This document shows positions 1 to 64,000 of a stretch of DNA of 64,000 nt, piece by piece. The stretch's first letter is position 1; every line of letters begins with the position of its first letter. The stretch spans positions 558,001-622,000 of the forward strand of contig NZ_CP079800.1 in assembly GCF_028869115.1 (NCBI RefSeq). The letters run 5' to 3'. The stretch comes from Pseudemcibacter aquimaris (GTDB taxonomy: Bacteria; Pseudomonadota; Alphaproteobacteria; Sphingomonadales; Emcibacteraceae). The notes beneath the pieces were generated by a model. That model made no database searches. It worked only from the letters and a program-made list of their open reading frames with translations, and was not told the origin of the DNA. The translations under genes and the position numbers were made by a program.

Positions 1-873
1 AAGACGCTATTTGGATCATGCCGCGTGTTCATCGAAAATATCCTCGCGAACTTTGGGGTTAGTTGCACGCTTGTGGATGGTGATGATAACGAAGCATGGA
101 AAAATGCGTTTAAGCCAAACACCACAGCGGTATTTTTAGAATCGCCAGCGAACCCGACACTTGATGTTGTGGATATTGAATTTGTTTGTAACGTTGCCCA
201 TGAAAATGGCGCGCTTGTGGTGGTGGATAATGTTTTTGCAACGCCGCTACTACAAAAACCGATCCAAATGGGTGCGGACATCGTAATATATTCATCAACA
301 AAACATATTGATGGTCAAGGGCGCTGCCTTGGTGGTTGTATTTTGACATCAGAAGAAATTTTGGAAGAAAATATTTTGCCGCTTATCCGCCATACTGGTC
401 CAAACCTTAGCCCCTTTAATGCATGGGTCATGCTTAAGGGTATGGAAACAATGGATCTGCGTATTGATCGTATGTGCGAAAATGCAAGCAAGGTTGCGCA
501 TGGTTTGCGTGATCTGGGTTGTTTTGAAACGGTTAATTATCCGGGGTTTGCGGATTTCAAACAACGTGATCTGGTTGAGAAACAAATGAGCGCTGGTGGT
601 ACGGTCGTAACTGTATTTATGCCGGAAGGACGCGAGCAAGCTTTTAAGTTTTTAAACGCGTTAGAAGTAACGGATATTTCCAATAATATTGGTGATGCAA
701 AAAGTTTAATGACCCATCCGGCGAGCACGACCCACAAATCGGTCGAGGAAGAAGCACGACTTGGCATGGGTATTACTGAAGGCATGTTAAGGCTTTCTGT
801 TGGGCTTGAACATCCAGATGACTTGCTCGAAGATTTCGCAAAAGCAGCACATGCAGCAGGTCTAAAGGTATAA
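1..873 (+). CDS. metZ: O-succinylhomoserine sulfhydrylase, 3' part (cut by window edge)
   Basis: PLP enzyme of the Cys/Met metabolism family that makes homocysteine from O-succinylhomoserine and sulfide. The frame is open from base 1: residues before the GTG at 25 read KTLFGSCRV, which matches the family, so the true start lies upstream and about 290 residues are visible. The PLP-binding lysine is in SSTKHIDGQGR (Lys codon at 301-303), and the C-terminal MTHPASTTHKS and GLEHPDDLLEDF blocks are intact. The GQGR context after the lysine favours MetZ over cystathionine gamma-synthase. apaG starts 10 bases after the stop, so the two may be cotranscribed. Confidence 0.93.
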   Translation, partial: KTLFGSCRVFIENILANFGVSCTLVDGDDNEAWKNAFKPNTTAVFLESPANPTLDVVDIEFVCNVAHENGALVVVDNVFATPLLQKPIQMGADIVIYSSTKHIDGQGRCLGGCILTSEEILEENILPLIRHTGPNLSPFNAWVMLKGMETMDLRIDRMCENASKVAHGLRDLGCFETVNYPGFADFKQRDLVEKQMSAGGTVVTVFMPEGREQAFKFLNALEVTDISNNIGDAKSLMTHPASTTHKSVEEEARLGMGITEGMLRLSVGLEHPDDLLEDFAKAAHAAGLKV

Positions 874-882
874 GAAAGTCAT

Positions 883-1290
883 ATGGACGATAAAAAAACA
901 TATAAATCCATTACCAATGATATTGGTGTGTCAGTAGAACCATTTTATCTGGATCAGGAATCTGAACCGGATGAGGGGCGTTATGTATGGGGATATCAGG
1001 TTCAGATTGAAAATCACGGACCTGATACCGTGCAATTAAGACGTCGCCACTGGATCATTACCGATGGAAATGGTATGACACAAGAAGTCGAGGGCGAAGG
1101 CGTTGTTGGTGAGCAGCCCGTGCTTGAACCCGGTGAGGCATATGAATATACAAGTGGCGCGCCGCTGAGAACACCATCAGGTTTTATGGTGGGAAGCTAT
1201 AAAATGCAGGCAGGTGACGGCACATATTTTGATGTTGAAATTCCAGCGTTTTCATTGGATATGCCAACATCATCAAGACGTTTGCATTAA
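883..1290 (+). CDS. apaG: ApaG protein
   Basis: 135-residue ApaG/DUF525 protein, full length for the family, with an immunoglobulin-like beta fold. The family shows up in cobalt/magnesium homeostasis and pyrophosphate-ligand studies, but its molecular role is not settled. Family features seen are YVWGYQVQIENHG, RRRHWIITDGNG and the Gly/Pro-rich stretch around GEGVVGEQPVLEPGEAYEY. It lies between metZ and folE on the same strand with short gaps. Confidence 0.93.
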   Translation: MDDKKTYKSITNDIGVSVEPFYLDQESEPDEGRYVWGYQVQIENHGPDTVQLRRRHWIITDGNGMTQEVEGEGVVGEQPVLEPGEAYEYTSGAPLRTPSGFMVGSYKMQAGDGTYFDVEIPAFSLDMPTSSRRLH

Positions 1291-1317
1291 GCCAAAGCGT
1301 TGCATAAAGGAAGAAGA

Positions 1318-1908
1318 ATGACTGATAAACCAAGCCGCGAAGAAGCTGAAGAAGCAGTAAGAACATTACTTAGATACGCAGGCGAAGACCCGATGCGTGA
1401 AGGGTTACTTGAAACACCAAAGCGCGTGGTTAAATCATATGATGAATTTTATAAGGGCTATACAGAAGACCCGCATGAATATCTATCACGTACTTTTGAA
1501 GAAGTAAGCGGATATGATGAAATGGTGGTTTTACGTGATATTCCGTTTGAATCACACTGTGAACATCATATGGCACCGATTATTGGTAAGGCTCATGTTG
1601 GTTATCTTCCGAAAGATAAAGTAGTTGGCATCAGTAAGCTTGCGCGCGTTGTGGAAACATATGCAAAAAGACTTCAGGTTCAGGAAAAAATGACGGCGGA
1701 AATCGCAGATTGTATTCAAGACATACTTGAACCATATGGTGTTGGTGTCGTTATTCAGGCGACACATGAATGCATGAGCACACGTGGTGTCCACAAACAT
1801 GGTGTATCCATGGTCACAAGCCGTATGGCTGGTGCATTTCGCAAGGATGAAAAAACAAGACGCGAATTTTTGGCCGTGGTTGGGCCAATTGAATCCTTAA
1901 GGGGATAA
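1318..1908 (+). CDS. folE: GTP cyclohydrolase I
   Basis: Converts GTP to 7,8-dihydroneopterin triphosphate, the first step of folate and queuosine-type pterin synthesis. The zinc ligands are visible as C81-x-x-H84 in CEHHMAP and C152 in [10 protein letters not shown]; the [16 protein letters not shown] and VQEKMT blocks are also present. The ATG at 1318 is preferred to an in-frame TTG at 1300 because AAGGAAGA sits just upstream; this gives 196 residues, near the family norm. The gene stands alone on the same strand as apaG. Confidence 0.95.
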
Positions 1909-1929
1909 ACAAAACAAGGGGCGAGGGAA

Positions 1930-3378
1930 TTGGTTGATTTTCGACCCATATGGATGGTTTCGGGAATATTCCTTATCATTATTGGTATCGGGATGTTGTT
2001 TCCTGTTGCCGTCGACCTTTTTGTATCCAACCCCGATTGGGAGGTATTCGCCCTTATTTCCGGTGTGGTTCTTTTTTCCGGTAGCAGTCTTTATCTAGGG
2101 AACCGTGGGGAATATGACGAATTTTCAGTGCAGCAGGCATTCATTCTTACGTTTGTGTCATGGATATTGATGCCGGCGGCCGGCGCACTACCGTTCGTAT
2201 TTTCAGAATTATCATTAAGTTATACCGATGCTTATTTCGAGGCCATGTCAGGCATTTCAACAACCGGATCAACGGTGATCACAGGACTTGATACGGCGCC
2301 GCCGGGCATTCTTTTATGGCGTAGTATGCTGCAATGGTTTGGTGGTGTTGGAATTATCGTGATGGCGGTTGCGATTTTGCCGATCCTGCAAATCGGCGGT
2401 ATGCAGCTCTTTAAAATAGAAAGCTTTGATGTATCTGATAAATTATTGCCGCGGGCAACACAGCTGGCATCAGCGTTATCGCTGCTTTATATCGGTCTTA
2501 CTGTGATTTGCGCCGTGACATTCTGGATCGTCGGTATGACCCCGTTTGAGGCGATCAATCATTCATTTACAACCATCGCCACGGGTGGCTTTTCCACATC
2601 TGACGGATCAATTGGTCATTTCGACAGTGCGGTTATAGATTATACAGTGACCATTTTCATGATCGTCGGAAGCCTTCCGTTTCTTTTGTATTTGCGATTG
2701 CTCCGTGGGCAAAAGGACGGCTTTTTCCATGATTCTCAGGTGCGGTGGTTTCTTGCTTTAACTTTTTTGTTAATTAGCCTTGTTGTATTATGGAATTGGT
2801 CACAGGGCGTATATGATTTTGAAGAAGCCTTGAGATACACAACATTTAACATCGTTTCGATTTTGACTGGAACTGGGTATGCGACCACGGATTACACGAT
2901 GTGGGGTGCGCTTCCGGTTATGGTTTTCTTTTTCATTATGTTTATCGGAGGGTGTGCGGGATCAACATCATGCGGTATTAAAATTTTCCGTTTTCAAGTG
3001 CTTGTATCCATGACAGCGGCTCATTTTAAAAAATTGCTGCGCCCAAACGGTATTTTTATTCCTCGTTATAATGGCGGCGCCATTGATGAAAGCGTTACTG
3101 GTTCCGTGATGTCATATCTGTTTTTATTTGTGATTTGTTTTATGTTCTTGGCCTTTGCGCTTTCATTAACGGGACTTGATTTTGTCACGGCCGTATCCGG
3201 CGCTGGCACGGCAATGGCGAATGTCGGCCCGGCACTTGGCCCTATCATCGGCCCATCCGGCACATTTCAGGAATTACCGGATATATCAAAATGGCTGCTG
3301 ACTTTCGGCATGCTGCTTGGCAGGCTGGAATTATTTGCAGTACTGGTATTATTCTCACCTAAGTTTTGGCAACGTTAA
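1930..3378 (+). CDS. trkH: TrkH/KtrB-type potassium uptake channel subunit
   Basis: Polytopic inner-membrane protein of 482 residues with the repeated pore loops of the Trk/Ktr superfamily. Filter-like loops are AMSGISTTGSTV, TIATGGFSTSDGS, SILTGTGYATTDY and AGTAMANVGPALG. A TrkA/KtrA-type NAD-binding regulator would normally gate it, but none lies in the window. The TTG at 1930 is chosen because GGGGCGAGGGA lies just upstream; an internal ATG at 1951 is an alternative. Confidence 0.88.
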   Translation: MVDFRPIWMVSGIFLIIIGIGMLFPVAVDLFVSNPDWEVFALISGVVLFSGSSLYLGNRGEYDEFSVQQAFILTFVSWILMPAAGALPFVFSELSLSYTDAYFEAMSGISTTGSTVITGLDTAPPGILLWRSMLQWFGGVGIIVMAVAILPILQIGGMQLFKIESFDVSDKLLPRATQLASALSLLYIGLTVICAVTFWIVGMTPFEAINHSFTTIATGGFSTSDGSIGHFDSAVIDYTVTIFMIVGSLPFLLYLRLLRGQKDGFFHDSQVRWFLALTFLLISLVVLWNWSQGVYDFEEALRYTTFNIVSILTGTGYATTDYTMWGALPVMVFFFIMFIGGCAGSTSCGIKIFRFQVLVSMTAAHFKKLLRPNGIFIPRYNGGAIDESVTGSVMSYLFLFVICFMFLAFALSLTGLDFVTAVSGAGTAMANVGPALGPIIGPSGTFQELPDISKWLLTFGMLLGRLELFAVLVLFSPKFWQR

Positions 3379-3455
3379 GTAGAATATTTTTTTACTGACA
3401 ACTAAAAAAATAGTGGTTAAGCTGACGACGGTTTATTTAATGAGAGGGGGGACTT

Positions 3456-4505
3456 ATGTCAGACAATCCTATAGACAACAATCAAACTGCGGAAAACATT
3501 CACAAAATTAATTATTCAGGATCTACGTCCGAATTAATGCCGATTGTTTTGAAAAACTTATTTTTCACAATCATCACTTTTGGAATTTACAGGTTTTGGG
3601 CCAAAACAAATTTAAGGAAATATTATTGGAACAAAACAAAATTGGATGATGAAATATTCATTTATACGGGCACTGGTGGCGAATTGTTTTTAGGCGCAGT
3701 GATTGTATTCTTTTTATTTGTTATTCCATTTACAATATTGTTTGGTTACGTATCAGCAGCGTATCCGACTATAGCGCCTTTTCTTCCTATTGTGCTTTAT
3801 CCATTTTTCATATTCATGATTGGTGTCGCCATATACCGTGCACAAGTTTATCGCATGTCACGTACATATTGGCGCGGCATTAGAGGGGCGCAAACACCAG
3901 GAAGCATGGCTTATGGCTGGCTGTCTATCAAATACGCTATTTTGTATTTCCTTACATTGGGATTAATTGCACCATATGCAATCTGTAAAATGTGGAACTT
4001 TATGTTTGATAATAAACGATTTGGCAGCGGATCATTCAAATCTGACGCTAAATCAAAGCCTTTGTTTAAAGTGTGGCTCATGACATATGTTGCTATGATC
4101 GTAATCGTTGGCGGCATTGGATCAATGTTGGTGGATGCATTTGTTAGTCAAAATATTCCTATGATTATAACCGGATATTTAATCATTTTTGTTGCTATGA
4201 GCGTTGTTTTGGCATGGTTTCAAACGGCCATGTATAATACGCTGATTAGCAGCGTTACATTTGAAGGTGCAAAGTTAAACTTTGAAATGGATGTTATGAA
4301 ATACATCCTGTTTTCACTTAAAAATACTTTGATTTTAATCTTCACATTGGGGTTAGGCGCGCCTTTTGTCATGCAAAGATGGGTAAGATTGTTCTGTGAA
4401 GAATTATCAATTCACGGTCAGATCGATTTTAGCAATATTTCACAATCACCTGAACAAGGGCCAGAATTTGGTGAAGGGCTCGTTGAAGCGTTCGATATTG
4501 GGTAA
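3456..4505 (+). CDS. DUF898 (YjgN-like) membrane protein
   Basis: 349-residue integral membrane protein. Two related halves are visible: FFTIITFGIYRFWAKTNLRKYYW near the N terminus, and later copies of the hydrophobic-then-Trp/Arg pattern such as YFLTLGLIAPYAICKMWNF and LIFTLGLGAPFVMQRWVRLF. That internal repetition with FWAKT motifs is characteristic of the YjgN/DUF898 family, whose function is unknown. A GAGAGGGGG ribosome binding site lies just before the ATG. The M48 protease gene follows after 3 bases, so the pair is very likely one operon. Confidence 0.85.
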   Translation: MSDNPIDNNQTAENIHKINYSGSTSELMPIVLKNLFFTIITFGIYRFWAKTNLRKYYWNKTKLDDEIFIYTGTGGELFLGAVIVFFLFVIPFTILFGYVSAAYPTIAPFLPIVLYPFFIFMIGVAIYRAQVYRMSRTYWRGIRGAQTPGSMAYGWLSIKYAILYFLTLGLIAPYAICKMWNFMFDNKRFGSGSFKSDAKSKPLFKVWLMTYVAMIVIVGGIGSMLVDAFVSQNIPMIITGYLIIFVAMSVVLAWFQTAMYNTLISSVTFEGAKLNFEMDVMKYILFSLKNTLILIFTLGLGAPFVMQRWVRLFCEELSIHGQIDFSNISQSPEQGPEFGEGLVEAFDIG

Positions 4506-4508
4506 ATC

Positions 4509-5588
4509 GTGAAATTAAAAGCTTTATTTTATGACGGTAATACAGCGTTAGCTCAATCCATTGAGGTGGTTTTGCTACCCAATGGATTTGAGCTGCCTAC
4601 AGGGGAAGTTTGGGAATATGGCTTGCTCAAGCTAATTTCCCAGAAAAAAGATCAAAATCAACTGACTTACCGCCATAAAAATCAAAAAGATCCGTCTTTA
4701 ACCATCCTGTTTGAGGGTGAAAAAGATCTTAATAAAAGAGATTACTTAAACAGAGTTTCCAAGCATTTAACGGGCGATAATAATTGGCATTTTGTTCGCT
4801 GGCAGATTGTCTCAGCGGCGGCCATTTGCTGTTTGGCATTTGTTTTTTATTTGGGTTATCCGTACCTGAACAGAGCTATTGTTGCGACAGTACCGGATAC
4901 ATGGGCGGAAAAAGCGGGTGATTTGGTTGTTGATGCATTATACCAGCAATATACATCAGATACTTGCCATAATCCTGCAGGTGATGTAGCCCTTGGTAAA
5001 GTAATTAATTCCTTGGAAGTTGATGATCTACCTTACCCGCTTAGGGTTGAAGTGGTTGATAATCCGCTGGTAAACGCAATGACCGCGCCAGGTGGTCGCA
5101 TTATTATTTTCAATGGTTTATTGCAACAAGCAGAAAGTCCGGAAGAAGTGGCCGGTGTCTTAAGTCATGAAATTGGCCATGTATATTATCAACACCCTAT
5201 GCAGGGCCTAGTAAACGTAATGGGCTTTAGCATTATTGGATCATTTTTAGGGGGTGATGCGGCGAGCATCGCGATCATAGGACTGAGCTTGACCTATAGT
5301 CGTGACCTTGAAAGGGATGCGGATGAAATGGCATTGGACATACTCAGAAACAATGAAATAACAGCAAGCGGAATTTTGGATTTCTTTAAGAGAAATGAGG
5401 AAAAAAAAGAAGATAACATTGTTGCAGAAATCGCAGATATTTTTTCTACTCATCCCTTAACTGAGGAAAGAATTGATCTTTTCAATAATCACATAGAAAC
5501 ATACGAGAAATCTTTAATATCTAAAACGCTTCTTTCGGAAACTGAATGGCAGTCTTTAGTCAATATCTGTTCAGCAGTTGAGGAATAA
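4509..5588 (+). CDS. M48-family membrane-anchored zinc metalloprotease
   Basis: 359 residues. An N-terminal domain of about 90 residues of unknown function is followed by one membrane span (about 98-118) and an M48 peptidase domain. Catalytic HExxH is H220-E221-H224 in VLSHEIGHVYYQHP, and the third zinc ligand is E268 with D272 in RDLERDADEMA. It is a one-span form related to BepA/Oma1-type peptidases rather than HtpX. The GTG start follows the DUF898 stop by 3 bases, pointing to cotranscription and perhaps a shared job in envelope quality control (inference). Confidence 0.9.
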   Translation: MKLKALFYDGNTALAQSIEVVLLPNGFELPTGEVWEYGLLKLISQKKDQNQLTYRHKNQKDPSLTILFEGEKDLNKRDYLNRVSKHLTGDNNWHFVRWQIVSAAAICCLAFVFYLGYPYLNRAIVATVPDTWAEKAGDLVVDALYQQYTSDTCHNPAGDVALGKVINSLEVDDLPYPLRVEVVDNPLVNAMTAPGGRIIIFNGLLQQAESPEEVAGVLSHEIGHVYYQHPMQGLVNVMGFSIIGSFLGGDAASIAIIGLSLTYSRDLERDADEMALDILRNNEITASGILDFFKRNEEKKEDNIVAEIADIFSTHPLTEERIDLFNNHIETYEKSLISKTLLSETEWQSLVNICSAVEE

Positions 5589-5609
5589 AGACCGCCATTT
5601 GTTTTTAGA

Positions 5610-7376
5610 TCAAGATCTAGGTGGCCATGCTTTTTCAGGCATGTCGAAACTTGGTTCACCAAGCAGTGGGCTTGAAAGCAAATAAATTCCGTGATTAACA
5701 AATAACCAGAATAGATTTCTATCATATTCCACATAAACGCTGTGGCTTAAGTTGCCCATGGCGAAACCCGGTACTTTTTCTTCATCAAAACGTGGGACAA
5801 AATAGGCGGCGATTTCTGGGTTTTTGGGATCGGTCGCATCAAATACCTGAAGGCCGGCGTTATAAAAATTAAACGGCAAGATCCCTTCGCGTGATACGCC
5901 CGGTTGATGGTAATACCCAGTTCGTTTAGGACCAAAGCTTCCACCGCGTTGGCAATAATCAGTGTATGGTGCATCTTCTGGTGCAGTAGGACGCGGAAGG
6001 ACACCAATATTCTTTGGGTTTTCAGGATCGTTTACATCAAGAATATAAACATCCTTGTATGGTTCCCAGCAATCTTCATTTAACGGGTACCCGGAATAAT
6101 AAATCAGGCCGCTTGAATGATATTGACTAATATCGATATAATCACCCTCTGTTCCGGCAACGCTCGGCGGGAAATCAAGGTGGCTGATGATATTCATATT
6201 GGCTGGATCAGAAATATCAACCACATAAAACCCAAGTCCACCCATCGCGGCAAAGCCGTACTTTCCTCCTTCATCAACAGGTGTCGGAATAAACAGTGAC
6301 ATACGTGCACCAAACCAGCTAGTGCGGTTACCGGCACGTGGATTTGCGGCAAAGATTGCTTCATCTTCCGGATTACCGAGAATTTGTCCTGGCATGGAAA
6401 TCGAACCAACGAATTTAGGGTCAGCGGGATTGGACATATCCCATGCCTGATATCCTGCGGAATAAAGATCATTTGGATATTCCGTCAACGCATGATTATC
6501 ATCTGGTGCTGCAGCAACGAACATGTATTTACCACCCGTCCATTGCGGGATATCGCGCACACCTGAACCTTGTTGATTACCAATTGGTGCATCAGGATTG
6601 GTAAGATCGGTTGTTCGTTCCGCAAGTAGTGTCCAGTCATCCGGCATCGGGCCATCCATACGATAAACTTTAAATCCTTTTAAATGGGGTGATTTACGAA
6701 TGGCTTCAACATTTTTTGGTTGGGTTCTTTTATCAGAAAGTAATCCGAACCTGCGAATTTCATATGCTTGTACCATGACATAAGCATTTTGGGCCTCGCT
6801 CCATTGTATGGTGGCGGCGCCAAACATTTCATCTTCCGGATATGGGTTGGTTTCTTCGTTTGCCGGGCCATGTGGTCCCCACTCTGCACCACGTGTCAGC
6901 AGCACTTTGATATCTTTAGGGTTAGTGATATCGAATATTTTTAAATCACGTCTTACATATTGATACATATATCTGCGACCGTCAAAGTCGACAATATTCT
7001 GCCATGTGTGGAATGGTTCAACGGTGATGGGGTAATATGCCTCCACCTTCATATTATGGGCGTAATCATTGGCATCCCAATAATCCAGTTTTCCTTCGAA
7101 ATCCTGACTGTCGTGTTGTTCCGGTGTTGCAGCGGGATGCTTGAAAATTCCCGTTTCTGGGTCCATACCGTAGCTATCCTTGGATGGATGGGGCGGTGTT
7201 CTGTCAGGGGAAAGTGCATCTGAACCACGTACATAAGGATCGGGAATATCCATGGCGACTGCTGGTGAGTGATCTTCAGTATTTTCTTCTGTCATAGCGG
7301 TGTTTTCACTCGCGCATGACATAAGCAAGCAGCCCATTGCGACACCGGATAAAAACTTAAAAGAGTTTAATTGCAT
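5610..7376 (-). CDS. LVIVD-repeat beta-propeller lipoprotein
   Basis: 588-residue putative lipoprotein. The signal peptide ends in the lipobox LLMSC with Cys21. The mature part has several WDxSNPxDPKFVG / VDISDPANMN / LDVNDPENPKNIG / FDATDPKNPEIA blocks, the LVIVD-repeat signature of a beta-propeller of unknown function found in marine and soil bacteria. AGGAG is well placed before the ATG. It is convergent with the M48 gene with a 21-base gap and stands alone. Substrate or partner cannot be told. Confidence 0.85.
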   Translation of the reverse strand: MQLNSFKFLSGVAMGCLLMSCASENTAMTEENTEDHSPAVAMDIPDPYVRGSDALSPDRTPPHPSKDSYGMDPETGIFKHPAATPEQHDSQDFEGKLDYWDANDYAHNMKVEAYYPITVEPFHTWQNIVDFDGRRYMYQYVRRDLKIFDITNPKDIKVLLTRGAEWGPHGPANEETNPYPEDEMFGAATIQWSEAQNAYVMVQAYEIRRFGLLSDKRTQPKNVEAIRKSPHLKGFKVYRMDGPMPDDWTLLAERTTDLTNPDAPIGNQQGSGVRDIPQWTGGKYMFVAAAPDDNHALTEYPNDLYSAGYQAWDMSNPADPKFVGSISMPGQILGNPEDEAIFAANPRAGNRTSWFGARMSLFIPTPVDEGGKYGFAAMGGLGFYVVDISDPANMNIISHLDFPPSVAGTEGDYIDISQYHSSGLIYYSGYPLNEDCWEPYKDVYILDVNDPENPKNIGVLPRPTAPEDAPYTDYCQRGGSFGPKRTGYYHQPGVSREGILPFNFYNAGLQVFDATDPKNPEIAAYFVPRFDEEKVPGFAMGNLSHSVYVEYDRNLFWLFVNHGIYLLSSPLLGEPSFDMPEKAWPPRS

Positions 7377-7507
7377 TGTTATCTCCTGAAGATCGTATTA
7401 ATCTACGAACAGGTTAGCCAAGGTTAATAATGGCTGCAACTGCAAACTATACTCAAATATATATTGTTTTAAGGTGTTGATATAATAAAAAAATTATAGG
7501 TCTATTG

Positions 7508-8668
7508 ATGTCTCGTCTTACTTCCGGGGAAATTTTATCCAAGCTTATTTCGTTTAATACGGTCAGTTCAGAATCAAATATGGAACTGATTGAATATGTC
7601 AGGGACTATCTTGCGGAATATGGAATTGAGGCCCAGATTATCCATGACAAGGTTGAAAAGAAAGCAAATTTGCTTGCGGTCATTGGGCCAAAAGATGTGG
7701 CAGGCATAATGCTTTCCGGACATACGGACGTGGTGCCGGTTATAGGGCAGGACTGGCAAACAGATCCATTTGAAATGATCGGGATGGATGATAAATATTA
7801 TGGTCGTGGCACCTGTGATATGAAGGGGTTCATTGCCTGTGTTCTTGCGAAAGTGCCGGATTTCGCGGCTGCTGAATTAAAAGAACCCATCCATCTTGCC
7901 TTTTCATATGATGAGGAAACAGGATGCACTGGTGTTCATAGTTTGGTGGACGTTGTAAATGAAATGGCGGTGAAACCGCGTGCCTGTATCGTGGGTGAAC
8001 CAACAGAAATGAAAGTGGTCAATAGCCACAAAGGCATTAGACATTTACTAACCAAAGTTTACGGCCTTGAAAATCATTCCAGCACAGACCGTGGTGTCAA
8101 CGCCGTCAGTTATGCAGCGGAAATTGTTGTGTTTCTAGATAAATTACAAGAAGAAATGCGGGGAAGAGAACCCGAAATAGAAGGGTTTGATCCACCATAT
8201 GCCACTATCCACGTGGGACGCATGACTGGCGGCCATGTACAGAACATCACACCGAACTATTGTGAAATTGAATGGGATTATCGCCCCATACCCGGAACGG
8301 ATGAGGATGAAATTTTTAACCGTTATCAGGAATACATTGATACGGTGATTTTGCCTAAAATCTGTGAAAAATCAGATGAATATGGGGATGTAAAAACCGA
8401 TTATCTGGCGAAGGTACCGTGTCTTTTCCCGGAAACAGGATCGGATGCAGAAACGCTCGTTAAGCATTTAGCGGAACAAAATTCGACCCATGTTGTCTCA
8501 TATGGTACAGAAGCCGGTATTTTCCATCAAAAGGGTGGTGTGCCAGCAGTTGTGTGCGGGCCGGGCAGTATTTTACAAGCTCATAAAGCCAATGAATTTG
8601 TCGCTATTTCAGAATTGGAAGCATGCGATAAATTTTTGGACCGTCTTTTTGAAATTATAAAAAAATAA
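7508..8668 (+). CDS. argE: acetylornithine deacetylase (M20 family)
   Basis: Zinc-dependent amidohydrolase of 386 residues that releases ornithine from N-acetylornithine in arginine synthesis. M20 motifs are present in order: SGHTDVVPV, YYGRGTCDMKGF (bridging Asp), YDEETGCTG (catalytic Glu pair), VGEPTEM and a C-terminal GPGSILQAHKANEF with the last His ligand. ArgE is favoured over DapE by the GRGTCDMKGF context, though M20 substrates are hard to assign. The ATG at 7508 is preferred to an in-frame TTG one codon earlier. Confidence 0.88.
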   Translation: MSRLTSGEILSKLISFNTVSSESNMELIEYVRDYLAEYGIEAQIIHDKVEKKANLLAVIGPKDVAGIMLSGHTDVVPVIGQDWQTDPFEMIGMDDKYYGRGTCDMKGFIACVLAKVPDFAAAELKEPIHLAFSYDEETGCTGVHSLVDVVNEMAVKPRACIVGEPTEMKVVNSHKGIRHLLTKVYGLENHSSTDRGVNAVSYAAEIVVFLDKLQEEMRGREPEIEGFDPPYATIHVGRMTGGHVQNITPNYCEIEWDYRPIPGTDEDEIFNRYQEYIDTVILPKICEKSDEYGDVKTDYLAKVPCLFPETGSDAETLVKHLAEQNSTHVVSYGTEAGIFHQKGGVPAVVCGPGSILQAHKANEFVAISELEACDKFLDRLFEIIKK

Positions 8669-8734
8669 AATTTCCGGTTCACAAATCAAAATTTTAATTG
8701 TAAAACGGGCAAATCATTGAACAAGGCAGAAAAA

Positions 8735-8854
8735 ATGATCGAACGTATTTTAAACATAAATGCATTCTTAAGCGCGAAGAAGCTACCTTCTTCTGCGTCA
8801 CTTCTGCTTGGTTCACTTCTACTCCTCGGTTTGGGTCGACTTACTCGCCCCTGA
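8735..8854 (+). CDS. leuL: leucine-rich leader peptide upstream of leuA
   Basis: Short reading frame of 39 codons starting at ATG 8735, with AAGG 8 bases upstream and a TGA at 8852-8854. It carries 12 Leu codons; the central part reads ASLLLGSLLLLGLGRL, with nine Leu codons between 8801 and 8842. The codons are mostly CTT/CTC/CTA/CTG. Position, composition and the overlapping RNA stems downstream make it a leader peptide that senses charged tRNA-Leu (known mechanism; assignment inferred). Confidence 0.8.
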   Translation: MIERILNINAFLSAKKLPSSASLLLGSLLLLGLGRLTRP

Positions 8855-8914
8855 GCGCTTAACCATTAAAAGCTAGATTATTAGCGAGCGTTTAGGGGAG
8901 AAAATCCAAAACGC
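8768..8914 (+). promoter_or_regulatory. attenuator-like leader RNA of leuA with mutually exclusive stems
   Basis: Three stems share strands. Stem A: TTAAGCGC (8768-8775) with GCGCTTAA (8855-8862), 8 perfect pairs across the Leu codons. Stem B: CCCCTGAGCGCT (8848-8859) with AGCGTTTAGGGG (8887-8898), 12 pairs including two G-U. Stem C: GCGTTTAGG (8888-8896) with CCAAAACGC (8906-8914), 8 of 9 pairs, followed about 10 bases later by a U-rich tract. A excludes B and B excludes C, the usual 1:2 / 2:3 / 3:4 scheme. The U tract does not abut stem C, so terminator activity is uncertain. A small hairpin GAAGAAG/CTTCTTC lies at 8776-8793. Confidence 0.65.
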
Positions 8915-8995
8915 CGGAATTCCTTATATTTTTATATTTGTATTGTCCGGAAATATGATAAAATATTTTAATTGAATTAGAAGGACTTAAAGTCA

Positions 8996-10540
8996 ATGAG
9001 CAGAGATAAGAACAGGGTTATCATTTTTGATACGACCTTAAGAGACGGGGAACAATCACCAGGTTGTTCTATGACGTTAAATGAAAAATTACGTGTCGCT
9101 GAAGCATTGGAAGAACTTGGCGTTGATGTAATCGAGGCTGGTTTTGCCATCGCATCCAATGGTGATTTCCAAGCAGTTTCACAAATTTCCGCACTTTTAA
9201 AAGAAACAACCGTATGTTCGCTTGCACGTGCATCGACGAAAGATATCGACCGTGCATGGGAAGCGTTGAGGGGGGCAAAGCGCCCACGTATTCATACATT
9301 CATTTCTACAAGCCCGCTTCATATGGAACATAAATTGAATATGTCACCAGAAAAGGTATTGGAAAAAATCGCGGAAAGCGTTTCATACGCAAGAAATCTT
9401 TGTGATGATGTTGAATGGTCATGCGAAGACGGAACACGTACCGAAGAAGATTATTTATATAAATCTATTGAAACGGCGATTAAAGCTGGCGCAACGACGA
9501 TTAATGTGCCGGACACAGTCGGATACACAACACCCGTAGAATATACGGAAATGATGCGCAAGATCATTGAAAATGTGCCAAATTCAGATAAGGCGATTTT
9601 CTCAACACATTGCCATAATGATTTGGGTCTTGCGGTTGCGAACTCAATCGCCGCGGTTGAGGGTGGCGCGCGTCAGATCGAATGTACCGTTAACGGAATT
9701 GGTGAACGTGCAGGTAATGCAGCATTAGAAGAAATCGCCATGGCCTTTAGAACTCGTCATGACATGCTTCCTTATACGACAGGGATCGTTACAGAAAATA
9801 TCACCAAAACATCGCATTTGGTGTCATCTGTGACCGGCTTGAATGTCCAACATAATAAAGCAATCGTTGGGGCCAACGCATTTGCCCATGAAAGTGGCAT
9901 CCATCAGGACGGTATGCTTAAGAATGCAGAAACCTATGAAATTATGACCCCTGAATCTGTTGGGCTTGGTAAATCAACATTGGTGATGGGTAAGCATTCC
10001 GGTCGTCATGCCTTCAGTGAAAAATTGAAAGAACTAGGGTACGAATTAGGCAACAACGAATTTTTAAGTGCGTTCCAGCAGTTTAAGGATTTGGCCGACG
10101 CGAAAAAGGTTGTCTATGACGAAGATATCATTGCAATCGTTGATGACGGCATGCGTGATAATGATGGAATGCAGATCACATCATGGAAATTTGTCTGCGA
10201 TCATGGTGTTCCTAATAGTGCTACTTTTGAAATCGTTGCCGATGGTTCCGTGAAAGAAGTTCATAGCGAAGGAAACGGACCAGTGGACGCGGCATTTCTT
10301 GCCTTAAGTTCATTGATTGAAGGTGAGCCAGATTTGGAACTTTATCAAGTGCATGCTGTGACCAAAGGAACCGATGCACAGGCAGAAGTTACGGTGCGTC
10401 TTTCCGATGATGGAAGAACGGTGAACGGTCACGCAGCACATACCGACACATTGGTTGCATCGGCCAAGGCATATTTAAACGCAATCAATAAACTTCTTGT
10501 GAAACGCGAGAAGGGTAAGCCAGAAGAAATGGCCGTTTAA
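8996..10540 (+). CDS. leuA: 2-isopropylmalate synthase
   Basis: First committed enzyme of leucine synthesis (acetyl-CoA plus 2-oxoisovalerate). 514 residues. The N-terminal TIM-barrel has DTTLRDGEQSPG, the metal-binding HCHNDLGLAVAN and NGIGERAGNAALEE; HESGIHQDG follows. A C-terminal LeuA dimer/regulatory domain that normally binds leucine ends the protein (about 390-514). Enzyme feedback would act alongside the upstream attenuator. GAAGGA precedes the ATG. Confidence 0.96.
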   Translation: MSRDKNRVIIFDTTLRDGEQSPGCSMTLNEKLRVAEALEELGVDVIEAGFAIASNGDFQAVSQISALLKETTVCSLARASTKDIDRAWEALRGAKRPRIHTFISTSPLHMEHKLNMSPEKVLEKIAESVSYARNLCDDVEWSCEDGTRTEEDYLYKSIETAIKAGATTINVPDTVGYTTPVEYTEMMRKIIENVPNSDKAIFSTHCHNDLGLAVANSIAAVEGGARQIECTVNGIGERAGNAALEEIAMAFRTRHDMLPYTTGIVTENITKTSHLVSSVTGLNVQHNKAIVGANAFAHESGIHQDGMLKNAETYEIMTPESVGLGKSTLVMGKHSGRHAFSEKLKELGYELGNNEFLSAFQQFKDLADAKKVVYDEDIIAIVDDGMRDNDGMQITSWKFVCDHGVPNSATFEIVADGSVKEVHSEGNGPVDAAFLALSSLIEGEPDLELYQVHAVTKGTDAQAEVTVRLSDDGRTVNGHAAHTDTLVASAKAYLNAINKLLVKREKGKPEEMAV

Positions 10541-10554
10541 AATAGACATTTTTA

Positions 10555-10588
10555 TAGGGCAATTCATGTTTTTTTGTGAATTGCCCTA
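10555..10588 (+). terminator. hairpin after leuA, probable terminator
   Basis: TAGGGCAATTCA (10555-10566) pairs perfectly with TGAATTGCCCTA (10577-10588) around a T-rich loop, 15 bases after the leuA stop. The 3' side continues AAAATCGCC, so there is no classical U tract; it may stop transcription weakly or protect the mRNA 3' end. Confidence 0.5.
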
Positions 10589-10755
10589 AAATCGCCAATA
10601 ATCCCCCTCAAAAGCCCATATATATTATCTTTATTGATCAAATTCTGATAAATAATTTGCAATCAGATTCGTATGTTAATACAAACATATTATAGGGTTG
10701 CAGAAACCATAAAAATATTATGAACCGCGCATGAGCGGATAAGGGCAAAAATTGA

Positions 10756-11793
<1,038 letters not shown>

Positions 11794-11831
11794 TTTCAAT
11801 TCATTTGTTAAGGGAGGGAGCCGGCAAATAA

Positions 11832-12698
11832 ATGAAGAAGTTAGGTCAGAAATATATCGCCTTCTTCTTTATCGTTGCTTCGCTTGCCTTGCTGATAATC
11901 GGGCGTGGTCAAAACGCGCTTATTGAACAGACACGCGCGCAGATTTTTAACGCGATTATTCCCGCAATTCAGGTGGTGGATTTTCCCCGTGAAACCACAT
12001 TTGGTTTTTCCGAATGGGTTCGGGATGTGGCGACGGTTTATTCGGATAATGAATTTTTGCGTGAAGAAAACGCAGAATTAAAACGTCAACTTGCAGCATC
12101 AACCGAACTTGAAATTGATAATCTGCGACTTAAGAATTTGTTGAATATCAAGGACGGTACCGTAACAACCATCACCGCGTCCCGTATTGTATCAGATAGC
12201 AATAGCCCGTTTTTTAAAAGTATGCTGATCAATAGCGGTACAAACGATGGTGTTGCAAAAGGGCATGCTGTCGTTAATGAAGAAGGTGTGATCGGCCGGA
12301 TTATTAATGTGGCATCCAATTCCGCGCGGGTTTTGCTGCTTAATGATATCAACAGCCGTATTCCCGTGAAATTTGCTGAAACGGGCGTTAATGTTATTCT
12401 CGCTGGAAATAATACTGCCCTGCAACGTATTGAATTTATGCCGCCAGAAGAAACGGCCCGTGTCGGTGATGTCATTTTAACATCTGGAATGGGTGGGGTA
12501 TTCCCGCCAGATATTCCGGTGGGTTTGGTTAGCGAAATTACAGAACTTGGTGAAATTATCATTAAGCCTTCCATTAATCTCGACAGACTTAATTATGTCA
12601 GCGTTATTGAATATGAAATTGCGTCATTCCCAACCCTTAATACACCATCACAAGAGGTTGAAGATTCTCCACCATCAGAAAATGAGGAACAACAATAA
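11832..12698 (+). CDS. mreC: rod-shape-determining protein MreC
   Basis: 288 residues. An N-terminal membrane anchor (about 10-25) is followed by a coiled coil (DNEFLREENAELKRQL, about 73-100) and the periplasmic beta-domain that docks PBP2. An acidic low-complexity tail (EVEDSPPSENEEQQ) ends it. GGGAGGGAG lies just before the ATG. The stop overlaps the mreD start (TAATG), so the two are translationally coupled. Confidence 0.94.
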   Translation: MKKLGQKYIAFFFIVASLALLIIGRGQNALIEQTRAQIFNAIIPAIQVVDFPRETTFGFSEWVRDVATVYSDNEFLREENAELKRQLAASTELEIDNLRLKNLLNIKDGTVTTITASRIVSDSNSPFFKSMLINSGTNDGVAKGHAVVNEEGVIGRIINVASNSARVLLLNDINSRIPVKFAETGVNVILAGNNTALQRIEFMPPEETARVGDVILTSGMGGVFPPDIPVGLVSEITELGEIIIKPSINLDRLNYVSVIEYEIASFPTLNTPSQEVEDSPPSENEEQQ

Positions 12699-13204
12699 TG
12701 AATATTGCGTCCCCCTCTGAAAAATCAATTGGTCTTAAAGGTATCATACCTTTCCTTTCGATTTTTATTCTGATTCTTTTTATGGTGCTGCCCTATAAAT
12801 TGGCACTTTTTAGTGATATAATGCCGTTTTTAACATTGATTGGTGTCTATTACTGGAGCGTTTTTAGAGCGGAGCTAATGCCCACATGGTGTGTGTTTTT
12901 GCTTGGACTTATTCAAGACATCTTGATGGGCAGTCCGTTTGGTATGATGCCATTGCTGCTCGTTATTGTTCAGCAAGTGATCTTTATACAGGGGCCGAGG
13001 TTTCTTGAACGGGATTTTATTTTCAACTGGTTGGTGTTTGTGATGCTGGTTGCTGGATTTGCAGCTGCGTCCTGGGGAATTGCATCAATTTATTTCAGAT
13101 CCATGATGGAATATTGGGGATTAATTGGACAGGCATTAATGACGGTTGCTTTTTACCCGATCATCACATGGTTACTTGGACAGGTAAGGAAACTACTAAA
13201 ATAA
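12698..13204 (+). CDS. mreD: rod-shape-determining protein MreD
   Basis: 168-residue hydrophobic protein with five to six membrane spans, the usual size and position for MreD. LGLIQDILMGSPFGM matches the conserved loop of the family. The start overlaps the mreC stop by one base and the stop abuts the PBP2 start, so it is embedded in the elongasome operon. Confidence 0.9.
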   Translation: MNIASPSEKSIGLKGIIPFLSIFILILFMVLPYKLALFSDIMPFLTLIGVYYWSVFRAELMPTWCVFLLGLIQDILMGSPFGMMPLLLVIVQQVIFIQGPRFLERDFIFNWLVFVMLVAGFAAASWGIASIYFRSMMEYWGLIGQALMTVAFYPIITWLLGQVRKLLK

Positions 13205-15064
13205 ATGAAATCGTCTGACAAAAATAAGATGAAAATGTACACACGCCGCGCGACATTGGTTAGTGCGGGCATGATGTTGCTTTCGTCTGCGCTTGTCGGA
13301 CGGATGTATTATTTGCAAGTTACAAGCCGCAGTAAATATGAACTGCTCGCGGAAGAAAACCGAATTAGCGTTCGCTTGCTTGCGCCAACACGAGGGGACA
13401 TTGTTGATCGTTACGGAAACCCTTTTGCGACCAGCACGACCGATTACCGCATCAATGTGATCCCTGAAGAAACAGAAGGGTTACAGGAAACACTGGATGC
13501 TATTGGTGCCTATATTCCAATTTCTGAACGTGATAATGAACGCATAATCAGGGCATCGAAAAAACAGCGATCCTTCCTTCCGATTAATGTGGCTAATAAT
13601 CTGGATTGGGAAACATTTTCCAAAATGAATGTGAATATGCCGGACTTGCCGGGTATTCAACCGGATATGGGAACGACAAGATTTTATCCTCAACGGGAAC
13701 TTGGTGCACATATCATCGGATATGTCGGCGCCGTCAATGAACAAGAATTACAAAATGATAGTGACCCGTTATTGGAGTTACCGGATTTTAAAATCGGCAA
13801 AAACGGTATTGAAAGGGTTCTTGATGACAGGTTGCGTGGTGGCGCAGGAAACAGCCAGGTAGAGGTTAATGTACTTGGCCGTGTGATCCGTGAACTGGAA
13901 AGACAAGATCCTGAGCCCGGCAATCAGGCGCGTCTAACACTTGATCTGGAAATGCAAAGCTTTATTGCGGAACGGTTAAAAGATGATACTGCCGGCGCTG
14001 TGGTGATGGATATTCATACTGGTGAAATTCATGCGATTGTGTCTAACCCTTCGTTTGATCCAAATGATTTTAATGGTGGTATCAGTCAGGTTAAATGGGA
14101 TGCGCTTAGAAATGATATTCGTAAACCGCTCGTGAATAAACCGGTCAGTGGCCAATATTCACCGGGTTCCACATTTAAAATGATTGTGGCACTTGCCGGA
14201 CTTGAGGACGGTATTATCACAGCAGAAGATACGAAATATTGCGGTTACCGTTATCCATTTGGGGATCGGGTATTCCATTGCTGGAATAAAAATGGCCATG
14301 GAGATATCAATTTGGTGCAAGCACTTGCGCAAAGTTGTGACGTTTATTTTTATCGATTAGCGCGTGAACTTGGCATCGATAAAATTCATGCAATGGCCGC
14401 GCGTTTCGGTATTGGAGAACGTTTTAACATCGGCATTATGTCAGAAGCAAGAGGGATCAACCCCAACGGCAGTTGGAAATTCGGTATGGTCGGTGAACGT
14501 TGGCAAGGTGGCGATACCATCAATGTGGGCATCGGGCAAGGGTATGTTTCAACCACCGCTCTTCAGCTTGCCGTCATGACGTCACGTCTCGCCAATGGTG
14601 GCAAGATGGTTTATCCGAAAATTTATTTTGATGAGAATAACAACACCGTTCCAGAAGATATGGGGATTAATCCAGACCATCTTGATGTTGTCTTAAAGGG
14701 TATGGAAGATGTTTATTACCACCAGCGGGGTACAGGTTTCCGCTATAGGTTAAGAAATAAAGATTATAAACTGGGTGGTAAATCGGGCACGACGCAGGTA
14801 AGGGGTATTTCCGCCGCAGAACGCGCTGCAGGCGTAATTGATAACGAAGACCTTGAATGGGCTAAACGGGATCATGGCTTATTTGTCGCGTATGGCCCAA
14901 CAGAAAATCCAAAATATGCAGTTTCCGTGCTATTGGAACATGGTGGTGGTGGTGGTTTTGCCGCGCCCGTGGCGCGCGATATTCTGGAGTATGTTATTGA
15001 CCGCGACATTGAACGCAATCAACAAACTAATCAGCAACCAAGTATGTCAGGACAACCCGTATAA
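13205..15064 (+). CDS. mrdA: penicillin-binding protein 2 (elongasome transpeptidase)
   Basis: 619-residue class B PBP that cross-links peptidoglycan during elongation with RodA. One N-terminal membrane span (about 15-35), a pedestal domain containing PTRGDIVDRYG, then the transpeptidase. The catalytic triad motifs are S322-T-F-K325, S377-C-D and K526-S-G-T. A Gly-rich run HGGGGGF precedes the final helix. It starts at the base after the mreD stop and overlaps rodA by one base. Confidence 0.96.
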   Translation: MKSSDKNKMKMYTRRATLVSAGMMLLSSALVGRMYYLQVTSRSKYELLAEENRISVRLLAPTRGDIVDRYGNPFATSTTDYRINVIPEETEGLQETLDAIGAYIPISERDNERIIRASKKQRSFLPINVANNLDWETFSKMNVNMPDLPGIQPDMGTTRFYPQRELGAHIIGYVGAVNEQELQNDSDPLLELPDFKIGKNGIERVLDDRLRGGAGNSQVEVNVLGRVIRELERQDPEPGNQARLTLDLEMQSFIAERLKDDTAGAVVMDIHTGEIHAIVSNPSFDPNDFNGGISQVKWDALRNDIRKPLVNKPVSGQYSPGSTFKMIVALAGLEDGIITAEDTKYCGYRYPFGDRVFHCWNKNGHGDINLVQALAQSCDVYFYRLARELGIDKIHAMAARFGIGERFNIGIMSEARGINPNGSWKFGMVGERWQGGDTINVGIGQGYVSTTALQLAVMTSRLANGGKMVYPKIYFDENNNTVPEDMGINPDHLDVVLKGMEDVYYHQRGTGFRYRLRNKDYKLGGKSGTTQVRGISAAERAAGVIDNEDLEWAKRDHGLFVAYGPTENPKYAVSVLLEHGGGGGFAAPVARDILEYVIDRDIERNQQTNQQPSMSGQPV

Positions 15065-16212
15065 TGGCAATGTCAGCACGCATAGGAAGTAATAAACGTA
15101 TAGGCCTTAGGCAAAAATTTGCTGAGCTTAATTGGTTTATTGTTTTAATTATTTGTGCGATTGCGGGCCTTGGTTGTGCCATGCTTTATTCTGTCGCAGG
15201 TGGCAGTATGGAACCGTGGGCAAAAAATCAAGCGATCAGGTTTGGTGGCGGCCTTGTGTTAATGCTTGGTGTTGCTGTGATTGATATACGGTTCTGGATG
15301 TTTCTTGCTTACCCGTTATATGCGGCGGCGCTTGCCATGCTTGTGGTGGTGGATGTCATGGGTGAAATGGGCATGGGGGCGCAGCGTTGGATCAGTCTTG
15401 GGTTTATGAACCTGCAACCATCGGAATTTATGAAAATTGCTCTTGTTATGGCCTTGGCGCGGTATTTCCATTGTTTAACCGATGATGAAACCGTGCAGTT
15501 AAAAAGCCTGATTAAACCGATTATATTAATTGTTTTGCCTGCGGTGCTTGTTTTAAGACAACCTGACCTTGGCACCACGCTTTTGATTATCATGGGTGGT
15601 GTTGCAATTCTATTTGCTGCGGGTGTTCGTATGTGGCTGTTTGTCGTTAGTTTTCTGGCGATGTTCCCCGCAGCATATGGTGCATGGCAGTTTCTTAAGG
15701 AATATCAAAAACAACGGGTCAGAACATTCTTAAATCCGGAACAGGATCCACTCGGGGCAGGGTATCATATTATTCAGTCAAAAATTGCCCTTGGTTCTGG
15801 TGGTGTTGACGGTAAAGGGTTTATGCAAGGCACCCAAAGCCAGCTTAATTTTTTACCAGAAAAACAAACCGATTTTATCTTTACTGTGATTGCAGAAGAG
15901 TTGGGACTAATTGGTGGGTTAAGTCTGCTTGGGCTTTATATCGTGTTGATTGGTTACGCGATGATCATCAGTATGAGTGTGAAAAGCCAATTTGGGCGAC
16001 TTTTGGTCCTTGGTATGGTGATTACATTCTTCCTTTATATGTTTATTAATATCGCCATGGTGATGGGCTTGCTTCCGGTGGTTGGTGTACCGCTTCCGCT
16101 CGTGTCATATGGTGGTTCTGCCATGCTGACATTGCTTGTTGGTTTTGGATTAATTTTAAGCGCAGCCATCCATAAAGAAACCACCATCCCACGGGGTGGG
16201 GCGTTCGCTTAA
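15064..16212 (+). CDS. rodA: peptidoglycan glycosyltransferase RodA
   Basis: 382-residue SEDS-family polymerase with about ten membrane spans, the partner of PBP2. Typical blocks are GAQRWISLGFMNLQPSEFMK, LRQPDLGTTLLI, HIIQSKIALGSGG, QTDFIFTVIAEELG and the C-terminal PLPLVSYGGSAML. It begins on the stop codon of mrdA (TAATG) and is the last gene of the elongasome operon. RodA rather than FtsW follows from the PBP2/mre context. Confidence 0.95.
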   Translation: MAMSARIGSNKRIGLRQKFAELNWFIVLIICAIAGLGCAMLYSVAGGSMEPWAKNQAIRFGGGLVLMLGVAVIDIRFWMFLAYPLYAAALAMLVVVDVMGEMGMGAQRWISLGFMNLQPSEFMKIALVMALARYFHCLTDDETVQLKSLIKPIILIVLPAVLVLRQPDLGTTLLIIMGGVAILFAAGVRMWLFVVSFLAMFPAAYGAWQFLKEYQKQRVRTFLNPEQDPLGAGYHIIQSKIALGSGGVDGKGFMQGTQSQLNFLPEKQTDFIFTVIAEELGLIGGLSLLGLYIVLIGYAMIISMSVKSQFGRLLVLGMVITFFLYMFINIAMVMGLLPVVGVPLPLVSYGGSAMLTLLVGFGLILSAAIHKETTIPRGGAFA

Positions 16213-16306
16213 AAATTTTTTTTACGAAAAATGAAAAAAAGGGTTGCGTAATATTTTTTAAAGGTGTATATAATATATATCTACTGAGCAACATGCTCTT
16301 CTAGAT

Positions 16307-16345
16307 AAACAGGCTGAGCTTCCCCCCCAAGGGCTCGGCCTGTTT
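16307..16345 (+). terminator. hairpin with C7 loop after rodA (terminator or sRNA 3' end)
   Basis: AAACAGGCTGAGC (from 16307) pairs with GCTCGGCCTGTTT (to 16345), one G-U pair, around a loop holding seven consecutive C. The tail CCTTATT is a poor U tract. The site lies 95 bases after the rodA stop and is the only plausible terminator for the operon. Upstream are a promoter-like TTGCGT/TATATA pair and a small hairpin GAGCA/TGCTC (16286-16298). Confidence 0.55.
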
Positions 16346-16360
16346 CCTTATTGGGGGTAT

Positions 16361-16927
16361 TTATTTATCATACCTGTGGCAAGTGACAAGGTGATCATTA
16401 ATGATACCAACCGCTTGCATAAATGCATAACAAATGGTCGGGCCGCAAAATCCGAATCCCCGTTTTTTAAGTTCTTTGCTCATGGCGCGTGATTCTTCAC
16501 TTTCGGTGGGCACGTCGCTCATGGATTTAAAGTTGTTTTTCTTGACTTCACCGCCCGTAAAGCTCCAGATAAATTCAGAAAATGCACCTTCACGTTCTTT
16601 TTCAATCTCAAGATAACTTTTCGCGTTTTTGATGGTCGCGACAATCTTCATACGATTCCGGATGATGCCCGTATCATTCATTAATCGTTCAATATCATCG
16701 TCGTCGTATTTTGCGATTTTTTCAGGATCAAAACCATCAAACGCACGGATGAAACCATCACGTCTTTTTAAAATGGTGATCCATGAAAGACCCGCTTGAA
16801 AGCCGTCCAGTATCAGTTTTTCCCATAAATCACGGCTGTCATAGACGGGCACACCCCATTCTTCATCGTGATAGGCCGTATATATCGGATCATCTCCGCA
16901 CCAGTCACATCTGACTATTTCATTCAT
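16361..16927 (-). CDS. tag: DNA-3-methyladenine glycosylase I
   Basis: 188-residue base-excision enzyme that removes 3-methyladenine from DNA. Family marks are RCDWCGDDPIYTAYHDEEWGVP at the N terminus (Cys7 and His20 expected as zinc ligands), the FQAGLSWITILKRR aromatic pocket, and the C-terminal His/Cys pair in NDHLVTCHRY. Its start overlaps the ygfZ stop by 8 bases, so the two are cotranscribed on the minus strand. Confidence 0.95.
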   Translation of the reverse strand: MNEIVRCDWCGDDPIYTAYHDEEWGVPVYDSRDLWEKLILDGFQAGLSWITILKRRDGFIRAFDGFDPEKIAKYDDDDIERLMNDTGIIRNRMKIVATIKNAKSYLEIEKEREGAFSEFIWSFTGGEVKKNNFKSMSDVPTESEESRAMSKELKKRGFGFCGPTICYAFMQAVGIINDHLVTCHRYDK

Positions 16928-17714
16928 TATCCATCCAATCTGGTTTATATGGTGTGACGGTTATGTCACCGCATTGATATGGCTTATCCATTTCCATCTT
17001 GTCTATCCGAAACAGCGCAATGGCGGTGTCACCTGAATTTGATCTTATATCACCAATTTTATTGCCATTTTCATCTGTGATTTCTGTGCCGAACTCTGGT
17101 GCTGGGCCAGATAATTTAACTGGATACATTAATTTTTTAATTTTACCGCGATATTTCATGCGCGCGATAACCTCTTGCCCGACATAACACCCTTTATCAA
17201 AATCGACGCCATTTAGTGCTTCGAAATGTCCTTCTAAGATCGTACTTTTGTCGGTGATGAAATCATTTGTGCCTTCTGGAATACCAAGGGCAATGCGGCG
17301 GGAATGATATTCATTCGTTTCATTTGCTGCTTCTTCACCAATGGATCGATACCCCATTTCAGGGTTTCTTGGGTCTTGAAAGCAAATATCGTTAACTGAT
17401 TTTTCTGATGTTGCTAATACATTCAAATCCGCGCTTCGGTCGATGATTTCAACGTTTGATCTTAATCGGTACATCAGTAATTTTTGAAATAGTTTCGGCA
17501 ATCCTTCCAGTTCACAATCCAGATAAATAACGCCCTCTTTTTCAATCAGGAAAAAATCATGAAGAAATTTTCCCTGTGGTGTTAAAAGCGCGGCATAAAT
17601 AGCCTCGCCAGCGATAAGTGGTTTTACTGAATTTGTGATGATGCCACGTAGTAATGCGTGGCGATCTGGTCCGGCGAGCGTGATGATGCCGCGGTCTTTT
17701 AGAGTTTCTTTCAT
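16920..17714 (-). CDS. ygfZ: folate-binding YgfZ/GcvT-like protein
   Basis: 264 residues. Folate-dependent protein that supports iron-sulfur enzymes such as MiaB. The diagnostic motif KGCYVGQEVIARMKYRG is present near residue 190 and the N-terminal GcvT-like fold starts with LAGPDRHALLRGIITN. miaB is in the same window at about 58 kb, which fits but is not linked. It overlaps tag. Confidence 0.9.
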   Translation of the reverse strand: MKETLKDRGIITLAGPDRHALLRGIITNSVKPLIAGEAIYAALLTPQGKFLHDFFLIEKEGVIYLDCELEGLPKLFQKLLMYRLRSNVEIIDRSADLNVLATSEKSVNDICFQDPRNPEMGYRSIGEEAANETNEYHSRRIALGIPEGTNDFITDKSTILEGHFEALNGVDFDKGCYVGQEVIARMKYRGKIKKLMYPVKLSGPAPEFGTEITDENGNKIGDIRSNSGDTAIALFRIDKMEMDKPYQCGDITVTPYKPDWMDNE

Positions 17715-17804
17715 AATACCCGTATTGTTTAATTATTATTGCGATACACTAACATTAATATATGTTAGAGAACAATTTTTTAAAGTTCGAACTGGTAAGA
17801 AAAA

Positions 17805-19055
17805 GTGACTATTGATGTAATTATAAAAGGCGGGACCGTCGTTTCCCATATGGGGATAGAGCGTAAAGACATCGCAATCCGTGATGGTATCATCGTGGCT
17901 ATGGGGGATTTATCCGGCATTAACAGTAAAGCCGTACATGATGCGGGAGGATTGCATATTCTGCCAGGTGTAATTGACACCGATCTTTCAATGGGTGAAA
18001 CACCGGAAAATGAATGCCGTGCAGCCATCCGTGGTGGCGTGACGTCAGCTCTTATCCATGGGGGCACTGATGGATTATCCATTGATCATGCCAAATACAT
18101 TAATGTGACTACAGATAATGTTGATGCTGCTATTGATATGGAATTGGATGATGGGATAGCGGGATTATCTGTTTCGATGGTAGACGGTCTTAGTGATGAT
18201 AAATCGCTGCATGAATTACTTTCCAATGCAAAACGCCGAGTTACTATTCATGCGGAAGATCACGATGAACTGGAAAAATCAAAATCAAAAATTAAGCCGG
18301 GTGAAATTGCCAGTCATAATGACTGGCATAACGAAAAGGTTCAAACAGAAGCAACGCGCCGTATTTTAGCAATAGCGCGTGGGGCAGGGCAGCCGGTTCA
18401 TTTGACGCATGTTGGTTCTGATAAGGCGCTTGGAATGATTGCGGCTTATAAGGAACTTGCTACATGTTCACTTTCACCACATCATATGTTTTTATCTACG
18501 CCACATGCTTATAATCATTTTCAAGAATATGCATTGATTGACCCGCCCGTTGGTAGCGATGAAATCAGAGAAGGTTTATGGAAAGGATTAATGGGTGGGA
18601 TTGTTGATATGGTCTGTTCGTATCATCAACCGATTGGTATCAATGATAAAGAACCGAATTATCCAAATTGTAAAAGCGGGGCACCATCCGTTCAAACCAT
18701 GTTGCCGTTACTTTTGGATCTCGTGAATAACGATAGGCTTTCATTACAAACTGTTATTGATCTTACCAGCACTGGTCCGGCACGTGCTTTTAATATTGTG
18801 AAAAAGGGGCGTGTGGCGGTTGGTTATGATGCTGATTTCACCATTATTGATTTGAATAAAAAGTGGATGCTTGACGATGATGATGTGGAAAGCGGGTGTG
18901 GATGGGACCATTATGCTGGCTGTGAATTCCACGGTGCTGTAACCGGCACTATGATCCGCGGTGAACTCGCCCTGTGGAATGGCGAACTTACAGGCAGCAC
19001 CAAAGGTGAAACCTTAAAGTTCACTGACACATTTCAAGAATATGAAAAACTTTAA
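17805..19055 (+). CDS. dihydroorotase-like amidohydrolase lacking key metal ligands
   Basis: 416 residues with a clear dihydroorotase fold order: N-terminal DVIIKGGTVV and IAIRDGIIVAMG, strand-1 block LPGVID, a C-terminal KGRVAVGYDADFTIIDLN. The metal site is eroded: the HxH after PGVID is D58-T-D60, the carboxylated Lys (GFKVFM in the family) is Ser122 in GLSVSM, and the strand-8 Asp of DHAP is Tyr273 in SYHQP. H149 (IHAEDH) and H202 (HLTHVG) remain. Probably a pseudoenzyme, or an amidohydrolase with a different metal scheme. GTG start. Its 3' end overlaps the MscS gene by 4 bases, convergent. Confidence 0.8.
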   Translation: MTIDVIIKGGTVVSHMGIERKDIAIRDGIIVAMGDLSGINSKAVHDAGGLHILPGVIDTDLSMGETPENECRAAIRGGVTSALIHGGTDGLSIDHAKYINVTTDNVDAAIDMELDDGIAGLSVSMVDGLSDDKSLHELLSNAKRRVTIHAEDHDELEKSKSKIKPGEIASHNDWHNEKVQTEATRRILAIARGAGQPVHLTHVGSDKALGMIAAYKELATCSLSPHHMFLSTPHAYNHFQEYALIDPPVGSDEIREGLWKGLMGGIVDMVCSYHQPIGINDKEPNYPNCKSGAPSVQTMLPLLLDLVNNDRLSLQTVIDLTSTGPARAFNIVKKGRVAVGYDADFTIIDLNKKWMLDDDDVESGCGWDHYAGCEFHGAVTGTMIRGELALWNGELTGSTKGETLKFTDTFQEYEKL

Positions 19056-20203
19056 ACCTTTTCATCCACAGGGAACATTTCAGGTTTTCCCTGTGTGACT
19101 TGTTCCGGTAAGTTTTCGATATAAATTGATTGGCTCGGGTACGCAAAACCGCTGCCGTTATTTTCAACGATTTCTTTGATCGCCAAGGCAAGCTCTTCTT
19201 TAATTTCAAGCCATTCGCCCCAAACGGTTGTTTTGGTGAAGCAATAAAGCATGATGTCAATTGAGCTATCATTAAAGCTGTCGATACGGATGAAGGTGGA
19301 TACTTCCGGTGGCTTGGCGAAGTCATCATTGGTCATGATGTAATCTTCGATTTCTGCACGGATTTTATTTAATTGTTCACGGCTTGTGTCATACAGAAGC
19401 CCTATTTTCCAGTATATGCGTCGGTGGCTCATGCGGGAAAAGTTTGTAACAGCATTATCAGATAGTTTGGCATTAGGCACATAAACCGGGGCTTTATCAA
19501 AACGGATTACTGTTGTTGTTCTGAAGCCGATTTCTTCCACAGTGCCTTCGACGACGCCGTCAATTTTGACCCAATCACCCGGATGGAAACGGCGTTCACC
19601 GATTATGAAAATGCCGGAGATCAGATTTTTAAACAGGTCCTGTGCACCCAGCGCAACAGCCACACCAAAAAGACCAAGACCGGCAATAAGCGGTGCCACC
19701 TGAATACCCCATATTTCGAGGATTGACGCCGCACCAAGAAAAATAAACAAGCCATGCATGGCTTTAATCAACCAATTGATCATGCTGCTTGAGAATATTT
19801 TCTTTAATTTTCCGAACGTCAGACTAAGTGGGCCGATGATGTTATAAAATGCCCAGAAAATATTAAAAGTAATCAATGAACGGTTCAGGTTTTCTGCGCC
19901 TTCTGCCAGATTTCCATCAAGGGTAATGATTTCAGTGGCGAAGAAAACACCAAGCACGATAGGAAGGAAACTTAATGGCCCTTCCAACACTTCTATAACC
20001 TCATCATCCATTTCAGTTTCTGTTTTGGCGGTGATCGCTTTTAATCTACCGATGATGATACGGCTGAAGACATGACGGAAAAGCATGAATAGGAAAAAAA
20101 TAAGCGCTGCGGCCAGCATTTTTCCAACATCAACGCCGTAAAGGCCATTATTCCAAACATCAAGGACCAGATTCCAGAATTCCTGTAATGATGTCATATC
20201 CAT
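19052..20203 (-). CDS. MscS-family mechanosensitive channel
   Basis: 383 residues. Several N-terminal membrane spans precede the pore-lining segment LIAGLGLFGVAVALGAQDLFKNLISGIFII (about residues 165-195), followed by the beta domain GDWVKIDGVVEGTVEEIGFRTTTV and the cytosolic C domain. It would act as a pressure-release channel under osmotic downshock. It stands alone on the minus strand. Confidence 0.92.
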   Translation of the reverse strand: MDMTSLQEFWNLVLDVWNNGLYGVDVGKMLAAALIFFLFMLFRHVFSRIIIGRLKAITAKTETEMDDEVIEVLEGPLSFLPIVLGVFFATEIITLDGNLAEGAENLNRSLITFNIFWAFYNIIGPLSLTFGKLKKIFSSSMINWLIKAMHGLFIFLGAASILEIWGIQVAPLIAGLGLFGVAVALGAQDLFKNLISGIFIIGERRFHPGDWVKIDGVVEGTVEEIGFRTTTVIRFDKAPVYVPNAKLSDNAVTNFSRMSHRRIYWKIGLLYDTSREQLNKIRAEIEDYIMTNDDFAKPPEVSTFIRIDSFNDSSIDIMLYCFTKTTVWGEWLEIKEELALAIKEIVENNGSGFAYPSQSIYIENLPEQVTQGKPEMFPVDEKV

Positions 20204-20343
20204 ATTGTCATTTTCCCGTCAGGTTATTGTCATATGGGTATATAATCCATTGTTTCAAAAAAAGTAAATCAATTACGGCAAAAAATATGATACTATGGTT
20301 TTAATAACCCACAATGAAACACAATCAAAAGGGGAATGTTCCG

Positions 20344-21372
20344 ATGTCAGATGAACCAATTAAAACCGATATGATAATTGTTGGGGCAGGGCCAGTGGGC
20401 CTGTTCGCGGTATTTGAAGCGGGATTATTGGGTTTGAAATGTCATCTGATTGATAATCTGGATCGCCCGGGCGGTCAGTGCACTGAACTTTACCCTGAAA
20501 AACCCATTTATGATATTCCAGCACGGCCAAAGGTCACCGGACAGCAACTTGTTGATGATTTGATGGAACAGATAAGCCCGTTTGATGCACAATTTCACTT
20601 AAGCCAGCAGGCGGAAAGTTTGACGCAACTAGATTGCGGTGATTGGATTATGGAAACAACAGCGGGTGTAGAGCTGCAGGCGCCTATCATTGTTGTTGCG
20701 GCAGGTGCCGGTAGCTTTGTGCCAAAAAAACCACCCTATAAAGATATCGATTTATATGAAGAAAATTCAATCGATTATGCGGTTCATAAAATGGAAAAGT
20801 ACCGTGATAAAGAATTGATTATTGTTGGTGGTGGGGATAGCGCACTTGATTGGGTGATGGCATTACAGCCGATTGCCAAGAAAATAACCCTTGTTCATCG
20901 CCGAGAAGGGTTCCGCGCCGCACCAGATAGTGTGTCGCAAGTGAAGCAAATGGTCGCGGATGATAAAATTGATTTTGTTATTGGAAATGTCAAAGAATTA
21001 ATTGGTGAAGATGGGGTGTTAAATTCTGTTGGTATTGATCCAATTGATGGTGGCCGCATTCATGTAAACTGCGATTATTTAATGCCATTTGTCGGTCTAA
21101 AAATCAGTTTGGGACCCATTGCCCATTGGGGTTTAAATCTAAACAAGAAACACATCATGGTTGATCATGAAACGTTTGCCACTGATGTGGATGGAATATA
21201 CGCAATAGGGGATGTTTGTTCATATCCCGGTAAGATTAAATTAATCCTGACCGGATTTTATGAGGCAGCTGTAATGTGTCATTCATCCTTTAAATATGCC
21301 TTTCCGGATCGGAAAATGGCGACGGGTTATACCACAACAAATACAGCAATTCAGGAAAGGCTTGGCGTATAG
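20344..21372 (+). CDS. thioredoxin reductase-like ferredoxin/flavodoxin-NADP+ reductase
   Basis: 342-residue FAD/NADPH oxidoreductase of the TrxR-like FNR type. The FAD motif is IVGAGPVGLFAVFEAG, the NADPH motif IVGGGDSALDWVMAL and the C-terminal FAD contact AIGDVCSYPGKIKL. There is no CxxC redox pair, which separates it from thioredoxin reductase. The ATG at 20344 follows AAAAGGGG at a good distance, so the earlier in-frame ATG at 20314 is less likely. Confidence 0.9.
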   Translation: MSDEPIKTDMIIVGAGPVGLFAVFEAGLLGLKCHLIDNLDRPGGQCTELYPEKPIYDIPARPKVTGQQLVDDLMEQISPFDAQFHLSQQAESLTQLDCGDWIMETTAGVELQAPIIVVAAGAGSFVPKKPPYKDIDLYEENSIDYAVHKMEKYRDKELIIVGGGDSALDWVMALQPIAKKITLVHRREGFRAAPDSVSQVKQMVADDKIDFVIGNVKELIGEDGVLNSVGIDPIDGGRIHVNCDYLMPFVGLKISLGPIAHWGLNLNKKHIMVDHETFATDVDGIYAIGDVCSYPGKIKLILTGFYEAAVMCHSSFKYAFPDRKMATGYTTTNTAIQERLGV

Positions 21373-21475
21373 TTAGAAAGGGTCTAATATCCCGGTCGGA
21401 ACGGGTGTGGAAGAAAGAAAATGGGGGTATATCTTATTCATCCTGTATTAAGCAGTGCGAGAGTAATATTCAGGC

Positions 21476-21880
21476 ATGATGAGAATCAGTGCGTTCATAA
21501 TGGTTTTGTTGGTTGGCTTTGTAGTGGGGCCAATGATTTCGCTTGCCCAGGAAATAAGGGAAGCACCAACCGCACGCCAAAACATTAGGCCCAATGGGGC
21601 ACTGCCGGGACCGGGTCAAAGATTACGCGTTCCAGACCAGTTTTTCAGACATGATCAGGCGCGTGATGCGGTTCGTTCCGGTAATATTTTATCGCTTTCT
21701 GCGATCAGGCGCGCTGTCAGCTCACAGTATCCAGGTAAAATTGTTGATGTAAGGTTGCTTGTCCCGAAAAGACAAGGGATGAGCTATCTTTACGATGTAA
21801 GGGTGCTAACCAGAGGGGGGAAATTGCTTTCCGTAACGGTTGATGCACAAAATGCAAAAATTCTCGATGTTAAAGGATAA
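21476..21880 (+). CDS. secreted PepSY-like protein upstream of a two-component system
   Basis: 134 residues with a signal peptide (MRISAFIMVLLVGF... cleaved near SLAQ). The C-terminal half, from SLSAIRRAVSSQYPGKIVDVRLL to SVTVDAQNAKILDVKG, has the PepSY-type pattern, including the typical xVDAxxAKILxV ending. It precedes the response regulator by 8 bases, so it may act as a periplasmic modulator of the kinase; such PepSY-RR-HK trios are common in alphaproteobacteria (context inference). Confidence 0.7.
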   Translation: MMRISAFIMVLLVGFVVGPMISLAQEIREAPTARQNIRPNGALPGPGQRLRVPDQFFRHDQARDAVRSGNILSLSAIRRAVSSQYPGKIVDVRLLVPKRQGMSYLYDVRVLTRGGKLLSVTVDAQNAKILDVKG

Positions 21881-21888
21881 TAATAAAA

Positions 21889-22548
21889 ATGAGACTATTG
21901 CTTGCGGAAGATGATCCGGATTTATCACGTCAGTTAAAAAGTTTTCTTGAAGATTCCGGTTATGCGGTTGATGCGTCACTGGACGGCGAAGACGCACATT
22001 TCCTCGGGGAAACGGAAAGTTATGATGCGATTATTCTTGATCTTGGCCTGCCCGTGATGGACGGGATCAGCATATTAAAGAAATGGCGTGACGCTGGTAT
22101 TGATACCCCTGTTTTAATTTTGACGGCACGTGACAGTTGGTCGGAAAAAGTCGCCGGCCTTGATGCAGGTGCCGATGATTACGTTCCAAAACCATTTCAA
22201 ATCGAAGAGGTTCTTGCGCGTATTAGAGCCCTAATACGCCGTGCGGCAGGGCAAGCGTCATCGGAAATTTCAATTCAGGGTCTTACATTAAATAGTGCCA
22301 CGTCAAAGGTTACAGTAGACGGGATGCCGATTAAGCTAACGGCGCAGGAATATAAGCTTTTATCATATATGATGCATCACCCGAACAAGGTGATTTCCAG
22401 AACGGAACTAACAGAACATATTTATGATCAGGATTTTGACCGCGATTCAAACACAATTGAAGTGTTTGTCACACGTGTTCGCAAAAAAATCGGTATTGAT
22501 ATCATTAAAACCATAAGAGGACTGGGGTACCAGCTTGTCTCTGAATAA
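21889..22548 (+). CDS. OmpR/PhoP-family response regulator
   Basis: 219 residues. The receiver domain has the acidic pair (LAEDDPDLS), phospho-acceptor D51 in AIILDLGLPVMDG and K101 in YVPKPF. The C-terminal winged helix shows LTAQEYKLLSYMMHHPNKVISRTEL and the HIYDQDFDRDSNTIEVFVTRVRKKI recognition region. This pattern is closest to PhoP/QseB-type regulators. Its 3' end overlaps the kinase start by 14 bases. Confidence 0.93.
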   Translation: MRLLLAEDDPDLSRQLKSFLEDSGYAVDASLDGEDAHFLGETESYDAIILDLGLPVMDGISILKKWRDAGIDTPVLILTARDSWSEKVAGLDAGADDYVPKPFQIEEVLARIRALIRRAAGQASSEISIQGLTLNSATSKVTVDGMPIKLTAQEYKLLSYMMHHPNKVISRTELTEHIYDQDFDRDSNTIEVFVTRVRKKIGIDIIKTIRGLGYQLVSE

Positions 22549-23923
22549 AGAAGTGCATATCGACGATGGTGTCAGACGTAAGCCTTTATGGGTCAGGCTG
22601 GTAACGATATCAGCCGTATGGATGGTGCTTGCACTTGTGCTTGCTGGATATTTATTATCCGTGGTTTTCCGCGATACGTTAGAACAAAATTTTGATGATC
22701 GTTTAAATGGTTTATTAGAAAATCTGGTTGGGATCAGTGTTGATGATACTTCTACTGTGCTTAATTTCACAAGAAATATGGCTGACCAACGATTTGAACA
22801 ACCTTATTCCGGATGGTATTGGCAAATTTCACCAGAAGGGTTTAATCCGCTTAGATCAAGATCGCTTTGGGATGTGAATCTCGATGTTGATTTTAGTGAA
22901 ACGCTTGACGGCACCAGATTTAGGGAAGCTACTGGGCCAGAAGATCAGGTTTTAAGGGTGATTGAACGGGACGTAACATTGCCGGACAGTGATGTGGTAT
23001 ACCGTTTTGCGGTGGCAATTGATACCATTGAAATTGAAAATCAGGCCATAAGGTTTGATCGAATTCTGGTATTTGGGCTTTCAGCACTGGGACTTGGTTT
23101 GCTTGCTGCGTCAATTTTGCAGGTGTTTCTTGGTCTAAAGCCGCTAGCGCATATTAAAGAAACACTTAGCGAGGTCAGAAGCGGCGAAAAGGAATATTTG
23201 CCAAGTGATTTTCCCCGCGAAATTCAGCCGCTTGCAGATGAGTTAAATGCGCTTATTGATCATAATAATGAAATTGTTGAACGGTCCAGAACGCAAGTTG
23301 GTAACTTGGCGCATGCTTTAAAAACACCGATTGCTGTTTTGCGGAACGAAGCGCGCATGAACGAAGACAATGCAATGGCAGGGACGGTTAGTAAACAAAC
23401 TGAAAATATGCATAAGCATGTTGAACATTATTTAAAACGCGCCCGCGTAGCGGCAAACATTAAAACCATCAGCAGCCATTCGCAAATAATGCCATCCATA
23501 AATAACATCGCACGGGCGCTTGGTAAAATTCACGATGATAAATCCATTGAAATTATTCCAATGACAGATGAAGACGGTCTTTTGTTTAAAGGCGAAGTGA
23601 ATGATTTCGAAGATATGGTCGGCAATTTGATGGAAAATGCCGCCAAGTGGGCGACAGAAAAAGTTCAGATTTCTTGCGAAAAAATAGATAATCAGTTGAA
23701 AATCAAAATTTGTGATGATGGCCCCGGCATTAAAGAAGAGGAACGCGAAGCCGTATTCGGTCGTGGCAAAAGGCTTGATGAACAAAAGCCGGGTACAGGA
23801 CTTGGTCTTTCCATTGTAAAAGATCTATCGGACCTGTACGGCGGGCAAGTTGAATTATCCGATCACGATGATACATATGCAAAAACGGGTCTTTGTGTTA
23901 CATTAATACTACCATCGGTTTAG
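22535..23923 (+). CDS. PhoQ-like sensor histidine kinase
   Basis: 462 residues. The first membrane span is about 22-45, a periplasmic sensor runs to about 175 and a second span is about 178-200. HAMP-like linker, then the H-box with H260 in GNLAHALKTPIAVLR, N-box MENAAKWA, and G-boxes DDGPGI and GTGLGLSIVKDL. The HALKTP context matches PhoQ-type kinases. A TTG start is used, overlapping the response regulator; a GTG at 22553 is the alternative. Confidence 0.9.
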   Translation: MSLNKEVHIDDGVRRKPLWVRLVTISAVWMVLALVLAGYLLSVVFRDTLEQNFDDRLNGLLENLVGISVDDTSTVLNFTRNMADQRFEQPYSGWYWQISPEGFNPLRSRSLWDVNLDVDFSETLDGTRFREATGPEDQVLRVIERDVTLPDSDVVYRFAVAIDTIEIENQAIRFDRILVFGLSALGLGLLAASILQVFLGLKPLAHIKETLSEVRSGEKEYLPSDFPREIQPLADELNALIDHNNEIVERSRTQVGNLAHALKTPIAVLRNEARMNEDNAMAGTVSKQTENMHKHVEHYLKRARVAANIKTISSHSQIMPSINNIARALGKIHDDKSIEIIPMTDEDGLLFKGEVNDFEDMVGNLMENAAKWATEKVQISCEKIDNQLKIKICDDGPGIKEEEREAVFGRGKRLDEQKPGTGLGLSIVKDLSDLYGGQVELSDHDDTYAKTGLCVTLILPSV

Positions 23924-24025
23924 TTTTCTGAACCTATTCTGACTTTAGCTGAATTCCATATTCAGAATTCGTTCAGTTTCACTTTGATATTCTTTTTTCA
24001 TGATCAAGTTTTGAGGACGAAGAAT

Positions 24026-24508
24026 ATGAAAAAAGTTACAGCAATTGTTTTATGCGCATTCAGTCTTACTGCCTGTCAGGAAGGTAACAACGAAGGTTTC
24101 GGTACATTCCTGGGAATGGTTGGTGGTGCGGTTATTGGTTCCGCGATTGCCGGCGATGGCGCGAGCCATGATGGTAAAGCATTCGCTGTAATGACCGGTG
24201 CGATTGCGGGTGCAGCGATTGGTAATAGTATCGGTAAAAAACTTGATGAGGCTGACCGCATTAAAATGTATCAGGCGCAACAAGTCGCTTTCGAAAGTTA
24301 CCCATCTGGTCAATCATCAAACTGGTATAATCCGGATAGCGGTAATCACGGAACATATACCCCTCGTCCAGCATATCAAAATGACCGCGGTCAGTATTGC
24401 CGTGAATATCAGCAAACCGTGACCATCGGTGGTGAGCTTCAGGAAGCATACGGCAAGGCTTGCCGCCAACCGGATGGTAGCTGGAAAATTGTAAATGACA
24501 GCGTTTAA
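24026..24508 (+). CDS. glycine-zipper surface-antigen lipoprotein
   Basis: 160-residue lipoprotein with lipobox SLTAC. A glycine-zipper segment (GMVGGAVIGSAIAGDG... MTGAIAGAAIGNSIGK, about residues 28-70) precedes a C-terminal domain with CREYQQTVTIGG, as in rickettsial 17-kDa surface antigen relatives. The ATG at 24026 follows GAGGACGAAG; an upstream in-frame ATG would spoil the signal peptide. It follows the sensor kinase gene by about 100 bases and may be its target. Confidence 0.85.
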   Translation: MKKVTAIVLCAFSLTACQEGNNEGFGTFLGMVGGAVIGSAIAGDGASHDGKAFAVMTGAIAGAAIGNSIGKKLDEADRIKMYQAQQVAFESYPSGQSSNWYNPDSGNHGTYTPRPAYQNDRGQYCREYQQTVTIGGELQEAYGKACRQPDGSWKIVNDSV

Positions 24509-24617
24509 GTTGAGAAGAGAGTATTATTAAACAAGTTCATGCGTATGAGTGTCCCCGGTAATTCTGTATAACCCTTCCCCCTCACAATTTGTGCAATATC
24601 GGGGGCACTTAAACTAA

Positions 24618-24650
24618 AAAAGGAGGTCATTTGGCCTCCTTTTATTTTTT
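24618..24650 (+). terminator. bidirectional rho-independent terminator
   Basis: AAAAGGAGGTC pairs with GGCCTCCTTTT around an ATTT loop (24618-24643), followed by ATTTTTT. On the minus strand the stem is followed by TTTTTT too. It serves the lipoprotein (or a preceding small RNA) on the plus strand and the DUF423/FKBP pair on the minus strand, overlapping the last codons of the DUF423 gene. Confidence 0.85.
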
Positions 24651-25010
24651 AAATGACGCAAATGCCAGTGATAACCATCCGAGCAATAAACATAATCCCC
24701 CTAATGGAATGAGCAAATGAAGCGGGTTAGTTCCCAATATCGCTAGGATATAAAGATTGCCACTGAATAGCAGAATGCCCACTAAAAATGAGTAACCGGA
24801 AAGTTTTAATTTCTTATGATTTTCTATGTGCGGCCAAAGAAGACCGATAGCAATTAACGCAAAACTATGGGTAAGATGATAAAGGCTTGCGGTTTTAAAC
24901 TGAGAGAGCCCCTCATTATCCATGAGAGGCTCCAAAGCATGGGCGCCCATGGCGCCGATTAGAACGGCAAGGAAACCTGATATTGCTCCTAGCCTGATCC
25001 AAAAATTCAT
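24642..25010 (-). CDS. DUF423 small membrane protein
   Basis: 122 residues with four hydrophobic spans, the DUF423/YgdD family. The mark is the N-terminal GAISGFLAVLIGAMGAHAL and the ASLYHLTHSFALI block. Function unknown. Its start overlaps the stop of the FKBP gene (TAATG), so both are read from one minus-strand transcript. Confidence 0.88.
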   Translation of the reverse strand: MNFWIRLGAISGFLAVLIGAMGAHALEPLMDNEGLSQFKTASLYHLTHSFALIAIGLLWPHIENHKKLKLSGYSFLVGILLFSGNLYILAILGTNPLHLLIPLGGLCLLLGWLSLAFASFKK

Positions 25011-25534
25011 TAGTTCACTCTGATTAATTCAACTGTGAAAATAAGATCTGCATTTGGTGGAATTGGGCCACCTGGTGTACCAGATGGGCCATAACCAAGA
25101 TCAGAAGGAATGAAGAATTTATATTTTGCACCTTCCTGCATTAATTGAACACCTTCTGTCCAGCCACGAATAACACGGTTTAGCGGGAATTCAGCCGGTT
25201 GACCACGGTCATAGCTGCTGTCGAATTTTGTGCCGTCAATCAATGTGCCTTCATAATGAACGGTTACCATATCAGTTGCCATTGGGCGTTTTCCTGAACC
25301 TTCAAGTAAAACTTTATACTGAAGACCGCTTTCGGTTACTTCGATACCCGGTTTTGATTTGTTTTCTTCTAAAAAACTTGATGTCGCGCTCATTTCTAGC
25401 TCCATGTTTTCTGCTGTATCAGCGGCTTCTGCTGCTGCATCTGTTTCTGTTGATTGTTCCGAACAGGACATAAGAACAAAAGCTGACGCAGAAAGTACTA
25501 AACCCTTAAAGAACGTATTAATTTTGAATGGCAT
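25010..25534 (-). CDS. FKBP-type peptidyl-prolyl isomerase lipoprotein
   Basis: 174 residues. The signal peptide ends in lipobox FVLMSC, followed by an acidic/Ala-rich linker and a single FKBP domain (VHYEGTLIDGTKFDSSYDRGQPAEFPLNRVIRGWTEG, YGPSGTPGGPIPPNADLIFTVEL). It would help fold envelope proteins. The start at 25534 is chosen because GGAG sits 7 bases before this ATG and it gives a proper signal peptide; the open frame reaches 25576. Confidence 0.9.
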   Translation of the reverse strand: MPFKINTFFKGLVLSASAFVLMSCSEQSTETDAAAEAADTAENMELEMSATSSFLEENKSKPGIEVTESGLQYKVLLEGSGKRPMATDMVTVHYEGTLIDGTKFDSSYDRGQPAEFPLNRVIRGWTEGVQLMQEGAKYKFFIPSDLGYGPSGTPGGPIPPNADLIFTVELIRVN

Positions 25535-25631
25535 TAAAAACTCCATTTTCTTTTCAAAATAAAAATTGTGATGCAAAACGTATATAGCAATTTTGGGGCA
25601 GTTCCAAGGCGGAATTTAACCAGCCCAAAAT

Positions 25632-25649
25632 GTTACATTTTCATGTAAC
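25632..25649. promoter_or_regulatory. palindromic operator candidate between FKBP and inositol-phosphate genes
   Basis: GTTACAT (25632-25638), a 4-base spacer, then ATGTAAC (25643-25649): a perfect inverted repeat in the divergent region. It sits just upstream of a promoter-like pair, TTGTCA (25660-25665) and TATAAG (25684-25689) with 18-base spacing, that would drive the inositol-3-phosphate synthase gene. Which protein binds is unknown. Confidence 0.45.
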
Positions 25650-25758
25650 GGTTAAATGCTTGTCACATGATTGTAATCTATAGTATAAGCGCTGTTTAAA
25701 TTGTGGGTAATTTTATATTGCTCAATGAATTATTCAGACAGTCAAAAGGTAAATTAAA

Positions 25759-26886
25759 ATGTCGAAAATTAAAATCGCGATTGCAGGTATTGGTAACTGC
25801 GCAAGTTCACTTATTCAGGGTATTTACTATTATACACCAGAACGTGTTGGTTCTGATCATGTTGTACCTGGTCTTATGCATTGGGATGTGGCTGGTTACC
25901 GTCCATGTGATATCGATGTTGTTGCTGCATTTGATGTTGATGCGCGTAAAGTTGGCAAAGACGTAAATGATGCGATCTTTGAAAAGCCAAACTGCACAAC
26001 AGTTTTCCATTCTGATCTACCGAAAAGCGGTACAATTGTAAAAATGGGTAACATTCTTGACGGTGTTTCCGAGCATATGGCTGATTATGATGATAACCGT
26101 ACTTTCGTACTAGACGGCACACCATCAGCAACAAAAGAAGAAATCGTTCAGGAACTAAAAGATAGCGGTACAGAAATTCTTTGTAACTATATGCCGGTTG
26201 GTTCTGAAGAAGCGGCGAAATTCTATGCTGAATGTGCGCTTGAAGCGGGCGTTGCTTTCATCAACAACATGCCAGTGTTCATCGCAAGTAACCCAGAGTG
26301 GGCGAAAAGATTTGAAGAGAAAAACATTCCAATCGTTGGTGACGATATTAAAGCGCAGCTAGGTGCGACAATCACACACAGAACGCTTACTGACCTGTTT
26401 GCGAAACGCGGTGTTGTTCTTGACCGTACATACCAGCTTAACACTGGTGGTAACACAGACTTCTTGAACATGAAAAACCAGGACCGTCTTGCGTCTAAGA
26501 AAGAATCAAAAACAGAAGCTGTACAAGCGGTTGCTGGTGCACGTCTTGATGATGAAAACATCCACGTTGGCCCAAGTGATTATATTCCATGGCAGAATGA
26601 CAACAAAGTTTGTTTCCTACGCATGGAAGGCGACCTGTTCGGTGGTGTTCCAATGAATATTGAACTTCGTCTTTCTGTGGAAGACAGCCCGAACTCAGCT
26701 GGTGTTGCGATTGACATGATCCGTTGTTGTAAGCTAGCGCTTATGAACGGTGAAGGCGGCATTCTAACGGCTGCATCTGCATATTTCTGTAAGCATCCAC
26801 CAGTACAATATACTGATGATCAAGCATACGAAATGACAGAAGAGTTTATCGCGTCACGTGTTAAAGCAGCGAGTGCAGCAGAATAA
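25759..26886 (+). CDS. ino1: inositol-3-phosphate synthase
   Basis: 375-residue NAD-dependent enzyme that turns glucose 6-phosphate into 1D-myo-inositol 3-phosphate. The N-terminal Rossmann motif is IAGIGNCASSLIQG; further family blocks are NYMPVGSEEA, PIVGDDIKAQLGAT, LNTGGNTDFLNM and the catalytic region SVEDSPNSAGVAIDMIRCCKLA. This is the actinobacterial/archaeal short form. It overlaps the next gene by one base (TAATG), a tight pairing with the nucleotidyltransferase. Confidence 0.93.
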   Translation: MSKIKIAIAGIGNCASSLIQGIYYYTPERVGSDHVVPGLMHWDVAGYRPCDIDVVAAFDVDARKVGKDVNDAIFEKPNCTTVFHSDLPKSGTIVKMGNILDGVSEHMADYDDNRTFVLDGTPSATKEEIVQELKDSGTEILCNYMPVGSEEAAKFYAECALEAGVAFINNMPVFIASNPEWAKRFEEKNIPIVGDDIKAQLGATITHRTLTDLFAKRGVVLDRTYQLNTGGNTDFLNMKNQDRLASKKESKTEAVQAVAGARLDDENIHVGPSDYIPWQNDNKVCFLRMEGDLFGGVPMNIELRLSVEDSPNSAGVAIDMIRCCKLALMNGEGGILTAASAYFCKHPPVQYTDDQAYEMTEEFIASRVKAASAAE

Positions 26887-27602
26887 TGAAGCTTCTAATC
26901 GTAGCCGCTGGACAAGGCACAAGATTACGTGAAAAAGGTGAAAGCAAGCCGCTGATTGAACTCGGCGGCGAGCCTATCATCGAACGCGTAATTAAAAATG
27001 CACGTGCCGGCGGCATTGATGATTTTTATGTTGTGACCGGGTATCGCGGTACAAAGGTTCGTACATTTCTGGATGAGTTGGCGGAACGCGAGAAACTAAG
27101 TATTACGCATATCATTAACGATGAATGGCAACGCCCGAATGGACTGTCTGTTGCGTGTGCCAAAGATGTTATTGATGGGCCGTTTGTGCTTACAATGTGT
27201 GACCATTTGTTCGATCCGGAAATCATTAAAGATCTACTGTCGCATGATCATGAAGATGACACAGTGACATTATGTGTTGATTACAACATTGAAAACCCAG
27301 TGGTTGATCTTGAAGATGTGACGCGTGTGAACTGCACAAAGAATGAGATCAGCAATATCGGAAAAGTGATCCGTGATTATAATGCTTTTGATACGGGTAT
27401 TTTCTATTGTACAACTGCTATGTTTGATGCACTTGATAGGAGCGCGAAAGAAGGTGACGAAAGTATTTCGGGCGCCATGAATGTTCTTGGCGCGGCTGGT
27501 AAGGCCCGCACATTCGATATTAAAAATCGTCTATGGCTTGATGTTGATGATCCGATGGCTTTTGGTAAAGCCATTGTTTACGTTGACCAAGGTAAGCTTT
27601 AA
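26886..27602 (+). CDS. nucleotidyltransferase, probable CTP:inositol-1-phosphate cytidylyltransferase
   Basis: 238 residues with the nucleotidyltransferase signature LIVAAGQGTRLREKGESKPLIELGG, the N-x-x-W...NGLSVACAKD block and the MCDHLFDPEII metal site. In hyperthermophiles the related IPCT enzyme makes CDP-inositol for di-myo-inositol phosphate. Direct coupling to ino1 and a CDP-alcohol transferase nearby point to inositol phosphate as substrate. A choline-phosphate (LicC-like) or sugar-phosphate substrate cannot be excluded from sequence alone. Confidence 0.7.
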   Translation: MKLLIVAAGQGTRLREKGESKPLIELGGEPIIERVIKNARAGGIDDFYVVTGYRGTKVRTFLDELAEREKLSITHIINDEWQRPNGLSVACAKDVIDGPFVLTMCDHLFDPEIIKDLLSHDHEDDTVTLCVDYNIENPVVDLEDVTRVNCTKNEISNIGKVIRDYNAFDTGIFYCTTAMFDALDRSAKEGDESISGAMNVLGAAGKARTFDIKNRLWLDVDDPMAFGKAIVYVDQGKL

Positions 27603-27605
27603 AAA

Positions 27606-27920
27606 TTATTTATCAGCACCACTGATTTTTTTGTGGTGCTGAATTACTTCCTCAATAATAAAATCCAGAAATTTTACTGAGAAATCAGGGTCGAGTTGCG
27701 CTTCTTCCGAAAGTTTACGAAGGCGCTCAATTTGTGTTGCTTCACGTGCTTTGTCAGATGCAGGCAGGCCGTATTTGGCTTTATAATGCCCGACTTTCTG
27801 AGTGATCTTAAATCGTTCAGCAAGCATATTAATCACGGCGGCATCGATGTTATCGATACTGTTTCTATATTCGATCAGTTTTGATTTTTTTTCTTCTTCG
27901 GTCGGAATATGTTCGCTCAC
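27606..27920 (-). CDS. chorismate mutase (AroQ type)
   Basis: 104-residue all-helical monofunctional chorismate mutase giving prephenate for Phe/Tyr. AroQ marks are YRNSIDNIDAAVINMLAERFKITQKVGHYKAKYGLPASDKAREA (Arg, Lys and Glu of the active site) and the final helix. It meets the cytidylyltransferase gene tail to tail with 3 bases between. The hairpin at 27613-27642 lies inside its 3' end. Confidence 0.88.
   Translation of the reverse strand: MSEHIPTEEEKKSKLIEYRNSIDNIDAAVINMLAERFKITQKVGHYKAKYGLPASDKAREATQIERLRKLSEEAQLDPDFSVKFLDFIIEEVIQHHKKISGADK
27613..27642. terminator. hairpin between convergent genes
   Basis: TCAGCACCAC (27613-27622) and GTGGTGCTGA (27633-27642) form a perfect 10-base stem around a T-rich loop. 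It lies in the last codons of the chorismate mutase gene, just past the end of the plus-strand pair. On the minus strand it is followed by TAAATAATTTTT, a partial U tract, so it may end both transcripts. Confidence 0.5.
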
Positions 27921-27987
27921 TTTTAAAGCCTCTTCGTTTTAATCGTTCCAGAACTTAGCAAATCTTACGCGTAAAGAAAAAGTGTTT

Positions 27988-29520
27988 TTATAGGAATTTT
28001 GCTTTTAATTTTTTTACGTCCGATTTTTTCATGGCGATAAACAACATTGATAACCCGTATATAAGGAATAATACAGGTAAACCCACTGCAAAACCCCATC
28101 CGTTAATAAGATCGAACGGGGAAATGATTGTTATCAGATGGAACAATCCTGCTGCCACGGCGGCCGCAAGAATGACCCGGAAAATATCAAAAGTAATCAT
28201 ATTGATGCTGTAAAGCTTGATGATGGTAATGACACGCACCAAGTTCATCAGGAAATATGTACTGCATAATGCCATGGCAACACCAATCGGGCCAAAATCA
28301 GAATATTGGGTGAGTAGATAGGCAAGCAAAACATAAACAGGAATCATCGTCAGTGATATGATCGGGTTAAAGAGCGGCGTGCGGTAAATCACCGGAAGAT
28401 CCGCCATGCCAAAGCCGCCATTGATGGTTTCGCCCACCATCAAATAAAACAGAACAATACCACCGATTATGGCCATGTTCGGTTCAGTGCCAGCGGGCAG
28501 GATGGCGTTAAATATGGTTTCGCCATAAAATACACAAAGAATGACAAGCACACTTTGAATCATCAATATCCATCGCGATACCATGATCATTTGTTTCTCA
28601 ACCGTAACAAAATCTTTTTCGACCAGATTTTTCGCCATTACCGGTGAAAGAATAGGGTAGAAACTTTGGTATATTTTCTCGACGGATGTGGCGAATTGCT
28701 GGGCAATGGTATAAACACCAAGCACCGCTTCAGAGAAGAAAAACTTAACAGTAAAAATATCCATACGCATGAAGACAAGAAGTGCCAAATCATGAAATGC
28801 CGTTGGTCCTGAAAAACGCATCAAACGTTTCATTAATTTAAAATCAGGGCGAGCCTTGATGGTTTTTTCAAATGAATATAAATGACAAAAACCCCATATG
28901 GCATAAATAAGCGCGGCAATCAGGGCTACTGCATAAGCCATCAATAATCCAAATGTGGTAAAGCCCATATAAAAGAACAGAAGCATAGATCCAAGCAACA
29001 TATAGGGTTCAACAAGACTACGGGATATGACCTCATATCGCATTTTACGGGTGGCGCGTGTGCCCGCGAGAATGACATCAAGTGCTGTGATGATGATCAC
29101 CATCGGCGCAAGAGATTTAAGCCCCGGTACCATTTCCGGATAATCAAAAATGTAGGCAAGGAATTCCGCACCCAGAATAATAAGGCCAGTGAATATCAGG
29201 CTGACAATCACGGAACTCAGAAGCGCGGAGACCATCACCTGTTCTATGGAATAACGACCCGAATATTCATCATCGTTAATAAATTTAAAAAGTGACCGTT
29301 TAAAGCCAAATGTGGCGAACGCAGCGCATATTTCAATGGTTGTGATCGTATAATTATAACGGCCATAAAGTTCGTTACCGAAAAGCGCAACAGCTAATAT
29401 TAAAAAAGGAAGACGTGAACCAAGCCGGATAATAAAACCAAAGAAGTTGGCACCCGCCCCCTTGGCAATATCTTTATTATCCTTTGCCGTGGTGGCGGCC
29501 TTTTCCTGTTCTGGCGACAT
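27988..29520 (-). CDS. Wzx/MOP-type flippase
   Basis: 510-residue integral membrane protein with about 12-14 spans, of the polysaccharide-transporter (MOP) superfamily that flips lipid-linked sugars or lipids. The N-terminal GAGANFFGFIIRLGSRLPFL and the amphipathic FGFKRSLFKF segments fit this group. It lies between chorismate mutase and a secreted protein and shares the strand with the CDP-alcohol phosphatidyltransferase, so it may export a product of the inositol locus (inference). Confidence 0.8.
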   Translation of the reverse strand: MSPEQEKAATTAKDNKDIAKGAGANFFGFIIRLGSRLPFLILAVALFGNELYGRYNYTITTIEICAAFATFGFKRSLFKFINDDEYSGRYSIEQVMVSALLSSVIVSLIFTGLIILGAEFLAYIFDYPEMVPGLKSLAPMVIIITALDVILAGTRATRKMRYEVISRSLVEPYMLLGSMLLFFYMGFTTFGLLMAYAVALIAALIYAIWGFCHLYSFEKTIKARPDFKLMKRLMRFSGPTAFHDLALLVFMRMDIFTVKFFFSEAVLGVYTIAQQFATSVEKIYQSFYPILSPVMAKNLVEKDFVTVEKQMIMVSRWILMIQSVLVILCVFYGETIFNAILPAGTEPNMAIIGGIVLFYLMVGETINGGFGMADLPVIYRTPLFNPIISLTMIPVYVLLAYLLTQYSDFGPIGVAMALCSTYFLMNLVRVITIIKLYSINMITFDIFRVILAAAVAAGLFHLITIISPFDLINGWGFAVGLPVLFLIYGLSMLFIAMKKSDVKKLKAKFL

Positions 29521-29537
29521 ACGCTACAATCTGGTTA

Positions 29538-30641
29538 TTAACGTCTTCTGCGGCGACGGTCTTTTGATGCGGCTTTCTTCACAGGCTGAATATCGACATA
29601 TTCACTTAGTGCCTTACCGGTCAATTGCTGTTCGCCTTCAGACGTTTTATATACCAGATTATAGTCGGCAATATAGCGAAAATTTGTAATCACTGGATTT
29701 GATTTGGCAAATGAACGTTCAAAAAAGTTCAGATGATCATTCAAATTGAAGTGATCCATTTTCTTGGTAAAGATGACTTCGCCTTCGATATCGCCTTTTT
29801 CGCCTTTTGCCTTGATTTTTAATTTGCGTGGATAACTTGCATCTTTTTCCTTGGTCATATTTTCATATTTAATGTCAACATCGGAAAAAGTATCAAGCGT
29901 TTTATCAGCGACGAATAATTTGAAAATAGTATCCTCATTATCATCCGGTCTGTTGATAGCGGATAGGAAAATTTTGTGATTTGCATCACCGACCGTAGTT
30001 ACACGGGTCCAGTTTTTAATAAGTTGATCGACCTTATCGGTCATCAGAACATGGACACCAAATCCTTCGGTGATGTCTGCATTATGTACGGGACCATTTG
30101 GTTTAAAGCCTGCTTCTTCGCCAAGCTGCCAATTACCGTATCCTTTTAAGGACGGGGCGTAATAACTCGTTTCAATATAACCTTCATCACTGGAATAACT
30201 GTCATGTGAGAATGCGGGAATTGGTGATTTTGAATTGATATCAACAATTGCCATTGTGTTTTCAAGGTGCACATTTACATCATCACCACTACCGCTTAAT
30301 CGGTGGGTATGGATAAAAATATCAAGCACGTCTTCCTTATATCCCCAATCACCAAAATTACGGCCATTTTTTATGACATATAATTCACCTTCTGGTGTCA
30401 CGAGAGTGCCAAGCATAATGCCGTGGTCTTTGCCAACGGGCCACGGGAAATTGGCCACAAGAAACTGACTGGTTACCAGTGATCCATCGGAAAGATAGAA
30501 ATACTGTTCCCAATATTCCGTGTAATTTTTGTCTTCTAACATCATTGGGCGTTTGTCATTGATTTCATGAGCTTGCACCATATGAAATGGGAAACTCATA
30601 ACAAGGGCCAAACTAACAATAATCTTTTTAAAGCTCATCAA
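29538..30641 (-). CDS. secreted beta-rich protein with hexa-arginine tail
   Basis: 367 residues, not firmly recognised. A signal peptide (FKKIIVSLALVMSFPFHMVQA) precedes a long beta-rich region; the pattern with paired Trp/Gly-rich blocks is reminiscent of lipocalin-like CrtC/AttH or Svf1 proteins, which bind lipids, but this is tentative. The C terminus is KKAASKDRRRRRR, six consecutive Arg at the very end. It lies between the flippase (17-base gap) and the CDP-alcohol phosphatidyltransferase (27-base gap), which suggests a linked envelope function. Confidence 0.55.
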   Translation of the reverse strand: MMSFKKIIVSLALVMSFPFHMVQAHEINDKRPMMLEDKNYTEYWEQYFYLSDGSLVTSQFLVANFPWPVGKDHGIMLGTLVTPEGELYVIKNGRNFGDWGYKEDVLDIFIHTHRLSGSGDDVNVHLENTMAIVDINSKSPIPAFSHDSYSSDEGYIETSYYAPSLKGYGNWQLGEEAGFKPNGPVHNADITEGFGVHVLMTDKVDQLIKNWTRVTTVGDANHKIFLSAINRPDDNEDTIFKLFVADKTLDTFSDVDIKYENMTKEKDASYPRKLKIKAKGEKGDIEGEVIFTKKMDHFNLNDHLNFFERSFAKSNPVITNFRYIADYNLVYKTSEGEQQLTGKALSEYVDIQPVKKAASKDRRRRRR

Positions 30642-30668
30642 AGGCTTTCCTAATACCGCACAATTAAA

Positions 30669-31568
30669 CTAAAGAATTTCTTTCAGTTTCATTGTGAATA
30701 AATCATTTAATATTTTCTGTTTCTGCACCAGGAACATCAATGCAATATTCAAGGCGACAATTTCAAACCAGAAATAATATTCAGGTTCACCGCTAATTGA
30801 CGCGATAAATATGGCAAAAGTACGGTAATTGGCACAAAGAATTGACCAGTTATTCACGGCGGGCGCATATAATTCACGGTAAAGCGATCTGATATCACTT
30901 TCTTTTTCGGGGGCGAGTGAAAGAACCTCTTTTAACGAATGGCGGAAATTACGGTCAACACCGCTAAATGCATATTGCATGCGGATATAACCAATATGTA
31001 ATTGATTGGCGATCTGGCCCATTCCTGACTTTGTGCGGCCTTCTTCTATCATGTCATTGATACTTGGCAGATCGGCATTTTCCTTGCCCTTACCCCAAAA
31101 ATCATATTCGCTACGTTGAAGTTCATATGCGCCCGATTGGATTGCATGACAAACGCCCGCAAAAATTGACAAGAACCAGATTTCATTGCCGAATGTCGGT
31201 GCAAGTGCAAGTGACAAACCAACATAAACACTAATGAATGTCACGTAATCGCATACGCCATCGATGACTTTACCAATTTCAGAAAAATTTTGCGTTGCAC
31301 GGGCAAGCTGACCATCCGCACCATCAAACACATGCCACATAAACATCAGTAAAAAACCAAGCGCAGCGAGTAGCGGGTTTTGATAATTATAGTAACAAAC
31401 GCCAGCCAGCAAACCACAAGCCATACCCATGGATGACACCATGTTCGGGGTGATTTTTAAGTCAATGAATTTCGGGACGAGCCAGCTGCTGATCGGGTGG
31501 ATGATATGTACGTTCGAGAATTCCTCGATATCAAGGGTACGTTTTACATCGTCCTGACTATTTTCCAT
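30669..31568 (-). CDS. CDP-alcohol phosphatidyltransferase family protein
   Basis: 299 residues with several membrane spans. The complete CDP-alcohol motif D82-x2-D85-G-x2-A-R-x8-G99-x3-D103-x3-D107 is intact. The enzyme joins a CDP-activated group to an alcohol. With ino1 and a cytidylyltransferase nearby, it may use CDP-inositol with inositol phosphate or a lipid alcohol, as in di-myo-inositol-phosphate synthesis, or CDP-diacylglycerol with inositol phosphate. The cytosolic loop NADLPSINDMIEEGRTKSG is longer than in PgsA. Confidence 0.82.
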   Translation of the reverse strand: MENSQDDVKRTLDIEEFSNVHIIHPISSWLVPKFIDLKITPNMVSSMGMACGLLAGVCYYNYQNPLLAALGFLLMFMWHVFDGADGQLARATQNFSEIGKVIDGVCDYVTFISVYVGLSLALAPTFGNEIWFLSIFAGVCHAIQSGAYELQRSEYDFWGKGKENADLPSINDMIEEGRTKSGMGQIANQLHIGYIRMQYAFSGVDRNFRHSLKEVLSLAPEKESDIRSLYRELYAPAVNNWSILCANYRTFAIFIASISGEPEYYFWFEIVALNIALMFLVQKQKILNDLFTMKLKEIL

Positions 31569-31687
31569 AATTTTGGCCTTATATTCTAAATAATTATCAA
31601 TAAATATGTGTTTATATTATCAATGTTTTTTATTTATTACGACCAAAAAACTGGACGATAAATTTAGTTTCGGTATATAAGTTGAAT

Positions 31688-32116
31688 ATGAAAGAAAATA
31701 ATAATTCCAAGATATTCGTTATCGGCTTTGTGCTGTTTGTGATCATCACATACACAGCAAGCTTTTTTTATACCCGCGATAAAAACGACATGCTTTTATC
31801 AGCTCCTAGATTAGTTTTACTCATTGGAAATGAACAGAGCGTTAACGCAGAATTTTCACCGCTTTCTATCGAAGATCGTCGCAATAAAATCAGATCCATT
31901 GCCCAATTAGGTCTTATTCAAACAATATCGCAGATTAATTATGATAACGGTGAAACGGACATCGCTGAAAAATATAAAGATGTTATCAATGGGGGCGAAT
32001 TCGCGGTTGCCGATTGTTTGGAATATTCCGAACTAATCAAAAGAACCATGGCAAGGGATGCCAAAACGGCATTAAAAGCCAGCTGGATTTTCTCAGCCTG
32101 CGGTATTATCGAATAA
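31688..32116 (+). CDS. membrane-anchored hypothetical protein
   Basis: 142 residues, not recognised. One N-terminal membrane span (KIFVIGFVLFVIITYTASFFY) is followed by a soluble part containing two Cys (VADCLEYS and FSACGIIE) that could form a disulfide in the periplasm. The ATG at 31688 is preferred over a TTG two codons upstream, but no good ribosome binding site is seen. Its 3' end overlaps the TolB-like gene by 24 bases, convergent. Confidence 0.6.
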   Translation: MKENNNSKIFVIGFVLFVIITYTASFFYTRDKNDMLLSAPRLVLLIGNEQSVNAEFSPLSIEDRRNKIRSIAQLGLIQTISQINYDNGETDIAEKYKDVINGGEFAVADCLEYSELIKRTMARDAKTALKASWIFSACGIIE

Positions 32117-33592
32117 TTCCTGAAAACTGCTTAAATAAATTTCCATATCTTGCTTGCGTTTAAACCATTTGGCGCATTCGGTTTCAACATTGTCTGGAAA
32201 ATCCGGATAAAGCCTGATTAAGTTATCATATGCTGTTTTCGCAAGTTCATATTCACCAAGTTCAGAATAATTAATTGCTTGTAATGCATATGGCCAGAAC
32301 CAATCGGGTGTTTCAACGGTACTGACATAATCGGCGGCAATTTTATAGCTACCTTTTAAGAAATGTTGATGGAATAAGGCAAACTGACACCAGTTCGGAT
32401 GCTGCGGGTTTAATGATATCGCTTTGTTTACAAGCGACGTACCTTGTTCCAGTTCACCCATCAAACATAGATAAACGCCACTATCAGCAAGCACGGCTGG
32501 GCTATTTGGTGCAATGCTTAGTCCCATTTTGATATTTTGTTGGAATTTGTCCAGATCACCTTTATGGAAATGAATGATGGTCAGGGCATACCATGCAATT
32601 GAAAATTGCGAACTCATTGAAATGGCTTTTTCCGCAAGTTTTTGCGCACGGTCAAGAGCAGGTTCTTTTAAATCCTGAATATTAAAACTAAAGCGATATT
32701 CATCAAGTGCAAGAAATGAAAGACCGGCCCATGCATCTGCATAATGCGGGTCGATTTGCACCGCTTTTTCAAGGCTTTCGCGCGCCTTTAAATGGGAACT
32801 TTGCGATAGCTCAAACAGATAATCATGAAACAGCAGCATCGCTTCATAGGCTTCCATGAATTCCGTGCTGCTGCGTTTCATATCTATGGCGCTAGTGCGC
32901 ATGATGGTGCCATATGCATCACCGATTGTCGCACTAACTTTGCCCGCAATTTCATCTTGAACATTAATAATATTTTCCGGTGTAAGTTTATAATCAAATT
33001 TTTCTGTCCAGATAATCGCACCATTTGTACCGTTTAAAAGTTTTGCACTGACACGAACCATATCACCGGCCTGTCTAATGCTGCCTTCTAAAATATAATG
33101 GGTTTCAAGTTCACTTACGAGTTCCCGAAGATTGATATTTTTACCTTTATAAAAGGATGTGGCCTTACGGCTGATGACATAAAGGCTCGGGCTTAAGCTT
33201 AATTGATTGATAATTTCTTCTGTGATGCCATCCGCAAAAATTTCAGTATTTCCATTGTCGCCAATTACTTCGAAAGGAAGAACGGCAATCGCCGGGCCAG
33301 TTGGTGGGGCTGCTGCGGCATTGATGACAGGATCCTGATTGCTGGATTTTTCATTATTTTCAATTTTCGAAAAGACAGGAGTATATTTTCCCTTAGGGAG
33401 TGTTATTAGAATCGGATCATCTTTGCCATCATCCATATAATAATGTTCAAGCAGGCGCCTTAGTCGTCCCGCTTCAACACGAACAATAGCATCTGTTCCC
33501 GGATCAAAACTTTCATCCTTATCAAAAACTTCAAGGCCCAGTGTGTATCCTTTAATCAGGTCGGCGTTTCCATTTAATGTTTCGGTTACCAC
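32093..33592 (-). CDS. TolB-like / TPR protein with adenylate-cyclase-associated N domain
   Basis: 499 residues from GTG. Domains in order: an N-terminal helical region (GYTLGLEVFDKDESFDPGTDAIVRVEAGRLRRLLEHYY), a Pro/Ala linker, a TolB-like alpha/beta domain (IAVLPFEVIGDNG...EIFADGITEEIINQLS...YILEGSIRQAGDMVRVSAKLLNG) and TPR repeats (about 270-480). Such proteins are known beside class III cyclases, but no cyclase domain is present here. The homology continues upstream of the GTG to about 33690 (SPLFENKNRLQRFLSYV in frame) with no ATG/GTG/TTG, so the annotated start is too short. Confidence 0.8.
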   Translation of the reverse strand: MVTETLNGNADLIKGYTLGLEVFDKDESFDPGTDAIVRVEAGRLRRLLEHYYMDDGKDDPILITLPKGKYTPVFSKIENNEKSSNQDPVINAAAAPPTGPAIAVLPFEVIGDNGNTEIFADGITEEIINQLSLSPSLYVISRKATSFYKGKNINLRELVSELETHYILEGSIRQAGDMVRVSAKLLNGTNGAIIWTEKFDYKLTPENIINVQDEIAGKVSATIGDAYGTIMRTSAIDMKRSSTEFMEAYEAMLLFHDYLFELSQSSHLKARESLEKAVQIDPHYADAWAGLSFLALDEYRFSFNIQDLKEPALDRAQKLAEKAISMSSQFSIAWYALTIIHFHKGDLDKFQQNIKMGLSIAPNSPAVLADSGVYLCLMGELEQGTSLVNKAISLNPQHPNWCQFALFHQHFLKGSYKIAADYVSTVETPDWFWPYALQAINYSELGEYELAKTAYDNLIRLYPDFPDNVETECAKWFKRKQDMEIYLSSFQELFDNTAG

Positions 33593-33890
33593 ATAGGAAA
33601 GAAAACGTTGCAGCCTGTTTTTATTTTCAAAAAGCGGACTGTTAACGATTCTGTTTAATTGTTCAGAAATATTTTCGGATGAAATGGAAATTATAATGCC
33701 CCATCAATAAAGTTGATAATGCATATAACATACTAATTGTGTCGAAAATGAGAAGATTTTTTTGAATGAAAATAAAAAGTTATCAGCGATGCGTGTGAAG
33801 GGGGAACAGTGACTGGTCGGGAATGACGATCACAAACAAGCACCGCTGACATCTATAATACGGGTTACGAATTCAAACCTTGCGATTTTT

Positions 33891-35075
33891 TTACATTAAT
33901 TCTAACGCGACCGCAGTTGCTTCACCGCCACCAATACACAGGCTTGCGATACCGCGTTTGCCGCCATGTGTTTTTAACGCAGAAAGCAATGTAATCATAA
34001 TGCGTGATCCCGATGAACCAACTGGATGTCCAAGGGCACATGCGCCGCCGTGTACGTTAACCTTGGCATGATCAAGATTAAGATCATGCATCGCCGCCAT
34101 TGTTACAACGGCGAATGCTTCGTTAATTTCATAAAGATCAACGTCGGCATCCGTCCAACCCGTTTTTTCATAAAGTTTTTTCATCGCACCAACGGGTGCG
34201 GTTGTGAACCAGTTTGGTTCCTGTGCATGGACACTATGGCCAACAATGCGGGCAATTGGTTTTAAGCCGCGTTTCACGGCTTCTGCTTCGTGCATCATAA
34301 TAATCGCAGAGGCTCCATCGGAAATTGAACTGGCGTTTGCGGCGGTTACAGTACCGTCTTTTGCAAATGCAGGACGAAGGGACGGGATTTTTTCCGGACG
34401 TGCTTTACCAGGTTGTTCATCAGTATCAACAACGGTTTCACCCTTGCGGCTTTTTACAGTAACAGGTGAAATTTCGTCTTTAAAATATCCTTTTTCAATG
34501 GCTTCATTAGCGCGTGATAATGATGAAATTGCAAACTCATCTTGTGCTTCACGGCTGAAGCCATATTTTTCTGCGGTACGTTCTGCATATACGCCCATAA
34601 GAGTGCCTTTTTCATATGCATCTTCTAACCCATCAAGGAACATGTGATCTTTTACATCTGTATGACCAATGCGTGCACCAGAACGCATTTTGGGCAGGAT
34701 GTAAGGAGAATTGCTCATGCTTTCCATGCCGCCTGCAATAATGATGTTTGCTGAACCAGCCATGAGTGCGTTATGCGCCAGACGAACAGTTTCCATACCA
34801 CTGCCGCACATTTTATTCACTGTGGTACATGCAGTGCTTTTAGGAAGTCCTGCGCCAATTGCCGCTTGCCTTGCTGGTGCTTGTCCGATGCCGGCTGGTA
34901 ATACACAGCCCATATAAACTTCATCAATTTCTTCCGGTTTGATGCCTGTTTCTTTTAACGCACCTTCGATCGCAACAGCACCAAGCGCAGGTGCGCTAAC
35001 AGTGGCGAAATCGCCTTGAAGGCCACCCATAGGGGTGCGTGACATTCCAACAATTACAATTGATTCATCGGCCAT
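33891..35075 (-). CDS. acetyl-CoA C-acetyltransferase (thiolase)
   Basis: 394-residue thiolase II. The nucleophile is C90 in TVNKMCGSGMET, with H350 in ACALGHPVGSSGSR and C380 in SLCIGGGEA. It condenses two acetyl-CoA or cleaves acetoacetyl-CoA, in polyhydroxybutyrate, ketone-body or amino acid catabolism. It is divergent from a TetR gene across a perfect palindrome, so it is a likely target of that regulator. GGAG lies just before the ATG. Confidence 0.92.
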   Translation of the reverse strand: MADESIVIVGMSRTPMGGLQGDFATVSAPALGAVAIEGALKETGIKPEEIDEVYMGCVLPAGIGQAPARQAAIGAGLPKSTACTTVNKMCGSGMETVRLAHNALMAGSANIIIAGGMESMSNSPYILPKMRSGARIGHTDVKDHMFLDGLEDAYEKGTLMGVYAERTAEKYGFSREAQDEFAISSLSRANEAIEKGYFKDEISPVTVKSRKGETVVDTDEQPGKARPEKIPSLRPAFAKDGTVTAANASSISDGASAIIMMHEAEAVKRGLKPIARIVGHSVHAQEPNWFTTAPVGAMKKLYEKTGWTDADVDLYEINEAFAVVTMAAMHDLNLDHAKVNVHGGACALGHPVGSSGSRIMITLLSALKTHGGKRGIASLCIGGGEATAVALELM

Positions 35076-35112
35076 GATGGCATCTCCTTGAATTTATAGT
35101 GTCTTTTTTAAA

Positions 35113-35142
35113 TATATATGTTACTATTCGGTAACATATATA
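35113..35142. promoter_or_regulatory. perfect palindrome, probable TetR operator
   Basis: TATATATGTTAC (35113-35124), spacer TATTCG, GTAACATATATA (35131-35142): 12-base arms without mismatch in the 123-base divergent gap between thiolase and the TetR gene. A second, shorter palindrome TATCACTGATA follows at 35148-35158, whose complement matches the core of the classical tet operator. The regulator next door is the obvious candidate binder. Confidence 0.7.
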
Positions 35143-35198
35143 GGGGCTATCACTGATAATAGCAAGGTTTAAGCATTTTAAAGTGGGATCTGTGATTA

Positions 35199-35804
35199 AT
35201 GCAAGCTACAGAAACTAATATAACACGTGAAGAAAAAAGAAAACAGAAACTTGATGTCATTTTAAGAAATGCATCAAAAGCGTTTATGGAAAAGGGTTAC
35301 TATAAAACTTCACTTGATGATATTGCCAAAATGCAAAATGTAACCAAACCGACCCTTTATTATTATATCAAAAATAAAGAAGACATTCTTGTAAAATGCG
35401 AAGAGGAAGCATGCCGCAGAATTAATGGCTTGCTTGATGATATTTTTGCTGGTGGCGGTAATGGCTTTCAAATGCTTTACCGCTTTGTGCAAGGGTATAT
35501 CGGTATTATTACCGATGATATTATCCGCTGCCATGTGCGTCACCGTGGCCAGATGGAAGATGAAACTCTACGCGCCGCCAGTATTCAAAATCATAAGGAT
35601 ATCGAAAGCAGGGTTCGTGAGATCATCAGAATTGGCATAACTGACGGTACCATTCGTGATTGTAATTCAACCATTTTGGCGATTTTATTATTCGATAGCC
35701 TTAACGGTATTACGGCTTGGTATAAATCAGATGGCCCGGTGAAAGAAGATGAGCTTACCGAAGAAGTGCTGGCTTTGGTCACTCATGGCGTAATTGGTGA
35801 TTAA
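35199..35804 (+). CDS. TetR-family transcriptional regulator
   Basis: 201 residues. A canonical helix-turn-helix is visible: ASKAFMEKGYYKTSLDDIAKMQNVTKPTLYYYIKNKEDIL (about residues 24-65), with a ligand-binding C domain of about 140 residues. The ligand is unknown; the neighbours (thiolase, MeaB) suggest an acyl-CoA. meaB starts directly after its stop. Confidence 0.92.
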   Translation: MQATETNITREEKRKQKLDVILRNASKAFMEKGYYKTSLDDIAKMQNVTKPTLYYYIKNKEDILVKCEEEACRRINGLLDDIFAGGGNGFQMLYRFVQGYIGIITDDIIRCHVRHRGQMEDETLRAASIQNHKDIESRVREIIRIGITDGTIRDCNSTILAILLFDSLNGITAWYKSDGPVKEDELTEEVLALVTHGVIGD

Positions 35805-36779
35805 ATGAGCGAGCTTGCTGATAAAATCATCACTGGCAATCGCCGCGCTGTTGCCAAAGCAATCACACTGATTGAATCATCACGCACCGATCATCAGGAA
35901 AAGGCGCAAAAATTACTTAACAAGTTATTGCCGCATACTGGCAAAGGCTTGCGGCTTGGGTTAACAGGTATTCCGGGTGTTGGTAAATCCACATTCATTG
36001 AAAGTTTCGGAAAACTTTTAACAGGGCAGGGGTTAAAAGTCGCGGTCCTTGCTGTTGATCCATCATCTAAAATAACCGGCGGTTCTATTCTGGGTGATAA
36101 GACAAGAATGGAAGAACTTGCCCGTGATCCAAATGCCTTTATCAGGCCAACACCATCGAAAGGGACGCTTGGCGGCATCGCAAGATATACACGTGAAGCC
36201 ATGATGATATTAGAAGCCGCAGGTTACGATGTCATCATCATTGAAACTGTTGGTGTCGGCCAATCAGAAGTCGCTGTGCATGATATGGTGGATATGTTTT
36301 TGTTATTGCTGTCGCCGGGCGGTGGTGATGAATTACAGGGCATCAAGCGTGGTATTATGGAATTGGCAGATATTGTTATTATTAATAAGGCTGATGGTGA
36401 TTTTGAAAATGCAGCCGGGCTTGCGGCGGGTGATGTAAAAAATGCACTTCATTTAATGCGGCAAAAATCAGAAAATTGGGTCGTTAAAACCTTAAAAACC
36501 AGCGCTATTAATAATCAAGGGATTGATGAAGTATGGCAAGCCGTATGTGATTATAAAGAAGCCATGCAAACAAGCGGCGAATTTGATGCCAAAAGAGCCG
36601 AACAGGAAATTGATAATATCTGGAAAGAATTAAATGAATTTCTAACCAGTGAGGTTAAAACTAGGCAGAAATCAGAAATTAAAACACTGGAAAAAGCCGT
36701 CAAAGATAAATCGATAACCCCACTGGAAGCCGCGAAAACGCTTTATGAAAGTTTGATTAAACCAGTAAAAAAACATTGA
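35805..36779 (+). CDS. meaB: MeaB GTPase, methylmalonyl-CoA mutase chaperone
   Basis: 324-residue G3E GTPase that guards and reloads adenosylcobalamin mutases. Walker A is GIPGVGKST (G55-K61), Walker B IIIETVGVGQSE, base motif NKAD, and switch-like DPSSKITGGSILGDKTRM. It abuts the TetR gene without a gap, so both are one transcript. The mutase itself is not in the window. Confidence 0.94.
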   Translation: MSELADKIITGNRRAVAKAITLIESSRTDHQEKAQKLLNKLLPHTGKGLRLGLTGIPGVGKSTFIESFGKLLTGQGLKVAVLAVDPSSKITGGSILGDKTRMEELARDPNAFIRPTPSKGTLGGIARYTREAMMILEAAGYDVIIIETVGVGQSEVAVHDMVDMFLLLLSPGGGDELQGIKRGIMELADIVIINKADGDFENAAGLAAGDVKNALHLMRQKSENWVVKTLKTSAINNQGIDEVWQAVCDYKEAMQTSGEFDAKRAEQEIDNIWKELNEFLTSEVKTRQKSEIKTLEKAVKDKSITPLEAAKTLYESLIKPVKKH

Positions 36780-36901
36780 TCTAAACTTAAAAGATATATA
36801 TTATATATTTGTTAACTTTTTATACAATATACTAATTAGATACAGGGTTAATTAGAATAATTTAAAAGTTACAGGTAGTTTATTTTTAGTAAAGGCATGT
36901 A

Positions 36902-37360
36902 ATGTATAGCTTAAACTCTGGTGTTAAATCTGATGTAAAAGTCAGAAACTTTGAAGCTGGTCCACAAAAAGATTTTTATCAACATTGGTTAGGGGTAAAA
37001 GGGGAAAGAATATTGCCTGCGAGCAACGATCTGGATCCTGAATATATGGCAGATTATATCAGCCAGATTATCTTGATTGATTATCATGAAAAGGACGATG
37101 AATTTAGTTTCCGTCTTATGGATCAGGATTTAAGAGAAATCCTCGAAGAACTTTCCGAGCAAGATTTAAAAGAGGGCAGTTCCCGCTTAAACCTTTTTGA
37201 TAGCTTCAAATGGTGTATTGAAAATAAAGAACCATATTATTCAAAGCACAATATCGAGCTGGCCTTTAAAGATTACAGCAATTATTCGTCAGTTGTTTAT
37301 CCGCTTTCTGATAATAATAAGGATGTAACCAATCTTGTGTTGGTTGTTCATCTGAATTAA
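36902..37360 (+). CDS. PAS-like domain protein (PAS_5 type)
   Basis: 152 residues. The layout (FYQHWLGVKGERILPASNDLDPEYMADYISQIILIDY... FRLMDQDLREILEELSEQDLKEG... VVYPLSDNN... LVLVVHLN) resembles the single-domain PAS_5 proteins frequent in alphaproteobacteria, whose role is unknown. The upstream 120 bases are AT-rich. It overlaps panC tail to tail by 4 bases. Confidence 0.7.
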   Translation: MYSLNSGVKSDVKVRNFEAGPQKDFYQHWLGVKGERILPASNDLDPEYMADYISQIILIDYHEKDDEFSFRLMDQDLREILEELSEQDLKEGSSRLNLFDSFKWCIENKEPYYSKHNIELAFKDYSNYSSVVYPLSDNNKDVTNLVLVVHLN

Positions 37361-38136
37361 TTTTTTGCAGGCACATTATCAATCAAGCGCGTCTTGCCTA
37401 ACCATGCGGCGGCTAAAACTCTATCCCAGCGTTTTTCGATATAATCGATTTTATCAAAACCTTTTGATCGTAATGCATCACGCGCTTGATCAAAATTATC
37501 TGTCAGTGCCGCTTCTTTTAATATGGCATTTAATGATTGAGCGATTTTAATTTCATCTTGGGATAAATATGCATTTCGTGATGATAATGCCAATCCATGT
37601 TCGTCTCTTATGATTGGGGCGCCAATGATTTTTGTCGTACGCCCTGTTTCATCAACCATTTGCTTGATAACCTGAAGCTGTTGATAATCTTTATTGCCAA
37701 AAACGGCTACGTCCGGATTAACGGCGCTAAACAGGCGGTCAACCACATTCACAACCCCTTTAAAAAAGTCAGGACGGAAATCTGTTTCTAATCCCATGGC
37801 CGCGTCCCCGGTTTTAATGTCGGAATGTAGACCACCTGCATAAATTTCATTCACGGTCGGTAAAAACAAAAGATCAGCACCCACTTTTTCAAGAAGCATT
37901 GCGTCTTGTTCTTCCGTGCGTGGATATTGGTCAAAATCTTCGTTCGGGGCGAATTGCGTTGGGTTAACAAAAATACTGGCGACAACAAAATCGCTTTTTT
38001 GATTGGCAATATCAATTAAGGACAGATGCCCTTGATGCAAGGCACCCATTGTGGGCACAAAACCAATGGATTTATTATTTGATCGTTGCTCGTCAAGAAT
38101 TTCATTTAATTCAGCAATGTTTTTAACGGTAATCAT
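37357..38136 (-). CDS. panC: pantothenate synthetase
   Basis: 259 residues. Joins pantoate and beta-alanine with ATP. Motifs: PTMGALHQGHLSLI (HxGH), the GNKDYQQLQVIKQMV block and LSSRNAYLS (KMSKS-like). A little shorter than the usual 280 residues at the C terminus. It lies immediately after panB on the minus strand, with 9 bases from the restored end of panB to its ATG. Confidence 0.93.
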   Translation of the reverse strand: MITVKNIAELNEILDEQRSNNKSIGFVPTMGALHQGHLSLIDIANQKSDFVVASIFVNPTQFAPNEDFDQYPRTEEQDAMLLEKVGADLLFLPTVNEIYAGGLHSDIKTGDAAMGLETDFRPDFFKGVVNVVDRLFSAVNPDVAVFGNKDYQQLQVIKQMVDETGRTTKIIGAPIIRDEHGLALSSRNAYLSQDEIKIAQSLNAILKEAALTDNFDQARDALRSKGFDKIDYIEKRWDRVLAAAWLGKTRLIDNVPAKN

Positions 38137-38145
38137 GTTGAGGCC

Positions 38146-38232
38146 TTATTCTGAATAAACATATTCTTGATTTGGGAATTTTCGGGATCTGACGTCCGCC
38201 GCATAATTTGATGCGGCAGTATCAATTCTGTC
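38146..38232 (-). pseudogene. panB: detached in-frame C-terminal tail of panB
   Basis: Downstream of the TAA the same frame reads DRIDTAAS, NYAADVRS and RKFPNQEYVYSE and then a TAA at 38146-38148. The FPxxE(H/Y)xY ending is the typical C terminus of PanB. With it the protein would be about 260 residues, and the gene would end 9 bases before panC, a normal operon spacing. Confidence 0.75.
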
Positions 38233-38928
38233 TTAGAGGTTTTCATATTGCTTCACAAATTGCGGTATATAGTCGCTGTTTAAACCCAACATGTCTTCTG
38301 TGACAAGGATTTGTCCGTCGCATTCGGACGATGCGCCAATGCCAATGGTTGGGATTTCGATTTCTTTGGTAATTTGTGCAGCACTATTTTCCACAGTGCC
38401 TTCGATAACAACGGAAAATGCGCCTGCCTTTTCGACCTCTTTTGCGTCATCGATTAATTTTGAAAGCCCGCCTTCTGTGCGTCCTTTAATTTTATAGCCG
38501 CCCTCTTTAACGACCGATTGCGGCAGTAATCCAATATGCGCCATCACGGGGATACCGTTATTTGTCAGATACGAAATGGTTTCGGCCATTTCCATGCCGC
38601 CTTCTAACTTAACGGCGTCGCAATTTGTTTCTTTTATTATGCGTGAAGCGTTTTTAAAGGCGGTCTCAATATCATTTTCATATGTATCATACGGCATATC
38701 GACCACCACGATTGAATTTGATGACGATTTAACGACGGCCTTCCCATGATTAATCATCATGTCTATTGAGACACCAAGCGTATTTTCCATACCGTATAAA
38801 ACCATGCCGACTGAATCGCCGACCAACAGGATATCACAGTGCTTATCAAGTATTTTTGCAATCGGTGCCGTATAGGCCGTTAAACAGACGAGTGGCGTAT
38901 CAGATTTTTTGAGGGTGCTTATTTTCAT
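38233..38928 (-). CDS. panB: ketopantoate hydroxymethyltransferase, C-terminally shortened by an in-frame stop
   Basis: 231 residues of a normally 260-270 residue enzyme that makes ketopantoate from oxoisovalerate. LVCLTAYTAP, LLVGDSVGMVLYG, VVVDMPYDTYE (metal site), VKLEGG, VMAHIGLLPQSV and PTIGIGAS are all present, so the barrel core is complete. A TAA at 38233-38235 ends it after QFVKQYENL. The next 28 codons in the same frame encode a recognisable PanB tail. Possibly functional without the tail, a nonsense mutation, or a sequence error. Confidence 0.88.
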   Translation of the reverse strand: MKISTLKKSDTPLVCLTAYTAPIAKILDKHCDILLVGDSVGMVLYGMENTLGVSIDMMINHGKAVVKSSSNSIVVVDMPYDTYENDIETAFKNASRIIKETNCDAVKLEGGMEMAETISYLTNNGIPVMAHIGLLPQSVVKEGGYKIKGRTEGGLSKLIDDAKEVEKAGAFSVVIEGTVENSAAQITKEIEIPTIGIGASSECDGQILVTEDMLGLNSDYIPQFVKQYENL

Positions 38929-39256
38929 GGGTTTAAACCGGTAAAAGAGGTTCCAAGCTGAGTCAGGGCGTAAATATTTCCAGCGCAGTTAAATATATTG
39001 GATTTCTGCCAAACGCAAGGATATCAATCGCTTTAAGTCAGGATTATTATAGCATGTCTTTAGCCGGACTTTTTGGTATATAATTGAATTGATAAAAAAA
39101 TATCGGATTTTTAAGAGTTTTTAGGTTATATTTCTTGACGTATTTCACTTGATCCCCTATATACCGCTTTCAAGTTTTATAGGGGCTATGGTTGATTCTT
39201 GTAATAGGAAACCCAAAAAGCCTTTTAGATTAAGAATATAAGTTAAGGAAAAGACG
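38929..39256. other. 328-base divergent region between panB and rpmB
   Basis: It holds the rpmB promoter (39135-39163) and a 70-base AT-rich leader. The panB half (38929-39060) has no clear sigma-70 pair by eye. No reading frame of note and no strong hairpin. Confidence 0.5.
39135..39163 (+). promoter_or_regulatory. sigma-70 promoter of rpmB
   Basis: TTGACG (39135-39140), a 17-base spacer and TATATA (39158-39163). Start of transcription is expected near 39170, giving a leader of about 85 bases. TAAGGAAAAGACG precedes the ATG at 39257 with a good ribosome binding site. Confidence 0.75.
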
Positions 39257-39544
39257 ATGTCACGTGTATGTGAATTAACAGGCAAAGCTGTAATGAGCGG
39301 TAACAACGTAAGCCACGCGCTTAACAGAACACGCCGCAAGTTCCGTCCGAATCTTACTAAAGTGACATTGATGAGCGATGCACTTGGTCAATCAGTGAAG
39401 ATGAAAATCTCTGCGCACGCTCTTCGTAGCGTTGAACACAATGGTGGTTTGGATAACTTCCTTGTGAAAGCAAACGATGCTGTTCTTTCACTGAAAGCGA
39501 GACGCCTAAAGAAAAACATCAAAAAGAAATTGGCTGCTGCTTAA
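39257..39544 (+). CDS. rpmB: 50S ribosomal protein L28
   Basis: 95 residues. [10 protein letters not shown]...[19 protein letters not shown] is the L28 signature; the long C-terminal part rich in Lys/Arg is typical of alphaproteobacteria. There is no CxxC pair, so it is the zinc-free type. Own promoter upstream and own terminator downstream: monocistronic. Confidence 0.97.
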
Positions 39545-39571
39545 TTTCATTTGATAATATTTTTAAAGAAG

Positions 39572-39598
39572 GCCGCTGATTTTTCAGCGGCTTTTTTT
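39572..39598 (+). terminator. rho-independent terminator of rpmB
   Basis: GCCGCTGA (39572-39579), loop TTTT, TCAGCGGC (39584-39591), then seven T. A textbook intrinsic terminator 27 bases after the rpmB stop. Confidence 0.93.
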
Positions 39599-39742
39599 AT
39601 GTTATAATCCCCTTAAATAGATAGCATTTTAGATGAAATGTAAGGAATATTTCATTTCCTGTGTCTATAAAACTAATCTGTCAGTTTTTTCATAGTACAT
39701 TTGTTTGGTTATTTTTATCATTTCTATCATCAAGAGGTGTAA

Positions 39743-40291
39743 ATGAGCAGTCGTGCAATTACAGCGGCGATTATAAAGGCGGCAAAAAAAGAATTTCAAA
39801 AACATGGTTACCGTAAGGCGGCGATGGATGACATCGTACGCGCCGTTAATGCGGCCAATGATGATGCGGATTTCACCAAAAAAGAAACCTGTCTTAACGT
39901 GTTAAAATCATACTATAATTCAGTAAAACGAAAGCTGGAAAGTTATGAAGAAAACATCAACGCCCGCCAGCGATTAAGCCTGTATTTGGATGAATATTTT
40001 CAGGATGCAGAAACCATCGCGAAAGAAGGAAACCCGATTTTCAATTTATATTGGGACCTACGCGGACAGGACGAAGAATTATTTCATGAGGCTGAGAAAA
40101 TTTTAAAGCTTCAGCATAAATGGATTGATGATCAATTTGTTATCATATTAAAAACAGAAAATGTGGCTGATCAGGGCAATAGATTGATGGCGGCGCTTCA
40201 CGGGCTATTCTTTTTGGCGCGCCTTCAGGATGACGCAAGCATGTTTAAATCACAGCTCATTCAACTAAAATCGTGGATAAGGTCCATGTAA
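39743..40291 (+). CDS. TetR-like protein with altered helix-turn-helix
   Basis: 182 residues. The first helices fit TetR (ITAAIIKAAKKEFQKHGYRKAAMDDIVRAV), but the recognition helix, normally like SKGTLYHYFxSKE, reads NAANDDADFTKKETCLNVLKSYYNSV, so DNA binding may be changed or lost. The remaining helical part resembles a TetR ligand domain. The AmpG-like transporter starts 71 bases downstream on the same strand. Confidence 0.7.
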   Translation: MSSRAITAAIIKAAKKEFQKHGYRKAAMDDIVRAVNAANDDADFTKKETCLNVLKSYYNSVKRKLESYEENINARQRLSLYLDEYFQDAETIAKEGNPIFNLYWDLRGQDEELFHEAEKILKLQHKWIDDQFVIILKTENVADQGNRLMAALHGLFFLARLQDDASMFKSQLIQLKSWIRSM

Positions 40292-40362
40292 GCGGAAATC
40301 GGTCTTGACCTTGCCATAATGATGGGCCACTGTGTGGAAAATCATTACATAAGGTCAGTCAT

Positions 40363-41736
40363 TTGTCAGATACCACAGTTCAAGAAAAATCAACACTTGA
40401 AGCCATAAAAGTATATTTCAAGCCAACAGTTTTTGCCATTTTGTTTTTGGGTTTTTCATCTGGTGTTCCTTATGGTGTGCTTTCGGGTGCCCTTAGTTAC
40501 TGGGTATCAAAAATTGAACTTAGTCCCAGTGAAATTAGCCTTCTACTCGCCGCGGGTTTTCCGTATACCATCAAATTTTTATGGTCGCCGTTCATTGATC
40601 AGGTCAAATTACCCATATTGAATAAGCTGCTCGGTCAACGAAGAAGCTGGCTTATTTTATCGCAAGCATTGCTCGCGGGTAGTATCATTTGGCTTGGATT
40701 TACCAATCCGCTTGAGGATTACACGGAAACCTATATGGTTGCGTTTTTAATCGCGTTATTCGGTGCGACGCAGGATATCGTTATTGATGGTTTCCGAATT
40801 GAAATTTTAAAAGATGATGAACAGGCGGCGGGGGCCGCGCTTTATATTTACGGCTACCGTATCGCGGGGATTATATTCTCTATCGGTGTGATTTACATTT
40901 ATTCGCTGTTTGAAATTGATTGGTCGTTACTGTTCATTATGGGCAGCTCGACCATGCTGGTGGGTATGATTGCGGTTTTATTTATCCGTGAACCGGAACA
41001 TAAAGCCACAGAAGAAAAACAAAAAATAAAAGAAGAAATCGATGCATTCCTTGCCGAACGCGAGGAAGCCGGAAAACAAAGCAAGGAATATTTCGCCTGG
41101 ATTTATATGACGGTTGTGGCGCCGTTTCGGGAATTTATGATGCGGCGGGGATGGTTTGTTTTTATTCTTTTTGCGATTTTTTACAAAATCGGCGACAGCA
41201 TGGCCGTGTCACTACAAACGCGATATTTCTTGTCACTCGGGTTTGACGATCTGGTAATCGCCAATTCCGGAAAGCTGGTTGGTTTCTGGGCATTGTTCAT
41301 CGGTTTCGCCGTTGGTGGCTGGCTCATGAGCAAAGTGGGCCTTTGGAAAGGCTTATTGATCTGCGCCATATTGCAGCTTGCGTCCAATTTTTCATTCTCG
41401 GCGCTTTATCTTATTGGCCCCAATGCATATTTCCTTGCCTTTACCATGGGATTTGAACAATTCGCCACCGGCATGGGCGCGACAGTTCTGGTCGCATTCC
41501 AATCGCTTCTTTGTAACCGTTCATTCACGGTCACTCAATATGCACTCCTCAGCGCGCTTAATCAGTTCACCGTAAAACTGCTGTCCGCACCAAGCGGCTT
41601 TATCGTCGAAGGCGTCGGCTGGTTCTGGTTCTTCATCATTACCGCTGTTGTTGCAGTGCCGGGGATACTCTTATTGTTCTGGATTAAAAGGTTAGAACAT
41701 CCGGATGAGAAGTATTCGGAAATGAAAGAAGAATAG
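40363..41736 (+). CDS. AmpG-like MFS permease
   Basis: 457 residues, 12 or more membrane spans. The N-terminal FLGFSSGVPYGVLSGALSYW and the FLWSPFIDQVKLPILNKLLGQRRSWLI and GATQDIVIDGFRIE blocks are the AmpG (muropeptide permease) pattern. It would import anhydro-muropeptides for recycling; other AmpG-like substrates are possible. A charged loop of about 45 residues (KATEEKQKIKEEIDAFLAEREEAGKQSKEY) follows span 6. TTG start with AAGG upstream. Confidence 0.85.
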   Translation: MSDTTVQEKSTLEAIKVYFKPTVFAILFLGFSSGVPYGVLSGALSYWVSKIELSPSEISLLLAAGFPYTIKFLWSPFIDQVKLPILNKLLGQRRSWLILSQALLAGSIIWLGFTNPLEDYTETYMVAFLIALFGATQDIVIDGFRIEILKDDEQAAGAALYIYGYRIAGIIFSIGVIYIYSLFEIDWSLLFIMGSSTMLVGMIAVLFIREPEHKATEEKQKIKEEIDAFLAEREEAGKQSKEYFAWIYMTVVAPFREFMMRRGWFVFILFAIFYKIGDSMAVSLQTRYFLSLGFDDLVIANSGKLVGFWALFIGFAVGGWLMSKVGLWKGLLICAILQLASNFSFSALYLIGPNAYFLAFTMGFEQFATGMGATVLVAFQSLLCNRSFTVTQYALLSALNQFTVKLLSAPSGFIVEGVGWFWFFIITAVVAVPGILLLFWIKRLEHPDEKYSEMKEE

Positions 41737-41824
41737 TCGTTAATTACGACGGATTGATTTATTGAGATAATTTATTCTATTCTATTCAACTAGAATTGAG
41801 TATTGTCTCAGGGGAAATAAGAAA

Positions 41825-42142
41825 TTGAAAAGAGAGCTATTAATATTTTCGTTAAAAGAAGGCATTATTTACTCATTTTTAGGAATGTTATTTTCAATTG
41901 TAGCGACACAATCATTTAAAAATATTTCAATTATGATAATTGCAATTCCTATTTTAGGGGTTTTGATTTCATTCATTTTTACATACTTGAGAAATATTCA
42001 GAAGCATGAAAATTTAATACGATTGTATGGTGATCTGTACATTGAGAAATTTCAAGAAGTATATAATGAGAAAGGATTGAAAACGATCGTAAGGGAAAAA
42101 TGGTTAGATAAGCTTGAAGTAAATTTAAAGGAATTTGAATAA
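41825..42142 (+). CDS. small two-span membrane protein, unknown
   Basis: 105 residues from TTG 41825 with GGGG about 10 bases upstream. Two hydrophobic segments (IIYSFLGMLFSIVATQS and ISIMIIAIPILGVLISFIFTYL) are followed by a charged C-terminal helix. Codon use is markedly AT-rich compared with the neighbours, suggesting recent acquisition. No family recognised. Confidence 0.55.
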   Translation: MKRELLIFSLKEGIIYSFLGMLFSIVATQSFKNISIMIIAIPILGVLISFIFTYLRNIQKHENLIRLYGDLYIEKFQEVYNEKGLKTIVREKWLDKLEVNLKEFE

Positions 42143-42153
42143 TTTAATCAAAA

Positions 42154-42534
42154 TCAAACCTTCCGAACAACCAGTCTTAATTCCGTAGAATACCTCGAAA
42201 CACGACTAACCATTTGGAAACCGTGTTGTTCCAGTAGGAACATTATGTTTTTAGACCTAAAAAAATTAACCTGTCCGTCCTGTGGTTCTGGTGTTTTATA
42301 AACGCGGGTGACGGGGATGGATAATTGGAAAGTTTCACCGTGTTCCATGGTTTTATATTTGTTTTTGAAATAACCATTTATATTTTCTGCGCGAATTAGG
42401 TCTTTATTTGAAAGGTCGGGGCTTTGGTTAAGGCTCTTTTCAAATTTGCAAAAGGGGCAAATGATTTTATCCGCGTTTATTTCTGCAACCGCGCCGCAAA
42501 CCTGGCAATGTGTATCGGGTGATAAATTATTCAT
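42154..42534 (-). CDS. zinc-ribbon hypothetical protein
   Basis: 126 residues. An N-terminal zinc ribbon is formed by CQVCGAVAE and CPFCKFEK (two CxxC pairs, about residues 10-30), followed by a domain of about 90 residues ending in RYSTELRLVVRKV. No family recognised; convergent with the preceding small membrane protein gene. Confidence 0.6.
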   Translation of the reverse strand: MNNLSPDTHCQVCGAVAEINADKIICPFCKFEKSLNQSPDLSNKDLIRAENINGYFKNKYKTMEHGETFQLSIPVTRVYKTPEPQDGQVNFFRSKNIMFLLEQHGFQMVSRVSRYSTELRLVVRKV

Positions 42535-42669
42535 GGGGTCTTTGTACCCCCATAAAAACTGTGGGTAAACAGAAGAAAATAAAAAACCATTTGGTTCGTG
42601 CTTAAAATAACTATATCATCCCAAAGTTTCGCCGGGAAAGCGAAGCTCAAGAGGGTAAAGAGTTATTTT

Positions 42670-43500
42670 ATGACGAATTCGTTAAGCAAATATGTCATTG
42701 CAACCGATGATAATCCCATTCTGGTTGCCAGTGGTGATATTGAAGTACGACTGGCACAGTCACATGAAGAAATAATCGCAGGTCAAAAATTGCGATATAA
42801 AGTTTTCTTTGAAGAAATGGGCGCAAGGCCATCAAAAGAGGTCGCCGAACAAGCCCGTGATTTTGATGCCTTTGATGATATTTGCGATCATTTGCTGGCG
42901 ATTGATAATTCGAAATCCGGTGATGACCGTGTTGTCGCCACATATAGATTGCTTCGTGAAGAAAAAATCGACAAGAAAGATGATTTTTATTCCACCTGCG
43001 AATTTGATCTGGATAATCTTTATAGTGATCATTTTCGTGATCTGATGGGCGACCGTCAGTTACTTGAACTGGGCCGCAGCTGCGTAAAGGAAGATTATAG
43101 AACAAATGCCGTCATGCATTTGATGTGGAAATTTATCGCAAGATATATCGATAAACATAAAATTGCCTATCTGTTTGGTTGCGCAAGCCTGCCGGGCGTC
43201 GATCAAAAACCGTTAGAGGCACAATTATCCTATCTTTATCATTATCATAAAACACCGGATGCTTATAATATTCCAGCACTTGCTGATCAGCGTCAGAAAA
43301 TGAATTATTTTGATAAGCAAGATTTTGAAAAACGCGACGCAAGACGAGGATTAGCCCCACTTGTTAAGGGGTATCTTAACCTTGGTTGTTATATCGGTGA
43401 CGGCGCGGTGATTGATGAACAGTTCGGCACGACGGATGTGTTTATCCTGCTTCCGGTTGATCGCTTGGAAAAACGTTATCTTTCTTTATTTGAAGATTGA
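42670..43500 (+). CDS. olsB: OlsB-type ornithine N-acyltransferase (GNAT fold)
   Basis: 276 residues. The pattern EVRLAQSHEEIIAGQKLRYKVFFEEMGA, VVATYRLL and ELGRSCVKEDYRTNAVMHLMWKFIARYI is characteristic of the OlsB/hemolysin-like acyltransferases that put a 3-hydroxyacyl chain on ornithine, the first step to ornithine lipids. OlsA (a PlsC-like enzyme) is needed next; the closest PlsC gene here is at 57.4 kb. Start at ATG 42670 is preferred to a GTG at 42598, since family members begin near here. Confidence 0.8.
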   Translation: MTNSLSKYVIATDDNPILVASGDIEVRLAQSHEEIIAGQKLRYKVFFEEMGARPSKEVAEQARDFDAFDDICDHLLAIDNSKSGDDRVVATYRLLREEKIDKKDDFYSTCEFDLDNLYSDHFRDLMGDRQLLELGRSCVKEDYRTNAVMHLMWKFIARYIDKHKIAYLFGCASLPGVDQKPLEAQLSYLYHYHKTPDAYNIPALADQRQKMNYFDKQDFEKRDARRGLAPLVKGYLNLGCYIGDGAVIDEQFGTTDVFILLPVDRLEKRYLSLFED

Positions 43501-43554
43501 TCGAAACCGAAGAATCGATCATATTTTCAAGTAATAAATAACGCACCAGCGAAA

Positions 43555-46284
43555 ATGGTAATGACCGAACAAAAAACAAAAGAAAAACCAAATACAAAAA
43601 GCAAGCCCGCAAAAACAACACCCATGATGGCACAATTCCTTGAAATAAAGGAAAAGCATCAGGAATATTTGCTGTTTTACCGCATGGGGGATTTTTACGA
43701 GCTTTTCTTCCAGGACGCGGTGACGGCTGCGGCGGCGTTGGATATCACGCTGACCAAACGTGGCAAGCATAATGATGAAGATATCCCAATGTGTGGCGTT
43801 CCCGTTCATGCGGCGGAAAATTATCTTTCCCGCCTGATTGGAAAGGGTTTTAAGGTCGCCGTCTGCGAACAGATGGAAGACCCCGCAGAGGCTAAAAAAC
43901 GCGGCAGTAAATCCGTCGTGCGCCGTGATGTTGTCCGTCTTGTGACGCCGGGCACGATTACCGAAGAAAATCTGCTGGACGCGCGGGCGCATAATTACCT
44001 TGCCGCCTTATCGCTTGCGAAAGGAAATTACGCATTATCATGGCTTGATATCACCACCGGTGATTTTTACGTTTGCAAAATGGAAGCCGCCAATCTGGAT
44101 GCGGAACTCGCCAGGTTACAAGCGGGTGAACTAATCGCGTCATTCGGTGTGCTTGATAAGGGTGAACTTGTGGATGTGCTCGATGATTGGCAACATATCA
44201 TCAGCCCCGTTGAAAATAAGCTGTTCGACAGCGCCAAGGCAGAAGAAAAATTAAAAGAGGTTTACGGCGTCAGTGTCCTTGATGGCATCGGATCATTTGA
44301 TCGCGCGGAACTGGCGGCCTGTGGAGCATTAATTGAATACCTCGAAGAAACCCAAAAGGGCAAAATTCCAAAACTTAAAAAACCGATGATGGTTGGCGAA
44401 GATGCGGTCATGATGATCGATAGTGCCACACGTCGGAACCTTGAATTAAACAGAACATTATCGGGTGAGAAAAAAGGAAGCCTGCTTTTCACCATTGATA
44501 AGACCATTACGGGTGCGGGTGCGCGGCTTTTAGGCAGTTACCTAAGTGCGCCACTGACGGACCCAGTGCGGATTAATAAACGTCTTGATCTGGTGACTTA
44601 CTTTTTAAATGCGGAAGCGCTACGTATTCAATTGCGCGGGCTTTTAAAAAGCTGTCCCGATATTGAACGGGCGATGTCGCGTCTTTCAGTGGGGCGCGGC
44701 GGGCCACGTGACTTGGCGGCCGTTGGGCAGGGGCTTGATCAGGCCTTTCAAATACGTGAAATTATTGAACGTAATATTGAAAATACCCGTGATGATCTAT
44801 CCGGTAAAATTGATGATTTAAAAGAAATCATCGGAAAATTTGGTCATCATAGCGATCTGGTGGATGAACTGCGCCGTGCGCTGCTTCCTGATCCGCCGCT
44901 TATTATCCGTGACGGTAATTTTATCGCGCGTGGGTACAATGCACCGCTTGATGAATTTCAGACATTAAAATCGGAAAGCAAGCGATTGATCGCCGCACTC
45001 GAAGGACGATACCGTGAAAAGACGGGCATCAATGGCCTAAAGATCAAATATAATAACGTGCTTGGTTATTTTATCGAGGTCACAGCAATGCACGCGGATA
45101 AATTAATGACCGCGCCGCTAAACGAAGAATTTATTCACCGTCAAACGCTTGCCAATAACGTTCGCTTTAATTCACAGGAACTGGCGGAACTAGCAAGCAA
45201 GATCGGGCAGGCGGCTGACCGCGCGCTTGCACTTGAACATGAACTGTTTGAAAAATTGGTTCAGATGGTTCTGATGCAGTGGGACAGTATTATTGTTGCC
45301 TCGACGGCACTGGCGAAATTGGATGTTGGTTCATCGCTTGCGGAACTTGCCGTCGAAAATAATTATTGTCGTCCAAATGTTGACGAAAGCCTTGCCTTTG
45401 AGGTCGAGGCAGGACGTCACCCGGTGGTTGAGGCATCCATCAAACAAAATCTTGAAGGCAAGTTCGTCGCCAATGATTGTGATCTTGGTGTTGATAATCG
45501 TTTGTGGTTGATCACTGGTCCAAACATGGCGGGTAAAAGCACGTTCTTACGTCAAAATGCGCTTATCGCGATCCTCGCGCAAATGGGCAGTTTTGTGCCG
45601 GCATCAAGCGCGCACATCGGTATTGTTGACCGGTTATTCAGCCGCGTTGGCGCGTCCGATGATTTGGCGCGCGGGCGTTCCACATTTATGGTGGAAATGG
45701 TTGAAACGGCGGCGATCCTTAATCAATCATCGAAAAAATCGCTTGTGATTCTTGATGAAATTGGTCGTGGTACGGCCACCTATGACGGGTTATCCATTGC
45801 ATGGGCGGCCGTTGAGCATCTTCACGAAGTAAATAAAGCGCGCGGCTTATTTGCGACACATTATCATGAGATGACAGCGCTATCTGCAAAATTATCAAAG
45901 CTCGCCCTTCATTATATGAAGGTTAAAGAATGGGACGGTGAAGTGATATTCATGCATGAGGTGGCCGCAGGGTCAGCCGACAGATCATATGGTATTCAGG
46001 TGGCGAAACTTGCTGGTCTTCCGGCGGTGGTGGTTGAACGCGCGACACAGGTTCTTCATAGTCTTGAGCAAGGCGGGCAAGAGGGACAAGGCGTTGCCCA
46101 AGGCCAAAAAATGGAAGCCTTAAGTGATGAATTGCCGCTTTTTTCCGCGGTGCAGGAAAAAGTAAGTGCGCGACCATCCGAACCATCAAAGCTTGAACTG
46201 GAAATGGATAAAGTCAATCCGGATGAGCTTAGCCCGAGAGAGGCACTCGATATCATTTATCAATTAAAGGGATTATTACGGTAA
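43555..46284 (+). CDS. mutS: DNA mismatch repair protein MutS
   Basis: 909 residues. Domain I has [30 protein letters not shown] with the mismatch-wedge Phe-x-Glu; connector, lever and clamp follow; the C-terminal ATPase has Walker [29 protein letters not shown] and a FATHYHE switch. A second ATG two codons later (43561) is possible. It opens the conserved run mutS-glnD-murJ. Confidence 0.97.
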
Positions 46285-46287
46285 CGA

Positions 46288-49011
46288 ATGATCAGGATCA
46301 AAAAACACCGCGAAATTTTTAATACCAAAGATCAGGCAAAAAAGCTTGATGCTTTGAAGCAAGAATTTCGTCCTGATCAGATTAGAACGCCGCTTTTGAA
46401 GCATTTTAAAGAAACCTATTCACACGGGTTCGAAGTGATAAAAAAGCGCGCTGATAAGGGGGAAACCGGAACCAATCTTGCTAATGCACAAAGTTATCTG
46501 ACTGATCAGATCATTGTTATGCTATCGGATGTGGTGGTCAATTATATTTTTCATAACGCGAACCCGAGTAAGGCGGAAACATTATGTGTCGCTGCATTCG
46601 GCGGATACGGCAGACAGGAAATGGCCCCATATTCGGATATCGATATCCAATTTATCCTGCCATACAAGAAAAACGCATGGTGTGAGAAGGTCGTTGAATA
46701 CATTCTTTATTTCTTATGGGATATGGGTTTCGATGTTGGTCATGCGGTGCGCACTATCGAAGAAGCCATAAGATTATGTGAAGAAGACCTAACCATTAAA
46801 ACCGCGCTTCTTGAAATGCGGTATATCTGGGGTGATGAAAGTCTGTTTAAAAGTTTGTTATCTAAATACGACAGAAAAATCATTAGGGGCAATGCACCTG
46901 AATTTACAGAACAAAAGTTAGAAGAACGAGATAACCGCCACAAAAAACTTGGTGATACCCGATATGTGGTGGAACCAAATTTAAAAGAGGGTAAGGGCGG
47001 GTTACGCGACCTTCATACGCTTCATTGGATTGCCAAGTTTATTTATAAAGTTCATTGGATGTCTGAAATTAAGAAAAAAGGCGTTTTTTCAGACGAAGAA
47101 TATAAAGAATTTAGCAAAGCGGAAGATTTCCTTTGGGCCGTAAGGTTCCAGCTTCATTATATGGCGGGAAGGCCCAATGAACGTATTACGTTTGATGTTC
47201 AGAAGGATTTATCTGAAAAGCTTGGCTATGCGGACCGGGCCAGCATGTCGGGCGTTGAACGCTTTATGAAGCATTATTTCCTTACGGTGAAAAATGTGGG
47301 TGATCTGACGCGGATTTTCTGTGCGTATCTGGAAGAAAAACACAAAAGAAGACCACTTAAATTTTCGAATTTTTCATTTAGATCAAAATATGCCGATGGC
47401 TTCCCACTTGTGGGCAGCAGGATCAGTGTTAAGAACGCAAAAGAATTGGAAGATGACCCGGTCAAAATGATCGAAATTTTCCATGTGGCGCAAAAATATG
47501 AATTGGATATCCATCCGCGCGCTTTAAGGATGATCAGGCAGAACCTTAAATTTATTCGTGGCCGTACACGTAATGATCCGCGCGCAAATGAATTGTTTAT
47601 AGAAATCATGACCCATGAAAAAGGGCCGGGATTTGCGTTAAGGTTGATGAACGAGGTCGGAGTGCTTGGTCGCTTCGTGCCTGATTTTGGGCGTGTTGTC
47701 GCGCAGATGCAATATGACATGTATCATGTTTATACGGTGGATGAACATACGATCCGCGCCATTGAACTGACATCCGAGGTTGAACGCGGCATTCTGGCTG
47801 AAGAACATCCGCTCGCTAATGAAATTATTCATAAGGTGTTATCCAGAAAAGTGCTTTATGTTGCCGTTTTCCTGCATGATATTGCAAAGGGAAGAAAAGG
47901 CGATCATTCAATACTTGGCGAACAGGTCGCCCATAAATTATGTCCTAGATTTGGATTTACTCCCGAAGAAACAGAAACGGTCGCATGGCTCGTCAGGTGG
48001 CATTTGCTTATGACGTTGTCGGCGTTTAAGCGCGATTTAAGTGATCCAAAAACCATTTCTGATTTTGCCGATCAGGTACAAAGTCCGGAACGGTTAAGGC
48101 TATTGCTGGTGTTGACGGTTGTTGATATTCGCGCCGTTGGGCCAAAAGTATGGAATGGATGGAAAGGGCAGCTTTTACGTGAACTTTATAGCCGTTCGGA
48201 AGAGTATCTGCTCGGTGGTCAGATCAAATATGACAATGTTCATCAGGTTGGTCATATCATTGAAAACTTAAGAAAAGAACTTCCTGAATGGGATGATGAA
48301 AAATTTGATGAATATACAAACCGTTTTTTCAGTACTTACTGGTTAGCGGTTTCAACCGACCATTTGGTAAGAAACGCATTGATGATGGATATGTCGGATA
48401 AATTCAACGATAAATCCACAGTGAATATTCATATTGATGATTTTCAAAATATTTCTGAGCTAACCATTTACGCAGAAGATAACCCGGGGCTGTTTTCAAG
48501 GCTTACGGGTGCGATTGCCTTAAGCGGGGCATCCATTCAGGACGCCCGCATTTTCACGACCAAAGACGGCATGGCACTTGATGCTTTCCGAATTCAGGAT
48601 GCGGATGGGAATGTTTTTAAGGATAAAGAAAAACTTAAAAAATTAGAAAAGAATATCAATGATACTCTTTCGGGTGAACTCATACCACGAGATGTGTTTG
48701 ATAAACGCCGGATTAGGAAAAAACGCACGGATGTCTTTAAAGTAGCGCCAAGGGTGCTTATTGATAATAAAGCCAGTAACAGCCGTACAGTGATCGAGCT
48801 TAACGGCCGTGACCGGATTGGTTATTTGTTTGAATTATCATCGGTACTTGTGGATTTAAAAATATCCATTAATTCGGCCCATATCGCCACATATGGTGAA
48901 CGGGCGATTACGGTGTTTTTTGTACGTGATATATTCGGTCATAAAGTGACAAATGAGAAAAAACTAGAACAGATAAAAGAAAAATTAATGAACGTTCTGG
49001 AGGCGAAATAA
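46288..49011 (+). CDS. glnD: PII uridylyltransferase / uridylyl-removing enzyme GlnD
   Basis: 907 residues. Nucleotidyltransferase motif GGYGRQEMAPYSDIDIQF (about 105-125), HD hydrolase motif FLHDIAKGRKGDHS, then two C-terminal ACT domains (ELTIYAEDNPGLFSRL and VIELNGRDRIGYLFELSSVL) that sense glutamine. It controls PII and thereby nitrogen assimilation. The gene starts 3 bases after mutS and ends 2 bases before murJ. Confidence 0.96.
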   Translation: MIRIKKHREIFNTKDQAKKLDALKQEFRPDQIRTPLLKHFKETYSHGFEVIKKRADKGETGTNLANAQSYLTDQIIVMLSDVVVNYIFHNANPSKAETLCVAAFGGYGRQEMAPYSDIDIQFILPYKKNAWCEKVVEYILYFLWDMGFDVGHAVRTIEEAIRLCEEDLTIKTALLEMRYIWGDESLFKSLLSKYDRKIIRGNAPEFTEQKLEERDNRHKKLGDTRYVVEPNLKEGKGGLRDLHTLHWIAKFIYKVHWMSEIKKKGVFSDEEYKEFSKAEDFLWAVRFQLHYMAGRPNERITFDVQKDLSEKLGYADRASMSGVERFMKHYFLTVKNVGDLTRIFCAYLEEKHKRRPLKFSNFSFRSKYADGFPLVGSRISVKNAKELEDDPVKMIEIFHVAQKYELDIHPRALRMIRQNLKFIRGRTRNDPRANELFIEIMTHEKGPGFALRLMNEVGVLGRFVPDFGRVVAQMQYDMYHVYTVDEHTIRAIELTSEVERGILAEEHPLANEIIHKVLSRKVLYVAVFLHDIAKGRKGDHSILGEQVAHKLCPRFGFTPEETETVAWLVRWHLLMTLSAFKRDLSDPKTISDFADQVQSPERLRLLLVLTVVDIRAVGPKVWNGWKGQLLRELYSRSEEYLLGGQIKYDNVHQVGHIIENLRKELPEWDDEKFDEYTNRFFSTYWLAVSTDHLVRNALMMDMSDKFNDKSTVNIHIDDFQNISELTIYAEDNPGLFSRLTGAIALSGASIQDARIFTTKDGMALDAFRIQDADGNVFKDKEKLKKLEKNINDTLSGELIPRDVFDKRRIRKKRTDVFKVAPRVLIDNKASNSRTVIELNGRDRIGYLFELSSVLVDLKISINSAHIATYGERAITVFFVRDIFGHKVTNEKKLEQIKEKLMNVLEAK

Positions 49012-49013
49012 TA

Positions 49014-50558
49014 ATGTCAGTGATTAAATCCACTGCCATATTCGGGGCATTTACCATGATAAGCCGTATACTCGGTTTCGTCAGGGATATCCTTATGGCG
49101 GCTGTGCTTGGTGCCGGAATGATCACGGACTGTTTTGTGGTTGCTTTTAAATTACCGAATTTCTTCAGACGATTATTCGCAGAGGGGGCATTCAGTGCAT
49201 CATTTGTGCCGATATTCTCAGCAACCTTGGAAAAAGACGGCAAGGAAGAAGCACTTAAATTCGCAGAAGAGGCATTTGCCTGCCTATTCATGACGTTATT
49301 GTTGTTTGTCGGGATTGTTGAAATATTTACGCCTGCACTTATCTACGCTATCGCAAATGGCTTTACGGGGGATGAGGCGAAATTTTCATTAGCCGTTGTG
49401 CTAACGCGTTTTACATTTCCGTTTATATTATTTGTTTCGCTTGGATCATTGCTTGCCGGCATCCTTAATTCGTTAGGGCGTTTCGCGGAAACGGCGGCAG
49501 TGCCGATCATTTTAAATATTTGTATGATTAGTGCTCTAATGTTTGCATCTAATATGATGGAAACTCCAGCGCATACCTTAGCGATTGGGGTAAGTATTGC
49601 AGGTTTTCTACAGGTGGTTTTTCTTTATAGGGCAACCAGAAAAGCGGGATATAAATTTAGAATTCGCGCCCCGAAAATTACACCTAAGGTAAAAAAACTC
49701 CTTATCGTAATGGGGCCGGCGGCACTCGGTGCCGGGGTCGTGCAGCTTAATTTGTTACTTGATATGATCATTGCATCGCATCTTCCTGATGCGTCGATGT
49801 CTTATCTTTATTATGCGGATCGGTTAAACCAATTGCCCGTTGGGGTGATTGGTGTGGCGCTTGGAACTGTGTTACTGCCATTTCTTTCACGGAGTATCGC
49901 AGCGGGGAATGAGACGCAAGTGATGAAAAGCCAAAATCAAGCGATTGAAATGGGACTATTTTTTACCATTCCGGCGGCGGTGGCGTTTATTATTGTTCCA
50001 GCAGAACTTATTCATGTTTTACTGGAAAGAAGCAATTTTACAGCACTTGCAACAACAGAAACATCATTAACGCTTGCTGCCTATGCGGCGGGGCTTCCGG
50101 CATATGTACTCGCGAAAGTATTCGTGCCCGGCTATTTCGCAAGAAGTGATACAAAGACACCATTAATATATGCGATTGTAGCACTTGTGATTAATGTCAG
50201 TTTGAACCTAATATTAATGCAATATTTTTTACATGTAGGACTTGCCATGGCGACGGCCATTTCAGCATGGATCAATGTCTTTATGCTTGCGGGTGGTTTG
50301 ATTTACCGCGGTCATTATCATATTGAAGGGGCAGTGATTATGAGGCTGCTGAAATATGTAATGTGCAGCGTTATTATGGGGGGCGTCGTTTGGTATCTTC
50401 AAGGGATGGTCAAGCCGCTGATCTGGGGGAATATGTCTGAACAATTGCTTGGTCTTTCCATATTAGTCGTCAGCGGAATTGGTACATACCTTATTGCGAC
50501 CTTTTTGACCGGAACGGTGAAAAAAGAAGAACTCAAAGCCGTATTTTCAAAGAGATAG
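49014..50558 (+). CDS. murJ: lipid II flippase MurJ
   Basis: 514 residues, 13-14 membrane spans of the MOP superfamily. The family blocks are SRILGFVRDILMAAVLGAG, FVVAFKLPNFFRRLFAEGAFSASFVPIF and SMSYLYYADRLNQLPVGVIGVALGTVLLP, with the arginines needed for lipid II transport. It follows glnD by 2 bases. Confidence 0.96.
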   Translation: MSVIKSTAIFGAFTMISRILGFVRDILMAAVLGAGMITDCFVVAFKLPNFFRRLFAEGAFSASFVPIFSATLEKDGKEEALKFAEEAFACLFMTLLLFVGIVEIFTPALIYAIANGFTGDEAKFSLAVVLTRFTFPFILFVSLGSLLAGILNSLGRFAETAAVPIILNICMISALMFASNMMETPAHTLAIGVSIAGFLQVVFLYRATRKAGYKFRIRAPKITPKVKKLLIVMGPAALGAGVVQLNLLLDMIIASHLPDASMSYLYYADRLNQLPVGVIGVALGTVLLPFLSRSIAAGNETQVMKSQNQAIEMGLFFTIPAAVAFIIVPAELIHVLLERSNFTALATTETSLTLAAYAAGLPAYVLAKVFVPGYFARSDTKTPLIYAIVALVINVSLNLILMQYFLHVGLAMATAISAWINVFMLAGGLIYRGHYHIEGAVIMRLLKYVMCSVIMGGVVWYLQGMVKPLIWGNMSEQLLGLSILVVSGIGTYLIATFLTGTVKKEELKAVFSKR

Positions 50559-50587
50559 TTGACCTGCGCCTTTTATGACGTCATATA
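50559..50587 (+). promoter_or_regulatory. trpS promoter with embedded palindrome
   Basis: TTGACC (50559-50564), a 17-base spacer and CATATA (50582-50587) upstream of trpS. The perfect 12-base palindrome TATGACGTCATA (50574-50585) overlaps the -10 box, as an operator would. Confidence 0.5.
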
Positions 50588-50640
50588 GGGTGCTTATTGG
50601 AAATTGATAAAGGATATGTCCAAAATATCCATAAGGAAAA

Positions 50641-51654
50641 ATGATGACAGATTTCAAACAACGTGTGTTTTCTGGTGTTCAACCATCAGGCAATCTTACT
50701 CTCGGTAATTATCTTGGCGCAATTAAAAATTGGGTTGGCTTACAGGATAGCCATGAAACAATTTTTTGCGTCGTTGATCTTCATGCGATTACGGTCTGGC
50801 AAGACCCGGAAGTATTACGTAACGCAACACGCGAAGTCGCAGCAGGCATGATTGCGAGTGGCGTTGATCCAAAGAAAAGCATCATTTTTAACCAAAGTCA
50901 GGTTCCAGCCCACGCTGAACTGGCCTGGATTTTCAACTGTGTGGCCCGTATGGGGTGGCTTAACCGCATGACACAGTTCAAGGAAAAAGCAGGTAAACAT
51001 AAAGAGCGTGCGAGCGTTGGTTTATATGTGTATCCCGATCTGATGGCTGCTGATATTCTGGCATATAAAGCAACCCATGTTCCAGTTGGCGCGGACCAAA
51101 AACAGCATTTGGAACTGACACGTGACATCGCGCAAAAGTTTAATAATGATTACGGTGTTGAATTTTTCCCAGAAGTTGAGCCGTTAATTTTCGGTGAAGC
51201 AACACGTGTGATGTCGCTTCGTGATGGTTCATCAAAAATGTCAAAATCCGATCCATCTGAAAATAGCCGAATTAATTTGACGGATGATCGTGACCTAATT
51301 GCCAAGAAAATCAGAAAGGCGCGCACGGATAGCGAACCATTACCGGCATCAATGGATGATCTTGATGACCGCCCGGAAGCAAAGAACCTGATTAATATTT
51401 TCGCAGCGCTTAGTAACCGTAAAGCTAGTGATATTTGTGCAGAGTACGAAGGACAAGGTTTTGCTGATTTTAAACGTGATCTTGCCGATTTAAGTGTTGA
51501 AACGCTTGGGCCGATTACTGAAGAAATGGCTCGTTTGATGGACGAAAAAACATATCTGGACGGCATTTTACGCGAAGGTGCGGAAAATGCTGACAAGATC
51601 GCAAAACCGATTTTAACAGATGTTCAGGATATCGTTGGATTCTTACGCCCATAA
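50641..51654 (+). CDS. trpS: tryptophanyl-tRNA synthetase
   Basis: 337 residues, class I. The HIGH equivalent is in [22 protein letters not shown], and KMSKS in [24 protein letters not shown] precedes the start; an ATG at 50644 is equally possible. No tryptophan leader peptide was seen in front of it. Confidence 0.97.
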
Positions 51655-51679
51655 TAATTGGGCCAATTTTTGCCATAAT

Positions 51680-51712
51680 GATCAAGTATTTATTAATTGA
51701 AAATATTTGATC
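51680..51712 (+). repeat. inverted repeat between trpS and DUF4136 gene
   Basis: GATCAAGTATTT (51680-51691) pairs with AAATATTTGATC (51701-51712), one G-U pair, 9-base loop, ending just before the ribosome binding region of the next gene. It could be a weak terminator for trpS or a regulatory hairpin. Confidence 0.4.
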
Positions 51713-51731
51713 TCCTTTGTAAGGTATGGAT

Positions 51732-52403
51732 ATGGACAGATTCTTAAAAATAGCTATTACAGTGTTATTCGTTGGTTTTTTGGCCGCTTGTCAGCAAACT
51801 ATTAAAAGCGATGTAATGCGTTTTCACCAGCTTCCACAGCCAAATGGTGAAAAGATTATGATTGTACCCATGAACCCGAACAATACTGGAAGTCTTGAAT
51901 TTGCGAATTATGCGACCTTGGTTGGTAATGAGCTTGGCCGTTATGGATATGTTCCTGCTGATGGTGCGGAACCTGATTTAATCGTCGAACTGGATTACGG
52001 CGTTGATGAAGGTCAACAAGTCGTTCGTCATACAGGATCAATGATGGGGGCAATGTATTTTGGTGGTTATTACGGTCGTTTTTATCACCCATGGTACATG
52101 TATAGATATCCGTTTTATCGTCCGATGTATTACGGCGGATTTTATGATCCGTTCGGGTATTACCCGCTTGGAATGCAGAGCCGCACACGTACATATGTGA
52201 ATTATAACAGACACCTTAAAATGGTAATCAAGCCTAATCGTAATGGCGCACAAAACCTTTACGAAGGGGAAGTGAAAAGCAAAGGCAGAAATAATAATCT
52301 GCACGAAGTGATGCCATATATGGTTCAGGCATTCTTTACTAACTTCCCGGGTGTAAGTGGCTCTTCGGAACGAGTTTCCGTCGAAATCCCTGAAAATTCA
52401 TAA
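51732..52403 (+). CDS. DUF4136-type lipoprotein with Tyr/Gly-rich insert
   Basis: About 223 residues. Lipobox GFLAAC at the end of the signal peptide; DUF4136-like core (LVGNELGRYGYVPADGAEPDLIVELDY ... AFFTNFPGVSG). In the middle an aromatic stretch, YFGGYYGRFYHPWYMYRYPF then YRPMYYGGFYDPFGYYPLG, is unusual. The ATG at 51732 lies 7 bases after AAGG; an ATG at 51726 is too close. Confidence 0.75.
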   Translation: MDRFLKIAITVLFVGFLAACQQTIKSDVMRFHQLPQPNGEKIMIVPMNPNNTGSLEFANYATLVGNELGRYGYVPADGAEPDLIVELDYGVDEGQQVVRHTGSMMGAMYFGGYYGRFYHPWYMYRYPFYRPMYYGGFYDPFGYYPLGMQSRTRTYVNYNRHLKMVIKPNRNGAQNLYEGEVKSKGRNNNLHEVMPYMVQAFFTNFPGVSGSSERVSVEIPENS

Positions 52404-52476
52404 CATTAGCTTATGGGGGCTTGACGTTTGGATTGCCGTCTCCATCTATAAATAAAGCAATAATTCGGATGTGACC

Positions 52477-53433
52477 ATGTGGGAAACTATAAAAGATATC
52501 GGCTATTGGCTTCGGGAAACAATTAGTGCCCAAGTATTAAAAAAGATAATAATTAGCCTGATTATTATTATGCTTCTTTATTATCCGGTTGGCATGTTTT
52601 TGATCCATAAGGTGGATGCAAACCCGGATTTCGGACTTCAAAATTCATCACGTGGCAGTAATGCCGTTGCGGTCAGTATTGCGCTGATTGACCGCGAAGT
52701 GAACCAGCATGGCTGGGTTGCCAATGACCCAATATTCAAACCGGGCGCAATGCTGGATAATATGCCAAACTTTCAGCAGGGCATAATTTCCGCTATAGCA
52801 AGGTTTAGTTATGAACTTGTTGATCAGCTTGGGCGAACACGTGGTTCCAGTGCGGTTGACCCGGATTTACAGGAAGTATCAGGATTACTTCAATATGCGG
52901 GCGACATATGGTGGTGGAATCCTTCAACATCCTTATTGCCGGTTGCTACATCAGAACAGCAATATACAAAAGCCATGGAACAGATGATTGTTTACAACGA
53001 ACGATTGGCCCGTGGAGCGGCGGTCTTTGAAAAAAGATCTGATAACTTACTTGCGACACTTGATCGTATTTCACTTGATCTTGGGGCATCATCTGCAAGC
53101 ATCGATACATATGTGAAGGGTGGTTTTGGATGTGTAATGGATTTCGGCGCGGATGATCTTTTCTTTAATGTGAAGGGGCAGGCCTATGCTTATCGTTTGA
53201 TCTTGAAGGCATTGAGAAAAGATTTTTCAGAAATTATTGAAACCCGCGATATTGCATCCAGCTGGGATGAGATGGAAACATCATTTGATTCGATCATTTC
53301 AATGGACCCATTGATTGTTTCCAACTGTGAAGTAGATGGATTTTTGTTCCAAAACCATCTTGCAGCAGAGGGTTTTTACCTACTGCGGGCGAGAACGCAA
53401 CTCAAAGAAATTACAAATATTCTACTTAAATAA
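52477..53433 (+). CDS. DUF2333 family membrane-anchored protein
   Basis: About 318 residues. One N-terminal membrane span (KKIIISLIIIMLLYYPVGMFLI) is followed by a periplasmic domain with NQHGWVANDPIFKPGAMLDNMPNFQQG, diagnostic of DUF2333. Function unknown. ATG 52477 is preferred to a GTG two codons earlier. It lies between two envelope-type genes, on the same strand. Confidence 0.85.
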   Translation: MWETIKDIGYWLRETISAQVLKKIIISLIIIMLLYYPVGMFLIHKVDANPDFGLQNSSRGSNAVAVSIALIDREVNQHGWVANDPIFKPGAMLDNMPNFQQGIISAIARFSYELVDQLGRTRGSSAVDPDLQEVSGLLQYAGDIWWWNPSTSLLPVATSEQQYTKAMEQMIVYNERLARGAAVFEKRSDNLLATLDRISLDLGASSASIDTYVKGGFGCVMDFGADDLFFNVKGQAYAYRLILKALRKDFSEIIETRDIASSWDEMETSFDSIISMDPLIVSNCEVDGFLFQNHLAAEGFYLLRARTQLKEITNILLK

Positions 53434-53526
53434 ATATAATCTTGCCAAATTGACATCATGAATGGCACTATAGCCCGCAACTAAACAAAAAAGTTATTTC
53501 ACGGGGAATAGTAAAGGGGCTTTGGT

Positions 53527-54000
53527 ATGTCCGAAGGGGACAACAAATGGAAATTTCTGATCATTGCTGATGATACGCCTGAATTTGTAAAAGTATTAAG
53601 GCTGGCCAGTAAAAGAGCAGAAAAAGTCGGGGGAAGTATTTTAATGCTTAAAATTATCCCGCCGGGTGATTTTCAGCATTGGATGTCTGTGCGTGACATC
53701 ATGGAAGAAGAAGCACGCGAAGAAGCCAAAGAAACTCTTGCCTATTATGCCGGTGAAATTAAACGCATTTCCGGCCTGGAAGCGGAAACTGCAATTCGTG
53801 AAGGTAAACCGGAAGAGGTCATTTCTAACATTATCGCAGAAGACCGTGATATTCATTTACTTGTGCTTGGTGCCAACGTGGATGGTGACCCAGGTCCACT
53901 TATCCGTAGTTTCCGTGAAGTCCTTCTAAACGAGCTTCATATGCCTGTTCTGGTTGTTCCAGGCAACATGACCGATGAAGAAATCGATAAATTTGCATAA
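53527..54000 (+). CDS. universal stress protein (UspA family)
   Basis: 157 residues. Single Usp domain with the ATP-binding style ending LLVLGANVDGDPGPLIRSF...MPVLVVPG. Conserved next to nfu in alphaproteobacteria. Ribosome binding region AAGGGG just upstream of the ATG. Confidence 0.9.
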   Translation: MSEGDNKWKFLIIADDTPEFVKVLRLASKRAEKVGGSILMLKIIPPGDFQHWMSVRDIMEEEAREEAKETLAYYAGEIKRISGLEAETAIREGKPEEVISNIIAEDRDIHLLVLGANVDGDPGPLIRSFREVLLNELHMPVLVVPGNMTDEEIDKFA

Positions 54001-54079
54001 TATTTAACATATGAAACCTTGATTAATTCGCTTTTTATAATTATTTAAAAGTGGATATTTAAAGCTACAGGAAAAATGC

Positions 54080-54628
54080 ATGTTTATTCAAACTGAACAA
54101 ACCCCCAACCCATCCACCTTAAAATTTATTCCGGGTGAAATGGTTCTTGAACAAGGCACAATGTTTTTTGAAAGCGAAGAAGATGCGAGTGGGTCGCCGC
54201 TTGCGCTTGCGCTTTTTAAAATCGATGGCGTGTCTGCGGTATTCCTGGGTAGCGATTTTATTACAGTTGAAAATAAAGAGCAGGATTGGAATGATTTAAA
54301 ACCTGCGATCCTTGGCACGATCATGGAGCATTACACAGCCGGGCTACCGATTGTAACCGGTGATCAGGAACAGCAAGTTTCTGACGATGATGCGGATCCG
54401 GAAATTGTTGCGCAAATTATGGAACTGCTTGATACGCGTGTGCGCCCGGCGGTGGCACGCGACGGTGGTGATATCACGTATCATGGTTTTAAAGACGGAG
54501 TTGTTTACCTGCGTATGCAAGGGGCATGTTCCGGCTGTCCAAGTTCAACCGCGACGTTGAAGCACGGCATTCAAAATCTGCTTAAACACTATATTCCAGA
54601 AGTGGAAAGTGTTGAGCCGGTCGAATAA
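54080..54628 (+). CDS. NifU-like iron-sulfur scaffold (Nfu)
   Basis: 182 residues. N-terminal Nfu_N domain (MFIQTEQTPNPSTLKFIPG) and a C-terminal NifU domain with the cluster-binding pair GACSGCPSST. It delivers Fe-S clusters to target enzymes; MiaB, downstream in the window, is a plausible client but not shown. Confidence 0.94.
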   Translation: MFIQTEQTPNPSTLKFIPGEMVLEQGTMFFESEEDASGSPLALALFKIDGVSAVFLGSDFITVENKEQDWNDLKPAILGTIMEHYTAGLPIVTGDQEQQVSDDDADPEIVAQIMELLDTRVRPAVARDGGDITYHGFKDGVVYLRMQGACSGCPSSTATLKHGIQNLLKHYIPEVESVEPVE

Positions 54629-54634
54629 GCCAGT

Positions 54635-55666
54635 TTAATTATTCAGATTAAAAAACGGTAATCCTAACCAATACCAGCGTCCATCAGGACCTGGCATGGT
54701 GCAGTTAATTCTGCTGCGTCCATTTGGAAAGGGCTGATCAAACCTTAATTCAACCCTGTTGTCGCCGAGTAATGTTAATTCGGCGGCCTCACCAGTATGT
54801 GACGGGAAGCATCCTAGGCTTGTTAAGCCGGTAATTTCAGGATTAACTGTAAAGCCAATCGCTGGTGGATTGTCGGTACCGATATTAGGGTCACGCGGCA
54901 ATACATCTTTGACTGGTAAAGCCCGAGCATTAAAAATAAGTCTCACTCTTCCCATGTCGGAATAATTTTCATTAAAAGCAAATCTCGGTAGTGCATTTAT
55001 ATTGTGGGTGCTTGAGATTGCACCAGAATGTTGACCAAAGATGGCTTTATAGTTTCTGTCTTCTATCGCCTTTACCAGTTCAGGTGAATACTCACCGAAT
55101 GGATAGGCGAACAGATCGGGGATATAGCCCAGTTCTTTCATAAAAATGCGGTCAGCAGTATCAAGATCGTCAACGGCAGCTTCAATCGACATAGATGACA
55201 TATGACCATGGGCGTGAGCATGATGGCCAATATCGATCAGCGGATCTTGTGCCATTTCACGAACATGATCCCATGACATCATCGTATCGAATTCTGCACT
55301 AACAGGTTCAGTTGAAACAAAGACGGTTACCGGGAAACCTGCTTTTTTAAAACGTGGCCATGCTTCTTCGTAAACGGATAAGAAACCATCATCAATTGTA
55401 ATTGCGATTGTACGGGGCGGTAGTTTTTTGCCGCTTTTAATGGCATCTACAACCTCTTTTAAGGGAACAATATTATATTGCTCCTTGCTAAGCTCGGCGA
55501 TGTGTTGGTCAATTTGGTCAAGTGTAATATTGGTAGAAGGATATTTGCTTTCACCAAAACGGTGGTACATGATAATGATAGCGCTATCTTCTTCTTGCGC
55601 ATAAGATGTTACTGTCAACGAAGACATAATCAGACAAAATAATAAGTATGCTTTTTTCAATTCCAC
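54635..55666 (-). CDS. secreted polysaccharide deacetylase
   Basis: 343 residues. Signal peptide (KAYLLFCLIMSSLTVTSYAQ), then an NodB-like deacetylase domain with MYHRFG, TIDDGF (catalytic/metal Asp pair) and the His metal ligands in DIGHHAHAHGH. The C-terminal part (about 260-343) is a small beta domain. It is convergent with nfu and interrupts the usual nfu-tsaB order; substrate unknown. Confidence 0.88.
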   Translation of the reverse strand: MELKKAYLLFCLIMSSLTVTSYAQEEDSAIIIMYHRFGESKYPSTNITLDQIDQHIAELSKEQYNIVPLKEVVDAIKSGKKLPPRTIAITIDDGFLSVYEEAWPRFKKAGFPVTVFVSTEPVSAEFDTMMSWDHVREMAQDPLIDIGHHAHAHGHMSSMSIEAAVDDLDTADRIFMKELGYIPDLFAYPFGEYSPELVKAIEDRNYKAIFGQHSGAISSTHNINALPRFAFNENYSDMGRVRLIFNARALPVKDVLPRDPNIGTDNPPAIGFTVNPEITGLTSLGCFPSHTGEAAELTLLGDNRVELRFDQPFPNGRSRINCTMPGPDGRWYWLGLPFFNLNN

Positions 55667-55763
55667 CTTCTATAAAATACATAAAAATACTACACGTTTT
55701 GCCCCGCTGGGACTATAACAGAAAAAAGATTAGTTTTTTAAGTAAAAAAGATATTCGAAAATT

Positions 55764-56453
55764 ATGACATATATTCTTGCATTTGATACTACACTTGGCG
55801 CGTGTTCTGTGGCCCTTTTACAGGATGGAAATATATTATCATCCAAAAAAGAGGTGCGTGCCCGTGGTCATGTGGAACGCCTGCTGCCGATGGTGGATGA
55901 AGTCATAAATGATGCTGGAATAAAGTTGGAAACGGTTGATTTAATCGCAGTGACAATCGGGCCTGGTACTTTTGCCGGTGTACGGATTGGATTATCCGCG
56001 GCAAAGGGAATGGCTCTCGCGTTAGATGTTCCAGTTATTCCTGTAACTTCATTAGAGGCAATAGCATTTGCCGCTTTCCGTGATAATGACGTGTTAGAAA
56101 ATGTGAACATTTGCATTGATGCAAGACGCGGTGAATTTTACATGCAATCATTTCAAAGCGATATGACGCGGCTTAATGAAGCAGAGGCCGTACCGCTTGC
56201 TGATATAGAAAATCGTCAATATCCAAATGCTCCATTCGTGGGAAGTGGAGGGAAAATGATCGCAAAGATTATTGAAATTGATCAAGATGAAAATCATGAA
56301 CAGTATGATAGCCCGCATGCTGAAAATATTGCGCTTTATGCGTATCAAATTATAGATAAGGTAACGAATGCCGATACCATTAAACCCTTATATTTAAGAG
56401 CGCCAGATGCAAAACCGCCATCCGCATCATTGGTGCCAGAAATCAAATCATGA
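55764..56453 (+). CDS. tsaB: tRNA threonylcarbamoyladenosine protein TsaB
   Basis: 229 residues of the ASKHA fold; YILAFDTTLGACSVALLQDG, RGHVERLLPMVDEVI and TIGPGTFAGVRIGLSAAKGMA are diagnostic. It dimerises with TsaD for the t6A37 modification. The stop overlaps the rimI start by 4 bases (ATGA). Confidence 0.95.
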   Translation: MTYILAFDTTLGACSVALLQDGNILSSKKEVRARGHVERLLPMVDEVINDAGIKLETVDLIAVTIGPGTFAGVRIGLSAAKGMALALDVPVIPVTSLEAIAFAAFRDNDVLENVNICIDARRGEFYMQSFQSDMTRLNEAEAVPLADIENRQYPNAPFVGSGGKMIAKIIEIDQDENHEQYDSPHAENIALYAYQIIDKVTNADTIKPLYLRAPDAKPPSASLVPEIKS

Positions 56454-56929
56454 CCCATGATATTGGTGTTATAAGCATGGGCGTAAGTTCGGCTGACTTG
56501 ATCAGTCAAATTCATGAAGAGGTTTTTCTGGGTGCGCCAGAACAAAGCTGGACGAAAAGTGAATTTGAAAGCATGTTTGCTATTTCCGGAACGGAATGTT
56601 TTATCATTAAAAATAACGATAAACCGCTTGGTTTTTCGCTTGTCAGATCAGTGGCGGACGAGGCAGAAATTATAACATTTTGCATATTGCCAAACCACAC
56701 AAAGAATGGTTATGCTACGCTACTTTTAGAATGGATCGTAAAAGAGCTGCAAAAGAGAGCCTTAAATAGATTATTTCTAGAAGTAAGAGAAAATAATATT
56801 GCGGCTATAAAGCTTTATAAAAAATGCTTGTTTGATATAATAGGTCGCAGAAAAGGGTATTATCATAATCACCAAGGCGAAAAAATTGATGCGATAGTCA
56901 TGCAACGCTGTCTGGTGAATAATGAATAG
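56450..56929 (+). CDS. rimI: ribosomal-protein-alanine N-acetyltransferase RimI-like
   Basis: 159-residue GNAT. The acetyl-CoA loop is ILPNHTKNGYATLLLEWIVK and the C-terminal LFLEVRENNIAAIKLYKKCLF fits RimI. Coupled to tsaB, as in many bacteria; substrate by family only. Confidence 0.9.
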   Translation: MTHDIGVISMGVSSADLISQIHEEVFLGAPEQSWTKSEFESMFAISGTECFIIKNNDKPLGFSLVRSVADEAEIITFCILPNHTKNGYATLLLEWIVKELQKRALNRLFLEVRENNIAAIKLYKKCLFDIIGRRKGYYHNHQGEKIDAIVMQRCLVNNE

Positions 56930-56937
56930 GAAATAAA

Positions 56938-57348
56938 ATGGCTTCAGCAATTGAAAAACTTTGTATCGAAAAAAATATGCGTATGACAGATCAGAGACGC
57001 GTTATCGCACGTGTTCTCTCGGATGCGACAGACCATCCTGATGTGGAAGAAGTATATAAACGCTCTACAGAAATTGATGATCAGATCAGTATTGCGACCG
57101 TATACCGCACAGTTCGTCTTTTTGAAGAAGCCGATATTCTAGAGCGTCATGATTTCCGTGATGGCAGATCACGCTATGAACTTGTGACGGAAACTCATCA
57201 CGATCACATGATTGACGTTGAAAGCGGCGAAGTCATAGAATTTGTTGATGATGAAATTGAAAAATTGCAGGCTTTAATTGCCAAAAAACTGGGTTACAAG
57301 CTCATTGACCATAGAATGGAACTTTATGGCGTAAAAATTAAAGATTAG
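56938..57348 (+). CDS. fur: Fur-family metal regulator (Fur/Mur type)
   Basis: 136 residues. Winged helix MRMTDQRRVIARVL... ISIATVYRTVRLF followed by the metal site HHDHMID. The CxxC pair found in most Fur proteins is replaced by DVES, as in alphaproteobacterial Fur/Mur, which respond to iron or manganese. Follows rimI by 8 bases. Confidence 0.88.
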   Translation: MASAIEKLCIEKNMRMTDQRRVIARVLSDATDHPDVEEVYKRSTEIDDQISIATVYRTVRLFEEADILERHDFRDGRSRYELVTETHHDHMIDVESGEVIEFVDDEIEKLQALIAKKLGYKLIDHRMELYGVKIKD

Positions 57349-57399
57349 GCTGAAATAGTATTTATGGCTATTTTAGACGATCAATGCTATAGGATGCGG

Positions 57400-57436
57400 C
57401 ACTGCGTAAGGTTATCTTGCGCAGTGTTTGTTTATT
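57400..57436 (+). terminator. rho-independent terminator after fur
   Basis: CACTGCGTAAG (57400-57410), loop GTTAT, CTTGCGCAGTG (57416-57426), 11 pairs with one G-U, then TTTGTTTATT. It closes the tsaB-rimI-fur run just in front of the plsC ribosome binding site, so plsC must have its own promoter or depend on readthrough. Confidence 0.75.
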
Positions 57437-57448
57437 GGTGAAGGGTGC

Positions 57449-58246
57449 ATGGGTAAATATTTTAAAATATTTCGAATAGCAATATATCTGGGGATTTTGT
57501 TGCCGCCGACAATATTGCTGAAGAAATTAAAATTTCCGGGCTATAAGGCCTGGCCACACCTTGTGCATCGTTCCATGTGTAAGGCACTTGATGTTCGTGT
57601 GAAAACCTTTGGTCATGCCTTGGAAGGCTCACCGACCCTTTTTGTTTCTAATCATGTTTCTTATTTGGATATTATTATTCTGGGTCATGTGATTAAGGCA
57701 TGTTTTGTCGCCAAAAGAGATATGATCGATTGGCCGGTTCTTGGATATTTATCCACATTACAGCGAACGATCTTTGTTGACCGGGAAAAACGTAACGAAG
57801 TAAAACGCCAACGCGAAGAAATGCAGGATAGAATGAAGAGGGGCGATAGCCTTATTTTGTTCCCTGAAGGAACCACATCAAATGGTGGTACGGTGCTTCC
57901 GTTTAAGAGTTCATTATTCGGTGTGACAGAAAATTATATCCATCCAAAGGCCGATGAAGAGGGAAGACCACTTGAATTAATGGTTCAACCGGTCACGCTT
58001 GTGTATAAAAGAATTGACAATATGCCCACAAACCGTATGAACAGACCCCGTGTTGCGTGGTACGGCGATATGGAAATCGGCCCGCATTTTGATGATTTTC
58101 TAAAATCACAAAGTGTCGAGGTAGAAGTTCATTTCTTGGAGCCGGTTTCAAGGAACCTGTTTAAGAACAGAAAAGAGCTTTCTTCTTATTGCCACCGGAC
58201 AATTGAAAAACATTTGGAAGAACGTTTAAGACGTGTTGATGATTAA
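57449..58246 (+). CDS. plsC: 1-acyl-sn-glycerol-3-phosphate acyltransferase (PlsC)
   Basis: 265 residues. Catalytic NHxxxxD in FVSNHVSYLDIIIL, FVAKRDMIDWPVLGYLSTLQRTIFVDRE and LFPEGTTSNGG. GTGAAGGG precedes the ATG at 57449; an in-frame TTG at 57428 lies inside the terminator. It could also serve as OlsA for ornithine lipids together with the OlsB-type gene at 42.7 kb. Confidence 0.93.
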   Translation: MGKYFKIFRIAIYLGILLPPTILLKKLKFPGYKAWPHLVHRSMCKALDVRVKTFGHALEGSPTLFVSNHVSYLDIIILGHVIKACFVAKRDMIDWPVLGYLSTLQRTIFVDREKRNEVKRQREEMQDRMKRGDSLILFPEGTTSNGGTVLPFKSSLFGVTENYIHPKADEEGRPLELMVQPVTLVYKRIDNMPTNRMNRPRVAWYGDMEIGPHFDDFLKSQSVEVEVHFLEPVSRNLFKNRKELSSYCHRTIEKHLEERLRRVDD

Positions 58247-58255
58247 GGATTAATC

Positions 58256-59614
58256 ATGAAAAAGAAATTATACATCAAAACATATGGCTGTCAGATGAAT
58301 GTCTATGACACGGAACGTATGGTCGATGTAATGGCACCGGAAGGGTACGAAGAAACAGAAACGCCTGATGATGCAGATCTGGTTGTTCTGAATACTTGTC
58401 ATATTCGTGAAAAGGCCGCGGAAAAGGTTTATTCCGATATTGGCCGCATTCGTAAAATGAAAGATGCCAAAAAAGAAAAAGGCGATGAAATGGTTCTGGC
58501 CGTTGGCGGATGCGTTGCACAGGCTGAAGGTGCCGAAATTATGAAACGCGCCCCAATCGTTGATATGGTTTTTGGCCCGCAGACATATCATAACCTGCCG
58601 GATATGGTGAATAAGTCGCTTGAGCTAAAAAGCGAAGGCCAAAAATCGCGCATCCTCGATACGGATCTTGCGGTTGATGAAAAATTTGACCAGCTTTCCA
58701 AAAAAGAAGTTAAGCAAAAGCCGACCGCTTTCCTGACTATTCAGGAAGGGTGCGATAAATTTTGCACTTTCTGTGTTGTGCCTTATACACGCGGTTCTGA
58801 ATTTTCCCGTTCAATCGACGATATTATGACCGATGCCAAAAAGCTTGCGGACGCGGGCGTGGTTGAGGTCACATTGCTTGGACAAAATGTGAATGCTTTC
58901 CATGGAACCGCTGATGACGGCAGTGAATGGGGTCTTCCTCAATTAATTCGTGAACTTGCAAAAATTGATGGTTTTGAACGCATCAGATATACCACATCAC
59001 ATCCACATGATATGACGGATGAATTATTAGAGGTGCATGGTGATCTGGAAGAATGTATGCCGTATCTGCATTTACCGGTACAGGCGGGATCGGACCGTAT
59101 CCTTAAAGCCATGAACAGAACCCATGATAGTGCGTCTTATAAGAAAATTATCGCTGATCTGCGTAAACAACGTCCAGATATTGCCCTGTCCGGTGATTTT
59201 ATTGTTGGCTTCCCTGGTGAGACAGAAGAAGACTTTGAAGCGACCATGGATTTGGTGCGTGAAGTCAAATATGCGCAAGCCTATAGTTTTAAATATAGTC
59301 CGCGTCCAGGAACACCAGCCGCCGAAATGGAAGATCAGGTTGATGAAGATGTGAAGTCAGCAAGACTTGCAAGATTACAAGCGCTACTGAAAGAGCAGCA
59401 AACTGAATTTAATAATAGTGTCATTGGTAAAACTTTCCCTGTTTTGATAGAAGCAAAGGGTAAAACAGAAGATACCGTTTTTGGCAGAAGTCCTTATATG
59501 CAGGCTGTGCAAGTTAAGGTTGGTGCAGATAAGATTGAAGAGCTTCTTGGGAAGATCGTTGAGGTAAAAATCGAGGATGCCAATGCATTTAACATTCAAG
59601 GTGTACTTGTATAG
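58256..59614 (+). CDS. miaB: tRNA-2-methylthio-N6-dimethylallyladenosine synthase MiaB
   Basis: 452 residues. N-terminal methylthiotransferase domain with the three Cys (YGCQMN, LNTCHIR, VGGCVAQ), radical SAM CxxxCxxC in [15 protein letters not shown] and a C-terminal TRAM domain. Follows plsC by 9 bases. Confidence 0.97.
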
Positions 59615-59637
59615 AATTTTTGGGTAAAATTTTTAAG

Positions 59638-60639
59638 ATGAAGCAAAAAAAGATCGAAAATTATACCTCTGGCGTTTTAGAGTTTGAAGATAACTTATTA
59701 CTGCCTGCTCTATACGGTGAACATAATTCCTTCCTTGCACGCATTGAAAATGAATTTGGCTGTGAACTTTCTGGTAAAGGCAACTTGTTATCTGTTGAGG
59801 GGCCGGAAGAAGCCTGTCTTTTAACCCGTGATGTACTGTTAAGTTTATACGAGCGCCTTGAAGAAGGAAACGAGGTCACAATCGAGGACGTCGAGGGCGC
59901 CATCCGCATGGTGGCCATGCTTGATAGCCCCGCTCCAGAAATGGTTGTTGAACGTGATGAAGTGGCCGATGAAGATGCGGTTATTCGCACGCGTAAAGCC
60001 GTCATCAGACCAAGATCAAAAAATCAGGCGAAATACATCAAAGCCTTAAAAGCCAAAGACATGACATTTGGATTAGGTCCAGCGGGAACAGGTAAAACGT
60101 TTCTTGCGGTGGCCATGGCTGTTTCCCATTTGTTAGAGGGTAAAGTAGAACGTATCATCCTATCCCGACCAGCCGTAGAAGCAGGGGAAAAACTTGGTTT
60201 TCTTCCTGGGGATATGAAGGAAAAAGTCGATCCATATCTAAGGCCGCTATATGACGCGCTTGGTCAAATGATTTCCATGGAACAAACGGAAAAAAGACTT
60301 GAACGTGGCGAGATCGAAGTCGCCCCACTTGCGTTTATGCGTGGTAGAACACTTTCTGACGCGTTTGTTATTCTTGATGAAGCGCAAAACACAACACCAA
60401 TGCAGATGAAAATGTTTCTGACACGCTTTGGTCAAAACTGCCATATGGTTGTATGTGGTGACCCGTCGCAAGTTGACCTGCCGGATGGAACCAAATCAGG
60501 CCTTAGAGATGCAATGGAAACACTGGGTAAGATTAGAGATATTGCCTTTATCAATTTTGATTCATCGGATGTTGTTCGTCATAAGCTGGTTGGTAAGATT
60601 GTAAAAGCGTATGATGAAAAGCAGGGTACGCAAAGCTGA
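59638..60639 (+). CDS. phoH: PhoH-family ATPase
   Basis: 333 residues. An N-terminal KH-like region precedes the ATPase with Walker A GPAGTGKTFLAVA, VILDEAQNTTPMQMKMFLTR (Walker B) and VVCGDPSQVDLP. Linked to YbeY in rRNA processing and found beside it. The ATG 59638 is used; a TTG 18 bases earlier is in frame. Overlaps ybeY by one base. Confidence 0.95.
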   Translation: MKQKKIENYTSGVLEFEDNLLLPALYGEHNSFLARIENEFGCELSGKGNLLSVEGPEEACLLTRDVLLSLYERLEEGNEVTIEDVEGAIRMVAMLDSPAPEMVVERDEVADEDAVIRTRKAVIRPRSKNQAKYIKALKAKDMTFGLGPAGTGKTFLAVAMAVSHLLEGKVERIILSRPAVEAGEKLGFLPGDMKEKVDPYLRPLYDALGQMISMEQTEKRLERGEIEVAPLAFMRGRTLSDAFVILDEAQNTTPMQMKMFLTRFGQNCHMVVCGDPSQVDLPDGTKSGLRDAMETLGKIRDIAFINFDSSDVVRHKLVGKIVKAYDEKQGTQS

Positions 60640-61172
60640 TGACCCAAAATCAAGGTCTTGAATGGGATATCGCCGTTGATTATGCGGAATGGGAAACGGC
60701 CTTACCGAATTTTCATGAAATCATCGAACAATCCATCGAACTTATCAAATCGGAAGTTACTGAAGGGGGGCGCCTAGAACAATTTATGTTGATTGAGGTG
60801 GGCGTTGTTTTGTGTGATGACAATCTTATTCATGAACTTAATCGTGATTATCGTAATAAAGATAAAGCGACCAATGTGCTTTCGTTTAATGGTCTGGATG
60901 AAGATGAGATTTCAACGCTTTTAAAAGAGGGAGAGCCGTCGGCACAACATCCTTATTCGTTGGGCGAGATTTATATCGCATATGAAACCGTTAAACGCGA
61001 AGCAGATGAAGCAGGTATTCAATTAAAAGCCCATTTTACCCATATGGTTATACATGGCTTACTGCATTTGCTGGGCTATGATCATATCAAGGATAATGAA
61101 GCAGAAATCATGGAAGCAATAGAAGTGAAGCTCCTGAAAAAACTTGGTATTGACGATCCTTATACCACATGA
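60639..61172 (+). CDS. ybeY: endoribonuclease YbeY
   Basis: 177 residues. Zinc site HMVIHGLLHLLGYDHI (HGxxHLxGYDH) and NRDYRNKDKATNVLSFNG are diagnostic. It matures 16S rRNA 3' ends. Starts on the phoH stop (TGATG), so both are translated together. Confidence 0.96.
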   Translation: MTQNQGLEWDIAVDYAEWETALPNFHEIIEQSIELIKSEVTEGGRLEQFMLIEVGVVLCDDNLIHELNRDYRNKDKATNVLSFNGLDEDEISTLLKEGEPSAQHPYSLGEIYIAYETVKREADEAGIQLKAHFTHMVIHGLLHLLGYDHIKDNEAEIMEAIEVKLLKKLGIDDPYTT

Positions 61173-61219
61173 AATAGTACCCAAAACCAAAATGGGAAGA
61201 AAGGTTTCAAAAGTCAATT

Positions 61220-61906
61220 ATGACATCATCATCACAGAGTGACGATCAGTCGCGATCCGAAGGGCGCTTGTTCGGGGGATTAAAGAAAGTCTTTAGTCGC
61301 TCGAAAATCAACAGCGAGCTTAAAGAAAGCCTGGAAGAGGTCATCGAGGAAATAGAGGCCGACGACGGAACCCTTGGGGAAGAAGAGCGTTCAATCATTA
61401 TGAATACGCTTTCTTTTGGTGATCTGCGTGTAGATGACGTGATGGTGCCACGCGCCGATATTGTGGCTTTCGTACCGCCTTCAATGAAATTGATTGATTT
61501 GCTCACTAAAATGCAGCGCACACGCATCCATATGGCACTGGTTGTGGATGAATATGGGGGAACGGACGGGCTACTTACTATTGAAGACCTGGTCGAACAG
61601 ATCGTTGGCGATATCGAAGATGAGCATGACATTACCGAAGGCGTTTTAATGCGTGAACTTTCTGATGGTAAGTTACAAGTTGATGCAAGATTACCGATTA
61701 ATGAACTGGAAGATTTGCTTGGCATTGATTTCTTGAGCGATGCGCAGGACGATGATGTTGATACCATTGGTGGGCTGGTATTCACACTGGCTGGCCATAT
61801 TCCGCAAAAAGGGGATATCATCGCCCATGAAAACGGTGTCAGTTTTGAAATCGTCGAAGGGGACAGTCGCCGCATTAAATCAATTTTGTTACATAGAAGC
61901 CTATAG
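61220..61906 (+). CDS. corC: CorC/HlyC-type CBS-domain protein
   Basis: 228 residues. Short form without a DUF21 membrane part: two CBS domains (VDDVMVPRADIVAF ... HMALVVDEYGGTDGLLTIEDLVEQIVGDIEDEHD) and the C-terminal transporter-associated domain (LPINELEDLLGIDF ... DVDTIGGLVFTLAGHIPQKGD). Associated with magnesium/cobalt efflux. Abuts lnt. Confidence 0.93.
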   Translation: MTSSSQSDDQSRSEGRLFGGLKKVFSRSKINSELKESLEEVIEEIEADDGTLGEEERSIIMNTLSFGDLRVDDVMVPRADIVAFVPPSMKLIDLLTKMQRTRIHMALVVDEYGGTDGLLTIEDLVEQIVGDIEDEHDITEGVLMRELSDGKLQVDARLPINELEDLLGIDFLSDAQDDDVDTIGGLVFTLAGHIPQKGDIIAHENGVSFEIVEGDSRRIKSILLHRSL

Positions 61907-63505
61907 ATGACATTGAAGAATATCGACATAGTAAAAATCGAAAAGGCAATAGCGGGCCTAAGCAAGAATAAGCGATCTTTATTAATGTTGTTTATGGGAT
62001 TGTTTTCTGCAGCTGCATTCGCGCCGATTTATTTTATGCCGGCTTACATGATCGCAATGCCACTGTTTCTTATGACCATTATGGCTACACGTGGATTTAA
62101 ACAGACTTTCATGGCTGGATATCTTTTTGGCTTTGGTCATTTTTTTGCGGGGCTTTATTGGATTGGTAATAGTTTCGCGGTTGAGGCCGATGTTCCCGAT
62201 TGGGGCGGTCCGATTATGGTTGCGTTGCTCGCGGTTTATTTGTCCATATTTCCTGCGCTTGTGGGGCTTGTTACAAGATATCTGCACGATAAGTTTGGTA
62301 ATCGGGGTAATATCTTTCACGATGTATTGAATTTTTCAGTTCTTTGGGCCGTTTCAGAATGGTTGCGTGGTGTTTTGTTTACCGGATTTCCTTGGAATCT
62401 TACCGGTTACCTTTGGGGTTTTTCTGACACTATGCTGCAAAATGTGTCCATATGGGGAATATATGGATTAGGGTTATTCACCATCATTTTCTGCTTCGTG
62501 CCCTTTTTAATGATGACAAGGCAGAACAGATGGTGGGCGCTGGCTGGCGCTCTGGTTATGGTGTTTGGTCTTTTCTATTACGGAAATGCAAGATTACCAG
62601 AACAGATCGAATATGTGGATGATGTGAATTTAAGAGTTGTTCAGGCAAATATAAAACAGCAGGATAAATGGCCATATGAAAATTGGGCCAAAAATCTTAT
62701 TACCCATATGGATTTAAGCGAAGGGGAAGAACGCAAAACATCAGGTAAAGATATTATAATCTGGCCGGAAACAGCAGTTATTTATTCACTTTCCGAAGAG
62801 CCGATGAGGCGTGACCTTATTTCAAGTGTGCTTGATGAAGGTGATATGGTCTTAACTGGTTTTCCGCGCCGTCAACGTGATCCGGATCAAACAAGGATTT
62901 ATAATTCACTGATGGCCATTGATAAGGCAGGGGATATCGGTGGCATTTATGACAAAAGCCATTTGGTGCCCTTTGGCGAATATATACCAAGTTTCATTGA
63001 AGCCATTATGATCCCGCTTGGGCTAAATCAGTTGTTCACAGGGGGGCAGGGATTTTCATCTGGTGAAGGCATTAAGACGTTAAATTTGGACGGGTTACCT
63101 CCCGTTGGAATTTTAATCTGTTATGAGGTTATTTTCCCGGGGCAGGTTACGGAAAATGGCAACCGTCCAGACTGGCTTTTAAATATCACCAATGATGCAT
63201 GGTACGGGGAAAGTACGGGCCCTTATCAACATCTTTTGCAAACACGCGTCCGGGCGATTGAAGAAGGACTTCCGCTCGTTAGATCAGCGAGCACAGGTGT
63301 ATCCGCAGTTATTGATCCATATGGTAGAATAGTGGATCAGGTCGAATTAAATAAGAGAGGCGTTATAAACCGCGCTCTGCCTCAGAAAATTTCAAATGAG
63401 ACACTCTACTCAATCCTGAAACAATGGACTTTTACTTGTATAAGTGTTATACTATTTATCGTAAACATTGTGCTTGTTGCAAGAAACGCAAGGGTTAACA
63501 GATAA
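61907..63505 (+). CDS. lnt: apolipoprotein N-acyltransferase
   Basis: 532 residues. Six or more N-terminal membrane spans, a nitrilase domain with the triad Glu in IIIWPETAVI, Lys in YDKSHLVPFGEY and Cys in GILICYEVIFPG, and a last C-terminal span. It adds the third acyl chain to lipoproteins; several lipoproteins are encoded in this window. Starts immediately after corC. Confidence 0.96.
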   Translation: MTLKNIDIVKIEKAIAGLSKNKRSLLMLFMGLFSAAAFAPIYFMPAYMIAMPLFLMTIMATRGFKQTFMAGYLFGFGHFFAGLYWIGNSFAVEADVPDWGGPIMVALLAVYLSIFPALVGLVTRYLHDKFGNRGNIFHDVLNFSVLWAVSEWLRGVLFTGFPWNLTGYLWGFSDTMLQNVSIWGIYGLGLFTIIFCFVPFLMMTRQNRWWALAGALVMVFGLFYYGNARLPEQIEYVDDVNLRVVQANIKQQDKWPYENWAKNLITHMDLSEGEERKTSGKDIIIWPETAVIYSLSEEPMRRDLISSVLDEGDMVLTGFPRRQRDPDQTRIYNSLMAIDKAGDIGGIYDKSHLVPFGEYIPSFIEAIMIPLGLNQLFTGGQGFSSGEGIKTLNLDGLPPVGILICYEVIFPGQVTENGNRPDWLLNITNDAWYGESTGPYQHLLQTRVRAIEEGLPLVRSASTGVSAVIDPYGRIVDQVELNKRGVINRALPQKISNETLYSILKQWTFTCISVILFIVNIVLVARNARVNR

Positions 63506-63508
63506 AGC

Positions 63509-63537
63509 TTGACGTTAATTCGCATGATCACTAAATA
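63509..63537 (+). promoter_or_regulatory. promoter of the XRE regulator gene
   Basis: TTGACG (63509-63514), 17-base spacer, TAAATA (63532-63537), about 85 bases before the start codon. Confidence 0.55.
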
Positions 63538-63621
63538 GAGACATACTTATGGGTGGGGCGGCCTTTATTTAGTAGGGCTGAGGTAGCATGTAGATTCAAT
63601 TTTGAACAAGGTACATTTAAT

Positions 63622-64000
63622 ATGAGCATGATTAAGTCATCACCTGATCCAGTAGATATCCACGTAGGAGCAAGAGTGCGTTTAAGAAGAACGCTTCTCG
63701 GGATGAGTCAGGAAAAATTGGGGAAAGCACTTGGGTTAACATTTCAACAAGTCCAGAAATATGAACGTGGTGCAAATAGAATTGGTTCAAGCCGTCTATT
63801 CCAACTTTCAAGAATTCTTGACGTTCCGGTATCATTCTTTTTTGATGAAATGACTACCGATACAACTAAAAAAGCCGATGGCATGGCCGAAGGCAACAAA
63901 CAGGTATTTGAAGTAGACAAGCTATCTCGTCGTGAAACACTGGAACTTGTTCGCGCATATTACAAAATTTCTGATCCATCAGTTCGAAAGAAAATTTTTG
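63622..64000 (+). CDS. XRE-family transcriptional regulator, 5' part (cut by window edge)
   Basis: 126 codons are open to the window end. A helix-turn-helix of the Cro/CI type reads VGARVRLRRTLLGMSQEKLGKALGLTFQQVQKYERGANRIG, then SSRLFQLSRILDVPVSFFFDEM, the standard layout of the small alphaproteobacterial XRE regulators found after lnt and before metK. Start at ATG 63622 (a second ATG two codons later). The C-terminal end is missing. Confidence 0.88.
   Translation, partial: MSMIKSSPDPVDIHVGARVRLRRTLLGMSQEKLGKALGLTFQQVQKYERGANRIGSSRLFQLSRILDVPVSFFFDEMTTDTTKKADGMAEGNKQVFEVDKLSRRETLELVRAYYKISDPSVRKKIF

Follow-up and report, generated by a model that had tools for sequence, protein, structure and literature searches.

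The 64,000-nucleotide stretch of Pseudemcibacter aquimaris DNA analysed here (the window) contains a locus that, judging from its sequence, very probably makes an activated inositol phosphate and couples this to a membrane lipid, ceramide being the likeliest; the genes beside it appear arranged for carrying the inositol lipid outwards. In the proposed pathway, inositol-3-phosphate synthase (MIPS) would convert glucose 6-phosphate to inositol phosphate, from which, with CTP, the coupled nucleotidyltransferase (NTase) would form CDP-inositol. The CDP-alcohol transferase would move phosphoinositol from CDP-inositol onto a lipid alcohol, most likely ceramide, with release of CMP; with ceramide the product would be inositol phosphoceramide, and diacylglycerol might serve as acceptor too. 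The flippase would move the lipid across the inner membrane to its outer face, and a periplasmic double lipocalin would carry the lipid, or help to carry it, towards the outer membrane. We lean towards the general reading that an inositol phospholipid is made by head-group activation and exported, a leaning that takes into account how narrowly the lipocalin and the flippase are spread.

Gene content and arrangement

The five genes named in the initial annotation are uninterrupted within 25759-31568 (Table 1). Open reading frames and domain matches bore out their places as well as the TAATG overlap, in which the MIPS stop TAA (26884-26886) and the NTase ATG (26886-26888) have one base in common. 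The genes for the transferase, the secreted protein and the flippase run convergent to the MIPS-NTase pair and probably form one operon, because the gaps between them are only 27 and 17 bases (by mechanical ORF ends). In the closest relatives, which belong to the window's genus, all 11 named loci show an identical six-gene arrangement. The sixth gene, for a chorismate mutase, had been omitted from the initial annotation; it lies between the NTase and flippase genes, there as in 11/11 own-genus loci, and is probably a positional neighbour, a passenger.

Table 1. Genes of the locus, with positions in the window
Feature	Position	Strand	Model matches
MIPS, inositol-3-phosphate synthase, 375 aa	25759..26886	+	PF01658 3.3e-35, above cut-off
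Inositol-phosphate cytidylyltransferase-like NTase, 238 aa	26886..27602	+	PF12804 and PF00483 above cut-off; NF041135 top NCBIfam match, below cut-off
Chorismate mutase, 104 aa	27606..27920	-	PF01817, NF006691, TIGR01795 above cut-off
MOP/Wzx-type flippase, 510 aa	27988..29520	-	PF01943 and PF13440 above cut-off
Secreted protein, predicted AttH-like double-lipocalin fold, basic tail, 367 aa	29538..30641	-	
CDP-alcohol phosphotransferase, 299 aa	30669..31568	-	PF01066 above cut-off, signature intact

Probable activation and transfer of inositol phosphate

The assignment of the NTase to the IPCT kind held up. Its best NCBIfam match, by a wide margin, is the IPCT/DIPPS model NF041135 (126.7 bits, 1.1e-36; the model's cut-off, 580, applies to the fused IPCT/DIPPS protein and is not reached), characterised IPCTs are its nearest relatives in sequence, and the nearest solved structures are 2xme, 4mnd and 4jd0. 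The active-site Arg, Lys and Asp are retained: R13, K21 and D106, along with H107, are invariant in an alignment of 83 sequences, the window's own among them. The MIPS scored 424.7 bits against TIGR03450, under the cut-off of 638. Among 147 genomes of the organism's own order, MIPS is present in 53/53 with the NTase (at the search thresholds used) and lies at most 10 kb from it in 51 of the 53 having both. Judged by sequence, inositol phosphate is the probable substrate of the NTase, with strong support.

The transferase is a class I CDP-alcohol phosphotransferase by PF01066 and by an intact D-x2-DG-x2-AR-x8-G-x3-D-x3-D signature. The eight fixed residues (D82, D85, G86, A89, R90, G99, D103 and D107) are invariant in 52 aligned transferases, among which are the window's own and at least one pair (L031 and L123) that is probably the same gene; the motif had rightly been called intact. 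Scores fell below the cut-offs of the models for PIP synthase (NF045883, 38.7 bits, cut-off 170) and archaetidylinositol phosphate synthase (NF040950, 44.3 bits, cut-off 180). The PIP synthase paper gives R153 and R191 as acceptor-site arginines; in the window transferase, R152 and R249 are retained in at least 90% of the 52 rows, an observation from which we draw no correspondence. We propose that the enzyme is a candidate CDP-inositol:ceramide (or diacylglycerol) phosphoinositol transferase, and there is good reason to take CDP-inositol as its probable donor.

With one best match counted per genome and second matches left out, 53 of the 147 own-order genomes have the transferase, 53 have the NTase and 50 have both (Fisher 8.5e-32, a value that ignores descent). 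Because of this co-occurrence and the identical arrangement at the 11 own-genus loci, the association exceeds chance, and the view that activation and transfer belong to a single conserved system is upheld. The core of MIPS, NTase and transferase is spread far beyond one organism: a scan of 84,980 species returned 331 stretches coding for a transferase relative (tblastn E<=1e-3), and in Acetobacteraceae and Nitrospirillum the three genes lie compactly in a row. Co-conservation of all five genes, as first anticipated, is found in the own genus and that of the three core genes far beyond it, but the flippase family and the secreted protein are largely restricted to the window's own relatives, so that a general partnership of these two with the core is less well supported. 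The genome of Acidisoma cellulosilytica has the three-gene run (L101); in the available part of a report on this species (PMC8537097), an unknown phospholipid is recorded and phosphatidylinositol is absent from the list, which is uninformative here. Among the literature matches listed, nothing relevant was found on phosphatidylinositol in genera carrying the run.

Association with ceramide genes

The three core genes are often set among sphingolipid genes. An SPT-type gene is present at 28 of the 57 relatives' loci counted (out of 80, with 23, L048-L069 and L079, excluded as Emcibacteraceae/Kordiimonadaceae-type by similarity), sphingolipid genes being named by best match to L070 queries at E<=1e-8 and not by curated models. 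A bacterial ceramide-synthase gene is found in 50/51 genomes with this transferase family, as against 58/372 in the class; the 51 are made up of 48 of the 57 loci, nine short ones (L077, L078, L083, L089, L100, L106, L108, L111 and L114) being absent, together with G351, G441 and G490, and among them G490 and the genome of L072 yield the same match and appear to be a single genome, and L123 possibly overlaps G053 of the own order. The Fisher values ignore descent, and the comparison of 3/3 with 49/363 presumes that the two genome samples behind it overlap. The window's own genome (L134) has matches to five ceramide genes: SPT reaches 621.4 bits (cut-off 500), and against the L070 genes CerS stands at 44%, AasR at 49%, CerR at 34% and ACP at 36% (weak, 52 bits). 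Within the own order, SPT and CerS are useless as discriminating markers, since 144/147 and 141/147 genomes match, respectively (among the weaker SPT-type matches, a few may represent different enzymes within the SPT family). From these gene associations, we name ceramide as the probable acceptor with moderate confidence.

If the head group is activated as proposed and the acceptor is diacylglycerol, the product would be ordinary phosphatidylinositol. We consider this unlikely, if with a real chance of being right: choline/ethanolamine phosphotransferases, which act on diacylglycerol, rank among the transferase's best sequence matches, and the same first lipid step is proposed for a Bacteroides vulgatus cluster in the available text on it (PMC9246714), but neither the ceramide-synthase figures nor the SPT-type genes at the relatives' loci would then be explained. 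The initial annotation had suggested an exported or lipid-linked inositol product; lipid linkage, as opposed to a solute, stands, and the product is corrected to what is most likely an inositol sphingolipid.

Candidate export genes

The flippase belongs to the MOP/Wzx group, the models above cut-off being of the polysaccharide type. Its relatives adjoin the transferase or the NTase at L028, L030, L033, L044, L045, L047, L125, L149, L150, L152 and L153; none was seen at L029, L034, L037, L038, L042 and L043. Flippase and MMPL genes turn up repeatedly at the locus across several families. BLASTP found no homology between the window flippase and that of the Acidocella cluster; a flippase recurs there, the same family not being demonstrable.

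The secreted protein has an apparent signal peptide and is predicted to fold, AttH-like, into two adjacent lipocalin barrels. Pfam and PDB sequence searches with it gave no useful match, and a weak Lipocalin_9 match (0.027) was obtained for one of 28 family members. A double lipocalin of yeast, Svf1, has been proposed to carry ceramide and works between ER and Golgi (PMC10583516). Svf1 and the window protein have two lipocalin domains each, a likeness of predicted architecture, and the window protein differs in its apparent signal peptide. The proposed cargo of the flippase and the lipocalin, and the direction in which it would move, have weak to moderate support from sequence.

A role for CDP-inositol in adding phosphoinositol to a surface glycan or a lipid-linked oligosaccharide, with the Wzx-like flippase moving the oligosaccharide, appears distinctly unlikely. 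The polysaccharide-type flippase models would fit, as would L034, where the genes adjoin GT4 glycosyltransferases, a weak Wzz match and ABC-2 exporter genes, but none of the eight window proteins scanned matched a glycosyltransferase. A soluble inositol diester with the role of compatible solute, whether di-myo-inositol phosphate or some other, with flippase and lipocalin as unrelated neighbours, was demoted from main reading to alternative because of the ceramide association, and we now regard it as highly improbable. The archaeal/bacterial pathway (MIPS, IPCT, DIPPS) has an IPCT-like NTase in common with the window, and the fold of the window transferase resembles A. fulgidus DIPPS. However, IPCT and transferase are separate proteins in the window, and the window system differs also by its ceramide linkage and its flippase; flippase and MMPL genes recur as described, and the transferase reached 35.6 bits against NF041135 (cut-off 580), a weak test as the model spans the fused protein.

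Relation to known systems

The closest proposal to inositol phosphoceramide formation by head-group activation is the 'alternative inositol lipid cluster' of Bacteroides vulgatus. According to the available text of Heaver et al. 2022 (PMC9246714), MIPS, an NTP transferase and a CDP-alcohol phosphatidyltransferase are found in B. vulgatus and Prevotella, CDP-inositol is proposed but unconfirmed, and inositol dihydroceramide was detected in these sphingolipid-making bacteria. The trio is common to the window, likened by gene kind, so such a set is not confined in the literature to hyperthermophiles. In the B. vulgatus cluster, a HAD hydrolase is believed to transfer the phosphoinositol of PI onto ceramide (PMC9246714, available part); none of the eight window proteins scanned matched a HAD hydrolase. 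Conversely, flippase and lipocalin find no mention in the available part of that account (PMC9246714).

The Bacteroides thetaiotaomicron genes BT_1522-1526 (PIPS, phosphatase, AUR1-like synthase) are alike in MIPS and in the inositol phosphoceramide product proposed here, but that route makes PIP-DAG first, and the window transferase scored only 25.5 bits against the Bacteroides PIPS BT1523 model NF052561 (cut-off 350). In the PIP-DAG route the lipid is activated, as CDP-diacylglycerol, and not the head group. Caulobacter CpgA-D likewise concern an alphaproteobacterial sphingolipid head group, whose CDP-activated donor is thought to be made by an IPCT-like NTase; in the available text (PMC12275187) this donor is CDP-glycerate, whereas the window route would use MIPS and a CDP-alcohol transferase. 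There is very little chance that the window NTase acts on another phosphate, such as phosphoglycerate in the manner of CpgD, in a ceramide phosphoglycerate-like pathway, for although CpgD is of the same broad cytidylyltransferase group and has T. maritima IPCT as best structural match (PMC12275187, available part), MIPS accompanies the NTase in every own-order genome that has it and the two genes overlap in the window. Among the open-licence literature matches listed, no inositol sphingolipid pathway of such make-up is described in Alphaproteobacteria.

Implications

Inositol lipids are rare in bacteria. A CDP-inositol route to them is only a proposal in the literature found, and the locus provides a compact, widespread gene set for it, including in cultured Gluconacetobacter, Acidocella and Nitrospirillum, links it with ceramide through co-occurrence across genomes and supplies candidates for export. 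We tentatively put forward, as a possibility short of our favoured general reading, a one-step CDP-inositol:ceramide phosphoinositol transferase with an export line of its own (flippase, MMPL elsewhere, Svf1-like double lipocalin); such a head-group-activated inositol phosphoceramide synthase would differ from both the eukaryotic enzyme and the Bacteroides route that has been characterised. In Acidocella-type genomes, the core stands alongside a DXD glycosyltransferase, GT4 enzymes and a PIG-L-type protein, and the lipid may be glycosylated there, as a bacterial counterpart of the glycosyl inositol phosphoceramides of plants and fungi. Finally, a lipid resembling inositol dihydroceramide is reported from the alphaproteobacterium Novosphingobium acidiphilum, in which neither known cluster has a homologue, according to the available text (PMC9246714); the transferase family described here is a candidate answer and might represent the missing genes for this lipid.

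Results

The five genes reported in the initial annotation, namely those for inositol-3-phosphate synthase (MIPS), an IPCT-like nucleotidyltransferase (NTase), a MOP/Wzx-type flippase, a secreted protein predicted to be an AttH-like double lipocalin and a CDP-alcohol phosphotransferase (transferase), are all present and intact where it had placed them. MIPS and NTase share one base in a TAATG overlap. On the minus strand, reading towards them, lie the transferase, the secreted protein (after 27 bases), the flippase (after 17 bases) and then a chorismate mutase gene, which that annotation had not listed. The genome is a single contig of 3.37 Mb, in which the window spans 558001-622000; among named relatives of this genome, Kordiimonadaceae/Emcibacteraceae MAGs come nearest, with UBA4441 the closest (85% in the transferase). 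The C-terminal end of the secreted protein is basic (KDRRRRRR), and a basic tail is kept in the consensus of 28 aligned sequences.

Features of the window locus and of loci of relatives (L-numbers)
Feature	Location	Strand	Remarks
MIPS	25759-26886	+	intact; Pfam above curated cut-off
NTase	26886-27602	+	intact; Pfam above curated cut-off
Chorismate mutase	27606-27920	-	additional gene after flippase
Flippase	27988-29520	-	intact; Pfam above curated cut-off
Secreted protein	29538-30641	-	intact
CDP-alcohol transferase	30669-31568	-	intact; Pfam above curated cut-off
DXD-motif glycosyltransferase	L070:6702-7703		
PIG-L-type protein	L070:15980-16726		
Second CDP-alcohol transferase	L033:8327-9709, L041:8366-9748, L046:5356-6729, L047:4877-6322, L044:8476-9828, L030:8945-10456		
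PLP-dependent decarboxylase	L041:9858-11291, L046:3837, L058-L063, L066, L079		

Among NCBIfam models, the NTase scores highest against the bifunctional inositol-phosphate cytidylyltransferase/DIPP synthase (126.7 bits, next model 74.6), which is below the cut-off of 580 set for the fused protein. The closest solved structures are inositol-phosphate cytidylyltransferases (2xme, 4mnd, 4jd0), with the phosphocholine enzyme 1jyk behind, and R13, K21, D106 and H107 are invariant among 83 aligned sequences, window included, some of which possibly represent one genome reached twice. Because MIPS is coupled upstream, inositol phosphate would be by far the likeliest substrate, and we consider it highly likely, judging from sequence, that the locus forms CDP-inositol.

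MIPS, NTase and transferase are also conserved together. Among 147 genomes of the order, transferase and NTase each occur in 53 and jointly in 50, MIPS in 57 (including all 53 with NTase) and the secreted protein in 36; the transferase accompanies it in 34. A distance of 10 kb or less separates MIPS from NTase in 51/53 genomes and transferase from NTase in 36/50; the other 14 pairs are far apart on one contig (3) or on different contigs (11), mostly in one genus of the window's own family. Three genomes have the transferase without NTase (G009, G075, G101) and three the reverse (G042, G045, G072), the G045 contig starting inside the flippase. All 11 named close relatives share the six-gene arrangement. 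Of 387 class genomes sampled, just four, one of them the window's own, have the transferase family at more than 400 bits, so that its distribution is patchy.

Other genera have, next to the locus, a second CDP-alcohol transferase (about 460 aa; 30/147 genomes, 0/13 of the window's genus) with an N-terminal half that resembles the NTase and, in L033, weakly matches NTP_transf_3. At most of the Emcibacter-type loci listed in the table, a gene for a PLP-dependent decarboxylase lies upstream of both transferase genes; its nearest model is diaminobutyrate decarboxylase, far below cut-off.

A flippase relative is still adjacent at eleven more distant loci (L028, L030, L033, L044, L045, L047, L125, L149, L150, L152, L153), eight of which carry an MMPL-type transporter. 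None was seen at L029, L034, L037, L038, L042 and L043, which we take to be Sphingomonadaceae-type. At L034, MIPS and NTase adjoin ABC-2 exporter genes, a weak Wzz match and genes for GT4 glycosyltransferases, so that CDP-inositol may feed a glycan in this relative; by appearance, the gene runs at L037 and L038 are similar.

When the species collection was scanned once with the transferase alignment, 331 stretches proved to encode a relative, and 80 of these were retained. MIPS, NTase and transferase are consecutive on one strand in Acetobacteraceae and Nitrospirillum; the order is transferase, MIPS, NTase at Rhodothermus-type loci and one Bacteroidetes locus, where MIPS and NTase have 24-35% identity to the window's. 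In Acidocella aromatica (L070), the flanks of the three-gene run encode a fatty-acid hydroxylase, a GNAT protein, an epimerase, an AMP-binding enzyme, an SPT-type aminotransferase-fold enzyme, a DXD glycosyltransferase and GT4 enzymes, a PIG-L-type protein, a flippase and an LptF/LptG pair. For ceramide genes of this type we use the names CerS, CerR, AasR and AcpR, which we take to carry over from Caulobacter work.

At 57 loci (those outside the Emcibacteraceae/Kordiimonadaceae-type group), many on contigs that end early, we counted SPT-type genes in 28, ACP in 27, CerS in 23, AasR in 20, CerR in 18, and LptF-like and LptG-like genes in 44 each; several groups, including Gluconacetobacter and the Rhodothermus type, showed no ceramide gene nearby. 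Genome-wide, CerS was found in 50/51 genomes tested (at least two entries seem to be one genome, and one is from the window's own order), including Gluconacetobacter, Rhodothermus, Rubricoccaceae and a Bacteroidetes MAG, the sole exception being an Acetobacteraceae MAG (L085), versus 58/372 class genomes (52/366 without six listed order members), a contrast that relatedness of the genomes inflates. Restricted to the class samples, the comparison gives 3/3 versus 49/363 (p = 0.003, assuming the two samples coincide).

The DXD-motif glycosyltransferase (20 of the 57 loci) and the PIG-L-type protein (21) accompany inositol and ceramide genes, which suggests that inositol phosphoceramides may be glycosylated in Acidocella-type genomes. 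An Acidocella-like inositol-sphingolipid cluster also occurs in a MAG labelled Geothrix (L073), by transfer or misbinning.

About 280 kb from the window locus, the same genome has AasR-, CerR-, ACP-, SPT- and CerS-like matches (L134); SPT and CerS are separated by an LptF/LptG pair. The SPT exceeds its NCBIfam cut-off (621.4 versus 500). Judging from these matches together, the organism very probably has ceramide at its disposal. Neither Pfam nor NCBIfam gave a match, at the thresholds applied, for the 319 aa protein encoded between LptF and SPT (L134:11806-12765). SPT-type matches occur in 144/147 and CerS matches in 141/147 genomes of the order, and therefore the genome's own ceramide genes alone cannot single out ceramide as the acceptor.

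Discussion

The initial interpretation, an exported or lipid-linked inositol product, was right in outline; the product would be best read, more specifically, as an inositol sphingolipid. A lipid is the likely acceptor, and ceramide is the somewhat favored candidate for that lipid. Heaver et al. proposed for Bacteroides vulgatus an alternative cluster of MIPS, NTP transferase and CDP-alcohol phosphatidyltransferase that would work through CDP-inositol, and they report an inositol-dihydroceramide-like lipid in Novosphingobium acidiphilum, in which neither known cluster has a homologue (PMC9246714). Among assayed enzymes of Alphaproteobacteria, the closest parallel that we found is CpgD, which makes CDP-glycerate and is required for ceramide diphosphoglycerate (PMC12275187). 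Seen against both, the window system is a variant of an already proposed route; its gene context is new, and it brings a ceramide link and candidate exporters.
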